Source of the DNA: Candidatus Gastranaerophilales bacterium
GTDB lineage: Bacteria; Cyanobacteriota; Vampirovibrionia; Gastranaerophilales; Gastranaerophilaceae
DNA length: 64,000 nt
NCBI GenBank assembly: GCA_944323695.1
Contig: CALUTI010000001.1
Coordinates: 186,001-250,000 of the forward strand
Direction of reading: 5' to 3'
Below are positions 1-64,000 of this stretch, one piece after another (within the stretch, counting starts at the first letter, position 1; each line of letters opens with the position of its first letter). The notes below the pieces were generated by a model. That model worked only from the letters and a program-made list of their open reading frames with translations. It had not been told where the DNA came from and ran no database searches. The position numbers and the translations under genes are program-made.

Positions 1-7
1 AAAAGAA

Positions 8-187
8 ATGAACATTATGGATATAGTTCAAGCTTATCCTCAAAGCATAGAAATCTTCCAAAAATACGGATTAGGCTGCATAGGCTGCGCCGCTGCCCGT
101 TTTGAAAATCTTGAAGCAGGCGCAAAAGTTCACGGTTTTGACCCTGATGCTATGGTTGCAGATATCAATGCTTTGATTGAAGAATAA
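8..187 (+). CDS. DUF1858 family small redox-type protein
   Basis: A 59-residue protein from the ATG at 8; the frame is still open to the window edge, so the true start may lie upstream. It fits the DUF1858 pattern: an N-terminal I-x-x-A-Y-P stretch, then a G-x-G-C-x-x-C pair (GLGCIGCAAA, around residues 22-31), then an H-G-F-D motif and a C-terminal L-I-E-E. DUF1858 proteins are small cytosolic proteins often found beside hybrid-cluster or other redox proteins; the Cys-x-x-Cys may form a redox disulfide. The reaction is unknown. A strong terminator follows the stop. Confidence 0.75.
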   Translation: MNIMDIVQAYPQSIEIFQKYGLGCIGCAAARFENLEAGAKVHGFDPDAMVADINALIEE

Positions 188-202
188 TTTTTCAATCTAA
201 TA

Positions 203-235
203 AAAAAAGAGGTTCAAATGAACCTCTTTTTTTTT
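203..235. terminator. bidirectional intrinsic terminator
   Basis: The stem AAAGAGGTTC / GAACCTCTTT has an AAAT loop with A-runs on the left and T-runs on the right, so it can end transcription from both convergent genes (DUF1858 and the minus-strand membrane protein). Confidence 0.85.
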
Positions 236-2231
236 AATCTTTATTTAAAAAGCCTGCCATAGTCGGCTTATTTGTAACAACCCTCATTGAATCGGGGATT
301 TGAGTCTGTTTAGCCATATTTTGCATTGACTGTTCTTTTTGTTCTGCAATACGTTGTTTTGTCATTTTTTCGCAGTGTTTTGAAATCCATATCATCAATG
401 CCGGAACAAGGAATATTGTTGAGGCAAAGCCAAACAAGCTGTTATATGTTTTTGCTTTTTTAACAAGAGTATTGCTTTCATCGGCAAGCTTTTTGATAAT
501 AGTTTTATATGCATCGGTATCTTTTGCATTATCAAAAGCTTTTATGATATCATTGAGCTTCATATTTTTATCCGGCGTTTTACCTAGGATTGTAGTTGCT
601 GCAGACTTAATATCTTTATCAATATTAAGCATTTTACCAACGTTGCCGCCATTATTATCTACAAAACGGAACATATCATTTATACCGTCTTTGTATGAAG
701 CAACATTACTGTAGTTTGCTCTGATTCTTGTATCATCAAGAACCTGAACTCCGCCTGACGGATATACATAATGCCATATTTTCTTGAATATAGATTCATT
801 ATGGTTTTGCGGCTTAGTATTCAAAGCAAGACCTGAAGTTTTTGCAAATACGTCAGAGAAGCCTCTTGTAAGAAGTTTCGCCCCAAACAAAATGGATAAG
901 AAACTTGTAACGTCTCTAAATAAAATCTCTTTTCTGTCTGTACTGCTTTGCGCGTGCTTTAATCTCGGAGGCAAACAAAAACCGAATAACAATGTCAGCA
1001 TAGCAGGCATTGACATAGTTGCACCGTCAAATTCAAATCCGTCTGAAATGCCTTTAAGTGCCTTATTATTTGTAACCGTTTTACCGACTTTTGCCATTGC
1101 GCCGCCCAATCCTGTGAATGAAGGATCAGCCTTTACAACATTGTCAGCTTTTTCTTCCTTATTGCCAGAATTATCCTTTGAGAAAGTCGGATTTGCTGTT
1201 TTATTTACATTCTGCTCCTGTACACCAAGACCGTCCAAACCGGGGTCACGACCTTTTGTTACGTGGTTGTAAAGTTTTGGAATTATTGTATAGAAACCTA
1301 CAACAGCCAGCCACATACTTATATTTGACAAGAATCTTGTACCTGAACGGCGTTTACTCAAAGTTTCAACAAATTTTTCAACAGATTCCGGCTGAATATT
1401 TTTAACATCTTTGAATTTTTTATTTACAGTTTTTATTGCATCATTAGCATAATCATTCATGTGACCGACAACAGATTTAAATGATGATGCAATCTTCTTG
1501 CCATTTTGTCCTGTATATTCTGCAACGACCTTGTCACTATCCGCGCCGAGATATTTTTTACGAATATCAACAAACTCTTTCAACAAGTCATGCTGCAAGT
1601 CTTGAGCGGAACCTTCCACACGTTTTCCTGTCAAATGTTTCCAGAAGCCTTTTTTCGGTGCCTTTTCAGCATTTATCAACTTATCAGCAAATGTTTTGGC
1701 CGTAGCATCAAGTTCATCGCCCTGCAAAAGATTATTTGTAGAAGTTGCCAACATGTTTTTGAATACATTTTCATAAAAACCATGTTTTGCAACAGCAGCA
1801 TCCCCAAGGGCTGCAACATTATCTTTTGCATAATTCTTAAATGTTTCACCTAGTCCGTTTATAAAGTCAACAGGAACATTATTGGCGCTGCCGGAAATCC
1901 TTTTAATACCTGCCATCAAAAAAGCCGGAATTATAAATGCACTCGGGCCGCTCAATATTTCACGCGTACCTTCTTTTTTAGCGAAATCCCAGTTCAATTG
2001 TCCGGTTTTATCATGGTTACGGTACATGCCTGTCAAAACACGGGGCCCTGCCATTCCAAGAAAATCCTGCATAATAAATGACGCAGCAAAACCGCCTCTG
2101 TCAATTGCATCCATCAATGTAATCACAGGATTACCCATATTACCGAATGACACATTACTACTTCTTCTGTTTTTTTGCTCATAGCCGCGCTTTGAGTCTG
2201 CTGTTGTTAACTGAACTGATTTTACTGACAT
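234..2231 (-). CDS. Large multi-pass membrane protein, unknown function, with N-terminal F-motif
   Basis: 665 residues, family not recognised. It starts with a polar, Arg/Lys/Ser-rich 25-residue stretch ending in VSFGN (27-31), the N-terminal signature seen in many other proteins here. Likely membrane segments lie near residues 94-110, 305-322, 405-422, 440-455 and 608-626, with long soluble stretches between. The part before the first hydrophobic segment (a G-x-R motif, then a K-E-G-x-R-E helix) loosely resembles the membrane proteins at 3819-5068 and 58369-59733. The ATG is preceded by a weak TAGGG ribosome site. It is transcribed alone and ends in the shared terminator. No function can be assigned. 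Confidence 0.7.
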   Translation of the reverse strand: MSVKSVQLTTADSKRGYEQKNRRSSNVSFGNMGNPVITLMDAIDRGGFAASFIMQDFLGMAGPRVLTGMYRNHDKTGQLNWDFAKKEGTREILSGPSAFIIPAFLMAGIKRISGSANNVPVDFINGLGETFKNYAKDNVAALGDAAVAKHGFYENVFKNMLATSTNNLLQGDELDATAKTFADKLINAEKAPKKGFWKHLTGKRVEGSAQDLQHDLLKEFVDIRKKYLGADSDKVVAEYTGQNGKKIASSFKSVVGHMNDYANDAIKTVNKKFKDVKNIQPESVEKFVETLSKRRSGTRFLSNISMWLAVVGFYTIIPKLYNHVTKGRDPGLDGLGVQEQNVNKTANPTFSKDNSGNKEEKADNVVKADPSFTGLGGAMAKVGKTVTNNKALKGISDGFEFDGATMSMPAMLTLLFGFCLPPRLKHAQSSTDRKEILFRDVTSFLSILFGAKLLTRGFSDVFAKTSGLALNTKPQNHNESIFKKIWHYVYPSGGVQVLDDTRIRANYSNVASYKDGINDMFRFVDNNGGNVGKMLNIDKDIKSAATTILGKTPDKNMKLNDIIKAFDNAKDTDAYKTIIKKLADESNTLVKKAKTYNSLFGFASTIFLVPALMIWISKHCEKMTKQRIAEQKEQSMQNMAKQTQIPDSMRVVTNKPTMAGFLNKD

Positions 2232-2485
2232 GTCCCTACTAACTTTTACTATCTACACACATACTTTTTTAAAAAACTTACCGTGACACTTATTGCTTTT
2301 TTTTCGCCTAATCTTTAAGAAACATTAACAAAAAGATAAATGTATTTAATAAGTGTATTTATTATACTTAATCCAAAATAATTTTGCAAGTCACCTACTA
2401 CATTTGTAACATTTAGTTTACAAAACTTTGCAAAGCCGTATATATCAAGAAGAAATACTACTATATATGTAACAGTATTTTAAAA

Positions 2486-2514
2486 TTGACACTTATAGTT
2501 GACTATAATAAACT
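2486..2514 (+). promoter_or_regulatory. trmFO promoter, very short or absent leader
   Basis: TTGACA (2486-2491) is followed 17 nt later by TAAACT (2509-2514), putting the start of transcription at about the ATG at 2521. A TATAAT at 2504-2509 is an alternative -10 with poor spacing to this -35. No Shine-Dalgarno is present. Confidence 0.4.
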
Positions 2515-2520
2515 AAAGAA

Positions 2521-3822
2521 ATGGAAGTAACAGTAATCGGTGCAGGACTTGCAGGATCAGAAGCAGCTTTACAGCTTGCAAAAAGAGGATATACAGTAAA
2601 TTTATACGAAATGCGTCCTAAAAAAACGACAGGCGCACATACGGGGGAAAATTGCGCAGAATTCGTATGTTCAAACAGTTTAGGTTCAGCTGACACAACA
2701 AATGCAAGCGGCCTTTTAAAGCATGAAATGGAGCTTCTTGGCGGAGAATTAATAAAAATCGCTTATGAATGCCGTGTTCCTGCCGGAAGCGCACTTGCAA
2801 TAGACAGAGAGTTATTTTCCAAAAAAGTTACCGAAAAAATAACAAATACACCAAATATCAATCTTATACGCGAAGAATTAACCCAAATTCCGGAAACACC
2901 TGTAATAATTGCATCCGGTCCCTTAACCAGCGACACTCTTGCTGAGAATATAAAAGAATTTACCCAAAGCGAGCATTTACATTTTTTTGATGCAATAGCA
3001 CCAATTGTGGAAAAAGACAGTATAGATTTTGACAAAGCATTTTACGCATCAAGATATGATAAAGGTGAGGCGTCATATATAAATTGTCCCATGAACAAAG
3101 ATGAATATGATAAGTTCTATAATATATTAATTAATGCCCCGAAAATTGAGTTAAAAGAATTTGAAAAAAATGCAAAGTTTTTTGAAAGCTGCCTGCCGAT
3201 TGAAGTTCTTGCCTCAAGAGGCGTTGACACCTTAAGATTTGGACCTATGAAACCTGTAGGGCTCGTGGATAAAAGAACAGGAATTGAAAATTATGCGGTT
3301 GTGCAGCTAAGGCAGGACAATTCCGCCAAAACTTTGTATAATCTTGTAGGATTCCAGACAAATTTAAAATGGGGAAGCCAAAAAGAACTGCTGCAATCAA
3401 TTCCGGGATTAGAAAACGCAAATATCGTAAGATACGGGGTTATGCACAGAAACACATTTATAAATTCCCCAAGAATCCTAAACGCAACACTCCAGACACG
3501 AAAACGACCGGATTTATTTTTTGCGGGACAGATAACAGGAACCGAAGGTTACACGGAATCCATTGCGACAGGACTTTTAGCAGGAATTAACATGGCAAAA
3601 TTTTTAAGCGGCGAAAGACTTTTGCAGCTGCCGCAAGAAACCATGCTCGGCGCACTTACACACTATATAAGTAATCCGGAACATGAAAAATTCCAGCCGA
3701 TAAATTCAAACTGGGGAATTTTACCGCCCGTAGAATTACCTAAAAAAGAACGGAAAAACAAAAAATTAAAAGCGGAGCTAATGGCTGAACGTTCAATTAG
3801 CGCTTTAAAATCAGTTTATTAA
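2521..3822 (+). CDS. trmFO: TrmFO, folate-dependent tRNA (uracil-54-C5)-methyltransferase
   Basis: 433 residues, the usual length of the family. The N-terminal Rossmann FAD motif GAGLAGSEAA (7-16) and the EMRP, C-S-N-S-L and F-G-P-M-K-P blocks match TrmFO. The enzyme makes m5U54 in the T-loop of tRNA with methylene-tetrahydrofolate as carbon donor and FADH2 as reductant, and acts in the cytosol. An in-frame TAA at 2509-2511 fixes the start at 2521. The gene is monocistronic. Its stop overlaps by four bases the stop of the convergent gene that follows, through a shared TTAA. Confidence 0.95.
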   Translation: MEVTVIGAGLAGSEAALQLAKRGYTVNLYEMRPKKTTGAHTGENCAEFVCSNSLGSADTTNASGLLKHEMELLGGELIKIAYECRVPAGSALAIDRELFSKKVTEKITNTPNINLIREELTQIPETPVIIASGPLTSDTLAENIKEFTQSEHLHFFDAIAPIVEKDSIDFDKAFYASRYDKGEASYINCPMNKDEYDKFYNILINAPKIELKEFEKNAKFFESCLPIEVLASRGVDTLRFGPMKPVGLVDKRTGIENYAVVQLRQDNSAKTLYNLVGFQTNLKWGSQKELLQSIPGLENANIVRYGVMHRNTFINSPRILNATLQTRKRPDLFFAGQITGTEGYTESIATGLLAGINMAKFLSGERLLQLPQETMLGALTHYISNPEHEKFQPINSNWGILPPVELPKKERKNKKLKAELMAERSISALKSVY

Positions 3823-4439
3823 GCCTTTTTATCCAATTTTGGAACTTCGGAATGTTCTTCTTTTTTCTCCAAACCCAAAGCTCTAAGCATCGGGTGAATA
3901 GTTACATGGCTTATTTGGGGAGCTAAAATTGCCAAGCCCAATACTGAGCCGATTAAAGAACCCAACTCGATAGTACCCTTAATCAAAGGATATTTTTCAG
4001 GATCTTTTTTGGTTGTTAATTCATCACGCAAACCGTCATGCATGAATTTGTTACGTGAATGATCTTTTATCAATGTGGCTCGTCTGTTAGTTATATTTTT
4101 TGAGGCTAAGTTATGATAATCAAGATACTCCGTAGCATTTTTAAACTTTGCAAATTCAGGTTTGTTCTTAAAGAACGTTTTCTTTGCAAGCGTAAACGCA
4201 CCTTTTTTAAATACAGGTGTAATCAGTGCTAAATAAACGGCTAAACAAGTTGCCTGATATAAAAATTCTTTCGCAGCAGCATATTTTTTGGTGGCAGGAC
4301 TAATGTCATTATCTATCAAGATAAATCCTGGTCTGCCGATTGATTTCAGAGTTGTTTCAATAGAAACAGACGCAGTTGTATTTTGCGCAATATTTGCAAG
4401 TGTTGAATTAGATAAACCGTTAGCTATTGCACTAATCAT
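3819..4439 (-). CDS. Small membrane protein, paralogue of its upstream neighbour
   Basis: 206 residues, not a named family. A soluble N-terminus is followed by an R-P-G-F-x-L-x-D motif (around residue 36), a K-K-Y-A-A-A-K-E helix, a hydrophobic segment (about 68-85) and a second long one (about 158-180, G-S-L-I-G-S-V-L-G type). The order of motifs matches the protein at 4436-5068, so the pair is probably a tandem duplication. Its ATG overlaps the upstream stop by four bases (ATGA), implying translational coupling. The tail is acidic/basic and charged. Role unknown, probably in the inner membrane. Confidence 0.65.
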   Translation of the reverse strand: MISAIANGLSNSTLANIAQNTTASVSIETTLKSIGRPGFILIDNDISPATKKYAAAKEFLYQATCLAVYLALITPVFKKGAFTLAKKTFFKNKPEFAKFKNATEYLDYHNLASKNITNRRATLIKDHSRNKFMHDGLRDELTTKKDPEKYPLIKGTIELGSLIGSVLGLAILAPQISHVTIHPMLRALGLEKKEEHSEVPKLDKKA

Positions 4440-5068
4440 ACGCCACCTACCTTCATCCCGCCAACAGGAGTTCTATGAAAACTGTTTAAATATTTCAAAT
4501 TATCATTATGTTGAAAATTCGGAGCATAAAATTTTACGGCACTTTCATCAAATGTATTAACATCAAGGTGCCCGTCATCTGATTTATGATTCTTTTTTTG
4601 TATTACATTCATTAAAGGTCTTATGGTAGCGGAACATAATGCAGGAATAACAAATAAGGCTGCTGTACATACACCTATAAACATAAGGTTTTTATTCATT
4701 TTGGGTAAATTATTTTCAGCCAGTTCTTTTGCACTATCAAAAGCTTTAGAAACTTCAGGTGTAATTTGACCTTTTTTATGTTGTTTATATAACTCTTTAT
4801 CCATGAAATTCTTTGGTTTAGCAAGAACATGAGCAAGTTTACCTGCAAGCTCACCGCTTGCCCAATAAACAGGTATCGCAATGATTTCTGTCAAACCTTC
4901 TCTGATTGCCGTGTATTTTTTTGTTTCAGGATTTTCTTTTTTATCCATCATTGTAAAAATAGGACGGCAAATCCCCTTAACCGTAGCAATTGCCATTACT
5001 ACATAAGTCGGCTTATTATTTGTACCTAATTTGGTACATATTTTTTCCATTAAATTACTAACGCTCAT
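4436..5068 (-). CDS. Small membrane protein, first gene of a paralogous pair
   Basis: 210 residues. It shows C-R-P-I-F-T-M-M-D near residue 36, then K-K-Y-T-A-I-R-E, a hydrophobic stretch (about 62-82) and a second membrane segment (about 128-150, F-I-G-V-C-T-A-A-L-F). The downstream gene shows the same arrangement. The C-terminus, about 55 residues, is His/Asp-rich and soluble. It heads a two-gene minus-strand operon. Only a weak GGA ribosome site precedes the ATG. Function unknown; I infer a lineage-specific family because related motifs recur at 58369-59733. Confidence 0.65.
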   Translation of the reverse strand: MSVSNLMEKICTKLGTNNKPTYVVMAIATVKGICRPIFTMMDKKENPETKKYTAIREGLTEIIAIPVYWASGELAGKLAHVLAKPKNFMDKELYKQHKKGQITPEVSKAFDSAKELAENNLPKMNKNLMFIGVCTAALFVIPALCSATIRPLMNVIQKKNHKSDDGHLDVNTFDESAVKFYAPNFQHNDNLKYLNSFHRTPVGGMKVGGV

Positions 5069-5213
5069 TTCAAATATTCCAAGTCCGTAAATCTTAAAAA
5101 TTGCTACCGGAATTTTATAATATTACAACAATTTTACAAAAGCAAGAGAATATAATATAATAAAAAATGAACTTTTTGTTTCCAATTTCGTTATATAAGT
5201 ACAGAGGTTAAAA

Positions 5214-5558
5214 ATGAACAACAAATGTACAAAATATGAGGCTCTTTTTACATTCGCAGATGAAAAAACTTTGCAGGAGCATTTAAAAACCTGCAAGGAT
5301 TGCCAGTCTGAGGATGCAAAAATGAATGCCGTATCGGAATTGATAAAGGAGGTTAGACCGCACTTTCTAAAACACAAAAAAGACATGGCTAAATTAAAAA
5401 TAGCCTGTGCTGTATTTGCAATGTGTCTAAGCGCTACAACATTAGGTGTAATCAATTTTAACACCGATATTTCAGACACCATAAAATACGGCACGACATT
5501 AACTGCGGAAGACTTAGGTTTTCCGGTTGATTCATACGGGTTTGTAATGGTAGAGTAA
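5214..5558 (+). CDS. Anti-sigma factor, zinc-finger type, single membrane segment
   Basis: 114 residues. A cytosolic N-terminus carries C-x(n)-H-x3-C-x2-C (C5, then HLKTCKDC around 23-30), the ZAS/zf-HC2 signature that binds zinc and clamps an ECF sigma factor. One membrane segment (about 63-81) leads to a short external tail. It has a GAGG ribosome site seven bases before the ATG. Its stop is directly followed by the ATG of the sigma gene. Anti-sigma before sigma is the reverse of the common order. It is likely to hold the sigma factor at the membrane and release it on envelope stress. Confidence 0.75.
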   Translation: MNNKCTKYEALFTFADEKTLQEHLKTCKDCQSEDAKMNAVSELIKEVRPHFLKHKKDMAKLKIACAVFAMCLSATTLGVINFNTDISDTIKYGTTLTAEDLGFPVDSYGFVMVE

Positions 5559-6071
5559 ATGGACTTTAAAGAAATAATAAAGAAAAACCGGAATAACGTT
5601 CAAAATATAATCAAACTTATTACAAAAGAAGAAAATGAAGACCTTGAGCAAGAGGTCTACATAAGAGCCTGGAAAAATGCAAAAAAATACTCAGAGCAAG
5701 GTAACTTTAAAAGCTGGATAAATACAATTGCTAAAAACGTTTCAAAAGATTACCTAAAATCTGCATATACAAAAAATTTTCAAAACTCAACATCGGATGA
5801 CACAGCTTTAAATAATATAAAAGACAAAAAGGAGACACCAGAACTTAAATTAATAAAAAACGAACGACAAACTAAAATAATTAATGCAATAAATTCACTA
5901 AAGCCAAAATTCAAAGAAGTAATAATGCTTTGTGAAATTCAAGGATACAGCTATGAGGATTGCGCGCGCAAACTGAAATGTCCTCTCGGCACAGTAAAAT
6001 CAAGAATTTACAATGCAAAAAAAGAATTGGCAGATAAATTAGACGACTTAATCAAAGAAAGGATGGATTAA
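5559..6071 (+). CDS. ECF-type RNA polymerase sigma factor
   Basis: 170 residues with sigma region 2 (D-L-E-Q-E-V-Y-I-R-A-W and F-K-S-W-I-N-T-I-A-K-N, about 24-68) and region 4 (L-K-P-K-F-K-E-V-I-M-L-C, then Y-E-D-C-A-R-K-L-K-C-P-L-G-T-V-K-S-R-I helix-turn-helix, about 110-155), with no regions 1 or 3. This is the ECF/RpoE layout. It abuts the anti-sigma gene and overlaps the next ATG by one base (TAATG), so the three are one operon. It probably drives an envelope regulon that may include this operon. Confidence 0.85.
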   Translation: MDFKEIIKKNRNNVQNIIKLITKEENEDLEQEVYIRAWKNAKKYSEQGNFKSWINTIAKNVSKDYLKSAYTKNFQNSTSDDTALNNIKDKKETPELKLIKNERQTKIINAINSLKPKFKEVIMLCEIQGYSYEDCARKLKCPLGTVKSRIYNAKKELADKLDDLIKERMD

Positions 6072-6676
6072 TGAAAAAAACACTAATTATAGCAAGCCTT
6101 TTGGCATTTTCAATGACAACAGTCTTAGCTGCAGATACAGCAACTGCACCGGAAACCGCAGCTCAACCTCCTGTTGCGCAAACTGAAGTTAAACCTGCAA
6201 AACCTGTTTTAACACAGGAACAAATTAAAAAACGTGAAATGAAACGTGAACAATTTGAAAAACGTTTAAAACTTACTGATGAACAGAAGGTAAAAATCAA
6301 AGAACTTCAACAAAAAGGTCATGAACAAATGAAACCTATTATGGAACAAATTAAAGCAAAACGTCAGGAAGCTGAAGCGGTTAAACGTTCAAGAATTGCA
6401 GTAGAAATGCAACAAGAAAAATTAGACCAAATTCATAAAGAAATACAAGATTTGAAAAAACAGGCTCATGAACTTCGTATGCAAAATATGAAAGATTTCG
6501 AATCAATTCTTACCAAAAAACAGAAAAAAGAACTTGAAAAAATGAAACAGGAAGGCAGAAAACGCTTTGAACAAGAACACAGACGTCATCCTATGGGACC
6601 GGAATTTAGACCTCCTATGGGACCTGGACCGCAAATTCCTAATCAGGTTCAAACACCTCCATCTGTTAAAGAATAA
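6071..6676 (+). CDS. Periplasmic Spy/CpxP-like helical stress protein
   Basis: 201 residues. A clear signal peptide (MKKTLIIASLLAFSMTTVLA, cleavage after ALA around 20-21) is followed by a Pro/Ala linker and a long, highly charged helical region with L-T-D-E-Q-K-V-K-I and L-T-K-K-Q-K-K-E-L, the LTxxQ type of repeats of Spy/CpxP proteins, then a Pro/Met-rich tail with repeated P-M-G-P. Spy-like proteins are ATP-independent periplasmic chaperones or stress sensors; some His/Met-rich ones bind metal. Co-transcription with the sigma pair suggests it is the effector or the feedback sensor. Confidence 0.7.
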   Translation: MKKTLIIASLLAFSMTTVLAADTATAPETAAQPPVAQTEVKPAKPVLTQEQIKKREMKREQFEKRLKLTDEQKVKIKELQQKGHEQMKPIMEQIKAKRQEAEAVKRSRIAVEMQQEKLDQIHKEIQDLKKQAHELRMQNMKDFESILTKKQKKELEKMKQEGRKRFEQEHRRHPMGPEFRPPMGPGPQIPNQVQTPPSVKE

Positions 6677-6700
6677 TACTATCATCTCCATAAAATCTAA

Positions 6701-6725
6701 AGGCTGGCAAATGCCAGCCTTTTTT
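6701..6725 (+). terminator. intrinsic terminator of the sigma operon
   Basis: AGGCTGGCA / TGCCAGCCT with an AA loop, followed by six T. Confidence 0.85.
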
Positions 6726-6729
6726 GATA

Positions 6730-6735
6730 TATAAT
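6730..6735 (+). promoter_or_regulatory. -10 box of hydE, apparently leaderless
   Basis: TATAAT at 6730-6735 ends seven bases before the ATG at 6742 and there is no ribosome-binding site. The -35 region would fall in the preceding terminator stem and is poor. Confidence 0.35.
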
Positions 6736-6741
6736 TTAAAT

Positions 6742-8136
6742 ATGAATGCTCTGATTGAAAAAGCGAAACAAATTCACCAACTTTCAAAAGAAGAAATTAT
6801 TAGTTTGCTGAACGATAATTCAATTAACAACGAACTTTTTAATGCCGCAAATGAAATAAGGCATAAATTCGTCGGTGACGAAATACATTTGAGAGCATTG
6901 ATAGAATTTTCAAACATTTGTCAAAGAAACTGTTTTTACTGCGGAGTTCGTGCAGAAAACAAAAATATTGACCGCTACAGATTGACACCTGATGAAATAA
7001 TAAAGCTTGCTGATAATGCTCTTAAAAGCGGGTATAAAACAATTGTTCTGCAATCGGGCGAAGACAATTACTTCACAGCAGAAATTCTTGCTGACATTAT
7101 AAAAGAAATCAAAAAAAACGATACGGCAATAACTTTAAGTATCGGTGAACGCACCTATGACGAGTATAAGATTTTAAAAGACTCGGGCGCCGACAGATTT
7201 CTATTGAGAATTGAAACTACAGATAAAGAGTTATATAAAAAACTTCATCCGAATATGGATTTTGAAAACCGTGTAAGATGCCTTAAAGATTTAAAAAGTT
7301 TAGGTTATGAAACAGGAACCGGATGTCTTGTAGGGCTTCCCGGGCAAACTGTGGAATCTTTAGCCGACGACATTTTGTTTTTCAAAGAACTTGACGCTGA
7401 TATGATTGGCCTTGGACCTTTAATTCCGCACGAAGATACGCCTTTGAAGGATGCCAAACCTGACGGATTTTGGCTTTCATTAAAAGTTATGGCAATCACA
7501 AGGCTTTTGCTGCCTGATATAAACATTCCGGCAACAACTGCAATGGAAACTATTCAACCCGAGGGAAGAATTCTGGCACTGGAAAGCGGAGCAAATGTCG
7601 TTATGCCAAATGTTACGGATGAATTTCACCGCAGCAGATATGAAATCTATCCCGGCAAAAAATCAGTAGATTACACAAAATTAGAAGAAAAATTTAAACA
7701 AATAGGCAGAACTGTTTCAAAAAATAAAGGATTTAGAAGCCAGAGCCGCCCCCTCTCCCTTAATCCCTCTCCCATAGGGCGAGGGACTAAAATGGCAAGA
7801 CATCTGAGAAAAAATTTAACACCTCAAGAAAGAAAACTGTGGTCAATTTTACGTAATAAAAACTTTTACGGTTATAAATTCAAACGCCAGTGTCCAATAT
7901 GGAAATATATAGTTGATTTTGTATGCATAGAACAACGATTAATAATTGAGGTTGACGGAAGCGGTCACAACCTGAACCAAAATAAATCTTATGATAAACA
8001 AAGGACAGAATACTTTGAAACAAGAGGCTTTACCGTATTACGCTTCCGGAATAATGAAATAGAAAATAATATTGAAGAAGTAGCAGATAAAATTCTCCTC
8101 TCCCTACGGGAGAGGGAAGGGAGAGGGGGCAAATGA
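6742..8136 (+). CDS. hydE: HydE-like radical SAM protein fused in frame to a DUF559 domain
   Basis: 464 residues from the ATG at 6742; a TTG 18 bases upstream lies in the terminator T-run and is rejected. Residues about 1-335 are a HydE/BioB-type radical SAM enzyme with C-Q-R-N-C-F-Y-C (CxxxCxxC, 4Fe-4S and SAM), a Y[10 protein letters not shown] motif and GLPGQT. HydE helps assemble the [FeFe]-hydrogenase active site. HydF, HydG and the hydrogenase are not in the window. The HydE part is close to full length (about 350 in characterised members), then runs through a CCCTCTCCC-type repeat into about 114 residues of DUF559, a Vsr-like endonuclease fold ([13 protein letters not shown], then I-I-E-V-D-G and V-L-R-F-R-N-N-E). 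The fusion probably arose by insertion of a small element at the 3' end. Confidence 0.8.
7746..8131. mobile_element. Small DUF559 cassette bounded by inverted CCCTCTCCC repeats
   Basis: The left end (7746-7785) and the reverse complement of the right end (8094-8131) share the same sequence of blocks: GCC, CCCCTCTCCCTT, CCCTCTCCC, TAGGG, GAGGG. Between them lies one ORF with its own ATG at 7792 (114 residues to 8136). GAGGG from the left repeat (7781-7785) is its Shine-Dalgarno. The right repeat supplies a GAGGGGG ribosome site for cysK. Similar repeats occur alone at about 11504, 13860, 31105 and 46890. That this is a mobile unit is inferred from the ends and the in-frame capture of hydE; no target duplication was established. 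Confidence 0.55.
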
Positions 8137-9044
8137 AAATAGCAAATGATTTAACAGAATTGATAGGAAACACACCGCTTGTAAGAATTAATAAACTTTC
8201 AACAGGGAATATTCTGGCAAAAGTTGAAAGCTTCAATCCTGCAGGTTCAATAAAAGACCGTCCAGCATTTAATATGATAGAAAAAGCTGAAAAACAGGGC
8301 TTAATCGATAAAGACACAGTAATAATTGAACCAACAAGCGGGAATACAGGAATAGGGCTTGCAATGGTATGTGCTATAAAAGGCTACAAAATGATTTTGA
8401 CAATGCCTGAGACGATGAGCCTTGAACGCAGAAAACTTCTAAAAGCTTATGGCGCGGAATTAGTTTTAACAGAAGGCTCAAAAGGTATGCAAGGCGCTGT
8501 AGATAAAGCAATTGAATTAAGCAAAAAATACCCGAATTCATTTATACCTCAGCAATTTGATAATCCTGCGAACCCTGAAGCCCATATAAAAACGACATCA
8601 GAAGAAATCTGGCGAGATACGGACGGCAAAGTTGATGTAATAGTTGCAGGAGTCGGCACAGGCGGAACAATTACAGGTATTGCAAAGGGTTTAAAAAAAC
8701 ATAACCCAAACATCAAAGCAATTGCAGTAGAGCCTGAGAGCTCGCAAGTTTTAGCCGGCAAACCCGCTGGCGCTCACAAAATTCAAGGAATAGGCGCCAA
8801 TTTTGTCCCGAAAAATTTTGATTACACCGTTGTTGATGAAATAATCCCCGTCAGTGATGATAATGCAATAGAAACTGCAAGAAAACTTGCAACACAAGAG
8901 GGAATTTTGTGCGGAATATCTTCAGGTGCCGCTATGTATGCGGCAATAAAAATTACCAAAAGACCAGATTACAAAGATAAAATGATAGTTGTAATCCTTC
9001 CTGATTTAGGCGAACGCTATCTATCAAGTGAATTATTTACATAA
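8133..9044 (+). CDS. cysK: Cysteine synthase (O-acetylserine sulfhydrylase)
   Basis: 303 residues. PLP lysine in P-A-G-S-I-K-D-R (around 37-44), the asparagine loop T-S-G-N-T-G, the phosphate-binding G-T-G-G-T-I-T-G and the C-terminal S-S-G-A-A are all present, as in CysK. It condenses O-acetylserine with sulfide to make cysteine in the cytosol. The ATG overlaps the preceding TGA (ATGA), and its ribosome site comes from the right end of the DUF559 cassette, so that insertion now sits at the translation signal of this gene. Confidence 0.93.
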
Positions 9045-9075
9045 AAAACTTGCACATTTTATATATGTGCAAGTT
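9042..9075 (-). terminator. intrinsic terminator, minus strand
   Basis: The hairpin ACTTGCACAT / ATGTGCAAGT is followed on the minus strand by TTTTTTAT. It ends the gene at 9095-9619 and blocks cysK read-through only weakly on the plus side. Confidence 0.75.
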
Positions 9076-9094
9076 AAACATCAAAAAAACGGCA

Positions 9095-9619
9095 CTAAAT
9101 TTTAGCTTTAAACTCATCGTAAATATTAACAAAACCTTTCACAGGGATGTTGCACTGCTTAAGATATTCAACATGCTGCCTTGTTGCAGAAAGAGCCTTG
9201 CGCAAGCCTTCTTTTCCAAATTCAATCAAAATTAATTCAAAATACCTTTTCAAAGCATTACTATTTATATGACGTTTGAACTGTTCACCTTTCAACAGAG
9301 ACTGTACCACATAAATGTAGATATAGGCTGAACTTTTATTCATTCCGGTTTCTTTCATAACGGTATCAGCAAAATCTTTAATATCAGCGTCCGGATTATT
9401 ATAAGCCATTTTACCAAACTTGTAACACTCATCAATCATTTTTTGATTTGTTCTTGTGTAATTTTTTTTCTTACTTTTATGTTTATCATCTTCATTCCCA
9501 TCAGCGGTATTTTGTACTGATGTATTTTGGTTAATAATAATTTCTTTTAATGATGAAACTTCTTCTTCTAAGACTTTAATACGAGATAAAAGTTCTAAAA
9601 TAATTTTTTCAATTTCCAT
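9095..9619 (-). CDS. Coiled-coil protein, possibly nucleic-acid binding, unknown
   Basis: 174 residues, not recognised. An N-terminal coiled coil (residues 1-32, regular I/L spacing) is followed by an Asn/Asp linker, a very basic patch (K-S-K-K-K-N-Y-T-R-T-N, about 48-58), and a helical domain with Y-K-F-G-K-M-A-Y and a helix-turn-helix-like F-A-D-T-V-M-K-E-T-G-M-N-K-S-S-A-Y. The layout would suit an oligomeric DNA-binding protein, but this is a guess. It has its own good promoter and terminator. Confidence 0.65.
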   Translation of the reverse strand: MEIEKIILELLSRIKVLEEEVSSLKEIIINQNTSVQNTADGNEDDKHKSKKKNYTRTNQKMIDECYKFGKMAYNNPDADIKDFADTVMKETGMNKSSAYIYIYVVQSLLKGEQFKRHINSNALKRYFELILIEFGKEGLRKALSATRQHVEYLKQCNIPVKGFVNIYDEFKAKI

Positions 9620-9661
9620 AATAATTTTCTTTCCTTGTTTTATTAAGCATTCCTTATTTTT

Positions 9662-9690
9662 ATTATGTATAAGAATTTTTCTTTTGTCAA
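9662..9690 (-). promoter_or_regulatory. sigma70-type promoter of the coiled-coil gene
   Basis: On the minus strand TTGACA (9690-9685), a 17-nt spacer and CATAAT (9667-9662), followed by AAGGAATG-type leader sequence. Confidence 0.6.
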
Positions 9691-9767
9691 CATTACCACC
9701 AAAGAATTTACATTTCTTACAATATTCTTTAGAAGAATTTAATTTTCTTCATAAGAATATTTACAAT

Positions 9768-9802
9768 AAAAAAGGACATGAAACAATTTCATGTCCTTTT
9801 TT
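9768..9802. terminator. groEL terminator
   Basis: AAAGGACATGAAA / TTTCATGTCCTTT with a CAA loop and flanking A and T runs; symmetric, so usable on both strands. Confidence 0.85.
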
Positions 9803-9829
9803 CATTAAAAATGGTGTCAGTCGTTTAAC

Positions 9830-11476
<1,647 letters not shown>

Positions 11477-11503
11477 CTATTTCTCCTTATTATAAATATT
11501 CAT

Positions 11504-11535
11504 TCCCTCGTTCCTTGAGGTATAGGGTGAGGGGG
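11504..11535. repeat. degenerate CCCTC/GAGGG palindromic repeat between groES and groEL
   Basis: CCCTCGTTCCTTGAGG then TAGGGTGAGGGGG: a shortened member of the CCCTCACCC/GAGGG repeat family seen elsewhere in the window. Confidence 0.5.
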
Positions 11536-11538
11536 TAA

Positions 11539-11823
11539 TTATTCAATTACCGCCAAAGCATCTTTAACAGACAGGATTTTGTATTCAACTCCATCCATTT
11601 TAATATCTGTACCGGCGTATTTAGCATAAAGAACTGTATCACCGACTTTAACATCCATAGGTTCTCTTTCGCCTTTGTCGTTCATTTTGCCCAAACCTAC
11701 CGCAACAATTTCACCTTTTTGAGGTTTTTCTTTTGCGCTGTCAGGAATAAAAATTCCGCCTGAAGTTTGTTCAGTGTCTTCAATAACCTTAATAACAATT
11801 CTGTCGCCTAATGGTTTAATCAT
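11539..11823 (-). CDS. groES: GroES co-chaperonin
   Basis: 94 residues. [10 protein letters not shown] at the N-terminus, the mobile loop [10 protein letters not shown] and the Y-A-K-Y-A-G-T-D block are typical. It caps the GroEL ring. It is preceded by an AGGAGAGG ribosome site. The upstream 170 bases hold divergent promoters for this operon and the ABC transporter; several TATAAT-like boxes (near 11855-11865) are possible but none is clearly best. Confidence 0.96.
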
Positions 11824-11959
11824 ATTATCCTCTCCTTTTTCTACAAACTAATCACAATTATATTTATAATACATATTTCAAAGATTTAAAAAAAAGTTAA
11901 GGAAAAATTAATTATTTATTCAAAATATAGCATAACAAACTTATTCCCTTATTAACTTA

Positions 11960-11987
11960 TTCACATATTGCCTTTTTATGTTATTCT
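11960..11987 (+). promoter_or_regulatory. promoter of the peptide transporter operon, leaderless
   Basis: TTCACA (11960-11965), 16-nt spacer, TATTCT (11982-11987). Transcription would begin at or next to the ATG at 11994; no Shine-Dalgarno. Confidence 0.45.
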
Positions 11988-11993
11988 AAAACT

Positions 11994-13889
11994 ATGAAAC
12001 GGGTTATGTATGTTATCTTAATTCTGGTGTTGGTTTTAGGGCTTTTAAAAGCCTGCATAAGACGTGACGTGCCCGTTAAAGATTCCGCAAAAGTATCGAA
12101 TACCCAGTCAAAAGAAATCATTTTCCCTGAAGATAAAAAGACAGTGACATTTAACGGGATTGATTATCTGCAATCGCAGGCACCTATCGGGGATTTCGGA
12201 GGAACATTTACTGCATCCACAATCGGCGAAGGTCCGAAAACATTTAATCCCTTCAACACAAAAGATAATATTTCATCTACCATGTCAGAAATAATGTACG
12301 ATGGGCTTTTGACAACACATTCCGTAACCGGACAGCCTATCCCAAAGCTTGCAAAATCATTTTCAATCTCGGATGACGGAAAAGAATACACAATAAATTT
12401 AAGACACGGCGTTAAATGGTCAGACGGCAAACCTATTACGGCAGACGATGTTGTATTCACCTGGCGCGACATAATTCTTGCAGGGCTTGGAAACACTTCT
12501 ATCAGAGATTCAATAATCATTGACGGCAAACTTCCGACCGTCCATAAAATCGACGATTATACGGTAAAATTCATTACGCCGGAACCTTTTGCGCCGTTTA
12601 TCAGAATGCTTTCAACTCCGGTTGCGCCCAAACATATTTTTGAACCCGCGGTAAAAAAAGGCTCACAATATTTTGACACATTTTTGTCAACAAACACAAA
12701 ACCCGAAGATTTTGTAACCTCAGGCGCATTTAAACTTAAGGAATATGTTCCGGCGCAACGTGTTGTTTATGAGCGTAACCCGAATTACTACATGATAAAC
12801 AAAAACGGCGACAAACTCCCTTATTTAGATAGGCTGGTTTATTTGATTGTCGGGGACTTAAATAATGAAGTATTAAAATTTGAGGCAAAAGAGCTTGACA
12901 CAATTAATCTTCAAGGCTCAAAAGTAGCGCGTTATAAAGCTATGGAGCCTCATTCAGACTTTACAATCTACAATCTCGGACCAAACACCGGAACGCTATA
13001 CCTCGCAATGAATCTTAACGACCGCAAAAACGACAAAGGCGATTTTTATGTTAACCCCAAAAAACAAGTCTGGTTTAAAGATGTTAACTTCAGAAAAGCA
13101 GTTGACTTTGCGATTGACCGCAAAAACATGGTTTTAAATATTGCAAACGGAATCGGAGAGCCGCTTTTTACCGCTGAAAGCCTTAATTCAATTTTTCTGA
13201 ATAAAAACTTAAAACCCTACGAAAGAGATTTGAATAAGTCACGGGAATTACTGAGAAAATCAGGCTTTTACTGGGACAAGCAGGGTAAACTTTATGACAA
13301 ATCCGGCAACCGCGTTGAATTTGACATGCTGACTAACGCAGGCAACACCGAACGTGAAGCCATAGGCGTTATGGTTAAACAAGATCTTGAAGATTTGGGT
13401 ATGAAGGTTAATTTTAAACCCATAGAATTCAATTCGCTTGTTAATAAACTTGTAAACACTCTTGATTGGGATATGGTCATAATGGGCTTTACAGGATCTC
13501 CCTTGGAGCCTAACGGCGGTAAAAACGTTATGATGTCCGACGGAACACTCCATGTTTATAATATGAGGCTTGAAAAAGATAAAAATTCACCACGCTACGA
13601 CTTTGAAAAAAGGATTGACGAGTTATTTATAAAAGGAGCGCTTGCAACAAAATTTGAAGACAGAAAAAAATATTACGACGAATACCAACAAATAATTTAT
13701 GACGAAAAACCGTTTATCTATATCTATTCACCAACAGTAATTGTTGCAATCAGAGATAAATTTAAAAATATATTCCCGACAACACTCGGCGGGCTTACAC
13801 ATAATATAGAGGAAATTTATATAGATAACCCTCACCCGTCTTCGCATAAAGCTCAGACACCCTCTCCAAAAGGTAGAGGGGAAGGATAA
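11994..13889 (+). CDS. Peptide/oligopeptide ABC transporter substrate-binding lipoprotein
   Basis: 631 residues, family 5 solute-binding protein (OppA/DppA type). The N-terminal hydrophobic segment ends in L-L-K-A-C21, a plausible lipobox, so it is probably anchored outside the inner membrane. The blocks L-R-H-G-V-K-W-S-D-G-K-P-I-T-A-D-D-V and R-K-A-V-D-F-A-I-D-R are characteristic. The last 18 or so residues (N-P-H-P-S-S-H-K to G-R-G-E-G) are encoded by a CCCTCACCC/CCCTCTCC repeat that has run into the gene. It starts a three-gene transporter operon. Confidence 0.9.
   Translation: MKRVMYVILILVLVLGLLKACIRRDVPVKDSAKVSNTQSKEIIFPEDKKTVTFNGIDYLQSQAPIGDFGGTFTASTIGEGPKTFNPFNTKDNISSTMSEIMYDGLLTTHSVTGQPIPKLAKSFSISDDGKEYTINLRHGVKWSDGKPITADDVVFTWRDIILAGLGNTSIRDSIIIDGKLPTVHKIDDYTVKFITPEPFAPFIRMLSTPVAPKHIFEPAVKKGSQYFDTFLSTNTKPEDFVTSGAFKLKEYVPAQRVVYERNPNYYMINKNGDKLPYLDRLVYLIVGDLNNEVLKFEAKELDTINLQGSKVARYKAMEPHSDFTIYNLGPNTGTLYLAMNLNDRKNDKGDFYVNPKKQVWFKDVNFRKAVDFAIDRKNMVLNIANGIGEPLFTAESLNSIFLNKNLKPYERDLNKSRELLRKSGFYWDKQGKLYDKSGNRVEFDMLTNAGNTEREAIGVMVKQDLEDLGMKVNFKPIEFNSLVNKLVNTLDWDMVIMGFTGSPLEPNGGKNVMMSDGTLHVYNMRLEKDKNSPRYDFEKRIDELFIKGALATKFEDRKKYYDEYQQIIYDEKPFIYIYSPTVIVAIRDKFKNIFPTTLGGLTHNIEEIYIDNPHPSSHKAQTPSPKGRGEG
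13829..13880. repeat. CCCTCACCC / CCCTCTCC palindromic repeat at the 3' end of a gene
   Basis: CCCTCACCC at 13829-13837 and the hairpin CCCTCTCC AAAAGG TAGAGGG at 13860-13880. The element supplies the coding tail of the binding protein and the GAGGGGAAGGA that precedes the permease ATG. Confidence 0.65.
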
Positions 13890-13894
13890 ATATT

Positions 13895-14866
13895 ATGGAA
13901 ATCTTAAAATATATATTTAAAAGAATTTTGCAAACGATACCTTTATTAATAATAGTATCGCTCATAAGCTTTTTTATAATAAGACTTTCTCCTGTTGATC
14001 CGCTTGCGGAATTAAGACTTAACCCGTCGGTTTCAAAAGAAACGCTTGAAAAGGAAACTCAGCGTTTGGGATTGGATAAACCCATAATTGTCCAATACGG
14101 GAAATGGGCAAAATCATTTATAAAAGGCGATCTCGGCATAACCTCAAACGGCGAACAGGTAAGTACAAAATTAAAGGAAAGAATTCCGAATACGCTTTTA
14201 TTAACCGTTGTGGTAATTTTTCTCACCTGGGTTGTCGGGATTCCGCTGGGGATTTTAGCGGCATTAAAATGGAAAACTCCTTTTGACAGAATACTAACGG
14301 TTTTAACAAGTATCGGGATGGCAATTCCGTCATTTTTCTTTGCGGTTTTACTTTTAATTTTCGCGGTTAGAACAGGATGGTTTCCGGTCGGCGGATTAAC
14401 AAGCGCAAACTTTGCGGATATGGGATTTTTCTCTCAGGTAAAAGACATTGCGCATCATCTGTTTTTGCCCGTAACAGTTCTTTTTACGCTGTCGCTTGCG
14501 GGTTTGCAAAGACAAATGAGGGCAAATATGCTTGACGTGCTCGACAGTGATTATGTGAAATTTGCACGCGCAAAAGGTTTAAGCGAATTTAAAGTTGTAT
14601 ATAAGCATGCATTACGTAATGCAATTAATCCTTTGATAACACTTTTGGGGTTTGAATTTGCAGGATTATTAAGCGGAGCAGCCCTGACTGAATATGTATT
14701 CCAGTATCCGGGACTTGGAAGGTTAATTCTTGAAGCGGTTTTGAAATCCGATATCAACCTTGTCATGGCATCTTTGATGATGGGGGCGATTATGCTTATA
14801 TTAGGTAATTTAATTGCGGATATATTGTTAATTATTACGGATCCGAGAATCAGGGTGAAATCATGA
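13895..14866 (+). CDS. Peptide ABC transporter permease, DppB/OppB type
   Basis: 323 residues with an N-terminal membrane segment, R-L-S-P-V-D-P near residue 31, a periplasmic stretch and a five-helix BPD_transp_1 core. The EAA loop (A-R-A-K-G-L-S-E-x-x-V-x-x-K-H-A-L-R-N-A, about 225-245) contacts an ATPase. It pairs with the next permease in the inner membrane. The ATG follows an AAGGA site made by the preceding repeat. No OppD or OppF ATPase is encoded nearby, so the ATPases must be elsewhere. Confidence 0.92.
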   Translation: MEILKYIFKRILQTIPLLIIVSLISFFIIRLSPVDPLAELRLNPSVSKETLEKETQRLGLDKPIIVQYGKWAKSFIKGDLGITSNGEQVSTKLKERIPNTLLLTVVVIFLTWVVGIPLGILAALKWKTPFDRILTVLTSIGMAIPSFFFAVLLLIFAVRTGWFPVGGLTSANFADMGFFSQVKDIAHHLFLPVTVLFTLSLAGLQRQMRANMLDVLDSDYVKFARAKGLSEFKVVYKHALRNAINPLITLLGFEFAGLLSGAALTEYVFQYPGLGRLILEAVLKSDINLVMASLMMGAIMLILGNLIADILLIITDPRIRVKS

Positions 14867-15927
14867 AAGAAGTTTTAAGACAATTATTAAAAGATAAATT
14901 TGCAAGACTTGCCCTGATTTTATTGGCAATAATTTATCTTGCATTGTTTTTTGCGGACTTTTTGGCGCCATATACAAAAGATTTTTCGGATAGAACCATG
15001 GCTTATGTGCCGCCATCCAAAATTTTTACCATTGACGAAAACGGAAAATTTTCAAAACCTTACACATACAATTACATAAGAGAATTTGACCGGCAAAACC
15101 TTGAGATGAATTACAAACTTGACCGTTCAAAAAAATATTATCTGAAATTTTTCTCACAAGGTCAGCCTTATAAATTCTTAGGCTTAATCCCAATGAAACG
15201 CCACCTTGTAACCGTTGAACCTGAGGGGAGATTATTCCTTTTAGGCACAGATATAAACGGTCGTGATGTATTTTCAAGACTGTTATTCGGCGGAAGAATT
15301 TCAATGACGATAGGATTTCTTGCATTATTTGTATTGTTTCCTATAGGGCTTTTGTATGGCGGAATTTCAGGGTATTTCGGCGGTAAAGTCGACACAATAA
15401 TGATGAGGTTTGCGGAAGCTGTTATGTCAATTCCGAGCTTTTATTTGTTGATAATTCTTGCGTCAATTCTACCGTCCGGAATGACAAGTATCCAGAGATT
15501 TATTTTAATTGTAGTAATTCTTGCCCTAATCGGCTGGGCAAGCTTTGCCCGCGTTGTCAGAGGAATGGTTTTATCAATTAAAAATCAGGAATTTGTTCAG
15601 GCTGCAAAATCCATCGGTCAATCAAAACTCGGTATTATAGTAAAACATATTCTGCCGCAGACAACAAGTTTTGTAATAGTTGCGATGACTTTATCAGTCC
15701 CGTCGTATATTTTATCAGAATCCGGCTTGAGCTTTTTAGGCTTGGGGATTCAGCAGCCCGACGCAAGCTGGGGCAACATGTTAAAAGAAGCACAGGAATT
15801 TACAAACATAATCTATCGTCCATGGCTTTTGACACCCGGATTTTTAATTTTTGTTGCGGTATTGGCATTTAACTTAATAGGTGATACAATAAGGGACGTG
15901 TTGGATCCGAAAAGCAGGGTAAGATAA
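14863..15927 (+). CDS. Peptide ABC transporter permease, DppC/OppC type
   Basis: 354 residues, longer than usual for OppC because of an enlarged external region of about 70 residues after the first membrane segment (residues 40-110, before L-G-T-D-I-N-G-R-D-V-F-S-R). The EAA loop (Q-A-A-K-S-I-G-Q-S-K-L-G-I-I-V-K-H-I-L-P) and the C-terminal G-D-x-I-R-D-V-L-D-P-K motif are present. It overlaps the preceding gene by four bases (ATGA) and the mgtC start by one. Confidence 0.92.
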   Translation: MKEVLRQLLKDKFARLALILLAIIYLALFFADFLAPYTKDFSDRTMAYVPPSKIFTIDENGKFSKPYTYNYIREFDRQNLEMNYKLDRSKKYYLKFFSQGQPYKFLGLIPMKRHLVTVEPEGRLFLLGTDINGRDVFSRLLFGGRISMTIGFLALFVLFPIGLLYGGISGYFGGKVDTIMMRFAEAVMSIPSFYLLIILASILPSGMTSIQRFILIVVILALIGWASFARVVRGMVLSIKNQEFVQAAKSIGQSKLGIIVKHILPQTTSFVIVAMTLSVPSYILSESGLSFLGLGIQQPDASWGNMLKEAQEFTNIIYRPWLLTPGFLIFVAVLAFNLIGDTIRDVLDPKSRVR

Positions 15928-16631
15928 TGGAATTATTGGGAATTTTTGATTTAAATATAATAATACGTGTAGTTTCCGCGTTATTATTAGGTTTTGCAGT
16001 AGGTCTTGAAAGAGAAATGACCAACAAATATGCAGGTTTAAGAACAAATATACTCGTATGTCTCGGTGCCTGCGTATTTACAATAATTTCAATATACGGA
16101 TTTCCGGCAATTACCGTAACTTCAGCGGAACTCGGAACCCGTGATACAGCACGTGTTGCAGCGCAGGTTGTAACAGGTATAGGTTTTATCGGCGGCGGAA
16201 CTGTTTTACGCCATGGTGCAACAGTTTTCGGACTTACAACAGCCGCAACATTATTTATGTCCGCAGCAATCGGTATGGCATGCGGTGCTGGTATGTATGA
16301 TTTGGCAATTGTTGCAACAATTGTAGCTATAATAACCCTTGTTTCAGTCAGAATTTTTGAAAAAAACGTTCTTGTTTCAAGCACAAAAAACCTTTGCAGA
16401 CTTAAGATTTCCTTAAAATGCCAAAACAACAATGCTGACGAAATTTATGAACATATTGTAAATAAATATCCGTATTTAAAAGAAATAAGCAAAAAAGCAG
16501 ATGAAACTTTGACAAAAATTATTGTAATTCTTGAAATGAATGCCAAAAAACCGATGCAATCACTTTATAAAGAATTTCAAAAATTTGAAGGGATTGAATC
16601 GGTTTCAATACAGGAATTCTGTGAGGCTTAA
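15927..16631 (+). CDS. MgtC/SapB family inner-membrane protein
   Basis: 234 residues. The N-terminal membrane domain carries G-L-E-R-E-M-T-N-K-Y-A-G-L-R-T-N, R-D-T-A-R-V-A-A-Q-V-V-T-G-I-G-F-I-G-G-G, the MgtC signature, and about five membrane helices; residues 150-234 form a soluble ACT-like tail. MgtC proteins modulate Mg2+ limitation responses and F-type ATPase or regulatory targets rather than transporting Mg2+. The start overlaps the oppC stop (TAATG), so it is cotranscribed with the peptide importer. Confidence 0.9.
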   Translation: MELLGIFDLNIIIRVVSALLLGFAVGLEREMTNKYAGLRTNILVCLGACVFTIISIYGFPAITVTSAELGTRDTARVAAQVVTGIGFIGGGTVLRHGATVFGLTTAATLFMSAAIGMACGAGMYDLAIVATIVAIITLVSVRIFEKNVLVSSTKNLCRLKISLKCQNNNADEIYEHIVNKYPYLKEISKKADETLTKIIVILEMNAKKPMQSLYKEFQKFEGIESVSIQEFCEA

Positions 16632-16632
16632 A

Positions 16633-17639
16633 TTAATCCCACGGATAATCGTCTTTAATTTCCCAGCCGTCCATCTCAATAAGTCTTGAACAATACGAAC
16701 CCGGACCGATTATCCCACCAACAGCCTTAGGATTACACTGACCGGACGTGCCCGGTATTAATAAGTCGACTCTTCTAAGCAAGTTACCATTTTGCCAATA
16801 CTGATCATAAGTAGTTAATTTATCCTTTACAAATGAGAACACAAAAATATCCTTTCCAACAATATTCGGATTAGATTTGCCATTTAAATCTACTATAAGT
16901 GTAAGCCATATAACGGTATCAGTAATATTTGGCAGATAAAATAACGTATTCCCGTTCGTCAATTGAGCTACCTGACTTATATTCTTGCCATGCACCTTTC
17001 CATCTAGACTTGTAATCTCATATGCATCCGTAATTTCCATAATTTTTACATAAGGAGCAAAATATTTGTTAATAAAAGAAATATTGTCCAAATCATAATC
17101 CCATTTTGATGGAGAACCATTTTCCATTACTGAAAACTGCATTATCTGCTGCAATAATGCATATGCCTGTTTTAGCTTTACTACCGTTTGTTTTTTTTGA
17201 TAATTGGATACAAGTGTCGGTATTGTCATCGCGGCAACAATTCCGATAATTGCTAAGGTTATTAACACCTCTGCTAATGTAAATGCTGCTTTAACTTTTT
17301 TGTCATTCCGAACTTGTTTCGGAATCTCTATATGGGATCCTGAAATAAATTCAGGATGACAAATACCTTTTTGACATTTACTAATCTTCTCTCCAACTTC
17401 AGGTATCTCACAAGGGGAATATGTCTTTGAGACCATAGCGGAGCCGGAGGTGAGAGCGGGAGCGAGCAGAGGCTGAAGGGCTTTGCGCAGGCAAAGACCG
17501 TAACGCCGTTTCATGCGAGCGACCAAGACAGCGTCGTCTCGAAAACAATTCCTGACTATCGCTATACCTTCAAAACCCTTGCTATTTCTATTTAGGAGAG
17601 ATGCCCCCCCCCGTTTCCTAGGTTTTTCATCATCTTCAT
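16633..17639 (-). CDS. Type IV prepilin-like protein, out of frame behind a G9 tract (phase-off)
   Basis: The pilin body shows the class III-like signal A-A-F-T-L-A-E-V-L-I-T-L-A-I-I-G-I-V (cleavage near residue 118 if read from 17639) and a secreted C-terminal domain of about 200 residues. The only well-placed start is the ATG at 17639: it has AAGGAG 8-9 bases upstream and a good promoter. From it, nine Gs (17612-17604) lead into a TAA after 14 codons. One extra G joins it to the pilin frame. The ORF is otherwise open from about 17526. The leader is very long and contains translated palindromic repeats. It may be switched by slipped-strand change at the tract. Confidence 0.7.
17301..17360. 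repeat. two short dispersed palindromes inside a prepilin leader
   Basis: TGTCATTCCGAAC / GTTTCGGAATC (17301-17328) and GATCCTGAA / TTCAGGATGAC (17336-17360). The second palindrome recurs at 35651-35675 and, with changes, near 46814. In the minus frame they encode part of the prepilin leader. Confidence 0.65.
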
Positions 17640-17664
17640 AAGCTTTTCTCCTTTTTATAAAAGT

Positions 17665-17693
17665 AATATAGCATAATTTTAATAAATTTGCAA
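17665..17693 (-). promoter_or_regulatory. prepilin promoter
   Basis: Minus strand TTGCAA (17693-17688), 17-nt spacer, TATATT (17670-17665), followed by an AAGGAG leader. The same TTGCA-N17-TATA arrangement precedes the prepilin genes at 29991 and 47130. Confidence 0.6.
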
Positions 17694-17758
17694 TAAAATT
17701 GCTTAATCTTTATTTTTCTGCTACGCTTAAATAAGAAACAGACAAACGGGAGAAATTT

Positions 17759-18508
17759 ATGTCAGGACACTCAAAATGGTCAACCATTAAACATAAAAAA
17801 GCAAAAGTAGATTCACAGCGTGCAGTAATTTTTCAAAAATATTCAAGAGAATTAATAGTATCAGCAAGACTTGGCGGTCCTGATCCTGCGGGGAATTTCC
17901 GTTTAAGAACAGCAATAGAAAAAGCAAAAGCCGCAGGACTTCCAAATGACAATATTAAACGCGCCATAGAAAAAGGTGCAGGCACCTCAGGCGCTGAAAA
18001 TTACGAAGAATTAATTTACGAAGGCTACGCCCCGGGTGGTGTTGCAGTTGTAATTGAAGCAATGACGGACAACCGTAACCGCACAGCTGGCGATATAAGA
18101 AGCTACTTTACAAAATTCGGAGGAAGCCTTGGTGCAACAGGCTGTGTAGGCTGGATGTTTGATCAGAAGGGTTCAATAGCTTTTGATAAATCAGTTGATT
18201 ATGAAAAACTTTTTGAAACGGCAATTGCGTTGGATGCCGAAGACATTTTGGAAGAAGATGACGAATACAAAGTTATTACTTCTGTTGAAAACTTCCAAAA
18301 AGTAGTTGAAGGCTTGGAAGCTGAAGGTTTTAAAAGTAAAACAGCAGAACTTACAAGAATTCCGCAAAATACCGTTGAAGTTACTGATGAAGCTACAGCC
18401 GGTCAGATTATGAAACTTTTGGAAAGAATTGAAGAACACGATGACGTTCAAAATGTCTATGCAAACTTTGATATTTCCGACGATATTTTACAAAAAATAG
18501 AGGGCTAA
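17759..18508 (+). CDS. yebC: YebC/PmpR family protein
   Basis: 249 residues, full length. The N-terminus M-S-G-H-S-K-W-S-T-I-K-H-K-K, then A-I-E-K-A-K-A-A-G-L-P-N-D-N-I-K-R-A-I and the Y-E-G-Y-A-P-G-G-V-A block are diagnostic. Members act as DNA-binding regulators in some bacteria and as translation factors that relieve proline stalling in others; which applies here is not known. It has a GGGAGA ribosome site. The next gene begins only a few bases after the stop. Confidence 0.94.
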   Translation: MSGHSKWSTIKHKKAKVDSQRAVIFQKYSRELIVSARLGGPDPAGNFRLRTAIEKAKAAGLPNDNIKRAIEKGAGTSGAENYEELIYEGYAPGGVAVVIEAMTDNRNRTAGDIRSYFTKFGGSLGATGCVGWMFDQKGSIAFDKSVDYEKLFETAIALDAEDILEEDDEYKVITSVENFQKVVEGLEAEGFKSKTAELTRIPQNTVEVTDEATAGQIMKLLERIEEHDDVQNVYANFDISDDILQKIEG

Positions 18509-18511
18509 GCT

Positions 18512-19732
18512 ATTTTAGAATTAATCAAAAAACTTTCCAAGCTACTCAATGAAAGTTACAGCGAGAAATCGGTTGTGACCTCACTCGGGGAGTTTTTTGA
18601 CGAAAATTTCAAAACAGGCGGATGCCAAATTGTGCTTAAAGAAAATTTCGAGTCTGCCAAGCCGAATTACCCTCTCTACAAGCACAACAAAATTATAGGC
18701 TATATTGAATTTGATAAAACTAATAAAGAACTCGAAGATTTTTTGGATACAGCACTTTATTTGATATCTTTGAAAGTTCAAAATATAGTCCTTACAAACA
18801 GAATGCAAAAAAGCATTGATTTTCAAAACGCGATGAAAAATATTGCAAAAATAATTGAAACTCAATATGAATTAAACTATATCATTCCGCTTTTGGGCGA
18901 AATGATTGACAAATTCATCCAAAATCACCTGATTTATATATTTATAAAAGACAAAACCGATTTTAAATTAATGTGGCCCGGAGCATGTAACGATAATAAA
19001 ATTATGGATATAATAAACGCAGAGCCACGGAAACGTGTTACGACAGAAGAACTTGGCGTATTTCCGCTAATTAACGAAAATAAAATTTTAGGATACATAG
19101 TTACAAAAAATATTGACAGTAAACTTACGATAAAAGAAACAGAATACCTTGAAGATCTCTCAAATCAGGCTGCAACAACCATCAACAGAGCAAATGTTTA
19201 CGCTGAAATTTTAAAACATGCAACACTTGATGCACTTACGGGATTTTATAACAGACGCCAGCTTGAAGAACGTACCAAACAAGAAATTGCAAGTTCCCGC
19301 CGTCAAAAAACACCTCTCTGCGCAATAATGACAGATATTGATTTTTTCAAAAAAGTTAACGACACATACGGTCATGCAGTTGGAGATTTGGTATTAAAAA
19401 CCGTTTCAAAGGTAATGCGTTCCCAGCTTCGTGAATACGATATCGCAGGCCGCTACGGAGGAGAAGAATTCGTAATACTTCTGCCTTTTACAAAAATTGA
19501 AGAAGCAAAAATGGTTGCGGAACGTCTTAGAAAATCAATTGAAAGCAAATCTATTGATATTTCAAAAATTAACCCTGATGCGCAGGAAAAAGAAATTCAT
19601 GTTACTATAAGTTCAGGGATTTATCAGCTAAAAGACGATGATAAAGAACAGGATTTGATACAAAATGCAGATAAAGCCCTATACGAAGCAAAAAATTCAG
19701 GAAGAAATAAGGTAGTCATAAATGAAAAATAA
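18512..19732 (+). CDS. Diguanylate cyclase: GAF-like sensor plus GGDEF domain, likely ATT start
   Basis: The C-terminal domain (about residues 230-406) is a complete GGDEF enzyme: A-L-T-G-F-Y-N-R-R, D-I-D-F-F-K-K-V-N-D, the active-site G-G-E-E-F near residue 315 and the inhibitory-site R-E-Y-D five residues before it. It makes c-di-GMP from GTP. The N-terminal 200 residues look GAF-like and have no membrane segment. A GTG at 18575 would start the protein, but the frame is open back to the yebC stop and the extra codons read as a good amphipathic helix (I-L-E-L-I-K-K-L-S-K-L-L-N). An ATT at 18512, eight bases after AGAGGG, is the likely start; the GTG is the conservative choice. Confidence 0.85.
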   Translation: MLELIKKLSKLLNESYSEKSVVTSLGEFFDENFKTGGCQIVLKENFESAKPNYPLYKHNKIIGYIEFDKTNKELEDFLDTALYLISLKVQNIVLTNRMQKSIDFQNAMKNIAKIIETQYELNYIIPLLGEMIDKFIQNHLIYIFIKDKTDFKLMWPGACNDNKIMDIINAEPRKRVTTEELGVFPLINENKILGYIVTKNIDSKLTIKETEYLEDLSNQAATTINRANVYAEILKHATLDALTGFYNRRQLEERTKQEIASSRRQKTPLCAIMTDIDFFKKVNDTYGHAVGDLVLKTVSKVMRSQLREYDIAGRYGGEEFVILLPFTKIEEAKMVAERLRKSIESKSIDISKINPDAQEKEIHVTISSGIYQLKDDDKEQDLIQNADKALYEAKNSGRNKVVINEK

Positions 19733-20195
19733 GTATGAAAAAATTTGCCATAATCTGAAAGAGACAAAAGAATTAGCCGAAAAGTTTGCCAAACTTATTG
19801 AAGATAAAGGCTGTTTTGTAAGCCTATATGGCGAAATAGGCGCAGGAAAAACCGCTTTTGTAAAACTTGTTGCAGAAGCACTCGGCGTAACCGAAAAAGT
19901 TACAAGCCCGAGCTTTGTTATCTTAAATGAATATCATACGGCAAAACTTCCGATATATCATTTTGACCTTTATAGATTAGAAAACGAGGGGGTTAAAACA
20001 ATTCTTGATGAATTGCGCGAATACTCCGAAGGCCGTCAGGCAACCTTTGTTGAATGGGCAGAATTTTCTCAGGATGAAATTCCTTTTGACCATATAAAAA
20101 TAAATGTAACATATGATGAAGATGAGTCAAGAAAATATTCCTTTGAAGCTACAGGTCATGATAATATAACTATAGTAGGGGAATTAAATAAGTGA
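19722..20195 (+). CDS. tsaE: TsaE, tRNA threonylcarbamoyladenosine biosynthesis ATPase
   Basis: 157 residues with Walker A G-E-I-G-A-G-K-T (about 37-44), T-S-P-S-F-V-I-L-N-E-Y and H-F-D-L-Y-R-L, the TsaE family blocks. TsaE works with TsaB and TsaD to make t6A37 in ANN-decoding tRNAs. It overlaps the diguanylate cyclase by 11 bases and the tsaB start by four, so the cyclase, tsaE and tsaB are translationally coupled. Confidence 0.93.
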   Translation: MKNKYEKICHNLKETKELAEKFAKLIEDKGCFVSLYGEIGAGKTAFVKLVAEALGVTEKVTSPSFVILNEYHTAKLPIYHFDLYRLENEGVKTILDELREYSEGRQATFVEWAEFSQDEIPFDHIKINVTYDEDESRKYSFEATGHDNITIVGELNK

Positions 20196-20809
20196 AAATA
20201 TTAGCATTTGATACATGCTTAGACAAAATGTATGTGGTCTTGAGGACGGAAAAGGAGATTTTAACATCGGAAGTTGTTGAAAATACCGAAAGCAAATACC
20301 ATTCTGCATTTTTAATTTCCACAATAAAAAATATTCTTCGTAAAAACAATCTAAAGCCCGAAGATCTTGATGTAATCGGAATAAACATAGGTCCCGGAAG
20401 CTTTACCGGGATAAGAGCCTGTACAACTGTTGCAAGAGTAATGGCGCAACAGCTCGGGATAAAAGCAATAGGCATTTCCTCTTTGGAAATTTTATCAGAA
20501 CTCGGCGGAGAAAATCCTCTTGTTGCACTTGATGCCAGAAAAAATAAAGCATATCTGTGGTGCGATAATGAAATAAAGGGTGCAGTTGAGCTTGAACAGG
20601 TTCAGGAAATAATAAAAAACGGCAGTTATAATGTCATAACAGATGACAGATTACAAAAGCTATTGGGCGGAACATCCTACCAGCAGGGGAACTATCCTCT
20701 CGGAGAAATTTTATCAGACTTGGTTATTGATAAATTAAAAACAGAAAGCGGCAATTGGGCGGAGTTATTGCCGTTATATATTCAGCCTCCGCCGGTTTGT
20801 CAAAAATAA
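20192..20809 (+). CDS. tsaB: TsaB, t6A biosynthesis scaffold protein
   Basis: 205 residues, starting at GTG 20192 (GTGA overlap with the tsaE stop, AGGGG upstream). L-A-F-D-T-C near the N-terminus, then G-P-G-S-F-T-G-I-R near residues 67-75 and the L-D-A-R-K-N-K-A-Y block are TsaB features. It is an inactive relative of the TsaD ASKHA fold and bridges TsaD and TsaE. The tail is followed by a terminator. Confidence 0.93.
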   Translation: MKILAFDTCLDKMYVVLRTEKEILTSEVVENTESKYHSAFLISTIKNILRKNNLKPEDLDVIGINIGPGSFTGIRACTTVARVMAQQLGIKAIGISSLEILSELGGENPLVALDARKNKAYLWCDNEIKGAVELEQVQEIIKNGSYNVITDDRLQKLLGGTSYQQGNYPLGEILSDLVIDKLKTESGNWAELLPLYIQPPPVCQK

Positions 20810-20841
20810 AATTGTCAGTTACTTACAGCTGGCAATTTTTT
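20808..20841 (+). terminator. tsaB terminator
   Basis: AAATTGTCAG / CTGGCAATTT (one G-T pair) followed by a run of seven T. Confidence 0.75.
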
Positions 20842-20863
20842 TATTTAGGAGTTTTAAAAGGAT

Positions 20864-22300
20864 ATGAGAATTTTACCGGTAAATTTATTTAGCATACAAA
20901 ATAGGCGAATAGAGAATAAGAGTTATGATTATTCTCCTGATAAGTTACTTATCAGGCAGCCGCCGGCTTTAGACAGCATAACATTTACCGGCAAATCTGC
21001 AATGTCAATAAAAGACTTCAAAAAACTCGGCAGATATATGACATGCCTGTATTCCGGCGAAAAAATGCTTACAAACGAACAGTTAACCAAAATGAAAAAA
21101 CGAGGATTTTTTCAGGGACCAATAAGCGAGGTGGTCAGGAAATTACAGCCTTATAAAAACAAATACCTTGAGCCTGTTGAAAAAGAAGTCTTTGAAAGAA
21201 TTGAAAAAGCAGCAGTTGAGACACCTGACATTGATCTTCCGCAGCTTTTCAAAAATTGGTACAGAACAACACGTCAAAATTTCAGAAGAGTCCAAAAACC
21301 CAAATTTGATGCGATAAAAACTCTTGGTGCAGAACTTCCGCAAGAGTATATCCAGCCGTTTTTTGAATTTATGGAAACTGTAGACAAAAAATTGTATGAC
21401 CAACCAATTAAGCAGGAATTCAGCCTTAAAGAATTCTCATATAAAATTACCAAAATTATTGAGAAAATGTCTGACGGCAACTTAAAAAATCGTATGCAAA
21501 AGCTGCTTGATATGCTCCATAATGAAAATATGACAGGTAAAAAACCGCTATCCCCATCTTTTGTAAAACAGGTTTTTGACTTCAAAAATGTAAAATCAAC
21601 AGGCAGAAAATCAATACTATATGAAAAAAGTTACAAACAATATGAGACGAATAAAGACGCCGTCAGAATAGCCATAATAGAAAAAATGCGAGAGACTGCA
21701 GACTTAAAAGGCTACAAAAAACTTGAAAAATTATGCGCGGGAAATATCGGCATGATAGAAGGAATGCCTGTACATGTACCATTCAGTAACAAAGCATTTG
21801 TGTATGACTTGGACAAAGTGCTAGAAGGAATGCCGGATGAAAAACTTAAACAAAAAATGATGGATATAGCAATAAATCTTCCGACATCATCAAGAAACGC
21901 AGATGCGTTAATTTTGAAATTCCGCGATTCAGACCCGAATATTATAGGTGACAGGCTATTTAATCCGTCTATGGTATCAGTTGAACACTTAAAACCCAAA
22001 TCTGAAGGCGGGGCAAATACTATAGCAAATATTGCACTTGCGAAAAAACAAATAAATTCAGACAGACAAAGCAAACCTTTGTGGCAAATACTTTTAAATT
22101 ACCCGCCCAAAAACCAGCAAAAATATGTCGATAATCTTGCAAAACTCGTAAACAGAGGGAAATTAAAGTACGAAGATGCGCTTGCTCAGATTAATACAAT
22201 AGAACGCGAAGGACGAATTATTCTTGATAAATCCAAATTAAAAAAAGTAGAAAATCCTATTATTGAAAAACTAAAAGAAAAATTTATTGTATTATCATAA
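20864..22300 (+). CDS. HNH-type nuclease-like protein with N-terminal F-motif
   Basis: 478 residues. The C-terminal third holds a recognisable HNH-like core: S-V-E-H-L-K-P-K-S-E-G-G, then N-T-I-A-N-I-A-L-A, then N-S-D-R near residues 370-405. The middle is helical and charged and I do not recognise it. The first 38 residues are polar, then I-T-F-T-G-K (39-44), the shared N-terminal signature. No signal peptide or membrane segment. It has AGGAG and AAGGA ribosome sites. It is alone between terminators. A DNA-degrading toxin or effector is possible, but nothing proves activity. Confidence 0.65.
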   Translation: MRILPVNLFSIQNRRIENKSYDYSPDKLLIRQPPALDSITFTGKSAMSIKDFKKLGRYMTCLYSGEKMLTNEQLTKMKKRGFFQGPISEVVRKLQPYKNKYLEPVEKEVFERIEKAAVETPDIDLPQLFKNWYRTTRQNFRRVQKPKFDAIKTLGAELPQEYIQPFFEFMETVDKKLYDQPIKQEFSLKEFSYKITKIIEKMSDGNLKNRMQKLLDMLHNENMTGKKPLSPSFVKQVFDFKNVKSTGRKSILYEKSYKQYETNKDAVRIAIIEKMRETADLKGYKKLEKLCAGNIGMIEGMPVHVPFSNKAFVYDLDKVLEGMPDEKLKQKMMDIAINLPTSSRNADALILKFRDSDPNIIGDRLFNPSMVSVEHLKPKSEGGANTIANIALAKKQINSDRQSKPLWQILLNYPPKNQQKYVDNLAKLVNRGKLKYEDALAQINTIEREGRIILDKSKLKKVENPIIEKLKEKFIVLS

Positions 22301-22402
22301 CATTAACAAATGTAAATTTTTCTTGCTTTTTGTCATAAATCATTAAATTTTTACAAGAAGGTTTCCGAATATTCATGTGTACACAGAATAGGGAATAGTC
22401 TC

Positions 22403-22690
22403 ATGGCAGAAGCAGGATTTTCATTTAACAGACCATATAAACCTTTCGGGCTGAACGTAAAAGTTCCGGAAAGGACATTGCAGCAAGCAGGCGAAACTTT
22501 AGGCAATTTAGCAAAAGCTCCGGCTGACCCGCTTTTTAAATTTTTGGAAGAAAATGAACAGGTATTTAACGGCGATTTAAATTTCCAAATAAACAGAATA
22601 AGCGCACAAAGCTTTACAATAGGTTCTGCAATGCGAATGGAAGACGAAAAAATGAACGGTATGCCGCCAAGCTTTGATATGCATTTCTAA
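22403..22690 (+). CDS. Short hypothetical protein
   Basis: 95 residues, not recognised. Met-Ala-Glu-Ala then G-F-S-F-N-R-P (5-11), loosely like the N-terminal F-motif; then a helix (T-L-Q-Q-A-G-E-T-L-G-N-L-A) and a Met-rich tail. No membrane segment. Only a weak GGGAATAG lies upstream. It ends at a shared terminator. Coding is supported mainly by its good length in a dense region and a following terminator. Confidence 0.5.
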   Translation: MAEAGFSFNRPYKPFGLNVKVPERTLQQAGETLGNLAKAPADPLFKFLEENEQVFNGDLNFQINRISAQSFTIGSAMRMEDEKMNGMPPSFDMHF

Positions 22691-22719
22691 AAACATTTTT
22701 ATTGTCTATAAATGATAGA

Positions 22720-22742
22720 AAGGCCCGACGAGGGCCTTTTTA
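22720..22742. terminator. bidirectional terminator
   Basis: AAAGGCCC GACGA GGGCCTTTTT; serves the convergent short protein and the XRE regulator. Confidence 0.8.
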
Positions 22743-23015
22743 GTAATGTTCATCTTCAAATATTCTAAAACCGTCCGGCATTTTCATTTCAATCTTTCTG
22801 AATAACTCGGCCATAGACCAACCGAAACCTTCGGCTATTTTTTTGAGTGTTACAAGCTGTGCTTCATTATCGCCCTTTTCAATACGTGAAAGTGTTGATC
22901 GAGGTATATCGTTTTCATAAGCGAACATACAAAGACTTTTTTGGGTGAATTCTTTGCGCAATTCCCGTATAGCATTTCCCACAAGCTGACAGTAGCTTTT
23001 TTCGCGTCCGTTCAT
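22740..23015 (-). CDS. XRE-family transcriptional regulator
   Basis: 91 residues. A Cro/CI helix-turn-helix fills residues 10-70: L-V-G-N-A-I-R-E-L-R, Q-K-S-L-C-M-F-A-Y, I-P-R-S-T-L-S-R-I-E-K-G-D, L-V-T-L-K-K-I-A-E-G-F. A short Asp/Glu-rich tail follows. It is divergent from a prepilin gene, and the 102-base gap holds a pair of inverted CCCATATATG sites. It probably represses itself and the prepilin gene. Confidence 0.85.
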   Translation of the reverse strand: MNGREKSYCQLVGNAIRELRKEFTQKSLCMFAYENDIPRSTLSRIEKGDNEAQLVTLKKIAEGFGWSMAELFRKIEMKMPDGFRIFEDEHY

Positions 23016-23048
23016 GTAAAGAAAATTACCTTTCGCTTAACATAAATA

Positions 23049-23103
23049 TTCCATATATGGGATTATAATGTTATAATCAACATGAGAGTATCCCATATAT
23101 GAG
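23049..23103. promoter_or_regulatory. divergent promoter region with paired operators
   Basis: TTCCATATATGGGA (23049-23062) and TCCCATATATGAGA (23091-23104) are the same 10-base core, TCCCATATAT, in opposite orientation. Between them are two TATAAT boxes (23064-23069 and 23072-23077), each near-palindromic so usable for both genes. The layout suits a regulator bound at both sides of the promoters. Confidence 0.6.
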
Positions 23104-23117
23104 ACAAGGAGAATAAT

Positions 23118-23837
23118 ATGACAAAAAAGGCTTTTACATTGGCAGAGGTTTTAATAACCCTGGCAATCATCGGCGTTGTGGCGGCGATGACGATTCCGAC
23201 TTTGATTAGTAATTATCAGGAAAAACAAACAGTTACACGAGTAAAAGCTGCATATTCACTCTTAAACAATGCGGTAATGATGGCAGTTGCAGAAAACGGA
23301 CCGGTAAACAGCTGGTTCACCGGCAGTCGAACAGAAAGTGGACAGCAGAATTATTACACATTTTCTCCGATGATTTTATATAAAATTACCCCTTATTTAA
23401 AGACATTATTTACCTGCGATAATATCTATGACTGCCAACCCTACAGATATACAATGAAAAATTTAATTGGTATCACTGATAACGAAACAAACATGTTGAA
23501 CGTAACAGGTATCAAATTGCTAAACGGGACATATATAAGAATACTTTCAACCGGAACGTGCGAACAACAATATGAAATTATGGATGCATGCGCAACAATC
23601 GATATTGACATAAATGCGCAAAATCCGCCAAACCAGCTGGGCAGAGATATTTTCAGATTTGTAATCAATAAACAAGGTTATGTTCTTCCGAGAAAGTTTG
23701 ACCCAAACCGTTGTAATCTAACAAGTACAAGTTATGTAAACGGTGGTGCATGTACAGAATGGGTGATAAAAAAAGGAAATCTGAATTATTTAAAATGTGA
23801 CGGTCTGAGTATTAACGGTAAAGATACTTGCGACTAA
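23118..23837 (+). CDS. Type IV prepilin-like protein, in frame
   Basis: 239 residues with a short ordinary leader, M-T-K-K, before A-F-T-L-A-E-V-L-I-T-L-A-I-I-G-V-V-A-A. The hydrophobic helix continues to about residue 30 and then the usual S-N-Y-Q-E-K-Q-T-V stretch. The C-terminal domain has several Cys (near T-C-D-N-I-Y-D-C and G-A-C-T-E-W). It has no homopolymer tract, unlike the four other large prepilins here. Expression is probably set by the divergent XRE protein. Confidence 0.85.
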   Translation: MTKKAFTLAEVLITLAIIGVVAAMTIPTLISNYQEKQTVTRVKAAYSLLNNAVMMAVAENGPVNSWFTGSRTESGQQNYYTFSPMILYKITPYLKTLFTCDNIYDCQPYRYTMKNLIGITDNETNMLNVTGIKLLNGTYIRILSTGTCEQQYEIMDACATIDIDINAQNPPNQLGRDIFRFVINKQGYVLPRKFDPNRCNLTSTSYVNGGACTEWVIKKGNLNYLKCDGLSINGKDTCD

Positions 23838-23848
23838 ATCAGATAACA

Positions 23849-23870
23849 TGTTGGGCATACTTGCCCGACA
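23849..23870. repeat. dispersed GGGCATACTTGCCC palindrome
   Basis: TGTTGGGCATACTTGCCCGACA; near-identical copies at 31154-31177 and 35454-35476. All three lie just downstream of prepilin genes. Confidence 0.65.
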
Positions 23871-23955
23871 TGCAAGATCCTTTTAGAAATTCGAGTGAGG
23901 GTTTCCGTCATACCGGACTCGTTCCGCTTGCCAGATAAAAAATTTTATAATCACA

Positions 23956-23981
23956 AAAAGACCATTTGTGGTCATTTTTTT
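23956..23981 (+). terminator. terminator between the prepilin gene and pnp
   Basis: AAAAGACCA TTTG TGGTCA followed by seven T. Confidence 0.75.
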
Positions 23982-23991
23982 ATGTTTACGC

Positions 23992-24048
23992 TATAATAAA
24001 AACGAACAAAAGAAGTGTAAATACATAAAAAGCGTTTAGGAAGAACGC
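23992..24048 (+). promoter_or_regulatory. pnp promoter and leader hairpin
   Basis: TATAAT at 23992-23997 gives a leader of about 60 nt. The leader forms the small hairpin GCGTT (24032-24036) / AACGC (24044-24048) just before the GGAAAGGA ribosome site. In enterobacteria pnp leaders are folded and autoregulated; whether that holds here is unknown. Confidence 0.4.
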
Positions 24049-24065
24049 AGGAAAGGAAAAGAATT

Positions 24066-26210
24066 ATGACAATTCCTCAAACTCACAAAACTCAATTGGA
24101 AATCGGCGGCAAAACCGTTACAATTGAAACAGGGAAGTATGCACAATCCACCAATGGTTCTGTTACCGTAAGATGCGGCGATACAATGTTATTTGTTCAC
24201 TGTGTTGTATCAAAAGAACCCCGTGTAGGTATAGATTTCTTCCCGTTATTAATAGATTACGAAGAAAGAATGTCCTCAATCGGACGTATTCCTGGCGGTT
24301 ACAACCGTTCAGAGGGAAAAGCAAGCGATAAAGCCATTTTGGTTTCACGCTTAATTGACAGACCAATCAGACCGCTTTTCCCGAAAGGATACAGAAATGA
24401 TATACAAATCGTAGCGCAATTATTCAGCTATGATCAGCAAAACCAGCCTGACACACTTGCTATGCTCGGTGCATCTTTTGCATTAATGCTTTCAGGAGCA
24501 CCGTTTGAAGGTCCTATAGGTGCAGTAAGAGTTTCAAAAGACGAAAACGGCAATATGATTGCAAACCCGACTCACCAGCAGGCTGACAAATCAGACCTCG
24601 ACATTGTTGTTGCAGGTACTCATGATTCCGTAATTATGGTTGAAGCAGGCTGCAAATTCGTTACGGAAGATGACATTATGAATGCTGTTGAATTTGCTCA
24701 AGTTGAAATCAAAAAACAATGCGAAGCACAAGAAGCTTTTGCAAAAGAATGCGGCGTTGTTAAAGAAGAATTTGTAAACCCGTATGACACAACCGAATTA
24801 AAGAAAATCATTGACGAAACAGCTCACGACATGATTTTTGATGCATATCACAACTTTGACAGAGAATACAGACAAAATAAACTTGAAGAAGCTAAAAAAC
24901 TTGTCAAAGAAAAAATTGACGCATTACCTGAAGACCATTACATCAAACAAATTATTGAAGAAACAGGCATTGACTTTGTTGCAGAAGAATTCAAAAACGC
25001 AGAAAAGAAAATTATGCGTGCAATGATTTTGGATGAAGGTGTCAGAGCAGATGGCAGAAAGCCGACAGAGGTTCGTCCTATCTGGTGTGAAGTCGGCGTA
25101 ATTCCTCGTGCACACGGTTCTGCAGTATTCACAAGAGGTCAAACACAGGTATTATCAGTTGCAACCCTTGCAGGCCCCGGTATGAAACAGGAGCTTGACG
25201 GGGTTGATCCGGAAACTGAAAAAACTTATATGCACAAATACATATTCCCGGGATTTTCCGTAGGTGAAGTTAAACCTTTAAGAGGTCCGGGCCGCCGCGA
25301 AGTAGGGCACGGAAACTTAGCAGAACGTGCAAACGTTCCGGCACTTCCTTCTCAGGAAGAATTCGGCTATACAATCCGCGTAACTTCCGATGTGCTTGAA
25401 TCAAACGGTTCAACTTCAATGGCATCAACATGCGGTTCATCAATGGCTCTAATGAATGCAGGTGTTCCGGTTAAGTGCATGATTGGCGGTGTTGCAATGG
25501 GTATGATAACAGAAGAAGGCAAGGAACCTGTTGTTTTAACTGATATTCAAGGTATTGAAGACTTTTTGGGCGACATGGACTTTAAAGTTACAGGTAACGA
25601 CACAGGTATTACCGCACTTCAAATGGATATGAAAGCAAAAGGTATTGCAAACGATACTTTACGCCGTGCATTGCAACAGGCTAAAGAAGGCAGATTACAT
25701 ATCTTAGGTGAAATGAGAAAAGTAATTACAGCTCCTGCTGATCACCTTTCACCGTTTGCACCGAGCATTACAACAATGACAATCCCGACTGAAGATATCG
25801 GAACAGTAATCGGACCCGGCGGAAAACAAATCAGACAGATTATTGACGCTTCAGGTGCTGAAATCGATATTCAGGATAACGGTGTTGTAACAATTACTTC
25901 TAACGATCAGGAAGGTGCTGAAATCGCTAAAAGAATGATTAAAGATTTAACCTTCAAACCCGAAGTAGGTATGGTTATGAAGGGAAAAGTCGTAAGAATT
26001 ATTCCTATCGGCGCATTTGTTGAGCTTTGCGGCGGTAAAGACGGTATGGTTCATATTTCTCAAGTATGTAATGAACGTATTGAAACTATTGAACCGCATC
26101 TTCATATCGGTGACGAAGTCGTTGTTAAAATTATAAAAATTGATGACAAAGGCAGAGTTAACCTTACAATAAAAGGCGTAACCGACGAAGAAAAAGCTCA
26201 GTTCAATTAA
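24066..26210 (+). CDS. pnp: Polynucleotide phosphorylase
   Basis: 714 residues, full length: two RNase PH domains (R-P-I-R-P-L-F-P near 100, and the second with G-P-G-R-R-E-V-G-H-G), then a KH domain (G-P-G-G-K-Q-I-R-Q-I) and a C-terminal S1 domain (G-A-F-V-E-L, G-M-V-H-I-S-Q). It degrades RNA 3' to 5' by phosphorolysis and is part of the degradosome in many bacteria, with RNase E, which is encoded at 50408 here. Monocistronic. Confidence 0.97.
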   Translation: MTIPQTHKTQLEIGGKTVTIETGKYAQSTNGSVTVRCGDTMLFVHCVVSKEPRVGIDFFPLLIDYEERMSSIGRIPGGYNRSEGKASDKAILVSRLIDRPIRPLFPKGYRNDIQIVAQLFSYDQQNQPDTLAMLGASFALMLSGAPFEGPIGAVRVSKDENGNMIANPTHQQADKSDLDIVVAGTHDSVIMVEAGCKFVTEDDIMNAVEFAQVEIKKQCEAQEAFAKECGVVKEEFVNPYDTTELKKIIDETAHDMIFDAYHNFDREYRQNKLEEAKKLVKEKIDALPEDHYIKQIIEETGIDFVAEEFKNAEKKIMRAMILDEGVRADGRKPTEVRPIWCEVGVIPRAHGSAVFTRGQTQVLSVATLAGPGMKQELDGVDPETEKTYMHKYIFPGFSVGEVKPLRGPGRREVGHGNLAERANVPALPSQEEFGYTIRVTSDVLESNGSTSMASTCGSSMALMNAGVPVKCMIGGVAMGMITEEGKEPVVLTDIQGIEDFLGDMDFKVTGNDTGITALQMDMKAKGIANDTLRRALQQAKEGRLHILGEMRKVITAPADHLSPFAPSITTMTIPTEDIGTVIGPGGKQIRQIIDASGAEIDIQDNGVVTITSNDQEGAEIAKRMIKDLTFKPEVGMVMKGKVVRIIPIGAFVELCGGKDGMVHISQVCNERIETIEPHLHIGDEVVVKIIKIDDKGRVNLTIKGVTDEEKAQFN

Positions 26211-26222
26211 TGCTTTTGATCA

Positions 26223-26257
26223 AAAAAAATAACCTTCCTCAGGGAAGGTTATTTTTT
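26223..26257. terminator. bidirectional terminator after pnp
   Basis: AATAACCTTCC CTCA GGGAAGGTTATT with A and T runs on both sides; serves pnp and the convergent large gene. Confidence 0.85.
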
Positions 26258-28750
26258 TAATGCAATATCAAAATAGGTTGCCGCAATAATCCTGTATTCA
26301 CACATTTTTGCATACAAACCATAATCAAACGGTTTTATATATTTATTCATGTTATCCAGATCAATTGAAGACATTAAGCTAAATAATTCCGGTTCATTTT
26401 TTAATATCTCAACAATTATACTTTCAGTCTTGGCAGCTAATAAATTTTTGTCTGCTTTTTCATCTATAAAATAACGTAAAGTTGTATTTTCCGGCAAAAC
26501 ATAAGATTTTTGAAGAATCTGACTTAAACTTGCTCTTAACTGTGGATATTTTGGGATATTATTCTGGGCAGCTTTATACATAAACGTGTATGGTTGCTGT
26601 AATACTGAAGAATTTTCAGTATCATAATTTATTAAATTATCAATAAGTTGATATGTTATTTTCTTTATTTCTTTGTTTGTTAAAGGTTGTTGATATTTTA
26701 AAGTTTGTTCCTCGACAAATTGTTTTTGCGAAGCTGTAAGATTTTTAAATCCTACAACATCTAACATTTTCGAAATTTGTCTTAAATCTAAAAAGGCAAC
26801 ATCATGCTTTTTTATAAGGCTGGATTTCTTTAATATATCTCTATGAACTATATTATCAATTTCATCATTACAAAGACCGGTCAAATCCATATTAATATCT
26901 TCATCATTGTCAAGCATTTTTAAAAGTTCTTCTGACAGACCGTTAGGCATATTTTCAGGTTCAGAATTGGCAAGTTTTACCGCCAACTCCATTAACACCT
27001 GATTTGCAATATTGACAGACTTTTTATTAGTTTTAATAAAATCTTTATAAACATCTTCAGTAATTGCATTAACTTCATTAACAGGCATAAGCTGCTCTTT
27101 TATTTGCATCGCAATATTTCTGTTTATGGCATCATTTTCTTCAGGATCATCCGATAGTTTTTTATTAGCCGTAACTTCTCCTTTGACCAAAAGATTATCC
27201 ACCTTATATAACAAAGACAACAAATAATCCTCGTTAACATTAGGATGTTTCATAACAAAATTGGTATACTTTTGAGAAAATGATTTAGGTAAAAATCTAA
27301 ATTCATTTGCATATTTTTGTGCCATTATTTCCTGAAGGTTTGCCACTATTGAAATTTTAGTACCATCTGCCAAATTAAATGTATATACTTTTCCGTTAAA
27401 CTTATCCGCTTGTTTTTGCAATTGTTCATCAAAAACTTCAGATTTTTGTTCAGGTTCAATACTGACCAATTGTTCTTCAGGTTCAAAATTTGCTAATTGA
27501 TCTTCAGCATCAAGATTTCTAAACATTTCATCATATTCTGCCTGAATACGGTTATGTTCAAGCTGCCGGGCTTCTCTTTTAGCTTTAATGCCGCGGGCAT
27601 ACTCCAAAAGTTCCTGAAATTCTTCATTATTTCCGTCAACGCCATAAACGTCAAAGAAAAATCTTATCGTAGATGACATCACAATTGATCTTAATTCTTT
27701 TGTTTCAGGAGACTTCCAATAATCCTTAAACTTTTGTTTCTGGGATTTGGATAAATTTTCATAATTATCGAAAAATTCCTTCATTTCTTCCGAAACATGC
27801 AATTTTTCAAGCACTACCGAATTTATTTCGCCCATGTATTTTGCAACAAAATTCAAAGATTCCGTATCTTTCAAATTACGTTTTTTTAGAAGTTTTTCAG
27901 TTTCTTTTTGATCGCCCATACCTTCAAGCAAAGCATCAGATATTTTATCAATTTCCCAATCTTTTATATCTTCAAAACGCTTTTTAGTTTGAGGTTTTAC
28001 AGTATTTTCAACATTTTTTACAACAGGAGAATTTGAAGTTTTTCTAACACCTTCAACGGTTCGCGGAATATATACATATGGAAAATCTTCACGGGTTGCA
28101 ATAAATGACTTCCAAAAATCCTGTTTAGGAAACTTAATTCCAAAAGCTTTTACATCCGTATATTGAATATCACTTAAACCATTATATACAACACTTTTAT
28201 CTCTTTGAAAATCTTTATTAATCTCTTTTAATGTTTTGCCTTCGACATAAATCTTTTTAAGAATATACATACCAAGATCATCTTTACCGTTTTTAAACAG
28301 TGATTTATTGGCATAATCTTCATCCGAACGTAGCAAAGCCAATTTTCCAAGAAGCCCGATTCTTGCTTTTCTTGACGATTGTGAATGTAAGTCACTGAAT
28401 AAAGGCTCATCCGGAAATGCAGCTTTTACTTCTTCTAAACTTTGCATATCACTAATTGAGCCGAAAACTTCTTTCATTGCCTGAGACGGGGGAATTGTTT
28501 TCCTGAAATTGTGGTTATCCGGACTATAAATATATCTGTGGAGAGACTTTGGCATACCGTCTTTATTAAAATCCTGTTCGTAAAAATTTTCAGGAGTTCT
28601 GAACAGTCTCGCGCCAAAAGATATATTGAAATCTCTATACGCTGCAGGATTATATGAATAATCCTTAGTTAATCTCTTATTAGGCTCGTGTTTATTCTGC
28701 TGCCTATTATTTGTGTATGATTTAACTGCTGGGGTAAAGTATATTTTCAT
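26249..28750 (-). CDS. Large soluble protein of unknown function with N-terminal F-motif
   Basis: 833 residues, not recognised. Met-Lys-Ile-Tyr start, a 40-residue Asn/Gln/Lys-rich stretch, then I-S-F-G-A-R (43-48). The rest is almost entirely helical and charged, with no signal peptide or membrane segment. A possible helix-turn-helix (T-L-K-E-I-N-K-D-F-Q-R-D-K-S-V-V-Y-N-G-L, about 180-200) is visible. An acidic stretch with repeated E-P-E-Q follows near 430-450. AAGGAAA ribosome site. The size, composition and leader would fit an exported or structural protein, but no function is supported. Confidence 0.6.
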   Translation of the reverse strand: MKIYFTPAVKSYTNNRQQNKHEPNKRLTKDYSYNPAAYRDFNISFGARLFRTPENFYEQDFNKDGMPKSLHRYIYSPDNHNFRKTIPPSQAMKEVFGSISDMQSLEEVKAAFPDEPLFSDLHSQSSRKARIGLLGKLALLRSDEDYANKSLFKNGKDDLGMYILKKIYVEGKTLKEINKDFQRDKSVVYNGLSDIQYTDVKAFGIKFPKQDFWKSFIATREDFPYVYIPRTVEGVRKTSNSPVVKNVENTVKPQTKKRFEDIKDWEIDKISDALLEGMGDQKETEKLLKKRNLKDTESLNFVAKYMGEINSVVLEKLHVSEEMKEFFDNYENLSKSQKQKFKDYWKSPETKELRSIVMSSTIRFFFDVYGVDGNNEEFQELLEYARGIKAKREARQLEHNRIQAEYDEMFRNLDAEDQLANFEPEEQLVSIEPEQKSEVFDEQLQKQADKFNGKVYTFNLADGTKISIVANLQEIMAQKYANEFRFLPKSFSQKYTNFVMKHPNVNEDYLLSLLYKVDNLLVKGEVTANKKLSDDPEENDAINRNIAMQIKEQLMPVNEVNAITEDVYKDFIKTNKKSVNIANQVLMELAVKLANSEPENMPNGLSEELLKMLDNDEDINMDLTGLCNDEIDNIVHRDILKKSSLIKKHDVAFLDLRQISKMLDVVGFKNLTASQKQFVEEQTLKYQQPLTNKEIKKITYQLIDNLINYDTENSSVLQQPYTFMYKAAQNNIPKYPQLRASLSQILQKSYVLPENTTLRYFIDEKADKNLLAAKTESIIVEILKNEPELFSLMSSIDLDNMNKYIKPFDYGLYAKMCEYRIIAATYFDIALKK

Positions 28751-28875
28751 CCGGTTTTCCTTTCACGTATGATACTTAAACACCTAAAAATTTTTTTTTG
28801 ATAAGGTATCCTGCAAACTTTAATATATTTTAACATTTTTATGATACTATATAACTAAAAGAAGGGGAAAGGATT

Positions 28876-29925
28876 ATGTTTGATGTAATTACAATTGGAA
28901 GTGCGACAATGGATGTATTTGTGGAAAGCGACGACGCAAATATAGTATCTGTATGCAGAAAAGATAAAAAAACGGAATTTATGAGCTATCCGTATGGAGC
29001 CAAACTGGAGATAACGGATTTTGATTCACAGGTAGGAGGCGGCGGAATAAATACAGCCGTAAACTTTGCGAACCTCGGTCTCAAGACAAGTGCTATATTC
29101 AAAGTCGGCAATGATATATATTCAAAAGGGATTTTTAAATCTTTTGAAAATAAAAAAGTTGATCTTTCAAACGCAATTCAACGTGATGACGTCAGCACAG
29201 GTTTTTCAATAATTCTTACGAGCTTTGAAGGCGACAGAACGGTTTTGGCGCACAGAGGCGCAAACGCTTTAATCCAAAAATCAGAAATAAATTTTGATGC
29301 CATCAAAAATTCAACACTTCTTTACATTGCTCCGCTTAACGGCGATAGCAACAAAGTTCTTGACGACATAGTAAACTTTGCGAAGGAAAACAACACCTTT
29401 GTATGCTTCAATGCCGGTACGACAAGCATTAAAAAAGGATTTAATTATCTTAAAAAAATCATAGAAACCGCACAAATTGTTGTGATGAATAAAGAAGAAG
29501 CTTCAATGGCAACAGGAATTCAAATCCGTCCGGACACACGTGATGAAAAATTTTCTGAGCAATTAATACATCCCGATTTAAAAACAATGTTCAAAAAATT
29601 AAAAGTTTGTGATTACCAGGTAATCGTAATAACAGACGGAGGAAACGGAGCATTTGCTTATGACGGTAAAAATTATTACCACTGCCCGATATTTGACGGG
29701 CCTGTAGTTTCAACCCTTGGTGCAGGTGATGCTTTTGCATCAACCTTCTGTGCAGCATTACAAAGAACAAATCGCAACTTGGGAAAATCTTTAATGTATG
29801 CATCAGTAAATTCAGCGGGCGTAGTATCACAATTCGGTGCAACACAGGGACTTTTAACCTTTGAAGATATTGAAAAGAAACTAACCGAAAATCCAAAATA
29901 TCATTACGACGTTATTGAGGAATAA
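28876..29925 (+). CDS. PfkB-family carbohydrate kinase
   Basis: 349 residues with G-S-A-T-M-D-V-F-V-E, the G-G-G-G-I-N-T-A-V-N-F-A motif near 52-65 and the second signature A-G-D-A-F-A-S-T-F near 280, containing the catalytic Asp. Members phosphorylate ribose, fructose, adenosine or related sugars; the substrate is not clear. The AAGGGGAAAGGA ribosome site is strong. It ends just before a promoter for the phase-off prepilin gene at 29991. Confidence 0.85.
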   Translation: MFDVITIGSATMDVFVESDDANIVSVCRKDKKTEFMSYPYGAKLEITDFDSQVGGGGINTAVNFANLGLKTSAIFKVGNDIYSKGIFKSFENKKVDLSNAIQRDDVSTGFSIILTSFEGDRTVLAHRGANALIQKSEINFDAIKNSTLLYIAPLNGDSNKVLDDIVNFAKENNTFVCFNAGTTSIKKGFNYLKKIIETAQIVVMNKEEASMATGIQIRPDTRDEKFSEQLIHPDLKTMFKKLKVCDYQVIVITDGGNGAFAYDGKNYYHCPIFDGPVVSTLGAGDAFASTFCAALQRTNRNLGKSLMYASVNSAGVVSQFGATQGLLTFEDIEKKLTENPKYHYDVIEE

Positions 29926-29930
29926 GTCTG

Positions 29931-29959
29931 TTGCACAAATATATAAAAATTGATATAAT
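29931..29959 (+). promoter_or_regulatory. promoter of the G12-tract prepilin gene
   Basis: TTGCAC (29931-29936), exactly 17 nt, TATAAT (29954-29959), then GGAGG (29979-29983) and ATG 29991. A promoter of this quality argues that the gene is not dead. Confidence 0.65.
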
Positions 29960-29990
29960 AAATACGTATAGAATATTTGGAGGTTAAAAA

Positions 29991-31063
29991 ATGGGCGTAA
30001 ATACACACCATAACTATATTTCTTTCAGGGGGGGGGGGGCACTAGCTTAACCTCCTGCGGCTTCACTCTTGCCGAAGTCTTAATTACTCTTGCAATTATC
30101 GGTATCGTCGCTGCCATGACTATTCCTACTCTTGTCGCTAATTACCAGAACAAAGCCTGGAATACTTCCGCTCAAGTTTTTGAAAGAAAATTAGAAGAAG
30201 CTTTAAAAACCATGAACACTCAACAGGTTTTAGCCGGGTATTCCAATACCGCTGATTTCGTTTCCGCTTTGGGTAAATATTTTAAAATTACCAAGGTCTG
30301 TGCTAATGACGATATTATGTCCTGTTTTGAAGATAAAGTCTTTTGGGGTGATCAAGAAGTTGACATGACTAACATTAAAAATGCTAAAAACTTTGGTCAG
30401 GAAGATTGGGATACCGAAACTATCGGTGTGCAATTCGCTAATGGTACTACAGGACTTATTGCTTACAATCCTGAGTGTAAAGAACAGCCTTTTACTAATC
30501 AATTCAACGGCACTTCCTGTTTAGCTATTCTGTATGATACAACCGGTTCCAAAACACCTAATACTCAGCAAAAAGATTTAAGAAGTATTAATGTTATCGC
30601 TCTTGACGGCAGCAACTGTGCTTTTGAAATTAATGGCACTTGTTTTACAGCTCCTTTTTATCCTGAGCGATTAACAAAAGCTGAATGTGAAGAAATAAAA
30701 GATGATCTGGGAATAAATGAATGTTTACCTTATAATAGGCCTTATGATTCTTGGGCTGGAGCTGTAAAGGCTTGCGGAGGGGTTAGTAAAATGCCAACTA
30801 AGGAACAACTAGCATTACTCTCCGAAGAAATTTATGGAAGAACCATAACTGGATCTGCATATGATATAAAAGGCTGGAATAAAGACAAAGTTGACGAAAT
30901 GGGATTTGACACTTCTTCCAGACCAAACTATTTCACAGTTTGGTCTGGACAGGAATATCGCAACGGCACCGCATACAGCTACTTTTTCAGTACTTCCCAA
31001 ATGGTCTATAACAGCCATAACCGTACAAATGGCAGTTATCAGGCAGTTTGCATAGGTGATTAA
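29991..31063 (+). CDS. Prepilin with hypervariable lectin-like C-terminus, out of frame behind a G12 tract
   Basis: From ATG 29991 the frame reads M-G-V-N-T-H-H-N-Y-I-S-F-R-G then stops at 30048-30050 because the G tract (30028-30039) has 12 bases. With 13 (or 10) it continues into S-C-G-F-T-L-A-E-V-L-I-T-L-A-I-I-G and on to 31063. The pilin body is followed by A-V-K-A-C-G-G-V-S-K-M-P-T, and a final domain resembling DUF1566/C-type-lectin folds: Y-F-T-V-W-S-G-Q-E-Y, variable residues, A-V-C-I-G-D. The N-terminal I-S-F-R-G also fits the shared F-motif. It is related along its length to the gene at 34245. Confidence 0.75.
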
Positions 31064-31067
31064 TAAC

Positions 31068-31177
31068 ACCCTCACCTGTATTTGTAGCTCGCTTTGCTCG
31101 CACAACTACTTCCCTCTCCCAGCGGGAGAGGGCTTGGGAGAGGGGGCAGCGAGTAGGTTGGGCATACTTGCCCAACA
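31068..31177. repeat. composite palindromic repeats downstream of the variable prepilin gene
   Basis: CCCTCACC at 31070, then CTCGCTTTGCTCG, then CCCTCTCCC AGC GGGAGAGGG (about 31105-31125) and GGGAGAGGGGGC, then the GGGCATACTTGCCC palindrome (31154-31177). The first part repeats at 46850-46911. Confidence 0.7.
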
Positions 31178-31383
31178 GTAAATCCTTAGTGCCTTACTGC
31201 CTTAGTATCTTTATCGGAGATTCTTCGCTACGCTCAGAATGACATTATCTTGTCGTGGCTTTGGCTCCCCTAACAAAAACATGAATAGGCATACCAAAAT
31301 TATCAAACATGATGTCGTGCCTTTGGCACCCCTTTTCCCATGACAAAATTTATGCTATAATTCAATTACAGAAGGTGGAAATT
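31178..31383. other. non-coding gap with repeat fragments before the NfnA-like operon
   Basis: Holds TCTTCGCTACGCTCAGAATGAC (31220-31242; also present inverted near 46921), then nothing clear. TATAAT-type boxes near 31350 (TGCTATAATTC) could drive the operon; the AGAAGGTGG ribosome site is at 31371-31379. Confidence 0.5.
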
Positions 31384-32223
31384 ATGGGTTATAAAATATT
31401 ATCAAAAAAAGAAATTTGTCCTAATCAATTTGAAATACAGGTAGATGCACCTTATGTTGTAAGAAATGCAAAAGCGGGACAGTTTATAATTTTCAGGGCA
31501 GAAGAAAACGGTGAAAGAGTGCCGTTGACAATTGCTGATGTTGATAAAGAAAAAGGCATATTGACGCTTGTATTTATGGCTGTCGGTTATTCAACAAAAA
31601 AACTTGCCGCGCTTAATGTCGGGGATGAAGTTGTAGATATAGTAGGCCCATTAGGTCAGCCGACACACATTAAAAAATACGGTACGGTAGTTTGTCTTGC
31701 AGGCGGATATGGTGCAGCACCGTGTTATTTAATTGCAAAAGCCTTTAAAGAAGCCGGAAACAAGGTTTATATGATTATGGGTGCAAGGACAAAAGATTTA
31801 ATCTTTTGGGCAGATAAAATGAAAGATGCCTGCACAGAGCTCTTTATAACAACCGATGACGGTTCAATGGGTGAAAAAGGATTTGTAACACAGGTTCTGG
31901 AACGGTTAATGAAGAATGAAAAAATTGATTATGCAATTGCAGTCGGTCCAATGCCGATGATGAGAGCTGTTGCGGATTTAACACGTGACAAAGGCATCTA
32001 CACAGAAGCCAGCATGAATCCGATTATGGTTGACGGAACGGGTATGTGCGGAGCCTGCCGTGTTACTGTAGGCGGAGAGACAAAATTTGCATGTGTTGAC
32101 GGACCTGATTTTGACGCGCACAAAATAGACTTTGATGAGGTTATTAACAGAACCCGCATTTACAAAGATCAGGAAAGAAAACGCGACGAAAATTGTAATT
32201 TACTAAAACAAACTGTTAAGTAG
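31384..32223 (+). CDS. NfnA-like FAD/NAD(P)-binding, 2Fe-2S flavoprotein (sulfide/dihydroorotate dehydrogenase-like)
   Basis: 279 residues from ATG 31384, chosen for its GAAGGTGG ribosome site; the 25 codons upstream do not look conserved. FAD-binding R-V-P-L-T-I-A-D (about 48-55), NAD-binding G-G-Y-G-A-A-P-C and a C-terminal G-M-C-G-A-C-R-V-T-V-G-G ... C-V-D-G-P cluster match NfnA (small subunit of NADH-dependent ferredoxin:NADP oxidoreductase) and PyrK-like proteins. The large NfnB subunit is absent. Instead EtfB and EtfA follow in the same operon, so it probably hands electrons between NAD(P)H and the flavoprotein. Confidence 0.85.
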   Translation: MGYKILSKKEICPNQFEIQVDAPYVVRNAKAGQFIIFRAEENGERVPLTIADVDKEKGILTLVFMAVGYSTKKLAALNVGDEVVDIVGPLGQPTHIKKYGTVVCLAGGYGAAPCYLIAKAFKEAGNKVYMIMGARTKDLIFWADKMKDACTELFITTDDGSMGEKGFVTQVLERLMKNEKIDYAIAVGPMPMMRAVADLTRDKGIYTEASMNPIMVDGTGMCGACRVTVGGETKFACVDGPDFDAHKIDFDEVINRTRIYKDQERKRDENCNLLKQTVK

Positions 32224-32231
32224 GAGAGATT

Positions 32232-32414
32232 ATGGCAAAAAATGATATTCCTTATTGCCCGTTATTAAGTATAGGTTCAGGCGGAATTGACATGGTTTGC
32301 ACACAGGATAAGTGTGCATGGTACATGGCGAATGTAAAAAAATGTTCAATGTATATAATGGGTTATAATGCACTAATAGAAGCAAACAGCAAAAAGAGAC
32401 CGGCTAATCAATGA
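32232..32414 (+). CDS. Small cysteine-rich protein in the Etf operon
   Basis: 60 residues with six cysteines in two pairs: I-P-Y-C-P-L-L-S, then C-T-Q-D-K-C-A-W-Y and K-K-C-S-M-Y. The spacing might bind an iron-sulfur cluster or zinc. GGAGAG precedes the ATG, and its stop overlaps the etfB start by four bases (ATGA), which supports a real, cotranslated gene. Family not recognised. Its place between the NADH-linked subunit and EtfB suggests an electron carrier or assembly part. Confidence 0.7.
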   Translation: MAKNDIPYCPLLSIGSGGIDMVCTQDKCAWYMANVKKCSMYIMGYNALIEANSKKRPANQ

Positions 32415-33202
32415 AAATTGCTTTATGCGTAAAACAGGTTCCTGATACATCAGATATCAAATGGACCGAAAATAACACAATGCAGCGTGAAGGGGTTGAA
32501 AGCATCCTTAACCCTTACGATGTTTATGCTGTGGAAGCCGCATTAAAGCTTAAAAAAGCATACGGTGCAGAAATTACAGTATTTACAATGGGTCCTTTGC
32601 AGGCAGCGGACATGCTAAAAGATATTATCGCATTAGGCGTAGATAACGGGGTTTTAATAACCGACAGAAAATTCGCGGGAGCTGACACTTATGCAACTGG
32701 GAAAACTGTTTCTGCAGCAGTCAAAAAAATTATGCCGGATTTTGATATAATTTTGTGCGGACAATTTGCAATTGACGGCGATACTGCACAAACAGGCCCC
32801 TGTATTGCAAGCATGCTGGATATTCCTCAGGTAACTTATGTCAAAAAGATTAATGAATATGCCGACGGAATTGTTACTGCGACAAGACTGCTTGAGGATG
32901 GAATAGAATCCGTAAAGGTTAAAACGCCCGCACTTTTATGTATTTTAAAATCAGAATTTGAACCGTCACGAGCTTTGATAAACGGGATTATAAAAGCTCA
33001 GAATACTGAAATTAAGACAGTAGCCCTTGAAGATTTGGGACTGTCTGCGGAAGAGGTCGGAATAAAGGGCTCGCCTACCTATGTTTCAAAAGCTTTCAGG
33101 CCGGAAGTTAAACATAACGGCGAAAAACATAATTGTCTTGAAACCGGTACAGGAGCGGAAATCATCTTAAACAAAATAAAAGAAATCGGGGTGCTGAAAT
33201 GA
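32411..33202 (+). CDS. etfB: Electron-transfer flavoprotein beta subunit
   Basis: 263 residues: I-A-L-C-V-K-Q-V-P-D-T-S, I-L-N-P-Y-D-V-Y-A-V-E-A-A-L, then I-L-C-G-Q-F-A-I-D-G-D-T-A-Q-T-G-P near 117-133. It pairs with EtfA to form an FAD/AMP-binding heterodimer that passes electrons from dehydrogenases; bifurcating forms carry a second FAD. Overlaps both neighbours by four bases. Confidence 0.93.
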   Translation: MKIALCVKQVPDTSDIKWTENNTMQREGVESILNPYDVYAVEAALKLKKAYGAEITVFTMGPLQAADMLKDIIALGVDNGVLITDRKFAGADTYATGKTVSAAVKKIMPDFDIILCGQFAIDGDTAQTGPCIASMLDIPQVTYVKKINEYADGIVTATRLLEDGIESVKVKTPALLCILKSEFEPSRALINGIIKAQNTEIKTVALEDLGLSAEEVGIKGSPTYVSKAFRPEVKHNGEKHNCLETGTGAEIILNKIKEIGVLK

Positions 33203-34197
33203 CGGGCGGAATTCTTTTATATGCAGAAGTTACAAGACAGAATTACATTCATACAGTGTTTTTTGAACTTGCAAACAAAGCACATGAACTTTCACAAAAA
33301 CTTAACAATGCACCTGTAATGGCTGTATTATTCACAAAACCCGGGATGATGCCCGATTACAAAGAAGGCTTTACCTATTGCGGAATTGATAAGGTCTTTG
33401 TATTTGAGGATGAAAAATTCAGTAACTACAATACCGAAACTTATGCAAACCTTATTATTGATTTGGTAAAAGAAATTGAGCCTGATATATTTTTAATAGG
33501 TGCAACAACACAAGGCAGAGACCTTGCACCAAGGATTTCATCAACATTAGGAACCGGTCTGACCGCAGACTGTATAGAGCTTGATATAAATGAAAAAGGT
33601 CTGCTTGCTGCAACCCGTCCGACTTTTGGCGGTCAATTAATGGCAACAATTCTCTGTAAAACAAAACCGCAAATGGCTACAGTCAGACCAAAAGTTTTCA
33701 AACCCTCCGTTGATATAGGTTATGTGGAAACAGAATTCATTTACAGACCAATAAAACCTGAAGATTTCAACACAAACGTTGAGCTTGTAAAATTTATGCA
33801 GGTATATGAAAGCGAGCTTAACGAACTTGATTCCGCTGAAATTATTGTTGCCGGCGGCAAAGGAATGAAGGGCGAAGAAGGTTTTAAAATGTTAAAAGAG
33901 CTTGCAGATCTTTTAGGCGGAAAAGTAGGCGCAACACGCGGCGCCGTTGACTTGGGCTATGCACCGCATACAATGCAAATAGGGCAAACCGGAAAAACAG
34001 TTACCCCGAAATTATATATAGCCTGCGCAATTTCCGGTGCAATACAACATACTGTCGGAATAACCGGCTCTGACCATATTATTTGTATAAATAATGATCA
34101 GGATGCTCCGATTTTTGATGTTTCAGATACCGGAATTGTAGGCGATGTATTTGAAGTTGTGCCAAAACTTATTGATATGCTGAAAAATCCCTCTTGA
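33199..34197 (+). CDS. etfA: Electron-transfer flavoprotein alpha subunit
   Basis: 332 residues. The C-terminal FAD domain has V-G-A-T-R-G-A-V-D, Q-I-G-Q-T-G-K-T-V-T-P-K-L-Y and C-A-I-S-G-A-I-Q-H-T-V-G near 245-290. No acyl-CoA dehydrogenase, FixC-type oxidoreductase or ferredoxin lies next to it, so the electron donor and acceptor are unknown. Its stop overlaps the -35 box of the next prepilin gene. Confidence 0.93.
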   Translation: MTGGILLYAEVTRQNYIHTVFFELANKAHELSQKLNNAPVMAVLFTKPGMMPDYKEGFTYCGIDKVFVFEDEKFSNYNTETYANLIIDLVKEIEPDIFLIGATTQGRDLAPRISSTLGTGLTADCIELDINEKGLLAATRPTFGGQLMATILCKTKPQMATVRPKVFKPSVDIGYVETEFIYRPIKPEDFNTNVELVKFMQVYESELNELDSAEIIVAGGKGMKGEEGFKMLKELADLLGGKVGATRGAVDLGYAPHTMQIGQTGKTVTPKLYIACAISGAIQHTVGITGSDHIICINNDQDAPIFDVSDTGIVGDVFEVVPKLIDMLKNPS

Positions 34198-34222
34198 CAA
34201 AAGATGAAAAATAATATTTAAT
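34194..34222 (+). promoter_or_regulatory. promoter of the C9-tract prepilin gene
   Basis: TTGACA (34194-34199), 17 nt, TTTAAT (34217-34222), then AAGGAGG (34231-34237) and ATG 34245. Confidence 0.6.
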
Positions 34223-34244
34223 GAAGAAAAAAGGAGGATTAAAT

Positions 34245-35404
34245 ATGTTGAAAAAGGTTGTTACAAAAGCGGTTCAGATAGTCGCCCCCCCCCGAGGTTG
34301 ACACTATATAAGGGTTTTACCCTTGCTGAGGGTGCTACGCACGTAGGTATGTGTGACAATGTTCGTAGATTTGCCTTTACTTTGGCCGAAGTTCTAATTA
34401 CTCTGGCTATTATCGGAGTCGTTGCCGCCATGACTATTCCGACTTTGGTGCAGAATTATCAGGAACGTTCATGGAATACTGCATCTACTGTGTTCCAAAG
34501 AAAATTAGGTGAAGCCTTAACTGTTATGAACACTCAGGGCTCTCTTGCAGGTTATCAGGATACTGAGGATTTCGTTGCCGAACTCTCTAAACACATGAAA
34601 ATCTCTAAAATCTGCAAAAATGACGACCTGATGTCCTGCTTTGAAGATAAAGTTATCTGGGGCGCGGAAAATGAAGAAGTTGATATGACTAAAGTTAAAA
34701 ATGTTTCACACTTTGGACAAGACGAATGGGAAGAAACTGACATTGTTGGCGCTATGTTTGCTGACGGAACTACTGCTCTTATTGCTTACAACAAAGATTG
34801 TAAACAGGATCCCTACAGCAACAGAGTTATTAATATATCTGAGCAGGGGATAGGCACTGATTGTTTAGCTATTCTTTATGACACCTCAGGATTTAAAACT
34901 CCTAATACTCAACAAAAAGATTTAAGAGGTTTGAATATTGCAAGTCTTGGCGGAAGTAACTGTGCTTTTGAAATCAACGGCACTTGCTTCACTGCCCCGT
35001 TCACGCCTACTCCGTTAACTAAAACAGAGTGTGAAGAATTAAAAGGTGACCTTAGAATATCCAAATGTCACTCGTCCTCGTTACCTGACTACTGGGCAGG
35101 AGCAGTAAAAGCCTGCGGAGGCGTAAGCAAGATGCCGACAGCTGCCCAGCTAGCAGAGATAGTAAACTATGTATACAACACATCGGGCATTGGCGCAAAA
35201 GAAGATGTATCCCATTCAACACTTGACACCGACAAGGTAGTCGAGTTAGGCTTCACTCACAGTAATGGTTACTTCGACGTGTGGTCCGGCGAGGAGTATG
35301 TAAGCGACATGGCGTACGTCCGCCGTTGCGGTCCTACCTTTGCATATTGGGGCGGCTACAACCGCTACAATCCCGCTCCACTGGCGGTTTGCATTGGTGA
35401 TTGA
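34245..35404 (+). CDS. Prepilin with hypervariable lectin-like C-terminus, out of frame behind a C9 tract
   Basis: ATG 34245 has an AAGGAGG site. Its frame reads M-L-K-K-V-V-T-K-A-V-Q-I-V-A-P-P-R-G then stops at 34299-34301. One more C in the tract (34285-34293) joins it to the prepilin frame, which holds K-G-F-T-L-A-E and then the true signal A-F-T-L-A-E-V-L-I-T-L-A-I-I-G. The mature part parallels the gene at 29991 (M-N-T-Q, C-F-E-D-K-V, T-P-N-T-Q-Q-K-D-L-R, C-A-F-E-I-N-G-T-C-F-T-A-P-F). It ends in Y-F-D-V-W-S-G-E-E-Y, a variable stretch and A-V-C-I-G-D. The last 250 bases are visibly richer in GC than the body. Confidence 0.75.
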
Positions 35405-35407
35405 TAA

Positions 35408-35914
35408 AACCCTCACCCGAATTTCTAAACTCACAAGTTCGTTAAAAAGTCAGTAGGTTGGGCATACCTGCCCAACAGAAAACCCTTAGTTGTAGGCATT
35501 ACTATGCCAAAAAATTTCTGTCGGATTAGTAAATCCGACCTACCATCTACAGCGCTGATTGTCATTACGAGGAGAATGCGCAGCATTCGACGTAGTAATC
35601 GCAGTGTTGTGGAGTAATGTCAATGCCTTCCTGCATATAAATAATAATGAGATCCTGAAACGAGTTCAGGATGACTAAATAATGGATTGCGACGGTCGCT
35701 TCGCTCCCTCGCAATGACATTGCCTGAGGCAGGACAACAGATTAGGTATTGGTAGTACGTTCATGTGGTTGTGCCTTTGCACCCTTGCAATGACATCATA
35801 AATTACATTAGTATCTTACTGCCTTCTGGTATCTTTATCAAAAAAATTAAATATATTTATCTTTTGTGCTAAAATAAATGGGTAAATGACCATTTTTTAG
35901 AAAGGACAGAGGAT
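35408..35914. repeat. 507-base gene-free repeat cluster before purA
   Basis: Contains CCCTCACCCG (35410-35419), the GGGCATACCTGCCC palindrome (35454-35476), GTCGGATTAGTAAATCCGAC (35519-35538), a 40-base element (35561-35600, exact copy at 46760-46799), GATCCTGAA / TTCAGGATGAC (35651-35675) and a GATTGCGACGGTCG...CCTCGCAATGAC palindrome (35685-35717). The last 90 bases hold the purA promoter region (TGTGCTAAAATAAATG) and ribosome site. No gene is seen. Confidence 0.75.
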
Positions 35915-37198
35915 ATGAACAGAGTAGTTGTAGGCGCACAGTGGGGAGATGAAGGCAAAGCTAAAATTACAGACATTTTGGCGGAAAAAGCTGATTTGAT
36001 TATACGTTATCAGGGAGGCTGCAACGCAGGCCACACAGTCGTGACACACAATACTACCTACAAATTTCACTTAATCCCATCCGGCATTTTGTATAAAAAC
36101 AAAACATGCCTGATAGGCCCGGGAACAGTTATCCTGCCTGAGTTTTTTGAAAAAGAATTGAATGAACTCATCAGTCAGGGCGTTGATGTATCAGGGTTAA
36201 AGGTAAGCCCCCTTGCATCCATTACAATGCCTTATCATACGGATATTGACGGCTATAGCGAAGACAATGCCCAAAAAGGTAAAATCGGCACCACAAAAAA
36301 AGGCATCGGCCCGACCTACACTGACAAAATGGCAAGAATCGGCTTAAAAATTCAGGATTTATACTCCGATGAAACATTATCCGAAAAGCTTGATATAATT
36401 TTACCGTTGAAAAACAAACAGCTTAAGGAAGTTTACGGGCTTGAGCCGTATTCAAAAGAAAAGATTTTGGATTTGTGCAAAAAATACGCTGAAATTTTCA
36501 GACCATATGTTTGGTTTGACTGGCAAAAAAATCTTGAGCAGGCAAAAACAAGCAAAAAATCGGTACTTTTTGAAGGCGCACAAGGGGTTATGCTTGATGT
36601 GGATTACGGAACATACCCGTTTGTTACAAGTTCAAACCCCATTGGCGGAGGTGCCTGCACAGGCTCAGGTTTCGGCCCGAAAATGATTGATGAAGTCATA
36701 GGGGTTGCAAAAGCGTATGTTACCAGAGTTGGGGAAGGTCCTTTTGTAACGGAACTTGATAATGAAATCGGTAAAAAAATTCAAACAATCGGACATGAAT
36801 TTGGTGTAACAACAGGCCGCCCGCGCCGCTGCGGATGGTTTGATGCCGTTACAATGCGCTATGCGGTTCTTGTCGGCGGATTGACCTCTGTTGCTCTAAC
36901 AAAAATCGATGTATTTGATACTTTTGACGAAATAAAAGTATGCTATGCATACCGCGACAAACGTGACGGAAAAGTTTACGAAACCTATCCGACAGATGTA
37001 TTTATGCATAAGTATCTGGAGCCTGTTTATGAAACTTTCAAAGGCTGGGGGGTAAATGTTTCCGGTATCAGAAAATATGCAGACCTTCCTGAAAATTGTA
37101 AAAAATATCTTGCACGATTGGAAGAATTAATCGGTGCGCCAATATCAATTGTCAGTGTCGGCCCTGACAGAGAGCAGACAATATTTAAAAATATGTAA
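35915..37198 (+). CDS. purA: Adenylosuccinate synthetase
   Basis: 427 residues, full length. Starts V-V-V-G-A-Q-W-G-D-E-G-K-A-K; the family motif is usually G-D-E-G-K-G-K, so the second glycine is alanine here. G-C-N-A-G-H-T-V, G-T-T-K-K-G-I-G-P, F-E-G-A-Q-G and T-T-G-R-P-R-R-C-G-W are intact. It joins IMP and aspartate with GTP, the first step from IMP to AMP. GAAAGGACAGAGG precedes the ATG. Confidence 0.95.
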   Translation: MNRVVVGAQWGDEGKAKITDILAEKADLIIRYQGGCNAGHTVVTHNTTYKFHLIPSGILYKNKTCLIGPGTVILPEFFEKELNELISQGVDVSGLKVSPLASITMPYHTDIDGYSEDNAQKGKIGTTKKGIGPTYTDKMARIGLKIQDLYSDETLSEKLDIILPLKNKQLKEVYGLEPYSKEKILDLCKKYAEIFRPYVWFDWQKNLEQAKTSKKSVLFEGAQGVMLDVDYGTYPFVTSSNPIGGGACTGSGFGPKMIDEVIGVAKAYVTRVGEGPFVTELDNEIGKKIQTIGHEFGVTTGRPRRCGWFDAVTMRYAVLVGGLTSVALTKIDVFDTFDEIKVCYAYRDKRDGKVYETYPTDVFMHKYLEPVYETFKGWGVNVSGIRKYADLPENCKKYLARLEELIGAPISIVSVGPDREQTIFKNM

Positions 37199-37252
37199 CA
37201 AAAAAGCAATTTTTTAAATTAATTTGTTTTTATAAGCATATAGGTAGAATCA

Positions 37253-40051
37253 ATGCTTAGAATAAACCCGACTCAAAATATAGACTGTAAACAGCCTAAA
37301 TTTCAAGCAAATCCGTCATTTTCCGTGCAAATTCCGTCACAACTGCAAAATGCGGAATTACCTGCCGTGCAGCCTGATTATAATGTAAAAGTGCCGATGA
37401 AATATCAAAAATCCGGCGAGATGAAACTTCCGTTTGATTACACCGCACATTTTTATAAGCTTGCAAACGGGCAGCGGATTGTTGTTATACCTAAAGAGGG
37501 CGAAACCGTTGTAAAAACTTATGTAAATACAGGTTCAATGAATGAACCCGATAACCTTCGCGGGATAAGCCACTATATTGAACACAATCTTTTTAACGGC
37601 TCAGAAGGGCTTGATGCGGGTGAATTTTTCCAAACAGCTAATAATATGGGTGCAGACACAAACGCATCCACGGGTTTTGCCGAAACAAATTACTATATAA
37701 GTTCAAATCTATTGAATGATGATGACTTGGAAGAAAAAATCAAAATCCACGCATCAATGCTTGAAACCCCTAAATTTGCACTCAATATGCTTGAAAAAGA
37801 AAAAGGAATTGTTAATTCCGAAATCAACATGATTTTAGGAGATCCGGAAAACATTGTTGCAAATGAAACTTTAAAAAAACTTTATAATATAAAAAGTTCT
37901 TCAAAAGACTTGATTGGCGGGACTACTCAAAACATAACAAACTTAACCAGAGAAGACGTTTTGGATTACTATAACAATAACTACTTCCCTGCAAATATGG
38001 TAACCGTTATCACAGGCGAAGTTTCCCCGGAAGATACAATGCAATTGGTAGCAAAATACTTTTCTGCCCCGAACAAAATTTCACATTCAAGAAAATTTGA
38101 AGAACTTAAGCCGCTTGAAAAAACCGAAAGACAGGATCTTATATCAGATAAAGCAACAGCAACTCATATAATGCTCGGCTTTAACGGACCTAAAAACAAT
38201 GATACAAAATCCAGAATTTATCTTTCCGCTCTTTCTGCGCTTTTAACAGAACCAAAAACAGGAAGAATTGACAAAAACTTAAAAGATTTGAATACTTTTG
38301 CAGATCTTCAGCTGGAAAAAGTCAGCTCAAGACCAAAAGACAATATGGCTGTTCTTGTTTCCGCCGAAACGACAGAAGCCAATTCCGAAAAAGTATTAAA
38401 AACTATTTTTGAACAAATTTATTCAGTTATAACAAACCCTCCGACTGATGAGGAGATGAAAATTATTAAAAAATCTCTATTGAATGGCTATTCTCATATT
38501 TTCGAAGTTTCACATTCAATAAATGGCATCATTGGCGGGAATATGCTTAACGGAACGCTGGATATGGTTACAGATTACGAAAAAATTGTCAATAACATGA
38601 CAAAAGAAGATCTTGTAAATGCCGCAAAACAATTTTTAGACCTGAATAAAGCTGCCGTAACAGTTTTACATCCGCAAATCGCAAATAAGGATTCAATTAC
38701 TAATCAATATAAAAATGCAATTTCCTTTGGCGGTAATATTCAAAAGCAAGCTATAAATCCTTCAAATGTAAATCGTTATGTACTCGGAAACAATTTTGAC
38801 GTCGTAACAAATAACATAAAAACAAACAATGCCGTTTTCCAAATACAATATAATACTGAAATTCCAAAAGACATAAAACCGGCAACTTTATATGTATTAC
38901 GCGGAATTTTGGATGAAGGCTCCAAATTTAGGGATGACTTTGAATATAATAATGATTTACATAAAAACGGTATTCTTATGGATTTTTCAAGCGGTAAATC
39001 CACAATCATAGCCACATCCCTTTTCTCTGCAGATGATATGGAAACAGCACTAAAAGATGCAAAAGAAGTTCTGCAAAACCCGAGGTTTACGCAAGAGACA
39101 CTGGATTTTATAAAGCGCGATATAAAAGAATCCATCTCAAAACGCGAAAAAAGAGTAAACGATAAATTATATAAGGAACTCTTTGACGGTTTATCAATAA
39201 GTTATACAAAAGAAGATATCCTGAACAGCCTTGACAGTGTAACTTTAGACGATGTAAAAGACTTATATTACCATATCTTAAGCACTGCTCAGGGACATGT
39301 AACCGTCTCTGCTCCGTTTGGCAAAAAACCTGAATTAAGTCACATTTTATTTAGAGAAATCGGAGAACTTCCCAATGTTCAGCCGGCAAAGCCATATTTG
39401 AAAGATACATTTAAAACACCGGTTCAACAAACCAAAGTGCTGACGGACGTTCATGACAAAAATCAGGCTGAAATTGTTGAAGCATTTAAATTTAAAACAA
39501 ATGATAACTTGAAAGATACTGCATCAATTCAGCTTTTAAATATAATTTTAGGCGGCAACGCCTCATCAAGATTGTTTAACGATTTACGTGAAAAACAACA
39601 GCTTGCTTATCGTGTAAAATCTTCCGTAAGATACTATGACAATTCCGGTCTGTTCAGCCTGTATATAGGCACAACAACAGACAATAAAGAAACCGGAGAA
39701 CAAAGTTTTGACAATGTTCAAAAATCCATAAACGGCTTCAACAAGCATATCCAAAAAATTATGACTGAAAAAGTTTCAGAAAAAGAACTTGAAAATGCTA
39801 AACTCAATTTTAAAAATATGATTTTAAGCAGCACTGAAACAACAGCCGGCAAAAATGATTCTTTATCAGCAAATATAACTGATTTTAACGGACCTCTTGC
39901 CGATAACGAATTATTAAAAATAATTGATACTATAACAGTTGATGATATTTATAATGCAGCAAATTATATTTTCAGCGGCAAGCCGACATATTCAATACTT
40001 GCCACCGAAAATACACTGAAAGCCAATGAAGAATTTTTCAAAACTCTATAA
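37253..40051 (+). CDS. M16 family zinc metallopeptidase with N-terminal F-motif
   Basis: 932 residues, two M16 halves. The catalytic H-Y-I-E-H (107-111, HxxEH) and the downstream E-x-x-x-V-N-S-E-I region are intact in the first half; the second half (about 480-932) has the R-x-Q-Q-L-A-Y-R family block but no HxxEH, as in other M16 two-domain enzymes. No signal peptide. The first 20 residues are M-L-R-I-N-P ... P-K-F-Q-A-N, the shared N-terminal signature. M16 enzymes degrade or process peptides, often in the periplasm; the location here is open. Confidence 0.88.
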   Translation: MLRINPTQNIDCKQPKFQANPSFSVQIPSQLQNAELPAVQPDYNVKVPMKYQKSGEMKLPFDYTAHFYKLANGQRIVVIPKEGETVVKTYVNTGSMNEPDNLRGISHYIEHNLFNGSEGLDAGEFFQTANNMGADTNASTGFAETNYYISSNLLNDDDLEEKIKIHASMLETPKFALNMLEKEKGIVNSEINMILGDPENIVANETLKKLYNIKSSSKDLIGGTTQNITNLTREDVLDYYNNNYFPANMVTVITGEVSPEDTMQLVAKYFSAPNKISHSRKFEELKPLEKTERQDLISDKATATHIMLGFNGPKNNDTKSRIYLSALSALLTEPKTGRIDKNLKDLNTFADLQLEKVSSRPKDNMAVLVSAETTEANSEKVLKTIFEQIYSVITNPPTDEEMKIIKKSLLNGYSHIFEVSHSINGIIGGNMLNGTLDMVTDYEKIVNNMTKEDLVNAAKQFLDLNKAAVTVLHPQIANKDSITNQYKNAISFGGNIQKQAINPSNVNRYVLGNNFDVVTNNIKTNNAVFQIQYNTEIPKDIKPATLYVLRGILDEGSKFRDDFEYNNDLHKNGILMDFSSGKSTIIATSLFSADDMETALKDAKEVLQNPRFTQETLDFIKRDIKESISKREKRVNDKLYKELFDGLSISYTKEDILNSLDSVTLDDVKDLYYHILSTAQGHVTVSAPFGKKPELSHILFREIGELPNVQPAKPYLKDTFKTPVQQTKVLTDVHDKNQAEIVEAFKFKTNDNLKDTASIQLLNIILGGNASSRLFNDLREKQQLAYRVKSSVRYYDNSGLFSLYIGTTTDNKETGEQSFDNVQKSINGFNKHIQKIMTEKVSEKELENAKLNFKNMILSSTETTAGKNDSLSANITDFNGPLADNELLKIIDTITVDDIYNAANYIFSGKPTYSILATENTLKANEEFFKTL

Positions 40052-40080
40052 AAAAAGACCTCTTGCGAGGTCTTTTTTTT
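40050..40080. terminator. bidirectional terminator
   Basis: AAAAAAGACCTC TTGC GAGGTCTTTTTTTT between the peptidase and the convergent gap gene. Confidence 0.85.
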
Positions 40081-40095
40081 CGTTAATCTAAAAGA

Positions 40096-41100
40096 TTATA
40101 ATTTTTCAGCAACCATCAAAGTAGTTTCAGCCAATCTTGTAGAATAACCCATTTCGTTATCGTACCAAGAAATGATTTTAACCTGATTGCCGCCCATTAC
40201 ACGAGTTAATAAAGCGTCAACAGTTGATGATTGAGAAGTACCGATATAATCAGATGATACCAACGGTTCTTCAGTATAGCAAAGAACGTGTCCGTCAGCA
40301 CCTTCTTTTAATGCTGCGTTAACTTCTTCAACAGTAACGTCTTTAGAAAGTTCAAATACAACGTCAACCAAAGATACGTCAGGGGTTGGAACTCTCATAG
40401 CGAAACCGTCCAATTTACCTTTCAATTGAGGTAAAACAAGAGCAACAGCTTTAGCAGCACCTGTTTTTGTAGGAACGATGTTCAAAGCGCCGGCTCTTGC
40501 ACGACGAGGGTCTTTGTGACCTGCGTCCAAGATTCTTTGGTCGCCTGTGTAAGAGTGAACTGTTGTCATCAAACCTTTAACGATACCGAATTTTTCATCG
40601 ATAACTTTAGCTACAGGAGCCAAGCAGTTAGTTGTGCAAGATGCCATAGAAATTACATTGTGTTTTGCAGGATCGTATTCTTTATCGTTAACGCCTAAAA
40701 CAATTGTAATATCTTCGTTTGTAGCAGGAGCTGAGATAATAACTTTTTTAGCACCTGCAGTGATGTGAGCTTTTGCTTTTTCAGCATCTGTGAAGAAACC
40801 TGTTGATTCAACAACAACTTCTACACCTAAATCTTTCCAAGGCAATTGTGCAGGATCTTTTTCTGCAAAGAATTTAATTTTTTTACCGTTTACAATAATG
40901 CCTTCTTCATAAGCTTCAACTGTACCGTCAAATTTACCCATTACAGAGTCATGTTTGAAAAGAAGTGCAGCTTCAGCCGGTTTCAAACCTGGGTCATTGA
41001 TTGCAACGTAATCGATTTTGTTGAAGATACCTTCTCTGATTGCTGCTCTCAATGTGTTACGTCCGATTCTTCCGAATCCGTTAATTGCTACTTTTACCAT
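40096..41100 (-). CDS. gap: Glyceraldehyde-3-phosphate dehydrogenase
   Basis: 334 residues with I-N-G-F-G-R-I-G-R-N, the catalytic S-M-A-S-C-T-T-N-C-L-A-P near 148-159, and W-Y-D-N-E-M-G-Y-S near the C-terminus. It makes 1,3-bisphosphoglycerate from G3P in glycolysis, with NAD. The AAGGAG ribosome site is good. Codon choice is strongly biased as in highly expressed genes. Monocistronic. Confidence 0.97.
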   Translation of the reverse strand: MVKVAINGFGRIGRNTLRAAIREGIFNKIDYVAINDPGLKPAEAALLFKHDSVMGKFDGTVEAYEEGIIVNGKKIKFFAEKDPAQLPWKDLGVEVVVESTGFFTDAEKAKAHITAGAKKVIISAPATNEDITIVLGVNDKEYDPAKHNVISMASCTTNCLAPVAKVIDEKFGIVKGLMTTVHSYTGDQRILDAGHKDPRRARAGALNIVPTKTGAAKAVALVLPQLKGKLDGFAMRVPTPDVSLVDVVFELSKDVTVEEVNAALKEGADGHVLCYTEEPLVSSDYIGTSQSSTVDALLTRVMGGNQVKIISWYDNEMGYSTRLAETTLMVAEKL

Positions 41101-41248
41101 AAGATTTACTCCTTCTTATTTTAATTACATGTATTTTATAACATTAACACAAAAACTAATCAATAGCTTTAAAGCTTTAGAATATTAAAAAATTGTTAAT
41201 TATAGCAAATTTTTTCTTGTTCGGTTATTATATGAAAAAGGAGATGTT

Positions 41249-41566
41249 ATGCAAGTTCAAAAAATAAGCACTGGTGTTCATTTTGGCGACAACAGCGGAC
41301 AAAAGTTTACGGATAAGTTTATAACACATACAAAAAATGCAGCAGATATGAATGATACTGTTGTTGTGCCAAGGACTATTTTCAAAGGCTATTTAGGATT
41401 TATGGCAGGAACAACCTTAACGGCACTGGGCGGACTTGCAAAAAACAAAAAGTGGATTAGTTACCCGCTGAATATTGCGGGGCTTTTGTCATGCCTGTAT
41501 GGTACATGGGCATTTGTAAGACCATTTGTTGTAAAAGATGCACCTGGTGTTGCTCAGAAAAAGTAA
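41249..41566 (+). CDS. Small membrane protein with N-terminal F-motif
   Basis: 105 residues. M-Q-V-Q-K-I-S-T-G-V-H-F-G-D (F-motif at 10-14), then a soluble part and two hydrophobic segments (about 49-65 and 70-88), with a polar tail. AAGGAG precedes the ATG. Not a named family. The stop lies five bases from the stop of the convergent radA gene. Confidence 0.65.
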   Translation: MQVQKISTGVHFGDNSGQKFTDKFITHTKNAADMNDTVVVPRTIFKGYLGFMAGTTLTALGGLAKNKKWISYPLNIAGLLSCLYGTWAFVRPFVVKDAPGVAQKK

Positions 41567-41571
41567 TTTCA

Positions 41572-42939
41572 TCATTGTGCGGACACGCAGGCAGAAATCG
41601 CATCAATGAGTCTTTTTACACGAACTATTTGAATTTTGTCTGAGGTAATTTTATTTGCATAAGGTATAATTGCCTTTTTAAAGCCTGATAAAATAGCTTC
41701 ATTCAGGCGTTTTTCAATATTTTGTACGGGGTGAATTTCGCCTGACAAACCTATTTCACCGATTATAACGGTCTGGCTGTCGACCACAACATCTCTTGCG
41801 CAAGTTGCAACGGCAAGCGCAATGCCCAAATCAGCACTCGGCTCATCCACCTCAATTCCGCCCATTACATTCACATAAACATCTTGTTTTGAAAGGTTAA
41901 GTCCGACACGTTTTTCCAGCACTGCAAGGATTTGTAAAAGTCTGCTGGTATCCACGCCATTAGTCACACGACGCGGCGCAGGGTAAGGCGTTGTACCGAC
42001 AAGTGCCTGAATTTCAACCAAAAGCGGTCTTGTGCCTTCATTTGTAACAACAATTGCAGTTCCTGGGATTGAACCTTGTGAGCGCTCATTTAAGAATAAT
42101 TCATTAGGATTTGTAACACAAACAAGCCCTTTTGAACCCATTTCAAAAATTCCGACCTCTGATGTATTTCCGAAACGATTTTTCATAGAACGCAAAATTC
42201 TATAAGATTTATACTTATCGCCTTCAAAATAAATAACCGTATCAACCATGTGTTCAAGGACTTTAGGCCCTGCGATTGAGCCGTCTTTGGTAACATGCCC
42301 GATAATAATTACAGTAATATTCTTATTTTTAGCAATTTGCATCAAAATATTGCAGCACTCACGGATTTGCGAAACACTGCCGGCAGAGCTTGTAATCGTT
42401 TGTGAATAAATCGCCTGAATACTATCTATTACCACAATATCCGGATTAAGATTATCAATTTCCGCGCGGATGCTTTCCATATTTATTTGCGGATAAATAT
42501 AAAGGCTTTTTGAATCAATTTCAAGTCTTTCGGCACGAAGTTTAACCTGACTTGCGCTTTCTTCTGCGGAGACGTACAAAACCTTTTTATTATTTTTGCA
42601 AAGCTCGCCGCCTGTCTGCAAAAGTATTGTAGATTTACCGATACCCGGATCCCCCGCAATCAAAACAAGGGAGCCTTGAACAAGCCCGCCGCCCAAAATT
42701 CTGTCAAATTCGGGGATATTTGTGCTTACACGAACTTCTTCACCAACATGAATATCAGATAACAAAGTTGGTTTTGTATCGTTTAAAACACCTTGCGGAG
42801 AAACCGTCTGCGGCTTCAACTGTGACTGAACTTCTTCGGTAAAAGTTCCCCATGCGCCGCATTCAGGACATTTTCCCAGATAACCAGCCGTTTCATACCC
42901 GCAATTTTGACATATCCATTTTGATTTTACCTTTGCCAT
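41572..42939 (-). CDS. radA: RadA/Sms DNA repair ATPase
   Basis: 455 residues. A C4 zinc finger at Cys10, 13, 24 and 27; a RecA-like domain with Walker A G-D-P-G-I-G-K-S-T near 95-103; the RadA-specific K-N-R-F-G (about 252-256); and a C-terminal Lon-like domain (G-G-I-E-V-D-E-P-S-A-D-L-G). It is a RecA-related branch-migration motor. The TATAAT just 7 bases before the ATG with no ribosome site implies a leaderless message. Confidence 0.95.
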   Translation of the reverse strand: MAKVKSKWICQNCGYETAGYLGKCPECGAWGTFTEEVQSQLKPQTVSPQGVLNDTKPTLLSDIHVGEEVRVSTNIPEFDRILGGGLVQGSLVLIAGDPGIGKSTILLQTGGELCKNNKKVLYVSAEESASQVKLRAERLEIDSKSLYIYPQINMESIRAEIDNLNPDIVVIDSIQAIYSQTITSSAGSVSQIRECCNILMQIAKNKNITVIIIGHVTKDGSIAGPKVLEHMVDTVIYFEGDKYKSYRILRSMKNRFGNTSEVGIFEMGSKGLVCVTNPNELFLNERSQGSIPGTAIVVTNEGTRPLLVEIQALVGTTPYPAPRRVTNGVDTSRLLQILAVLEKRVGLNLSKQDVYVNVMGGIEVDEPSADLGIALAVATCARDVVVDSQTVIIGEIGLSGEIHPVQNIEKRLNEAILSGFKKAIIPYANKITSDKIQIVRVKRLIDAISACVSAQ

Positions 42940-42945
42940 AAATTG

Positions 42946-42951
42946 ATTATA
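42946..42951 (-). promoter_or_regulatory. radA -10 box, leaderless
   Basis: Minus-strand TATAAT ends seven bases from the first base of the ATG at 42939; no Shine-Dalgarno. The -35 is a T-rich stretch next to the preceding terminator and weak. Confidence 0.45.
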
Positions 42952-42965
42952 GTATAAAAATCAAA

Positions 42966-42995
42966 TATTAAAAAGCCACCATTTATAGGTGGCCT
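42966..42995 (-). terminator. terminator of the serpin-like/BlaI operon
   Basis: Minus strand AAAGGCCACC TATAAAT GGTGGCTTTTT. Confidence 0.8.
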
Positions 42996-43007
42996 TTTAA
43001 ATTTCTT

Positions 43008-44045
43008 TTATTTTTTCTTATTCAACGCGGCGACATCAGCAACTCTGAGTGCAAAATACGGTTTGTCTTTTTCCATCAAAAACATTACAAACGTATCGTC
43101 AAAGTAGAAGTCTGCCGGTTCTCTGACAATTGGAACAGGCATTGACATTTTCATAATCAATGCGGCTTCGCTTTTAAGTTTTACGCCTTTGTTATCCATT
43201 TTAAAATCAATGCTTTGCAGTGCCTGATCAATAGTTAAGTCAGTATCTTTAATAGTTTTACCCTGAAGTTCAGGATACTGATTCAAGCTCTTAAAGCTGA
43301 TAAAAGGCACCTTCAAGCGGTCTTCATCGCCAAATCTATGGCTGTCAGTGTATTCTTCTGATTTTTTCATCATATCGTCGTACAAAGCAGAAAGTGACTT
43401 GTTGTCATCTGTTCTGTAAAGAAGTACTCTGTCGTTTTGTTTTGTGCGTAATTCTACCGCGAAATCATTAGGATTATTATAGAAAAGCACGCTGACATTT
43501 TCTCTTAACGCTTTTTTACTATTCTGGTTAATACCGAAATATTGAACTTTTTCTTTGTTCAATTTTCCGAATCTTTCTTTTTTAAGCTCATCAAAAGCAT
43601 TCAAAAATTCAAAATCTTTTTTCAGCATTGCATAAACAAGATAGTTTCTGCCTGACCAATCCATGCCTTGCAAAAGTTCGCTTGTTTCATTGAATTTTTC
43701 CATCAAAGCTTTATCAATCTGATCTTTTAAATTCATATTAGCAACCCCATGAGCTGTATAATATGAATTGTCAGAAAGCATTTCCTTTGTAAATTCCTGT
43801 TTATTAAGCTCATCTGCCAGATTTGAAGGACCGTCCGTAAATACAATCGGAGCCTTTACGACATTATCCATCAAATCATTCCATACAAGCTGGAAAGTAC
43901 CAACCCAAACCTTATTTTGATCCTGGGTTTCAGTTGAAAACATCGGCATAACAACAAGTTCGGTTTCAGGTGCTTTTTTAAAGAATGCAAAAGCAGATGT
44001 CGCAAACATCATCATTACAGCCATTGTTAAAGCGATTTTTTTCAT
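43008..44045 (-). CDS. Secreted protein, faintly serpin-like
   Basis: 345 residues with a clear signal peptide (M-K-K-I-A-L-T-M-A-V ... S-A-F-A, cleavage near 20). The order of segments recalls serpins: N-F-E... L-V-Y-A-M-L then N-D-F-A-V-E-L-R-T-K and a closing A-D-F-Y-F-D-D-T-F-V-M-F-L-M-E-K-D-K-P-Y-F-A-L-R-V-A-D, close to the serpin C-terminal F-x-A-D-R-P-F-L-F-x-I pattern. No inhibitory hinge is obvious. This similarity is weak and needs a profile search. It is the last gene of a three-gene operon. Confidence 0.6.
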   Translation of the reverse strand: MKKIALTMAVMMMFATSAFAFFKKAPETELVVMPMFSTETQDQNKVWVGTFQLVWNDLMDNVVKAPIVFTDGPSNLADELNKQEFTKEMLSDNSYYTAHGVANMNLKDQIDKALMEKFNETSELLQGMDWSGRNYLVYAMLKKDFEFLNAFDELKKERFGKLNKEKVQYFGINQNSKKALRENVSVLFYNNPNDFAVELRTKQNDRVLLYRTDDNKSLSALYDDMMKKSEEYTDSHRFGDEDRLKVPFISFKSLNQYPELQGKTIKDTDLTIDQALQSIDFKMDNKGVKLKSEAALIMKMSMPVPIVREPADFYFDDTFVMFLMEKDKPYFALRVADVAALNKKK

Positions 44046-44060
44046 AAATGTCCCTTTCTT

Positions 44061-44423
44061 TTAAATGTTCAAAAATCTGAAAAAACTCTCTAAAAAACCT
44101 TTTGTATCTTTTGAGTGAGGGATATTTGCCGATTTATAATATTTTTCATAGCTTTTAATTATATTTTCCGGCAAATCCTCACCTTTTTCCATAATATACG
44201 ACAAAAATTCTATATAGTCATCCTGCTCTTCGCGGTATAAATTATCGCGATGTCTTAAATCCTCATCAGCCTCGTAATGCACGAGAGCATGATAAGATGC
44301 CATAATACTTTTATCCGTTGTCTCGTCAGGAAATGCCAAAAGTGCATCTTTAACATGCATTTCGCCAAGCCTTACTTTTCTAAGCAGCTCCCCGACTTTT
44401 TTTCTGTTTTCAAAATTAGACAT
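44061..44423 (-). CDS. Small acidic helical protein, unknown
   Basis: 120 residues, not recognised, all-helical and charged (R-K-K-V-G-E-L-L-R-K-V-R-L-G-E-M-H-V-K-D-A-L-L-A near the start). No signal peptide or membrane segment. It sits between a BlaI-like regulator, whose stop touches its ATG, and the secreted protein 15 bases downstream, so it is cotranscribed with them. Role unknown. Confidence 0.65.
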   Translation of the reverse strand: MSNFENRKKVGELLRKVRLGEMHVKDALLAFPDETTDKSIMASYHALVHYEADEDLRHRDNLYREEQDDYIEFLSYIMEKGEDLPENIIKSYEKYYKSANIPHSKDTKGFLESFFRFLNI

Positions 44424-44768
44424 TTAACTTACTAAAAACTCGCTGCACTCACGTTCAATAAATCTCAACATTTCAACATAACTGCCGTTGAAAAACTGAT
44501 CGGCAAGGACTTTTACGGACTCCATAGTCATCTCGCGTCTGTCCATTGCAGCTTTATAAAAGAATTTTTTACCAACCTTATATCTTACAAGAATACTTTT
44601 TACAGTTAATCTGTCCATAACGGTTTTGATAGTTGTATAAGCTCTTTCAATACCTGATTTTGACAAATCATCAACTATATCCTGTATTGAAATATCCATA
44701 TCTTCGTTTTGTTCCGTAAGATTCCAAAAAGAATTTAAAATATCAATTTCAAGCTTTCCGCAAACCAT
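44424..44768 (-). CDS. BlaI/MecI/CopY family transcriptional regulator
   Basis: 114 residues with a winged helix: I-Q-D-I-V-D-D-L-S, A-Y-T-T-I-K-T-V-M-D-R-L-T-V-K-S-I-L-V-R-Y-K-V-G-K-K-F-F-Y (about 38-70), then a C-terminal helix pair for dimerisation. BlaI-type repressors are usually inactivated by a BlaR1/MecR1 metalloprotease, which is absent here. It is likely to repress its own operon, which ends in a secreted protein. Confidence 0.8.
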   Translation of the reverse strand: MVCGKLEIDILNSFWNLTEQNEDMDISIQDIVDDLSKSGIERAYTTIKTVMDRLTVKSILVRYKVGKKFFYKAAMDRREMTMESVKVLADQFFNGSYVEMLRFIERECSEFLVS

Positions 44769-44851
44769 AAAATTTTCCTTAATAACTAAACTACTAACAT
44801 TGTAACACGAACAGATTTCTTTTCAATTGCACAATATAAAAATCTTTACAA

Positions 44852-46000
44852 TCATTCTATATCAAATAAATCGACATCTTTTTTGTAATTTTTTCTGAAA
44901 CGTTTACGCTCATTTTTTTTCTGGTCTTTTTTAGACATTTTTCTATAGGCGTTATCAACGGAGATTTTAGTAATAGCTTTGCCGGAACGCCTGTCAAAAA
45001 ACGTCAGCCAGAATTTTCTGTGGATATTGTCAACAGAAAAAGACACCTCACCTGCGACTTTTTCTCCGGGACTAATAGTTTTATACATCATTTTTGTGTT
45101 CCCGAAAACCGAAGGTCTGAATGTGGAGTTGTAATCATTCACCAGTGCCATATCAAAACCTGAAAGAGTTTTATCGGACATATTAGATATAGTTAAAGAC
45201 AAAGTAACCGTATTCATTTCACCAAACGGATCTTCTTCGTGTTTAACATTAGTAATCATAATATCAAGTCCCGGATATAAAAGCTCCTCCTGCTTTAAGG
45301 CTTCCGGCTTATAAACAGGCAGAGGAATTTTCGTATTAATTTTAACTTTAATTTCATCCCCCGGGGCTATCAAAACGTCTTTACCTTTGCGGATTAACGC
45401 CATACCAAGTCCTACCGCGCCGCCGATTGCGGCTCCGCCTGCAATCGTATAACCTTGTGAAAGTATAGCAGCTTCAAGCCCGAGCCAGTTAAGCGCTAAA
45501 AATCCGCCAACGACACCGCCTGCAGCCGTATAGCCCAAATCCTGTGCAACTATTCTGGAGGTTTCCACAATCGGATGAAGTTTAGTTGTCATCTTGCCGT
45601 CAATAGGGATTTCACGCCCATCAGGGGTAACAAGATAATCAAACGACAACTCAATCCAGGCTTGTTTTCCCATTTTTCCTGCATCACCTGTTTCGGAAAT
45701 TTTGCCATGTGCTACAGTACCTTTCGGGATAATAATTCCCTCGTCGCCATAGACATCAGAGGTTACTTGCGCGAAAAATTCATCCCCCTCTATTGAATAA
45801 GCACTGTCCAGAACTTGCGAAACAGTCATATTAATGACATCTTTTCTGTCCAGATGTTCAATTTTGCCGGTAAATAATTCTTCTTGCAGCTGCTGATACT
45901 CATCATTTTCTTCAATATAACCATGCAATGGCTCTGCTGCAAGTACAACAGAATTCATGAAAAATATTAATGATATAAACAATGCAAAAATCTTTTTCAT
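44852..46000 (-). CDS. Exported protein with a central glycine-rich membrane hairpin
   Basis: 382 residues. A signal peptide (M-K-K-I-F-A-L-F-I-S ... V-V-L-A, cleaved near 21) is followed by a beta-rich region (V-T-S-D-V-Y-G-D-E-G-I-I-I-P-K-G-T-V near 80-97) reminiscent of TrbI/VirB10-like domains, then a glycine-rich hydrophobic double segment (about 155-205, A-A-G-G-V-V-G-G-F), then a second beta domain, and a highly basic tail (K-K-D-Q-K-K-N-E-R-K-R-F-R). Family not named. Its upstream neighbour on the same strand is the phase-off prepilin gene at 46031. Confidence 0.6.
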   Translation of the reverse strand: MKKIFALFISLIFFMNSVVLAAEPLHGYIEENDEYQQLQEELFTGKIEHLDRKDVINMTVSQVLDSAYSIEGDEFFAQVTSDVYGDEGIIIPKGTVAHGKISETGDAGKMGKQAWIELSFDYLVTPDGREIPIDGKMTTKLHPIVETSRIVAQDLGYTAAGGVVGGFLALNWLGLEAAILSQGYTIAGGAAIGGAVGLGMALIRKGKDVLIAPGDEIKVKINTKIPLPVYKPEALKQEELLYPGLDIMITNVKHEEDPFGEMNTVTLSLTISNMSDKTLSGFDMALVNDYNSTFRPSVFGNTKMMYKTISPGEKVAGEVSFSVDNIHRKFWLTFFDRRSGKAITKISVDNAYRKMSKKDQKKNERKRFRKNYKKDVDLFDIE

Positions 46001-46030
46001 AAGAATATTATATTACGATTTTTAAAAATA

Positions 46031-47130
46031 TCAAAGCTCATTGCGCTCAAGTTTTGAAATCATAGCCGTTGTTCCGGTGCCGCCTTCCTCAACAGCCATG
46101 CAACCGCCCTCCGAATATCTGAATCTTTGACCATCAGATCTAATAATAAAAGAGTACAAATCATATCCCCACTTATTGGGTCCTTTCATACCGTTTGTAT
46201 CAACAGCAATTAATTTAACGCCATACCCTACTACGTCATATGGAAATATTATGGTGCCATCTGCCAAAACATATACAGTTCTGTCATTTAAAATAGCATT
46301 TTTTCTGAAATTAGTACAGTCTCTTGAGACATATTCTCCGTAATCTTCATATCCGTCAGGAACTTCTGCATCCGGATTATTTGCCGTGCTCACCGTATCC
46401 ATTCCCTCATATTCAGGAATACAGCCATCCACATGGGCGTTTCCTTCACATTTTTTTACCACTTTTAATGATGAAAAAAATTTTTCAGATACATCCACGC
46501 AATCCGTTGACGGACCTATCGAAGTACCGCTAAGATAATAACATCTTGGTAAATAATCATATTGTGCCAGTACATTTAATAACGTCTGATTAATCAATGC
46601 ATACGCTTTTTTAAATTGTGTATTAAGTGATTTTTGTTGATAATTAGCAACCAACGTCGGAATCGTCATTGCCGCCACGATTCCGATTATTCCTAAGGTT
46701 ATTAACACTTCTGCTAAAGTGAAGGCGGCTTTCTTTTTAAAGTCGTTAAGTTCTTTACTGTCATTACGAGGAGAATGCGCAGCATTCGACGTAGTAATCC
46801 CATTATTATCGTCATCCTGAACTGGTTTCAGGATCTCTTTTTTACCCTCACCCGAAGTTGTAACTCGCTTTGCTCGAACAACTTCTCCCTCTCCCAGCGG
46901 TAGAGGGGAATTACTTCTGTCATTCTGAGCGGTAGCGAAGAATCTCTTGAGATCCTTCGGCTTCGCCTCAGGATGACGGATGTCCGCATAACCTTTGCTC
47001 TTTTCGGCACCAACTTCCGGTGTATTCTCACCAACATACAATGTGTTGTCGTGCCTATGGCACAAGCCCTTGCTATTTCTACCTAGGAGAGACGCCCCCC
47101 CCCGTTTTTGAAAATTTTTCTTATCGTCAT
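46031..47130 (-). CDS. Type IV prepilin-like protein, out of frame behind a G9 tract (phase-off)
   Basis: ATG 47130 follows AAGGAG and a TTGCAA-N17-TATAAT promoter. It reads M-T-I-R-K-I-F-K-N-G-G-G then stops after the nine-G tract (47103-47095). One more G gives N-G-G-G-A-S-L-L-G-R-N-S-K-G and runs, through about 130 codons of repeat-derived leader, into A-A-F-T-L-A-E-V-L-I-T-L-G-I-I-G-I-V. The mature part has paired Cys and the C-terminus S-E-G-G-C-M-A-V-E-E-G-G-T-G. The tract and 30 flanking bases match those at 17581-17640. Confidence 0.7.
46760..46799. repeat. 40-base dispersed repeat inside a prepilin leader
   Basis: Starts GTCATTACGAGGAGAATGCG and ends ACGTAGTAATC; base-for-base identical to 35561-35600. 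The core AATGCGCAGCATT is a near palindrome. Confidence 0.75.
46808..46977. repeat. run of dispersed palindromes encoding prepilin leader
   Basis: ATCCTGAACTGG..CAGGAT (46814-46834), CCCTCACCCGAAG with CTCGCTTTGCTCG and CCCTCTCCCAGCGG (46850-46911; partner copy 31068-31125), and CATTCTGAGCGGTAGCGAAG ... CTCAGGATGAC (46920-46977). All are read as protein in the minus frame. Confidence 0.65.
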
Positions 47131-47155
47131 CAGCTTTTCTCCTTATCTTAAATTT

Positions 47156-47184
47156 ATTATAACACAATTTTTCTGTATTTGCAA
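47156..47184 (-). promoter_or_regulatory. prepilin promoter
   Basis: Minus strand TTGCAA (47184-47179), 17 nt, TATAAT (47161-47156), then AAGGAG. Confidence 0.65.
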
Positions 47185-47189
47185 ATCTG

Positions 47190-47219
47190 TTGACTTATTT
47201 TTGCATGATATATTATAAT
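47190..47219 (+). promoter_or_regulatory. promoter of the radical SAM/RNase operon, leaderless
   Basis: TTGACT (47190-47195), 18 nt, TATAAT (47214-47219). Transcription would start at about 47226, one base before the ATG; no Shine-Dalgarno. Confidence 0.55.
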
Positions 47220-47226
47220 AAATTTT

Positions 47227-47526
47227 ATGAAAAAACGTTGGTATGACTTAGATGTTACTGTCAGCAAGGCAATAAGCATGTTGGAAAAAGCAGACGAAAC
47301 AATTCAGGTTCGCTGCGCAGAATATATTATTGACCAGCTGAAAGATATTGATTTTGATATTCCGATGTCTCTGGAAGATCAATACAATTATATTTTAAGA
47401 CGCTGGTATGATAAAAATATTAAAGTTTCCCATGCAATGGAATATCTTAAGAATTGTCCGGTTGAAATCAGAAAACAACTGGCTCTGGATATTATTGAAT
47501 ACTTAAAACAGGTTCAAAATGACTGA
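47227..47526 (+). CDS. Small protein made of two repeats, unknown
   Basis: 99 residues. The two halves repeat one pattern: R-W-Y-D-L-D-V-T-V-S-K-A-I-S-M-L ... I-I-D-Q-L-K (about 4-43) and R-W-Y-D-K-N-I-K-V-S-H-A-M-E-Y-L ... I-I-E-Y-L-K (about 56-95). All-helical and cytosolic by composition. It heads an operon with an unknown 112-residue protein, a radical SAM protein and RNase E/G, suggesting a link to RNA or redox metabolism. Family not recognised. Confidence 0.7.
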   Translation: MKKRWYDLDVTVSKAISMLEKADETIQVRCAEYIIDQLKDIDFDIPMSLEDQYNYILRRWYDKNIKVSHAMEYLKNCPVEIRKQLALDIIEYLKQVQND

Positions 47527-47857
47527 TGACATCAATAAAAAAATAATAAACCTTTTTTCCAAGCATGGTAAATCAATTCCTACTGATGAAAAAATCAAAT
47601 ACTATGCGGGATTTAATTATGTAAAAATAAATAAAGATACCAACGGGAACAAATTCAACCCCGAGCATTTAAAAAAATACGCAGAAAAATGCCACTACAT
47701 AGTCCGCGTAATGAGAGAATTTGACGGGGAAACTTATTTGTATAACTATGATGTGCCGAATAATGATTTATTCAAATTCATGAAATCCTTTGAAGAAAAT
47801 ACTCTTGACGGCACTATAATAGAAATTGAAAAATACTTTCCGGAAGATTTAGCATAA
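47519..47857 (+). CDS. Small hypothetical protein in the radical SAM operon
   Basis: 112 residues, not recognised; soluble, mixed alpha/beta. The ATG lies inside the end of the preceding gene (eight-base overlap) and the stop abuts the ATG of the radical SAM gene, so it is translationally coupled on both sides. No motif beyond a Y-x-V-K-I-N-K-D stretch. Confidence 0.65.
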   Translation: MTDDINKKIINLFSKHGKSIPTDEKIKYYAGFNYVKINKDTNGNKFNPEHLKKYAEKCHYIVRVMREFDGETYLYNYDVPNNDLFKFMKSFEENTLDGTIIEIEKYFPEDLA

Positions 47858-50392
47858 ATGAATTGTTTTTTCAGAAAATACCACGAAGCTTTATACAACT
47901 GCACAAAACCATATCAATACGTAGGCGGTGAATTTTTGTCCTACAACAAGGATTTTGAAAGCGCCAAAGTCAGATTTGCATTTGCATTTCCCGACAAATA
48001 TGAAATCGGCGTCAGCAACCTCGGGGTAAGGGTTTTATACGATATGATAAACCGTCAGTCCGATTATATGTGCGACAGGGTTTATGCACCGGAGCCGGAC
48101 TTTAAACCCGAAATTTTATACGGCTTGGAAAGTAAACGTCCTATTAAGGATTTCGACGCTGTGGGATTTTCACTCCAGTATGAAATGTCATATCCTACAG
48201 TTTTAAAAATGCTTGATATGGCGGGAATTCCGTATAAAAATTCTGACAGAACCGAAAATGACCCGATAATAATCGGCGGCGGGCCTTGTGCATATAATCC
48301 GCTTCCTATGGCGGAATTTTTCGATGTATTTATGATAGGCGACGGCGAAGAAAGCATGGTTGAAGTCTGCCAAATTTTAGAAAAGACAAAAGGCTTGCCG
48401 CGAATTGAACGTATAAAAGCACTTGTTGAAGGTGAGAATTCCGGACGCTGGTCAATAATTACAGGCGGCAAAGTCAGAAAAAGAATTGTACAGTTGGATT
48501 ATGAAAGAGCTTTAAAATCTTATCCGATACCGTTTTCATCCTCTGTGCACGACAGAGCAATAGTTGAAATCCGCAGGGGCTGCGGGCGTATGTGCAGATT
48601 CTGCCAGCCGGGACACGTTACGCTTCCGGTTAGAGAAAGAAGTGCTGAAGATATTATAAGAATTGCAAAAGAACTGGTCAAAAACACCGGCTACGATGAA
48701 TATTCACTGCTTTCACTATCTTCAAATGATTATTCAAATATTAATGAAGTAATAAAAGAACTTGCAGTTGATTTTAACGAAAAAAAAGTTTCAGTATCTT
48801 TGCCAAGCCAAAGAATTGACGGATTTAACCTTGAACTTGCAAACCTTGTTCAAAGCGTCAGAAAATCCACAATGACACTGGCGCCAGAGGCAGGAAGCCA
48901 GAGATTACGCGATGTTATTAAGAAAAACATAACGGAAGAGCAAATCCTTGATGCGGTTCTGACGCTCTACGAACACGGCTGGTCCAGAGTTAAATTCTAT
49001 TTTATATGCGGATTGCCGACGGAAACCCTTGAAGATATGGATGAAATGGCTGAACTTTTGGGCAAAATTAAATACCGCACAAAACAAATAAAAAAAGAAA
49101 AAGGCCTGAAACACGGAATGGATATAACCTGCACGCTTTCAATATTTGTGCCGAAACCGTTTACGCCATTCCAGTGGTGCGGACAGATGAACCTTGATGA
49201 AGTAACTGCCCACATTCATTATTTAAAAGATAAAACAGCACATTTAAAAGGTGTCAAAATAAATTATCACGAAAAATTTGTCTCCCGGCTTGAAGCTGTC
49301 CTAACCCGCGGGGATGTAAATATGTGCAAATATGTTGAAGCACTTTACAAAAAAGGATGTTACCTTGATGCATGGGGCGAATATTTTGATAAAAACGTCT
49401 GGCAGGAAACCGCAAAAGAACTTGGATTTGACCTTTCAGAACTTGCAGAACACACATATTCCACAGATGAAACGCTCCCCTGGGACTTTATTGATACGGG
49501 TTTGAACAAAGACTGGCTTATTAATGAATACAACACAGCGTTGAAGGTTGATGAAAATTCACCGCATATTGTTCCGACCTGTGAAACCAAATGCGTAAAT
49601 TGCGGAGTATGCCCGAACTTTAAAACGCATAAAGTTATGGCAAAACCTTTCAAGGCAAGCGAAAAAGCACAGCAATTAGCAAAAATTGAACCCGTTGATC
49701 CCGCAAATTCTCACTGCTGCATAAGAGAAACCTACAAATACCGGATTAAATTAACTAAAACCGGGATTTTAAAATATTTTTCACACCTTGACTGGCAAAA
49801 TACATTTTTTAAAGCTCTTGCAAGAACAGATTTGAATATCGCATTTTCACAAGGTTTTAACCCCTCAATGAAGGTGTCAATGGGTGTTGCGCTGCCGCTG
49901 TTTGCAGAAAGCTTATGCGAGTTTGTGGACATTGAACTTTATGACAACCTGCCCTGTGAAACTGTCCAACTAAAGTTAGAAAAAGTTTTGCCTTCACAAT
50001 CTAAAATAATAAGTATTGTAAAACTTGAAAAAGGTGCGAAATCCATTGACAATACTGTTTGTTGGGCTGAATATAAGGTGGAAATTTTTGATAACACACT
50101 TTACGATTTTGAAAAATTAGTATATAATACAAACAGAGTTTTATCTTCTGATGAAATTTATATCGAGAAGAAAAACAAAAAAGGTTTAATTAAAAAAACA
50201 GACATCAAACCGTCATTAAAATCTTACAGATTTGAAGATAACTGTCTGTTCATAGTATTAAAAACAGGTCAAAACCTTGAAAACGGCATTCAATCCTTGA
50301 GAGCGGATGTGCTGATGAACGTAATTGCAGAAGGTATATCATTTAATATCACACGCACAAGGTTTTTTGACGAGAGTTTAAAAGAATTGTAA
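47858..50392 (+). CDS. B12-binding domain radical SAM protein with C-terminal DUF2344
   Basis: 844 residues. An N-terminal cobalamin-binding-like domain (about 20-200, G-G-G-P-C-A-Y-N-P) is followed by a radical SAM core with R-R-G-C-G-R-M-C-R-F-C (CxxxCxxC, near 239-248), and a C-terminal DUF2344 (from about 625, L-T-K-T-G-I-L-K-Y-F-S-H-L-D). A Cys-rich patch (C-E-T-K-C-V-N-C-G-V-C, near 571-581) could hold another cluster. Proteins of this layout are regularly found next to RNase E/G, as here. The reaction is not established. Confidence 0.85.
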   Translation: MNCFFRKYHEALYNCTKPYQYVGGEFLSYNKDFESAKVRFAFAFPDKYEIGVSNLGVRVLYDMINRQSDYMCDRVYAPEPDFKPEILYGLESKRPIKDFDAVGFSLQYEMSYPTVLKMLDMAGIPYKNSDRTENDPIIIGGGPCAYNPLPMAEFFDVFMIGDGEESMVEVCQILEKTKGLPRIERIKALVEGENSGRWSIITGGKVRKRIVQLDYERALKSYPIPFSSSVHDRAIVEIRRGCGRMCRFCQPGHVTLPVRERSAEDIIRIAKELVKNTGYDEYSLLSLSSNDYSNINEVIKELAVDFNEKKVSVSLPSQRIDGFNLELANLVQSVRKSTMTLAPEAGSQRLRDVIKKNITEEQILDAVLTLYEHGWSRVKFYFICGLPTETLEDMDEMAELLGKIKYRTKQIKKEKGLKHGMDITCTLSIFVPKPFTPFQWCGQMNLDEVTAHIHYLKDKTAHLKGVKINYHEKFVSRLEAVLTRGDVNMCKYVEALYKKGCYLDAWGEYFDKNVWQETAKELGFDLSELAEHTYSTDETLPWDFIDTGLNKDWLINEYNTALKVDENSPHIVPTCETKCVNCGVCPNFKTHKVMAKPFKASEKAQQLAKIEPVDPANSHCCIRETYKYRIKLTKTGILKYFSHLDWQNTFFKALARTDLNIAFSQGFNPSMKVSMGVALPLFAESLCEFVDIELYDNLPCETVQLKLEKVLPSQSKIISIVKLEKGAKSIDNTVCWAEYKVEIFDNTLYDFEKLVYNTNRVLSSDEIYIEKKNKKGLIKKTDIKPSLKSYRFEDNCLFIVLKTGQNLENGIQSLRADVLMNVIAEGISFNITRTRFFDESLKEL

Positions 50393-50407
50393 GAAGGATT
50401 GTAAATT

Positions 50408-52126
50408 ATGGGAAACTACAAAAACAACAACCGTAACAAACAGCAGTTTGATAATTCGACTGCTGAAAAGAAAATTATTATTGCAGAAAGAGACAATATC
50501 GCAGCGGTTATGGAAAACAAAAAAGTAACAGACTTTTTTATCCATAGAGGAGACGTGCTTTTAGGAGATGTTTACCTTGCAACCGTTGACAACATTTTGC
50601 CGAGTATTGATGCGGCATTCGTAAACGTAGGCAGCGATAAGATGGGCTTTTTGCACGCGGAAGACGTTATGGGAAAAGGAACTTTAAAAGAAAAACTTAA
50701 ACCCAAACAAAAGCTCATTGTACAGGTAGTAAAAGAACCTACAGGTCATAAAGGCCCCAGAGTAACTACCGAAATCAGCCTTCCGGGAAGATTTTTGGTA
50801 CTTATGCCTTATGAACCCGGCGTCAGCGTAAGTAAAAAGATTGAAAACTCAAAAGAAAGAGCAAGACTTAAAGCTATAATGAACCTCATTAAGCCCGTTG
50901 GAGTAGGCGTAATCATCCGTACTGAAGCTGAAGGTCAGACAGAAGCTGATATTCAGGAGGATTTGGAAATTCTTCTGGAAAAATGGAATAACATCATAAC
51001 TTCTGCCGAAACTTTAACCCCTCCAAACCTTATCTACAGAGATCAGGATTTGTTATACAGGGTTATCAGAGAAGCCTGCACGGATGATGTTAAAGAAATC
51101 ATTGTGGATACTGCATTTGCTTTGAACAGAGTTCAAAATTTACTCCAGAACTGGCACATGAATAAAAATATTCAGGTAACATTATACAAAGGAACTGAAC
51201 CGCTGCTTGTTGCAACCGATATTCATAAAGAAATCAAAGCAGCTTTAAACGTAAAAGTTAACATGCCGTCCGGCGGGTATTTGTTTATCCAGCAGACGGA
51301 AGCTTTAACCGTAATCGACGTAAACAGCGGTAAGTTCACAAGCTCTGCCACTCAGGATGAAACTATTTTAAAAACGAATATTGAAGCCGTCCATGAAATT
51401 GCACGACAATTACGTTTAAGAAACATAGGCGGTATGGTAATCATTGACTTTATCGATATGATGTCACGCGCGGATAAACTTGCGATTATGGAAGAATTGG
51501 AAATAGCCCTTGAGCCGGATAAAGCGAAACCTCAGGTCGGTCAGCTTTCCGATTTGGGACTTGTTGAACTTACCCGCCACAGACAGGGACAGTCTTTATC
51601 AGAAATTTTCACAAGAAAATGCCCGCACTGTCAGGGTACAGGATTCTTTATGAATGAATTTAACTTCTCTACCCCGACAGCAGAAGGTGAATATCGCGCA
51701 AAACAAGCTAAAACAAAACTTCCTATATCTAATAACTTTAAAAAGAATAAAAATAATAAACCTCAGGAAGTTCAGGCTGAAGCAGCCGTTGATGAACAGC
51801 CTCAAAATAACCAGCCGGTTGAAATAGAAGTTGAAAATCCGGCACAGGTTGCACAAAACAATGAAAATGCAAAACGCGACAACAAGCGTAAAAACAACCG
51901 CAGAAACAACAAATTCAACAAAAATAAAGAAACTGTTGAAAACGAAATTCCAACGGCGGAAACTGTTTTGAAACCTAACGAAGAAATCAAACCGGTTATA
52001 GAAGAAAAACCTGCCGAACCGGAACAAACAGCACAAGAACCCGTTCAGGAAGAAAAACCAAAACGTAAACGCACAACAACAAGAAAACCTCGTGCGAAAA
52101 AAAGTGAGGCAAAAGTTGAAGAATAA
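50408..52126 (+). CDS. rng: Ribonuclease E/G family endoribonuclease
   Basis: 572 residues. An S1 domain near 35-120, then the catalytic core with V-I-D-V-N-S-G-K-F and V-I-I-D-F-I-D-M (metal-binding Asp), the zinc-link C-P-H-C near 400, then a basic/Pro/Glu-rich tail (about 430-572) likely to bind RNA or partners. It cleaves single-stranded RNA in mRNA decay and rRNA processing. The length lies between RNase G and RNase E. GAAGGA ribosome site. Confidence 0.93.
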   Translation: MGNYKNNNRNKQQFDNSTAEKKIIIAERDNIAAVMENKKVTDFFIHRGDVLLGDVYLATVDNILPSIDAAFVNVGSDKMGFLHAEDVMGKGTLKEKLKPKQKLIVQVVKEPTGHKGPRVTTEISLPGRFLVLMPYEPGVSVSKKIENSKERARLKAIMNLIKPVGVGVIIRTEAEGQTEADIQEDLEILLEKWNNIITSAETLTPPNLIYRDQDLLYRVIREACTDDVKEIIVDTAFALNRVQNLLQNWHMNKNIQVTLYKGTEPLLVATDIHKEIKAALNVKVNMPSGGYLFIQQTEALTVIDVNSGKFTSSATQDETILKTNIEAVHEIARQLRLRNIGGMVIIDFIDMMSRADKLAIMEELEIALEPDKAKPQVGQLSDLGLVELTRHRQGQSLSEIFTRKCPHCQGTGFFMNEFNFSTPTAEGEYRAKQAKTKLPISNNFKKNKNNKPQEVQAEAAVDEQPQNNQPVEIEVENPAQVAQNNENAKRDNKRKNNRRNNKFNKNKETVENEIPTAETVLKPNEEIKPVIEEKPAEPEQTAQEPVQEEKPKRKRTTTRKPRAKKSEAKVEE

Positions 52127-52412
52127 AAAATTCTTAAAAAGCTTAATTATTCCGGCAGCAGTAATTCTTATTACTGCTCTGCCGGGGTATTGCGCACCCA
52201 CGGTTTCAATAAAACAGGCTGCTATAAAATTTCTGCTTGCAATGGGCGGTGTTGCGCTATCTTCTATTATAATTTTTGCAGGGCTTTCAATTTATAATAA
52301 ATTTTTTGTTGAACATAAATCAATCAGCTTTAACAAAGAAGATTCCCTGTCAACGCCTGATAACGTTGATGATGCAGTGAATTTCTTTATAAGAAAAAAC
52401 AAATTAAGGTAA
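52116..52412 (+). CDS. Small membrane protein downstream of RNase E/G
   Basis: About 98 residues from TTG 52116, which has GTGAGG seven bases before it; GTG codons at 52092 and 52104 are alternatives. A first hydrophobic segment looks like a signal anchor (L-I-I-P-A-A-V-I-L-I-T-A-L-P-G-Y-C-A), then a second one (L-A-M-G-G-V-A-L-S-S-I-I-I-F-A-G). It overlaps the end of the RNase gene and precedes a small prepilin. Function unknown. Confidence 0.6.
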   Translation: MKNKKFLKSLIIPAAVILITALPGYCAPTVSIKQAAIKFLLAMGGVALSSIIIFAGLSIYNKFFVEHKSISFNKEDSLSTPDNVDDAVNFFIRKNKLR

Positions 52413-52416
52413 TTGT

Positions 52417-52638
52417 ATGAAAAAAGCATTTGGTGTAATAGAACTTTTAATATCATTTTTACTTTTAAGCATAATCATTGCCGGATTTATGCATATGACC
52501 TTAATCCAGATGCAAGACGGGCAAATGAAACACACACGGCTTGAAGATGCACAAGAGCAGGCAGATCAAATGATAGATGAAATTCAGAATATAAAGCAAA
52601 AAAATCTTGAATACGAAAAAGAATTACTTAACGACTAA
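52417..52638 (+). CDS. Very short type IV prepilin-like protein
   Basis: 73 residues. M-K-K-A-F-G-V-I-E-L-L-I-S-F-L-L-L-S-I-I-I-A-G-F: the glycine, glutamate at +5 and long hydrophobic helix match prepilin peptidase substrates. The rest is a short charged helix, so it could be a minor pilin or pseudopilin. It overlaps by 15 bases the 3' end of the convergent panE-like gene. Confidence 0.75.
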   Translation: MKKAFGVIELLISFLLLSIIIAGFMHMTLIQMQDGQMKHTRLEDAQEQADQMIDEIQNIKQKNLEYEKELLND

Positions 52639-53562
52639 AGATTTTTTAAGTTCAAAATTCTTGTGAATAATCCCGAACATTTCATACATAAACTTGTTGT
52701 ACGGAACAGGAATATTATGTTTTTTTCCAAATTCAATCATCGTGCCCGCAAACATTTCGACTTCAGTTTTGCGCCCTGCCAGAACATCCTGAAACATTGA
52801 GGTTTTTCCGTCAGGAATCATTTTTGAAAGCGCATACATAGCCTCATCAATCATAATATCAGTATTTTTAACGCCTTCAGCCTTTGCAACAGCTTGCACC
52901 TCCTGCATTAATTTCTTTGCAAGCTCAAGAAATTTATCATTTGCGTTCATCTCGCCAAATGTCATCCTCAAAAGCGCAGAGGGCTGATTAGTACTTACAT
53001 TCATCATATATTTAAGCCAAAGTGCATGAAGCATATCTTCAGGGATTTGGTAATCTATACCAACCTTATCAAAGTAATTTTTTACACGGGTTTCGTTGGT
53101 TTTATCCGAATCTTTTGAGCCAAAAACAATCTTTCCGACGCCGTCTTGAGTTATAAATCTTCCCTCACGCATTGCGCTATGACCTATAAAATAAGATAAT
53201 AATAACTTATTCCAGCCATATTCTTTTGCAATTATGGCCTCTGAGGTTACGCCGTTCAAAAGCGAAAGAATAACGGTATCCTCTTTTATAAAATTTTTAA
53301 TGTTTTGTATAGCAGAATGCAGCCCGTCAAATTTAGTTGCAATAATAATCAAATCCGCCTTAAAATCACTATTTTCCGGCAAAACATAATCGAATTTTAA
53401 CTCTTTTCCGTTAAATACCATAGGAGATTTTGAATAACGTTCAAGACGTTCTTTATCAACAAGAATTTTTAAATTATCAGGGCTGAATTTATAAATTTTA
53501 TCGGCGTAAATACTGCCTACTGCACCAATCCCGCATATTAAAACATTTTTAATCTCATTCAT
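52624..53562 (-). CDS. 2-dehydropantoate 2-reductase-like protein (PanE/ApbA)
   Basis: 312 residues from the ATG at 53562; nine codons further upstream look non-coding. The Rossmann motif is I-C-G-I-G-A-V-G-S-I near 9-18. V-L-P-E-N-S-D, the K-Y-M-M-N block with catalytic Lys, and the C-terminal ketopantoate reductase domain follow. It would make pantoate with NADPH for coenzyme A, although family members act on other 2-oxoacids too. Confidence 0.85.
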   Translation of the reverse strand: MNEIKNVLICGIGAVGSIYADKIYKFSPDNLKILVDKERLERYSKSPMVFNGKELKFDYVLPENSDFKADLIIIATKFDGLHSAIQNIKNFIKEDTVILSLLNGVTSEAIIAKEYGWNKLLLSYFIGHSAMREGRFITQDGVGKIVFGSKDSDKTNETRVKNYFDKVGIDYQIPEDMLHALWLKYMMNVSTNQPSALLRMTFGEMNANDKFLELAKKLMQEVQAVAKAEGVKNTDIMIDEAMYALSKMIPDGKTSMFQDVLAGRKTEVEMFAGTMIEFGKKHNIPVPYNKFMYEMFGIIHKNFELKKSLVVK

Positions 53563-53707
53563 AACATTTTTATCGTACCACAAATACATGGTTATAAGAA
53601 AGTACCAATATGTTAATTTTTATTCACAAACCATTATATTTTTGCAATTCGCACATAAAAAAATACTTTATATAAACATAGTAGTGTAGATTATTTTAGT
53701 GTGGAAA

Positions 53708-54496
53708 ATGGGAATTGACATCAGAAGACCGCTTGGTGTGGGCGGAATCAATTCAAATATAAATATATTTTCATCCCGTGTAGGTTTTGGAAACAGTTTT
53801 GGCGGAGACAGTTTTGAAAGCACTTCCGTTAACCGCTTTGTTACGGAAAATTATATTCAAAGTGCCTTAATGTCAAACCCTCAAATCAAAGCTATTCTCA
53901 AAGAAATGAACGCTCCGGCTAAATTAAACCTGAAAGAACTGCAAGAGCTTTCCGAAAACCACTCAAAAGAGACCCAAAATATCGCCGCAGGAATAATTAA
54001 CAACCTGCCAAAAGGTTTAAAACAACATGTTGATGTTAAAGCTGTTAAAGATGCGGCATATCTTCACGATTTGGGTAAAGTCTTAATCCCGACAGAAATT
54101 TTAAACAAAAACGGCAAACTTACCGATGCAGAAAAGGAAATTATGCACCGCCATTCAGAATTGGGCTACGAATTATTGAAAAACAGCGGGCTTGATAATA
54201 AAACACTAAATTTAATCAAATACCACCACCAAAATGCAAGCCACACAGGTTATCCTAAAGTCCCGGCAGACTTTTTTGCCGACTTAAATTTACAAATTCT
54301 GACAGCCGCCGACAAATATTCCGCACTAATTGAACCCCGTGTTTATAAAGCTCCAATGGATAAAGAGCAGGCTCTTACAATTATCTATAAAGACGTTGCA
54401 AAGGGAAATCTTCATCCGTTTGTTTTTAAAGCTCTGAAGGATTATGCCGAAAATTCAACAAATATTGCAAAAAGCGCTGGCAATTTTGTACAATAA
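53708..54496 (+). CDS. HD-GYP-type phosphohydrolase with N-terminal F-motif
   Basis: 262 residues from ATG 53708; a GTG three codons upstream is possible. A leader of about 30 residues contains V-G-F-G-N (25-29). The HD domain has A-A-Y-L-H-D-L-G-K-V, M-H-R-H-S-E-L-G, and H-H-Q-N-A-S-H-T-G-Y-P, close to the HHExxxGxGYP signature of c-di-GMP phosphodiesterases but with two changes (Q for E, H for G). It may therefore hydrolyse c-di-GMP or have shifted specificity. No membrane segment. Confidence 0.8.
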   Translation: MGIDIRRPLGVGGINSNINIFSSRVGFGNSFGGDSFESTSVNRFVTENYIQSALMSNPQIKAILKEMNAPAKLNLKELQELSENHSKETQNIAAGIINNLPKGLKQHVDVKAVKDAAYLHDLGKVLIPTEILNKNGKLTDAEKEIMHRHSELGYELLKNSGLDNKTLNLIKYHHQNASHTGYPKVPADFFADLNLQILTAADKYSALIEPRVYKAPMDKEQALTIIYKDVAKGNLHPFVFKALKDYAENSTNIAKSAGNFVQ

Positions 54497-54513
54497 TTTG
54501 TTTATAGTATAAT
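54486..54513 (+). promoter_or_regulatory. symporter promoter, leaderless
   Basis: TTGTAC (54486-54491), 16 nt, TATAAT (54508-54513), ending seven bases before the ATG at 54520; no Shine-Dalgarno. Confidence 0.45.
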
Positions 54514-54519
54514 TTAAGA

Positions 54520-56034
54520 ATGAATTTAGACAGTGCAATTGATAGTTTGCTATCACCTATAGCCGATAAAATTTCAGGGATTATATTTTACTCCGTAACG
54601 ATAAATGGTGTTGAAGTTCAATTACTTGTAGCACTTTTAATGTTTGCGGCACTTTATTTTACATTCAGGATGAGATTTATCGGGATATGGGGATTTAAGC
54701 ACGGGCTTAACCTTATACTCAACAAATATAAGCATGAAGATTTAATAAAACGCAAGAAAAAAGGCGAAGTTTCGTCATTTCAGGCACTAACCGCGACGAT
54801 TTCAGCATCAGCAGGTATCGGTAACGTTGCAGGCTCTGCCGCTGCGGTTTCAATAGGCGGGCCGGGTGTAATCTTTTGGATGGTTATTGCGGGCTTTTTC
54901 TCAATGGCGTTAAAGTTTGCGGAAGTTCTTTTAGGGATTAAATTCCGTAAAGTAAACAAAGACGGCACAGTATCCGGAGGTCCGATGTATTACATTTTAG
55001 GCGGATTAAAAGCCCCGTGGATTAAACCTTTTGCGCCTTATTTATCTAAAATTTATGCGCTATGCTGTATTTTTGCAATGATTGGCGGCTGGAATTTATT
55101 CCAGATAAACGCGATGACTGCACAGATTACAGAAGTTACGGGCGGTGAAAACAGCTTTTTTGCGGGACAGAGCTGGCTTTTAGGTCTTATCGTTGCAATA
55201 ATCACTTATGTAACAATTATCGGCGGAATAAAAGCCATCGGCAAATTCACCTCAAAAGTTACGCCCGTAATGTGTACATTATATGTATTTTCAGCATTTA
55301 TTATATGTTTAATACACATAGGGCATATTCCTCAAACAATTTGTCTAATCATAAAAGAAGCGTTTAAACCTCAAGCGTTGACAGGCGGGATGTTTGCATG
55401 TATGTTGTGGGGCTTCAGACGAGCTATGTTTGCCAATGAAGCCGGACTTGGAACTGCACCGATTGCATTTTCCGCCGTAAAAACCAGCAAACCCGTAGCA
55501 CAAGCCTTTATTGCAATGCTGCAGCCTTTTGTGGACACAATTATTGTAGGTTCCGCAACGGCTTTTGTAATCGTCGTATCGGGAGTTTATCAGCAATCTA
55601 CCGGACTTGCGGGAATTGAATTGACTTCCAAAGCATTTGAAAGCGTTTGCCCGTTTTTCCCGATACTTTTAACTGTTATGGCAAGCTGTTTTGTTTTATC
55701 AACAATGCTTTGCGGATCATATTACGGAATTAAGAGCTGGAATTTTCTCTTTGGCGATTCAAAATTGACAACGAGGACTTTTCAGGTTATATATTGTTTA
55801 TTCATAATTATCGGTTCTGCTATGAACTTTAAAAGTATAATAAATCTTTCTGATGCATTTACTCTGTTTTTAGCCGTTCCGAACTTATTTGCGGTATTTT
55901 TACTATCAAATGTAATTATGAAGGAACTTAAACGATATTGCCAAAAATATAATATTGGGTTAATATTTAACAATAACAAGGAGAGAGATGAAAATGATGA
56001 TGAAAAAAGAATGCCTGAACATTGTGGAATCTAA
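54520..56034 (+). CDS. Sodium:alanine symporter, AGCS family
   Basis: 504 residues, about ten membrane helices. G-I-G-N-V-A-G-S-A-A-A-V-S-I-G-G-P-G near 97-115 and F-A-N-E-A-G-L-G-T-A-P-I near 302-313 are AGCS signatures. It imports alanine or glycine with Na+. It overlaps the following uracil-DNA glycosylase gene by 41 bases, so the two are likely cotranscribed. Confidence 0.9.
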   Translation: MNLDSAIDSLLSPIADKISGIIFYSVTINGVEVQLLVALLMFAALYFTFRMRFIGIWGFKHGLNLILNKYKHEDLIKRKKKGEVSSFQALTATISASAGIGNVAGSAAAVSIGGPGVIFWMVIAGFFSMALKFAEVLLGIKFRKVNKDGTVSGGPMYYILGGLKAPWIKPFAPYLSKIYALCCIFAMIGGWNLFQINAMTAQITEVTGGENSFFAGQSWLLGLIVAIITYVTIIGGIKAIGKFTSKVTPVMCTLYVFSAFIICLIHIGHIPQTICLIIKEAFKPQALTGGMFACMLWGFRRAMFANEAGLGTAPIAFSAVKTSKPVAQAFIAMLQPFVDTIIVGSATAFVIVVSGVYQQSTGLAGIELTSKAFESVCPFFPILLTVMASCFVLSTMLCGSYYGIKSWNFLFGDSKLTTRTFQVIYCLFIIIGSAMNFKSIINLSDAFTLFLAVPNLFAVFLLSNVIMKELKRYCQKYNIGLIFNNNKERDENDDEKRMPEHCGI

Positions 56035-56629
56035 ATGCAGAGCGTGCAAAGCTTGTGCTCTTGCTAAAACCCGCCACAACGTAGTATTTTCAGACGGCAA
56101 CCCCGAAACAGCAAGTATTGTTTTGATAGGCGAAGCCCCGGGTGAATTGGAAGATATGGAAGGAAAACCTTTCGTAGGACGTGCAGGACAGTTATTAGAT
56201 GAATTTTTAACAGATGCCGGAATTTCAAGAGAAGATGATTTATATATCATCAATACCGTAAAATGCAGACCTCCGGAAAACAGAATTCCTACTGATGAAG
56301 AAAAATCAGCCTGTGAAAAATTCTTACACGCACAAATTGATATTATGAATCCTAAAGCAATCATATTCTGCGGTGCAACTGCTCTTAAATCTTTCTGGGC
56401 AGATCAAAAAGTTCAAATATCAAAAATCCGCGGCAACTGGTTCACTGTAAATATCAACAATAAAGAATACAAGGCAATGGCAATATTCCATCCGTCTTAT
56501 TTGTTGAGAAACCACTCAATGCAGGAAGGTTCACCAAGAAGATTAATGCAAAGGGATTTAATAGAAATTAGAAACACTATTTTATCCGACAAAATTGCAG
56601 AAAATTCAAATGATTTAGCATTAGTATAA
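55994..56629 (+). CDS. Uracil-DNA glycosylase, family 4
   Basis: 211 residues from ATG 55994, eight bases from AAGGAGAG; ATG 55988 is too close. A 4Fe-4S cluster of family-4 enzymes is marked by C-R-A-C-K-A-C-A-L-A near the N-terminus and later Cys. G-E-A-P-G-E-L-E-D-M-E-G-K-P-F-V-G-R-A-G (near 47-66) and H-P-S-Y-L-L-R near 167 are the active-site blocks. It removes uracil from DNA. Confidence 0.92.
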   Translation: MMMKKECLNIVESKCRACKACALAKTRHNVVFSDGNPETASIVLIGEAPGELEDMEGKPFVGRAGQLLDEFLTDAGISREDDLYIINTVKCRPPENRIPTDEEKSACEKFLHAQIDIMNPKAIIFCGATALKSFWADQKVQISKIRGNWFTVNINNKEYKAMAIFHPSYLLRNHSMQEGSPRRLMQRDLIEIRNTILSDKIAENSNDLALV

Positions 56630-56660
56630 AAAAGACGGGAATTAATTCCCGTCTTTTTTT
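56630..56660. terminator. bidirectional terminator
   Basis: AAAAGACGGGAA TTAA TTCCCGTCTTTTTTT; the stop codon of the minus-strand gene lies in its loop. Confidence 0.85.
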
Positions 56661-57472
56661 ATATTTAATTTAGTTCTTAAATTCTCATCAAATTCTTCAG
56701 TGAATCCTAATCTGTTTTTATCTTCCGCAGAAAGATTGTTATACATATTTTTTATACATTCCCTGATAAATTCAGTTGTAGGTTCTATTTTATCTCCCTG
56801 CCATTTCGGATTAAAATATGCATTCAAAGCCAACACATTAGGTGTTCTAAACTCGCCCAAATCACAGCCTATATATAATGACCCTTCATTCATTACATTA
56901 GTAAAGTCTATAAATTCATCCATAAATGCTTTGCGTTCTGATTCAGTCTTTTGTTTATAATCTTGCATTTGAGCCAAAAATTCTTGTTTGTTTAATGCCT
57001 GTTTGTAAAGTTCATTTTCTTTTTTGCCAAACAATTCTTCATTAGTAATAAAAATTGGTTTGCTCCAATAATCTAACGGTATATAATATCTGTAATAATT
57101 AATATTTTTTTGTTCACAGGCATCTCTTAACTTATTAAAGCCTGCCAGATCAACAATTGTTTTAATATTAGATTTTTTAAGAAGGTCTAAATATTCCGGA
57201 TTCCGAAATAATGACGCGCCTTTGTAGGATCCGGCGCCTATATTTTCAATATTAGGAATAAACACATCATCAATTGATGCCGCACATTCCGGCATATACT
57301 CATCATAAGGGTCGTTCATAAATAAAAATTGCGGATAAATATGAGCCCTTATGGCACCACGAATTTTTTGCCCGCCATAATCATCTGCCATATGATGGAC
57401 CGAATCATTCTCCTCCTGCGAAAAATTCGCTCTGAAGTTAATATTAAAAGAATTTAATGCTGAAATTTTCAT
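56642..57472 (-). CDS. Tyrosine/dual-specificity phosphatase-like protein with N-terminal F-motif (paralogue 2)
   Basis: 276 residues from the ATG at 57472, which is eight bases from AGGAG. M-K-I-S-A-L-N-S-F-N-I-N-F-R-A-N carries the F-motif (11-16). A T-I-V-D-L-A-G-F strand and G-C-D-L-G-E-F-R-T (C-x5-R-T, near 210) are the phosphatase P-loop pattern. The catalytic Cys and Arg are present. The C-terminal F-N-P-K-W-x-G-D-K and L-G-F-T-E-E-F blocks match the neighbour upstream, 30 bases away. A phospho-Tyr or phosphoinositide target is possible but not shown. Confidence 0.75.
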   Translation of the reverse strand: MKISALNSFNINFRANFSQEENDSVHHMADDYGGQKIRGAIRAHIYPQFLFMNDPYDEYMPECAASIDDVFIPNIENIGAGSYKGASLFRNPEYLDLLKKSNIKTIVDLAGFNKLRDACEQKNINYYRYYIPLDYWSKPIFITNEELFGKKENELYKQALNKQEFLAQMQDYKQKTESERKAFMDEFIDFTNVMNEGSLYIGCDLGEFRTPNVLALNAYFNPKWQGDKIEPTTEFIRECIKNMYNNLSAEDKNRLGFTEEFDENLRTKLNIKKDGN

Positions 57473-57502
57473 AAAAAACACTCCTAAACATTTGCAGACA
57501 AC

Positions 57503-58336
57503 TTAATCTATCAGACCTATTCCCAATTTTTGACATAAATCTTTTTCAAATTCTTCCGTAAATCCCAAATCACGCTTGTCGCGTTTTGTCAGATTTCCAT
57601 AGAATATTCTGAATTTTTCCAGTTGTTCATCATCCGGTTTTAAAGATTTATCACCATCCCATTTAGGATTAAAATATTGATTCATTAAAAGAGCCGCATC
57701 AGTTCTGAGTTTACCGTGATTACAGCAGATATAAAAATTCCCTTTGTTAATAACAGATACAAACTCTTTAAATTTATCTATGAATTCCCTTGCTATATTA
57801 TCATAAGCAAATTCCTCACTATCATCCGGAAGACGGGTATTCGGGATTTTATGAGTTTTTGCATATTCTTCGCGAGTAACAAAAGGAGGATTGTCCCGAT
57901 AAGTTAAAAATATCGGGAACGCATAATAGTCAAACCCCTTTAATTCACATAAAATATCATAATCTGGGAGTTTTGCCAAATCTATGACAGTAGTTACGCC
58001 TTTTCTTTTAAGCGGTGTAAGCCGTTTTGGAGTGTATAAAAGAGCCTCACCCCTGTAACAATTTTTCTTAACAGGAACGATAGGCAGCGGCAAATGCGTA
58101 CGCTTATAATTTTCCATAAGGTTAATGCTTTCAAAATCACGATTTTTTATCTTCTTAATGCGCTTTGGATCATTATATGCCTCACGTATATATTCACTTG
58201 CGGACTTATAAGCCTTAGGCGGATCACCTTCTTTTCTTAAAAGATCATCTAAAGTGGATTCTTTTTCAGGTCTGTCATAACAAGAACTAAAAGAAACCTG
58301 ATTATAATTAAATAATTTAACTTGATTGATTCGCAT
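57503..58336 (-). CDS. Tyrosine/dual-specificity phosphatase-like protein with N-terminal F-motif (paralogue 1)
   Basis: 277 residues. M-R-I-N-Q-V-K-L-F-N-Y-N-Q-V-S-F-S-S (F-motif at 14-18), then a basic linker. V-T-T-V-I-D-L-A-K-L and C-C-N-H-G-K-L-R-T-D (C-x5-R-T, about 209-216) give the PTP/DSP P-loop. No signal peptide. It is tandem with the related gene downstream. A TTTAAT ends seven bases from the ATG, with no ribosome site, a possibly leaderless start. Confidence 0.75.
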   Translation of the reverse strand: MRINQVKLFNYNQVSFSSCYDRPEKESTLDDLLRKEGDPPKAYKSASEYIREAYNDPKRIKKIKNRDFESINLMENYKRTHLPLPIVPVKKNCYRGEALLYTPKRLTPLKRKGVTTVIDLAKLPDYDILCELKGFDYYAFPIFLTYRDNPPFVTREEYAKTHKIPNTRLPDDSEEFAYDNIAREFIDKFKEFVSVINKGNFYICCNHGKLRTDAALLMNQYFNPKWDGDKSLKPDDEQLEKFRIFYGNLTKRDKRDLGFTEEFEKDLCQKLGIGLID

Positions 58337-58368
58337 ATCAGAATTAAACCACGTAAAATTTTTTTTTG

Positions 58369-59733
58369 CTAGTCATTTTCATTTTTTTGTGGAGATTCTA
58401 TAAGGCCGGGTTCCAATTTTGAACCTGTAAACCATTCTCTGAATATAAATTGTGCTTTTGGAAGGCAATAAGCCAATAAAAAGCTGCTTAATCCTATATT
58501 CGCAAGTATGGTTAACGAACGAAGTTTCAAAGATTTATTTGCGAATTTAATTATATCTGCATTTTGTCCTGCTTTACTTACAAATTTAGATTTAATACCT
58601 TTTTCTTTTGCATTTTTAACAAATTTTTCAATATTGGATTTAAATTTAGCAAGTTCCTGTACGTCGACATAAGCTCGCGGATCGCGTACTCCGTTTTCAA
58701 GGAGCTTAACCTTTCCGCTTTGTCCGGCGAGTTGTGTAAATAAAGCTTTTGGATTGTTATCAATAAACTCCAGCAAATCTTTTGCAGAATCAGATTTTGG
58801 CAAAACAAGGCTGTCATTTTTTACACTTGCCAAAAATCGTTTATTTACGAACATTTTTGGATCAAGATTAACATCGGTTATTTTATTAAAAGCCTTTTCA
58901 ATCCAGTGCGGAGCAACAAAATTTAAAAACATCATTCCTGACATCTTAAATGCAAGATCGATCGCCTCATTTTTCTTCCGTGCGGTTACAATTCTTCCTA
59001 CAGCATATCCCCCATCAGTAACAGCCATTTTCTGTACGGTTGTAAAGTTTGTAATAACAGAAGTTACTGCACCCTGGAAAGTTGTCATCTTTTCTCTGCC
59101 ACGGATAAACTGGTCAAAATCTTTTGCTCCAAAAGTTAAACCTGAAATATTTGCGTCCGGATTTTCACGTTTATATTTTTCCATTTTTCTTGCCGTGGAT
59201 GCAAATATAAGTTTAGGAATAACAAAACCCATTAGCGCAATAGGAACAGCAATTGAGGCTAAAAATTTACCGTTCATTAAATTTTCAAATAATTTTTTAT
59301 TATTTTTAACGTTGATTAAATCTTTAACGGCCTCTTTTGCCTCAGGCTTATCAGAAAATTTTTTGATATTATACTCAAACCCCTGACAAATTTCTTCAAC
59401 TTTTTTCCCTGCTTTTAATTTTTTGTTATATTTTTCTTCTTCACTAATAAGTTTAAGATTTACATCTGAATTCAAACCGAGTTTTTTAACCCTTTTTATA
59501 ATTTTTTTACCGGCATAATCAATCAAAGGAATGCCGCCAAGCCATACTGCAGATACTGCATATTCATCAATAAAACGTTCTCTTGCACCAAGCCAGGCAA
59601 TTTTTTTATTCTCCTTATTTTGGTTATAAGTCATGGCAATTTTGGTCGGGACTTCTATTCCGCAATCCCTGACTATTAAAGGATAAATGCTGCTGTTATT
59701 GCCTATGGCAGAAATTATATTGACTAATGACAT
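58369..59733 (-). CDS. Multi-pass membrane protein of the paralogous family, behind a structured leader
   Basis: 454 residues from ATG 59733, which follows GGAGG; an upstream ATG overlaps that site. It has a K-K-I-A-W-L-G-A-R-E-R-F helix, as in the pair at 3819-5068, and hydrophobic segments near 58-75, 160-180, 255-275 and 408-430. The long middle part is basic and charged. Function unknown. Its 185-base upstream gap holds stems and a terminator-like hairpin with a U-run just before the ribosome site. Confidence 0.65.
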   Translation of the reverse strand: MSLVNIISAIGNNSSIYPLIVRDCGIEVPTKIAMTYNQNKENKKIAWLGARERFIDEYAVSAVWLGGIPLIDYAGKKIIKRVKKLGLNSDVNLKLISEEEKYNKKLKAGKKVEEICQGFEYNIKKFSDKPEAKEAVKDLINVKNNKKLFENLMNGKFLASIAVPIALMGFVIPKLIFASTARKMEKYKRENPDANISGLTFGAKDFDQFIRGREKMTTFQGAVTSVITNFTTVQKMAVTDGGYAVGRIVTARKKNEAIDLAFKMSGMMFLNFVAPHWIEKAFNKITDVNLDPKMFVNKRFLASVKNDSLVLPKSDSAKDLLEFIDNNPKALFTQLAGQSGKVKLLENGVRDPRAYVDVQELAKFKSNIEKFVKNAKEKGIKSKFVSKAGQNADIIKFANKSLKLRSLTILANIGLSSFLLAYCLPKAQFIFREWFTGSKLEPGLIESPQKNEND

Positions 59734-59756
59734 AATGTTTAAGACCTCCAATTCCG

Positions 59757-59883
59757 TAAAAAAATAACTTCTCGTTTTCCCCGGGAAGCCATTTTTACAG
59801 AATTGAATAAAGCGTCACATCAATTCAACAGCTACCCGAGGGTGCTATGTGAATGATGATGCAATTTTATTAACGCTTTTTTC
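59757..59883 (-). promoter_or_regulatory. structured leader with terminator-like hairpin before the membrane protein gene
   Basis: Nested stems: AAAGCGT (59808-59814) with ACGCTTT (59872-59878), CACAT (59815-59819) with ATGTG (59846-59850), and AGC-ACC with GGT-GCT inside. GAATTGA (59799-59805) could instead pair TCAATTC (59819-59825), a mutually exclusive fold. Minus-strand CTTCCCG / CGAGAAG (59787-59767) is followed by TTATTTTTTT, then GGAGG of the next gene. Layout like a transcription-attenuating riboswitch, but no known class is matched; on the plus strand the outer stem also ends in a T-run. Confidence 0.5.
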
Positions 59884-59918
59884 ATTTTCTTTTCCTTTGT
59901 TGTTTTATACTACCATAA

Positions 59919-60515
59919 TTAATTAACTTTTTCAATACCGGAAATCATATTATTCAAAAAATCATCCGCATACTTAGCTTTTTCTTTTAAGCCAAATCTG
60001 TAATCAATTAACTCACCTTCAGTCAGATTATCAATTGCAGCGGCAAGTTTTTCATCTGACGGATTAACATCTCCGGTCAATTCTTTTATATATTTAGGAT
60101 TTTGTGTAATTTTTAAAATTGCTTCCGTTTTATTTTGATTAGCAACTTTAACAATATTTTGTTCTGCATCTATAATATTTTTTTCTTTTAATGATAAGAA
60201 TTGTTTCAACAAACTGTCATTTGCCTTTGTTCCTAAAATCCCGCCATAGTTATTAGACAAATGGAAATTGTCAAGCGAAAGCGATACAGTACCTTTTTTC
60301 AAATCATAAGCTGTACCAATAAAAGATTTCTGACTGCCCCATTTTGCAATATTCTTAAATTGATCAACAAGTGGTCCAAGCATGCCGGCATCTTTTGCTT
60401 CGCGAATTAAGGTTTCTTGAAGCTTTGGCATTAAATTTGCCTGAAAGCAAGGTTTATTGCATTTTTGCATACTATAATTTGAATTACCGATTGAATAGTT
60501 TGTAGAAATTCTCAT
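59919..60515 (-). CDS. Hypothetical protein with N-terminal F-motif
   Basis: 198 residues. M-R-I-S-T-N-Y-S-I-G, an Asn/Ser linker, K-P-C-F-Q-A-N (F-motif around 22-27), then an amphipathic helical domain with A-K-D-A-G-M-L-G-P-L-V-D-Q-F and several charged helices. No membrane segment, no signal peptide. AAAGGAG ribosome site. Not a known family. Confidence 0.65.
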   Translation of the reverse strand: MRISTNYSIGNSNYSMQKCNKPCFQANLMPKLQETLIREAKDAGMLGPLVDQFKNIAKWGSQKSFIGTAYDLKKGTVSLSLDNFHLSNNYGGILGTKANDSLLKQFLSLKEKNIIDAEQNIVKVANQNKTEAILKITQNPKYIKELTGDVNPSDEKLAAAIDNLTEGELIDYRFGLKEKAKYADDFLNNMISGIEKVN

Positions 60516-60564
60516 TCTTTATTCTCCTTTACGAATAATTTAACAATTCTCAAGATTTTTTTTG

Positions 60565-60852
60565 CTATTTCAAAAATTTATCTTCAAGAAACTTAACCTT
60601 TACATCATCAAATATTTTTAACAAAATTATTTTTTCTTTATTTGTATGACCTTTCACAATTTCAATATAAGATTTTGCGATTTTAAGTTCTTTTGAGAGG
60701 TATTCAATCAGGGCTTTGTTTGCCTTCCCGTCGACAGGCTGAGCTGTAAGCTTAATTTTTATCCCCTCCGCAGATTTTATAATCTCATTTTTGGATGAGT
60801 TAGGAATGATTTTTAGATGTATTAATAAACCGTCTTTTGTTTGTTTAAGCAT
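60565..60852 (-). CDS. DUF167 (YggU) family protein
   Basis: 95 residues. I-P-N-S-S-K-N-E-I, K-I-K-L-T-A-Q-P-V-D-G-K-A-N-K-A-L-I-E-Y-L-S-K-E-L, then I-V-K-G-H-T-N-K-E-K are the family blocks. Small basic alpha/beta protein of unknown role. It is divergent from the RelA/SpoT gene. Confidence 0.9.
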   Translation of the reverse strand: MLKQTKDGLLIHLKIIPNSSKNEIIKSAEGIKIKLTAQPVDGKANKALIEYLSKELKIAKSYIEIVKGHTNKEKIILLKIFDDVKVKFLEDKFLK

Positions 60853-60883
60853 AATCTTTCCGTATGAAATTCTTCTGTTTTAC

Positions 60884-60912
60884 TTGAAAAAATTAAAAAA
60901 AATTTGTATCAT
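60884..60912 (+). promoter_or_regulatory. promoter of the RelA/SpoT gene, near-leaderless
   Basis: TTGAAA (60884-60889), 17 nt, TATCAT (60907-60912); start of transcription about three bases before the ATG at 60922. No Shine-Dalgarno. Confidence 0.5.
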
Positions 60913-60921
60913 TATTATACC

Positions 60922-63129
60922 ATGTCCGACATAGAACTTTTTCAAGAAATCAAACAAAAACTTATTGAACAAAACAGAAGCGACGAAGAAATTGCTCTTG
61001 TTGAAAAAGCTTACCATTATGCAAAAAAACTGCATGAAGGTCAATACAGAATTTCAGAAGAACCTTATATAATCCATCCGGTTGAAGTCGCCAAAATTCT
61101 GGTTGATTTAAAAGTTGATACACATACGCTGATTGCAGCATTCTTGCATGACATATTAGAAGATACCGAAACAAAACCGGAAGAAATTAAAAATCTTTTT
61201 GGTGATGATGTTTTAACACTTGTTCAAGGTGTTACAAAACTCAGCAAATTAAAATTCAAATCAAAAGAAGAACGTCAGGCTGAAAATTTCCGACGTCTTT
61301 TTATTGCGATGGCAAATGATATAAGAATAATTTTCCTGAAGCTTGCCGACAGACTCCATAATATGCGCACACTGAATTTTATGGCGGTCAATAAGCAAAA
61401 GAAAATAGCACAGGAAACACTTGATATTTTTGCCCCGCTTGCGAACCGATTAGGGATGGGGAAAATTAAGGCAGAACTTGAAGACTTATCTTTAAGATAC
61501 CTTGAACCTGATAAATATTTTGAAATTGCCCAGCTTGTTTCGCAAAAAAAAGCAGAAAGAGAGCAGACCGTTCAGCTTTTGATAGATAAGATTTCAAAAG
61601 ATGTAAAAGCCGCAGGAATTAATGCACAAATTACCGGCCGTGCAAAACACTATTACAGTATTTACTGCAAAATGAAACGTCAAAATATTGCGTTTCACGA
61701 CCTGTATGACATAACTGCAGTACGTGTAATTGTTGACACCGAAAAGGAATGTTATGAGGTATTGGGTCTGATTCACTCGCAATTTAAGCCGATTCCGGGG
61801 CGTTTTAAAGATTACATTGCAATGCCCAAAGGCAACTTATATCAGTCATTACACACCTCAGTTATTGGTCCTCGCTCAAAACCGCTTGAAGTTCAAATAA
61901 GAACATGGGAAATGCACGAAGTTGCCGAATATGGTGTTGCGGCACACTGGAGATATAAGGAAAAGGGTTCTGAAAAAGCAAACCACGCATCAGATTTGCA
62001 ATTTTCATGGATGAGAAAGCTTGTCGAATATGACAAGGAGACAAAAAATGCAAAGGATTATGTAAATTCTGTCAAGCTTGATTTATTTTCAGATCAGGTT
62101 TTTGCCTTCACACCCGGCGGAGATGTTTTGGATTTACCCAAAGATGCGACACCTGTTGACTTTGCCTACCGTATCCACAGTGACGTCGGACACCGCACAA
62201 TCGGTGCCAAAATTAACGGCAGAATAACACCGCTTGATACAAAAATAGTAAACGGCGATATTGTAGAAATTTTAACTTCAAAAACACCTGCACCACGCCT
62301 TGACTGGCTTAATTTTGTAGTAACAAAGCAGGCTTCCTCTAAAATCAAACAATGGTTCAAGAAAAATAATCGTGAAGAACATATTGAGCTTGGCAGATCA
62401 CATCTTGAACATGAACTTACAAAAGCAGTATTTGATGACTATCTGAAACAAGGGGAATTTGATAAAATAGCCCAGCAAATGAATTACCAATCTGCAGAAG
62501 ATTTGTTTGCCGCATTAGGTTATGGGGAAACGACCTTAAACAAAATAGTAAATAAACTGCAAAAACCCAAAGAAAAAAATATAGAGGATAAATTCCACAC
62601 ATCAACAAGAAAAAAATCCGAAAAAGATATTATCGGACTGGAAGGAATGATGTATTCATTTGCCCGCTGCTGTTCACCGATTCCAGGAGAACCGATAGTC
62701 GGCGTCGTAACCCGATCAAAAGGGGTTACAGTCCATAGAATTGACTGCAAAACTCTTGAATACATTGAACCCGAACGAATGATGGATATTCAATGGGCAG
62801 GAACCAATACAAACAAAACTTACACAACAACAATCCGTATTGAAACAGCAGACAAACTCGGAATGCTCAAAGATATTATCGCAGCAGTTTCCGATAACAA
62901 TACAAATATTATTACAGCAAACGTAAAATCCAGAAACAATATCGGTATAATTGAAATCGGGCTTGAACTTGATAATATTGAGACATTGAAAAAAGTAATC
63001 AATTGCTTGCAGGCGCTTCCGGATGTTTTCAGTGTAAAACGTATTCAAACATCCGCACAAACTGCTTCTCCCAAACGTCCAAATAACGGCAAACAGCGTC
63101 CGCCAAAGAAAAAACCTAAAAAAGGCTGA
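60922..63129 (+). CDS. Bifunctional (p)ppGpp synthetase/hydrolase (RelA/SpoT)
   Basis: 735 residues from ATG 60922 (a TTG 18 bases upstream overlaps the promoter). HD hydrolase (A-F-L-H-D-I-L-E-D-T, near 73-82), synthetase (G-R-A-K-H-Y-Y-S-I-Y and F-K-D-Y-I-A-M-P-K-G-N-L-Y-Q-S-L-H), TGS domain (about 395-455) and a C-terminal ACT domain (I-E-T-A-D-K-L-G-M-L-K-D-I). Both active centres look complete. It makes and breaks the stringent-response alarmone. A basic Pro/Lys-rich tail ends the protein. Confidence 0.95.
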   Translation: MSDIELFQEIKQKLIEQNRSDEEIALVEKAYHYAKKLHEGQYRISEEPYIIHPVEVAKILVDLKVDTHTLIAAFLHDILEDTETKPEEIKNLFGDDVLTLVQGVTKLSKLKFKSKEERQAENFRRLFIAMANDIRIIFLKLADRLHNMRTLNFMAVNKQKKIAQETLDIFAPLANRLGMGKIKAELEDLSLRYLEPDKYFEIAQLVSQKKAEREQTVQLLIDKISKDVKAAGINAQITGRAKHYYSIYCKMKRQNIAFHDLYDITAVRVIVDTEKECYEVLGLIHSQFKPIPGRFKDYIAMPKGNLYQSLHTSVIGPRSKPLEVQIRTWEMHEVAEYGVAAHWRYKEKGSEKANHASDLQFSWMRKLVEYDKETKNAKDYVNSVKLDLFSDQVFAFTPGGDVLDLPKDATPVDFAYRIHSDVGHRTIGAKINGRITPLDTKIVNGDIVEILTSKTPAPRLDWLNFVVTKQASSKIKQWFKKNNREEHIELGRSHLEHELTKAVFDDYLKQGEFDKIAQQMNYQSAEDLFAALGYGETTLNKIVNKLQKPKEKNIEDKFHTSTRKKSEKDIIGLEGMMYSFARCCSPIPGEPIVGVVTRSKGVTVHRIDCKTLEYIEPERMMDIQWAGTNTNKTYTTTIRIETADKLGMLKDIIAAVSDNNTNIITANVKSRNNIGIIEIGLELDNIETLKKVINCLQALPDVFSVKRIQTSAQTASPKRPNNGKQRPPKKKPKKG

Positions 63130-63171
63130 TGATTTTTAAGATTTAGATATGTTGTAACAAATTTAACTTAT

Positions 63172-63199
63172 TTGCAAAAAAGTAAAACCCTGATAACAT
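63172..63199 (+). promoter_or_regulatory. promoter of the terminal signalling gene, leaderless
   Basis: TTGCAA (63172-63177), 16 nt, TAACAT (63194-63199), seven bases before ATG 63207; no Shine-Dalgarno. Confidence 0.4.
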
Positions 63200-63206
63200 A
63201 ATAAGT

Positions 63207-64000
63207 ATGGGGAAAATTTTATTTATATCAAACAGATTGGAAAAAATTCAACAGTATTCGGAGATTTTCAATAAAAAGCCGTATGAATTTTTCACATCCT
63301 CAGATGAAAATGCCATTTTTGAAATTGTTGAGATAAATAATCCTGATATAATTATCTTTGACCATTCTTTCGACAATATTAAACAACTTATAAAAAAGCT
63401 TAAATCAGTTACAACATCAACTTCCTTCATTTTTTTAACACAAAACGGCAACATTGAAAATGACATTACAAAATACATTAATGCATTTTTAACTGAAGAA
63501 ATGTCGGATGAGCTTGTATTATCAACTGTAGCTGTAAATCTTAAGACAAAACATTCACTTGAGCAGCTTTCAGATACAAACAAAAACCTTGCTGACAGCC
63601 TTTACAGATTGAATGTACTATACAGCACGAGCTCGCAATTTGCAGGGTCTTTAGATAAGGAAAAACTTATAAATTACATGATAGAAGGGCTGGATAAGTC
63701 ATTGAGTTTTGATTTAACCTGTACACTATGCACCGAAGATGAACCTGTATTGCTGTTAAATTCGTTATATGAAATTTCGGATGAACTTTTGAGTGCATTA
63801 AAGCTGCGTACGGTATTGAATTACAAATCACTGTTTGAAGATAAAAAGCCCCCGTTTGAAATTGAAGCAGACACATTAAAAGTAGTTAAGACCGTAAAAT
63901 ACCCTGCAAACAGATTTACTTTCACACTTTTTCAATACGACAACATGTTTGCCCCCATAAGCCTTGGCGACAACTTCTTCGGCTGTATAGAAATCTTTAA
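63207..64000 (+). CDS. Partial: receiver-like plus GAF-like signalling protein, truncated by window end
   Basis: 264 full codons are visible, starting M-G-K-I-L-F-I-S-N-R. The first 120 residues look like a degenerate receiver domain (N-P-D-I-I-I-F-D-H-S near 46-55). A coiled linker (L-E-Q-L-S-D-T-N-K-N-L-A-D-S-L-Y-R-L-N-V) leads to a GAF-like domain. An output domain, perhaps GGDEF or PP2C, would lie past the end. Confidence 0.7.
   Translation, partial: MGKILFISNRLEKIQQYSEIFNKKPYEFFTSSDENAIFEIVEINNPDIIIFDHSFDNIKQLIKKLKSVTTSTSFIFLTQNGNIENDITKYINAFLTEEMSDELVLSTVAVNLKTKHSLEQLSDTNKNLADSLYRLNVLYSTSSQFAGSLDKEKLINYMIEGLDKSLSFDLTCTLCTEDEPVLLLNSLYEISDELLSALKLRTVLNYKSLFEDKKPPFEIEADTLKVVKTVKYPANRFTFTLFQYDNMFAPISLGDNFFGCIEIF

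Follow-up and report, generated by a model that had tools for sequence, protein, structure and literature searches.

A large repertoire of prepilin genes in the genome of a Candidatus Gastranaerophilales bacterium very probably undergoes slipped-strand phase variation, with the switch itself being an exchangeable module. The genome measures 1.73 Mb, and its G+C content is taken as 36.6% from the window, by which we mean the whole 64,000-nucleotide stretch of DNA that was analyzed. Four prepilin genes in the window bear a switch (genes 1 to 4) and one is free of tracts. In the mechanism we propose, each cassette would act as a translational phase-variation switch in which a poly-G or poly-C run lies past the start site, and the length of this run would shift by slipped-strand replication errors. 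When the run length is 10 (mod 3), translation would proceed through a long leader and on into the type IV prepilin, and prepilin peptidase is predicted to cut this product ahead of FTLAEV; at a length of 9 or 11, the ribosome would encounter a stop within about 10 to 15 nt. With about 67 switches in this one 1.7-Mb genome, the system could yield a huge combinatorial pilus repertoire that would be mostly OFF at any time. Slipped-strand phase variation would explain why there is a tract with dual stops, why the ON class is fixed and lengths differ, and why the targets are surface structures.

The first-pass annotation had drawn attention to two near-identical start cassettes located 29 kb apart, and both are found exactly where it placed them, complete with Shine-Dalgarno (SD) sequence, ATG, G9 tract and stops in both wrong frames. 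On the minus strand, gene 1 has an SD recognized from its sequence (AAGGAG, 17648-17653), an ATG at 17639 that opens a 15-codon OFF frame in the G9 state (17592-17639), and a G9 tract that reads as C on the plus strand (17604-17612). Directly past the tract lies a dual-frame stop trap, TAA...TAG, at +9 and +13 (17588-17594). A long, stop-free ON-frame leader built of dispersed repeats (17284-17603) then joins the tract to the prepilin core and body (FTLAEVLITL..., 216 aa; 16633-17283). Gene 2, also on the minus strand, has the same arrangement: an AAGGAG SD (47139-47144), an ATG at 47130 with its OFF frame (47083-47130), a G9 tract (47095-47103), a repeat-derived ON-frame leader of 371 nt (46724-47094), and a prepilin core and body (46031-46723). 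Both carry cassette A and have the post-tract segment CRTCTCTCCTARRTAGAAATAGCAAGGG in common. Reading the frames confirms for both copies that nine G lead to an early stop and that one more G opens a long leader. The G9 products are 15-aa peptides, MKMMKNLGNGGGHLS and MTIRKIFKNGGGRLS, each ending at a stop, and G10 places leaders of 320 nt (gene 1) and 371 nt (gene 2) in frame with FTLAEVLITL prepilin cores.

Recent duplication of the whole gene had been named beforehand as an alternative for these two copies, and it can be ruled out. Genes 1 and 2 align in two places, at 77.7% over 121 nt in the region of promoter and cassette and at 80% over 110 nt in the N-terminal helix of the pilin, and the pairwise comparison gave no match in the leader or the body, which also bears out the earlier remark that the pilin bodies differ. 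Because the likeness is confined to the promoter-cassette and the helix, the pair did not arise by recent duplication of a whole gene.

Two further prepilin genes with tracts, absent from the first-pass annotation, lie on the plus strand of the window and use other cassettes, and dozens more are present in the genome. Gene 3 carries cassette B, with an SD (GGAGG, 29979-29983), an ATG at 29991, and a G12 tract (30028-30039) that leaves the gene OFF, the two OFF frames running into TAG and TAA past it; the prepilin core and body span 30062-31063. Gene 4 carries cassette C, with an SD at 34233-34237, an ATG at 34245, and a C9 tract (34285-34293) past which the OFF frames close with TGA and TAA, ahead of the core and body (34376-35404). 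The tract-free prepilin (23118-23837, plus strand) has an ordinary short leader and serves as a contrast case. Runs of at least eight G occupy 11 overlapping places in the window compared to a shuffle mean of 0.22, and this count lies above that of every shuffle.

The prepilin identity of these products is supported by several matches. Four window proteins score above the cut-off for TIGR02532, the prepilin N-terminal domain, and a profile built from yebC-side bodies (gene 1 lies on that side) matches solved type IV pilins. A structure model of protein P0001 (pLDDT of 77.6) has a helix from residue 3 to 55 and then strands; a fold comparison of the pilin head from this model with the PDB gave no match with E below 0.1. 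For processing, there is one PF01478 match over the cut-off, a prepilin peptidase at C4:99711.

The association between tracts and prepilins extends over the whole genome, which contains 84 matches to the prepilin N-terminus and 72 poly-G/C runs of at least 8, where composition predicts about 3.5 to 7. The first-pass annotation had raised the matter of whether each cassette copy precedes a prepilin frame. This is the case for 60 of the 72 tracts: each has a listed prepilin core no more than 700 nt downstream, an arrangement with a positional P of about 1e-75. Another seven have the cassette but are situated at contig ends or ahead of long inserts, and the remaining five are elsewhere, all on contig C5. 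A 37-nt pattern representing the post-tract cassette has 17 copies in the genome (at most 3 mismatches), and the reversed control has none. Several contigs (C1:117, C7:117480, C11:222 and C14:16879) end in or just past a cassette and leader. Since these cassette and leader repeats break assemblies, the true copy numbers are probably higher.

The five C5 runs (C5:8861, 12709, 51422, 52751 and 59311) consist of 9 or 10 G/C and are not associated with prepilins. One follows a GDP-mannose dehydratase-like epimerase domain and another is inside a cytidylyltransferase gene. Genes for surface sugars are classical targets of phase variation, and the C5 tracts likely constitute a second, glycan-type phase-variable locus. 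The run at C5:52751 sits in an acetyltransferase-like open frame for which there was no Pfam match.

Among the 59 prepilin genes analyzed, all of which have a tract of 7 to 12 between SD/ATG and core, we distinguish four cassette types that are unrelated in sequence and yet follow one plan: SD, ATG, 20 to 45 nt, a G/C run, stops in both wrong frames, leader, and core. Type A (AAGGAGAAAAGC...ATG...G9-CRTCTCYYCTARRTAG) accounts for 40 of the 59 genes. Type B has the form GGAGGTT...ATGGGCGCAAATACGCATCACAACTA...G8-12-CAGTAGCTTAACCTCC, type C the form ...GCGGTTCAGATAGTCG-C9-10-GAG, and type D the form ...G9-11-CGACACTCTTAACCGCATAAGACAAGGG. In nearly all type A copies the stops fall at +9 and +13, as in gene 1, and both wrong frames reach a stop within 30 nt of the tract in 57 of the 59 genes. 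Measured from control points within these genes, the more distant of the two stops lies at a median of 53.5 nt. Many switch genes also have a promoter-like TTGNCA-N17-TATAAT directly 5' of the SD.

Most copies additionally carry, past the tract, a complement of the gene's own SD that changes with the SD from type to type (AGGAGA/TCTCCT in type A, GGAGGTTAA/TTAACCTCC in type B, and AGGAGT/ACTCTT in type D). That the SD (AGGAGA) pairs with the post-tract TCTCCT as an RNA hairpin is unproven: in single genes the complement does not exceed shuffles, folding gives a z of about -0.65, and the type A consensus fold pairs the G run rather than the SD with its post-tract complement.

The leaders between tract and core measure 6 to 198 codons. 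They contain no stop in 3,471 codons of the ON frame, whereas 226 and 400 stops occur in the two remaining frames, and these counts indicate that the ON frame of the leaders is under selection. For 54 of the 59 genes, the length that gives ON is 10 (mod 3); at C8:57549, an extra A ahead of the run makes nine G the ON length. These data bear on the idea that a duplicated prepilin family simply has these cassettes as its 5' ends, with the G9 copies being frameshifted pseudogenes that do not switch. Such decay would fit the observation that the majority of assembled copies are out of frame, but we consider it very unlikely. Nearly all genes retain full-length bodies, frame is kept throughout stop-free leaders of widely differing length, four unrelated cassettes carry the same stop trap, and the arrangement is conserved over many genera. 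The constraint on the ON frame alone refutes decay in most respects.

Tract lengths place most genes in the OFF state. Of 56 genes that were re-scored in the genome itself, 11 are ON, 42 need one more base and 3 need one fewer. The corresponding numbers are 3, 22 and 3 for 28 genes of G001, a relative belonging to another species, and 3, 26 and 1 for 30 genes at named loci of other Gastranaerophilales. Length 9, which is one base below ON, is the commonest in every genome examined, and lengths of 7 to 12 occur. We matched 21 tract pairs between the genome and G001 by their 5' flanks: 15 are equal at 9, and 6 differ in length. Gene 1 is G9 and OFF in the window genome versus G10 and ON in G001, and the gene 4 tract is C9 versus C8. 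Such state-changing differences between orthologous tracts, together with the dual-frame stops past the tract, support the earlier description of the cassette as a switch.

The same numbers can be read in another way, in which RNA polymerase or the ribosome would slip on G9 at a set rate, so that pilin is made at a constant low level and G9 is the selected length. In keeping with this programmed slippage, G9 tracts that need one more G form the majority in the genome, in G001 and in the named relatives. Nevertheless, tracts of other lengths and in all three frames occur, orthologues differ, and stops in both wrong frames directly past the tract suit a switch that can be shut. Nine G is also the dominant length in phase-variable tracts of Campylobacter, where 52% of poly-G lengths are 9G and 30% are 10G, such that a preponderance of 9G is normal (PMC6321876) and offers no argument against switching. 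We therefore regard programmed slippage as an unlikely explanation for the system, and as possible in the role of a minor leak at G9.

One might also ask whether the lengths are poly-G errors of assembly or sequencing, with all real genes being in frame. The genomes are metagenome-assembled and several contigs end at cassettes, which is in line with an artifact of this kind. However, runs of 8 to 12 are far from random, G9 recurs in independent assemblies, and dual stops would be purposeless in a gene that is always in frame, making this source of the lengths highly improbable.

Returning to slipped-strand switching, we find that the 5' module (promoter, start, tract and stop trap) and the pilin bodies are combined in mosaic fashion. 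The genes at C7:44876 and C7:63465 have the same body (97.5% nucleotide identity over 715 nt from the core) behind different cassettes and leaders, and near-identical cassettes are found ahead of bodies with about 26% identity. Over the type A genes, cassette similarity and body similarity are related with a rho of only 0.13. These three observations support the first-pass suggestion of a transferable module. Because genes are mosaic, we take the 5' switch and the body to move separately, and in the proposed mechanism they would recombine independently. Two further pairs, C3:124730/C11:27410 and C13:16296/C18:5848, have promoter, cassette, leader and N-terminal helix in common and then diverge. 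The joints appear to fall at the common cassette and helix, a position in keeping with homologous recombination. Between species, slots matched by their 5' flanks often hold unrelated bodies (25 to 28% identity at several), and others hold orthologous ones (51 to 100%). A separate observation concerns a switch-pilin locus at C4:204533 of the window's genome and on C75 of G001, which is 100% identical over 378 nt of 5' flank and 94 aa of the body where most orthologous flanks are at 75 to 91%; this identity reflects either recent interspecies transfer or cross-binned contigs.

It is unusual for a prepilin cleavage site to be preceded by a leader of 100 to 200 aa, and this counts against the proposed reading. 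Many of the leaders are patchworks of dispersed repeats, with gene-to-gene matches on the same strand (279) as well as on opposite strands (196). Copies of the leader repeats also occur outside prepilin leaders, for example downstream of window pilin genes (31068-31247 and 35410-35720). Within the gene 1 leader, 147 nt (about 17377-17523) are inverted relative to G001 at 96% identity between flanks of 98 to 100%, and both orientations are open in frame. Since prepilin peptidase should cut before FTLAEV, the leader would be discarded, and we infer that it provides a tolerant landing site for repeats. The leader data thereby pose the question of whether mobile repeats are absorbed cost-free by a processed leader.

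Ten switch-gene leaders contain an internal element, TTGACA-N17-TATAAT-N6-ATG-N3-AATTATA, that has no occurrence in the reversed control (C1:115936, C1:155511, C3:183501, C5:130554, C6:117691, C8:57701, C6:46832, C7:63406, C1:103160 and C3:150237). It carries a palindrome over the -10 and the start whose outer bases covary (T..A or C..G), and the ATG is in place in eight copies and missing from two. The element may represent a second, switch-independent promoter that gives a short, normal leader. These consensus promoters could bypass the switch, which would count against slipped-strand switching as the best explanation.

As to how widely the system is distributed, a scan for the type A pattern over 84,980 species, each represented by one genome, yielded only 50 stretches, and records of the window's own genome may be left out there; 49 of the stretches are titled Candidatus Gastranaerophilales and one is titled "uncultured bacterium". 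Across 36 genomes of the family, the median number of G8+ tracts is 39.5 (range 0 to 117) and that of prepilin matches is 69. The two counts are strongly related (rank correlation rho of 0.89), with prepilin counts in a few genomes being at least 116. The 23 genomes outside the family have medians of 2 tracts and 8 prepilin matches and show no positive correlation between the two. One member of the family, G020, has no G8+ tracts and 11 prepilin matches. A genome from another family, G039, has 79 prepilin matches and 2 tracts, and prepilin expansion can therefore occur without the switch.

With about sixty pilus-subunit genes bearing a switch, cells of one population should differ at random in their surface. 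We infer from the features described above that tracts switch within populations, that long leaders are cleaved, and that the pilins are exposed at the surface to the benefit of the cell. If so, random switching of dozens of pili diversifies the surface of a major gut lineage for which metagenomes are almost the only source of knowledge, on a scale that matches the best-known pathogens and yet within a single gene family. The breakage of contigs at cassettes would provide a ready explanation for the fragmented assemblies of this group, and strain-level pilus diversity would be predicted that is readable in existing metagenome reads.

A broader reading, to which we would assign even chances, is that type IV pilus diversity in Gastranaerophilaceae has three layers. 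An on/off poly-G switch would act on each of dozens of prepilins; bodies would be swapped among switch-bearing chromosomal slots via the common cassette and N-terminal helix; and leaders removed by the peptidase would safely host dispersed, sometimes inverted, in-frame repeats. It would give a common gut lineage, uncultured and neighboring the cyanobacteria, a strategy for varying its surface.

The slipped-strand contingency mechanism is already known. In the literature searched, we found no account of its use on dozens of prepilins by way of a near-identical cassette in a cyanobacterial relative that is non-photosynthetic. Searches on phase variation in Gastranaerophilales or Melainabacteria found nothing, and those on their pili returned general type IV pilus gene content only; most subscription journals lie outside the search, so novelty is not certain.

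Like the poly-G/C contingency loci of Campylobacter and Neisseria, the loci described here have in-frame runs of 8 to 12, most commonly 9 or 10, are ON in one frame of three, and have surface targets. The genes switched in those organisms belong to many families and are mostly modifying enzymes, adhesins and restriction systems. In contrast, about 93% of the tracts here serve one family, the prepilins, and their switch cassettes are near-identical, with stops in both wrong frames built in. The Rickettsia palindromic elements are a known case of dispersed repeats that sit in frame within coding genes, and by general description they resemble the leader repeats, here present in both orientations. 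Unlike the Rickettsia elements, these repeats build a leader, the part that prepilin peptidase should remove.

Pilus appearance is varied in Neisseria as well, where pilC is controlled by a homopolymer switch and pilE by recombination with silent pilS copies (PMC5953494). A silent-cassette arrangement of the pilE/pilS type does not describe the genes analyzed here. Tract-bearing prepilins have their own SD and ATG, many with an upstream promoter-like site, and we saw no sole expression site served by silent donors among them. Unlike in pilE/pilS, each individual pilin gene is equipped with a start, a promoter region and a switch, even though bodies are exchanged between slots. Finally, dozens of switches per genome are also found in other phasomes, which comprise 36 to 82 loci in N. 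lactamica and up to 54 in the gonococcus (PMC5953494). The number observed here (72 tracts, and up to 117 in a relative) is comparable or larger, and unlike those phasomes it is found in a small genome and is almost wholly devoted to one gene family.

Follow-up and report, generated by a model that had tools for sequence, protein, structure and literature searches.

The closest described counterpart of the element reported here is the hisL attenuator of Escherichia coli and other gammaproteobacteria, in which a short ORF with tandem His codons, competing helices and a terminator precede the first gene. According to passages of two comparative genomic studies (PMC9413887, PMC2965389), His-leader attenuators with 3-5 His codons have also been proposed before his operons, hisZ and hisS* in Firmicutes, and replacement of the terminator by sequestration of the ribosome-binding site has already been described. 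A passage of the former study further describes T-box(His) control of the histidine transporters hisXYZ* and yuiF in auxotrophic Firmicutes (PMC9413887).

We analyzed a leader region in a genome of Candidatus Gastranaerophilales (1.73 Mb), using a 64,000-nucleotide stretch referred to as the window. The locus resembles hisL in its tandem-His short ORF, competing helices and terminator. However, it has no Rfam match, belongs to a different phylum, precedes a gene outside histidine biosynthesis, and is carried by hosts that mostly lack hisD. It also differs from hisL in the pairing of the Shine-Dalgarno (SD) sequence at the terminator base and in the apparent loss of the terminator in some relatives. 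His-codon leader peptides and attenuator hairpins are common to this locus and the Firmicutes His leaders, but the targets of the latter are known his genes, whereas the target here is an uncharacterized Gastranaerophilales membrane protein. As with the T-box(His) transporters, a stand-alone gene would be controlled by histidine starvation in histidine auxotrophs. A T-box binds uncharged tRNA directly, whereas no T-box match was obtained here, and the protein is unrelated to known transporters within our searches. A search of the openly accessible literature gave no report on leader peptides in Gastranaerophilales. We conclude, with a probability of about 0.92, that the element is a histidine-specific leader-peptide attenuator.

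The region 59734-59918 of the minus strand was predicted to fold at −52.7 kcal/mol, compared with −32.3 ± 3.8 kcal/mol for 200 dinucleotide shuffles (z = −5.4). The nested stems described in a first-pass annotation of this DNA are present on the minus strand. The competing pairing proposed there also stands, as GAATTGA (within 59826-59818) is complementary to TCAATTC (59806-59800), and it is longer than noted, as CGGGUAGCU also pairs with GGCUUCCCG. The terminator-like hairpin with its U-run was correctly placed before GGAGG and the ATG at 59733. A translated-looking ORF in the 5′ part, containing four His codons, had been missed. The features are summarized in Table 1. Because GAATTG of CGGAATTGGAGG pairs with CAATTC of segment 3, the SD sequence of the gene is at the base of the helix formed by segments 3 and 4 (3:4). 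Both promoter-like blocks are kept across the genus alignment and form a putative promoter. A RelA/SpoT homolog-like ORF recognized by eye (60904-63129, plus strand) and an adjoining YggU-family (DUF167) gene (60565-60852, minus strand) are found again next to the leader in the loci of the genus.

Table 1 Features of the leader and the controlled gene in the window.
Feature	Position (strand)	Details
Putative promoter-like hexamers	59907..59935 (-)	Consensus scan; TTGAAA 59935-59930, extended -10 TAGTAT 59912-59907, spacer 17 nt
SD-like sequence of leader ORF	59889..59898 (-)	AAAGGAAAAG
Leader ORF	59832..59885 (-)	17 codons, MKKALIKLHHHSHSTLG*; ATG 59885-59883, stop TAG 59834-59832
His-codon run (segment 1)	59847..59861 (-)	CAT CAT CAT TCA CAT; predicted regulatory codons
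Segment 2	59818..59841 (-)	CCTCGGGTAGCTGTTGAATTGATG; partner of either the His-codon segment (1:2) or segment 3 (2:3, the antiterminator)
Segment 3	59779..59806 (-)	TCAATTCTGTAAAAATGGCTTCCCGGGG; arm common to antiterminator (2:3) and terminator (3:4)
Intrinsic terminator hairpin	59758..59790 (-)	Core stem GGCTTC/GAAGTT; U7 59764-59758
Segment before the gene	59745..59756 (-)	CGGAATTGGAGG; GAATTG pairs with CAATTC of segment 3; gene SD GGAGG 59749-59745
Whole element	59885-59739 (-)	
Controlled gene	58369..59733 (-)	454-aa helical membrane protein; ATG at 59733

We searched for the leader in related genomes (genomes, leaders with their loci, and genera are cited by our G, L and g numbers, respectively). 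Direct matches to the leader DNA were obtained in 10 of 21 genomes, namely its own, eight of the same genus (80-93% identity) and one of another family; the last match covers 21 nt only and was treated as chance. Five more genomes have the same kind of leader upstream of the orthologous gene. Protein searches detected orthologs in 14 of the 16 genus genomes, the remaining two holding distant homologs only. At the family level, 141 of 219 genomes had an ortholog (E < 1e-40). The upstream regions of 145 orthologs were read, comprising 14 genus loci and 131 others from the family; one more, G217, consists of a fragment at the edge of a contig and was left out.

A short ORF with at least three His within seven residues was present in all 145 upstream regions. 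The same pattern was found in 0 of 76 upstream regions of a paralog described below and in 20 of 2900 dinucleotide-shuffled regions. The leaders contain 3-7 His each, and His accounts for 646 of their 3000 residues. The start codon, picked automatically except in L018 and L074 where it was set by rule, is ATG in 144 leaders, and only one relies on TTG or GTG. An SD-like trinucleotide lies within 20 nt upstream of the leader ORF in 109 of the 145. Outside the His residues the peptide diverges (e.g., LKLHHIHHHS, LQKHHHTHHI and KRHHHNHHHCH), and the count, spacing and neighbors of His vary widely. As the peptide is freely variable apart from His, the pattern is that of a codon sensor and not of a conserved peptide. 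Within the genus, His is changed to Tyr in the leaders L012/L005 of G012 and L018/L009 of G011 (HYHSH and YHHSYGTH). No other sequence resembling a leader before a gene was seen among 22 matches to His-run patterns elsewhere in the own genome (20 distinct loci inspected), and no comparable His leader was seen by eye within about 1.5 kb on each side of hisD in 30 of the 76 hisD genomes.

Covariation was analyzed to evaluate the competing helices. In 140 of 145 leaders, segments 2 and 3 were more complementary than in at least 95 of the 100 shuffled sequences (mean z = −4.9), and the 1:2 pairing exceeded shuffles in only 70. Alignment A5 was made from the 71 of 145 leaders that have CAATTC after the His codons, contain no N and span at most 165 nt; the other 74 were dropped. 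In these 71 leaders, 93.6% of the cells of the antiterminator helix (2:3) were paired, with two-sided changes in 12 of 21 pairs (180 cells), and 91.0% of those of the helix combining the terminator and SD base (3:4) were paired, with two-sided changes in 8 of 16 pairs (114 cells). In controls slid by one to three columns, at most 58% of the cells were paired for either helix (maximum for 2:3, 57.7%). The GAATTG/CAATTC pairs at the 3:4 base are paired in 97.9% of cells, yet almost invariant. Both helices covary on the same A5 columns, 106-115, as mutually exclusive helices with one common arm; therefore, the three arms change together. The conservation and covariation among relatives called for by the first-pass annotation are thus present.

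A run of five T within the last 90 nt was found in 97 of the 145 leaders. In leaders lacking this run, the same helix reaches the SD sequence, and therefore control there would be translational. Genus g22 (L113, L118, L121, L122 and L130) keeps the His leader and the gene but has a different downstream RNA, with CGTTAGC/GCTAA-type pairing, the SD sequence in the 3:4 arm and no U-run, which looks purely translational. In genus g21 (L138-L140, L143, L150, L155, L158, L160, L162 and similar leaders), ACTCCTTT pairs directly with the AAAGGAG SD sequence, and SD sequestration apparently takes the place of a terminator.

We simulated the effect of a translating ribosome by folding the 71 leaders to the terminator end with a ribosome footprint placed at each codon in turn. 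Counted from the first base of the P-site, the footprint covered 15 nt on the upstream side and 13 nt on the downstream side. Without a ribosome, the probability of the antiterminator, P(2:3), was 0.15 and that of the terminator, P(3:4), was 0.69. With the A-site ahead of the His run, the values were 0.44 and 0.40; within the run, they were about 0.66-0.68 and 0.20-0.21; past the run, 0.08 and 0.72; and with the ribosome at the stop codon, 0.02 and 0.73. P(2:3) peaked at 0.77 at the third codon past the first His; two codons further on, it had fallen to 0.28. The positions 0 to +4 from the first His, which mostly hold His, gave the highest antiterminator probability. When the ribosome was moved from the His stall to the stop codon, the terminator probability increased by more than 0.3 in 48 of 71 leaders and decreased as much in one. 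Thus, in this folding simulation of 71 of the 145 leaders, the ribosome position on the regulatory codons picks the helix. Accessibility of the SD sequence with a stalled ribosome, calculated at equilibrium on the full-length leader for all 145, did not differ from that in shuffles. In these models the switch can be seen while the transcript grows and is absent at full-length equilibrium.

These results are consistent with the following mechanism. RNA polymerase would transcribe the leader as a ribosome translates MKKALIKLHHHSHSTLG. When charged tRNA-His is scarce, the ribosome would pause at the His codons and mask segment 1, so that segments 2 and 3 would pair, no terminator would form and the gene would be transcribed. 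When histidine is ample, the ribosome would reach the stop codon and mask segment 2; segments 3 and 4 would then pair and transcription would end at U7. The 3:4 pairing is also predicted to occupy the SD sequence of the gene, and in relatives without the U-run this block alone would be left. Charged tRNA-His is the likely signal because the tandem His codons occupy just the positions at which ribosome stalling releases the antiterminator. We infer that the leader is translated and responds to histidine.

Other explanations of the element were weighed against this mechanism. The first-pass annotation described a riboswitch-like leader. A cis-acting RNA with alternative structures and a premature terminator agrees with our results, whereas an aptamer sensor is unlikely, a tandem-His ORF being found instead. 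A ligand-binding riboswitch, in which the RNA fold would enclose a small molecule and the presence of the ORF would be incidental, could account for the strong structure, the alternative helices and the terminator, and histidine itself could be the ligand. We nevertheless consider it very improbable, as all 145 leaders keep an open ORF with 3-7 His while the rest of the peptide and the RNA sequence diverge, and as the His codons lie where a stalled ribosome frees segment 2. In Rfam scans, no riboswitch class reached its threshold and no known RNA class was obtained. The covariance model of the Rfam His leader, which we take to be RF00514, gave no match at the gathering score in the window or to E 10 in 59600-60000. 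Riboswitch and T-box models gave no match, and the only hits above threshold were tRNAs in the flanks of L249 and L261.

HHHxHH motifs are able to bind Zn or Ni, and a His-rich nascent peptide might sense another signal, such as a metal ion, and arrest the ribosome at a point that would coincide with the His stall. The wide variation in the number, spacing and neighbors of His makes this explanation quite implausible, and it leaves the His-purged protein and the loss of hisD unexplained. A plain terminator of the gene at 59919-60515 would agree with a U-run hairpin located about 130-160 nt downstream of the stop codon of that gene, and a plus-strand small RNA, also suggested in the annotation, with the mirror-image hairpin on the plus strand. 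Both are barely credible. A plain terminator would need neither the conserved His ORF nor the competing helix, and the leader ORF and antiterminator helix are kept before 145 orthologs; the conserved ORF, ribosome sites and promoter-like hexamers all lie on the minus strand. The histidine-specific attenuator is the reading adopted below.

The product of the controlled gene is probably a membrane protein, judging from its hydrophobic helices. The genes downstream are not conserved, and two phosphatase-like genes each accompany the ortholog in 13 of 145 loci; therefore, the unit consists of the leader and one gene. In the window, the neighboring genes at 57503-58336 and 56642-57481 are weakly similar to tyrosine or DSP-type phosphatases. 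The 454-aa protein contains one His, the lowest fraction among the 35 long ORFs of the window. Among the 145 orthologs, 117 have no His, and the mean is 0.27 per protein, whereas each paralog and distant homolog counted has 2-7. The His content is 0.06% in orthologs and 0.95% in 20 paralogs or distant homologs, i.e., 0.07 of that level, or an approximately 15-fold depletion. The other residues differ from those 20 proteins by 0.73-1.48-fold, and His alone is so depleted.

Pfam, NCBIfam and PDB sequence searches with the protein gave no significant match, including none to known amino-acid transporter sequence models. A structural model built from 49 orthologs was nearly all helix (mean pLDDT 80.8). 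Foldseek returned nothing at E 0.001 or better, and the best fold comparison (VIA-align 2; Z 6.6, rmsd 9.3 over 173 residues) was in the chance range for helical models, although the absence of a fold match is not evidence that the fold is new.

We examined whether the ortholog is linked to histidine biosynthesis in the 219 family genomes. hisD was present in 3 of 141 genomes with the ortholog versus 51 of 78 without it (Fisher test, p = 4e-26, a value that ignores shared ancestry). As controls, ilvC was unlinked to the ortholog and trpA was linked; among trpA-lacking genomes the hisD link persisted (3/141 vs 26/53). It was also seen within genera g20, g24 and g27 alone (1/16 vs 15/19). Neither hisD nor the ortholog was found in 27 of the 219 genomes (e.g., G002, G044, G098 and G108), of which some may be incomplete assemblies and others may have another histidine source. 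Among the 16 genus genomes, hisD and strong hisA/hisF matches were found only in G012, whose leader also carries the His to Tyr change. According to a passage of a published study, the amino acids that gut Melainabacteria are unable to make include histidine and arginine (PMC3787301).

A paralog with 21-29% identity to the window protein within the genus (e.g., G000:C1:132763-134118, L249) has leaders of a different composition. Seventy-six paralog loci were collected, consisting of 30, 40 further fetched and 6 distant homologs (the start of L309 is misplaced). ORFs upstream of the gene that contain Arg-Arg or three or more Arg were found at both a distal and a proximal position in 57 loci, at one in 17 and at none in 2. 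The motif CGACG was present in 70 of 76 paralog regions, compared with 2 of the 145 upstream of the His-leader gene. The contrast was weaker in a looser control, in which an ATG ORF with two Arg within seven residues was present in 73 of 76 paralog regions and in 38 of the 145. The paralog leaders (L185-L190, L249-L318) carry tandem short Arg-Arg ORFs, mostly with CGACG-type codons. The distal ORF precedes a terminator-like hairpin, and the proximal peptide has the conserved C-terminus ...KANAPIVKLMNLIWGL, which may mark a nascent-chain arrest peptide. Of the 219 family genomes, only 11 had a strong argG match in a count by eye, weaker matches being mostly partial. These observations suggest a family whose members may each respond to an amino acid of their own.

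Histidine acquisition is the most likely function because the product can be made with almost no His and persists in genomes that no longer synthesize histidine. We therefore favor uptake or scavenging of histidine as its activity, with moderate confidence. A transporter and a subunit or anchor of a scavenging system would be equally compatible roles. The attenuator might instead operate as described while the protein has a different role in starvation, for example in altering the envelope or in regulation. This alternative is possible, although on balance we doubt it: no transporter similarity was found and the weak helical fold matches are uninformative, but the ortholog is nearly exclusive with hisD, and the Arg-leader paralog occurs in mostly argG-less genomes, which points to replacement of lost synthesis. 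On the comparative evidence, the regulatory reading is nearly certain, and histidine acquisition is a strong prediction for the protein. Our best reading is that histidine starvation induces a nearly His-free membrane protein, probably for histidine acquisition. We give even odds to a broader proposal, an unrecognized Gastranaerophilales membrane family that acquires basic amino acids, with leaders coded per amino acid (His, or two tandem Arg) and a His member that was purged of His to be made under complete starvation and replaced lost synthesis several times within genera.

The mechanism is classical, but the lineage is new, the target is unexpected and the histidine signature is unusually consistent. 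Three independent lines point to one amino acid: the leader codons, the residues absent from the product and the genes absent from the genome. The product would be a clear example from nature of a starvation protein that is poor in the very residue in short supply. The locus would widen the known range of leader-peptide attenuation to include the non-photosynthetic sister lineage of Cyanobacteria, and it equips a large orphan membrane family of uncultured gut bacteria with a function that can be tested. If the protein imports histidine, it would represent a new type of transporter and offer a hint for culturing these bacteria.
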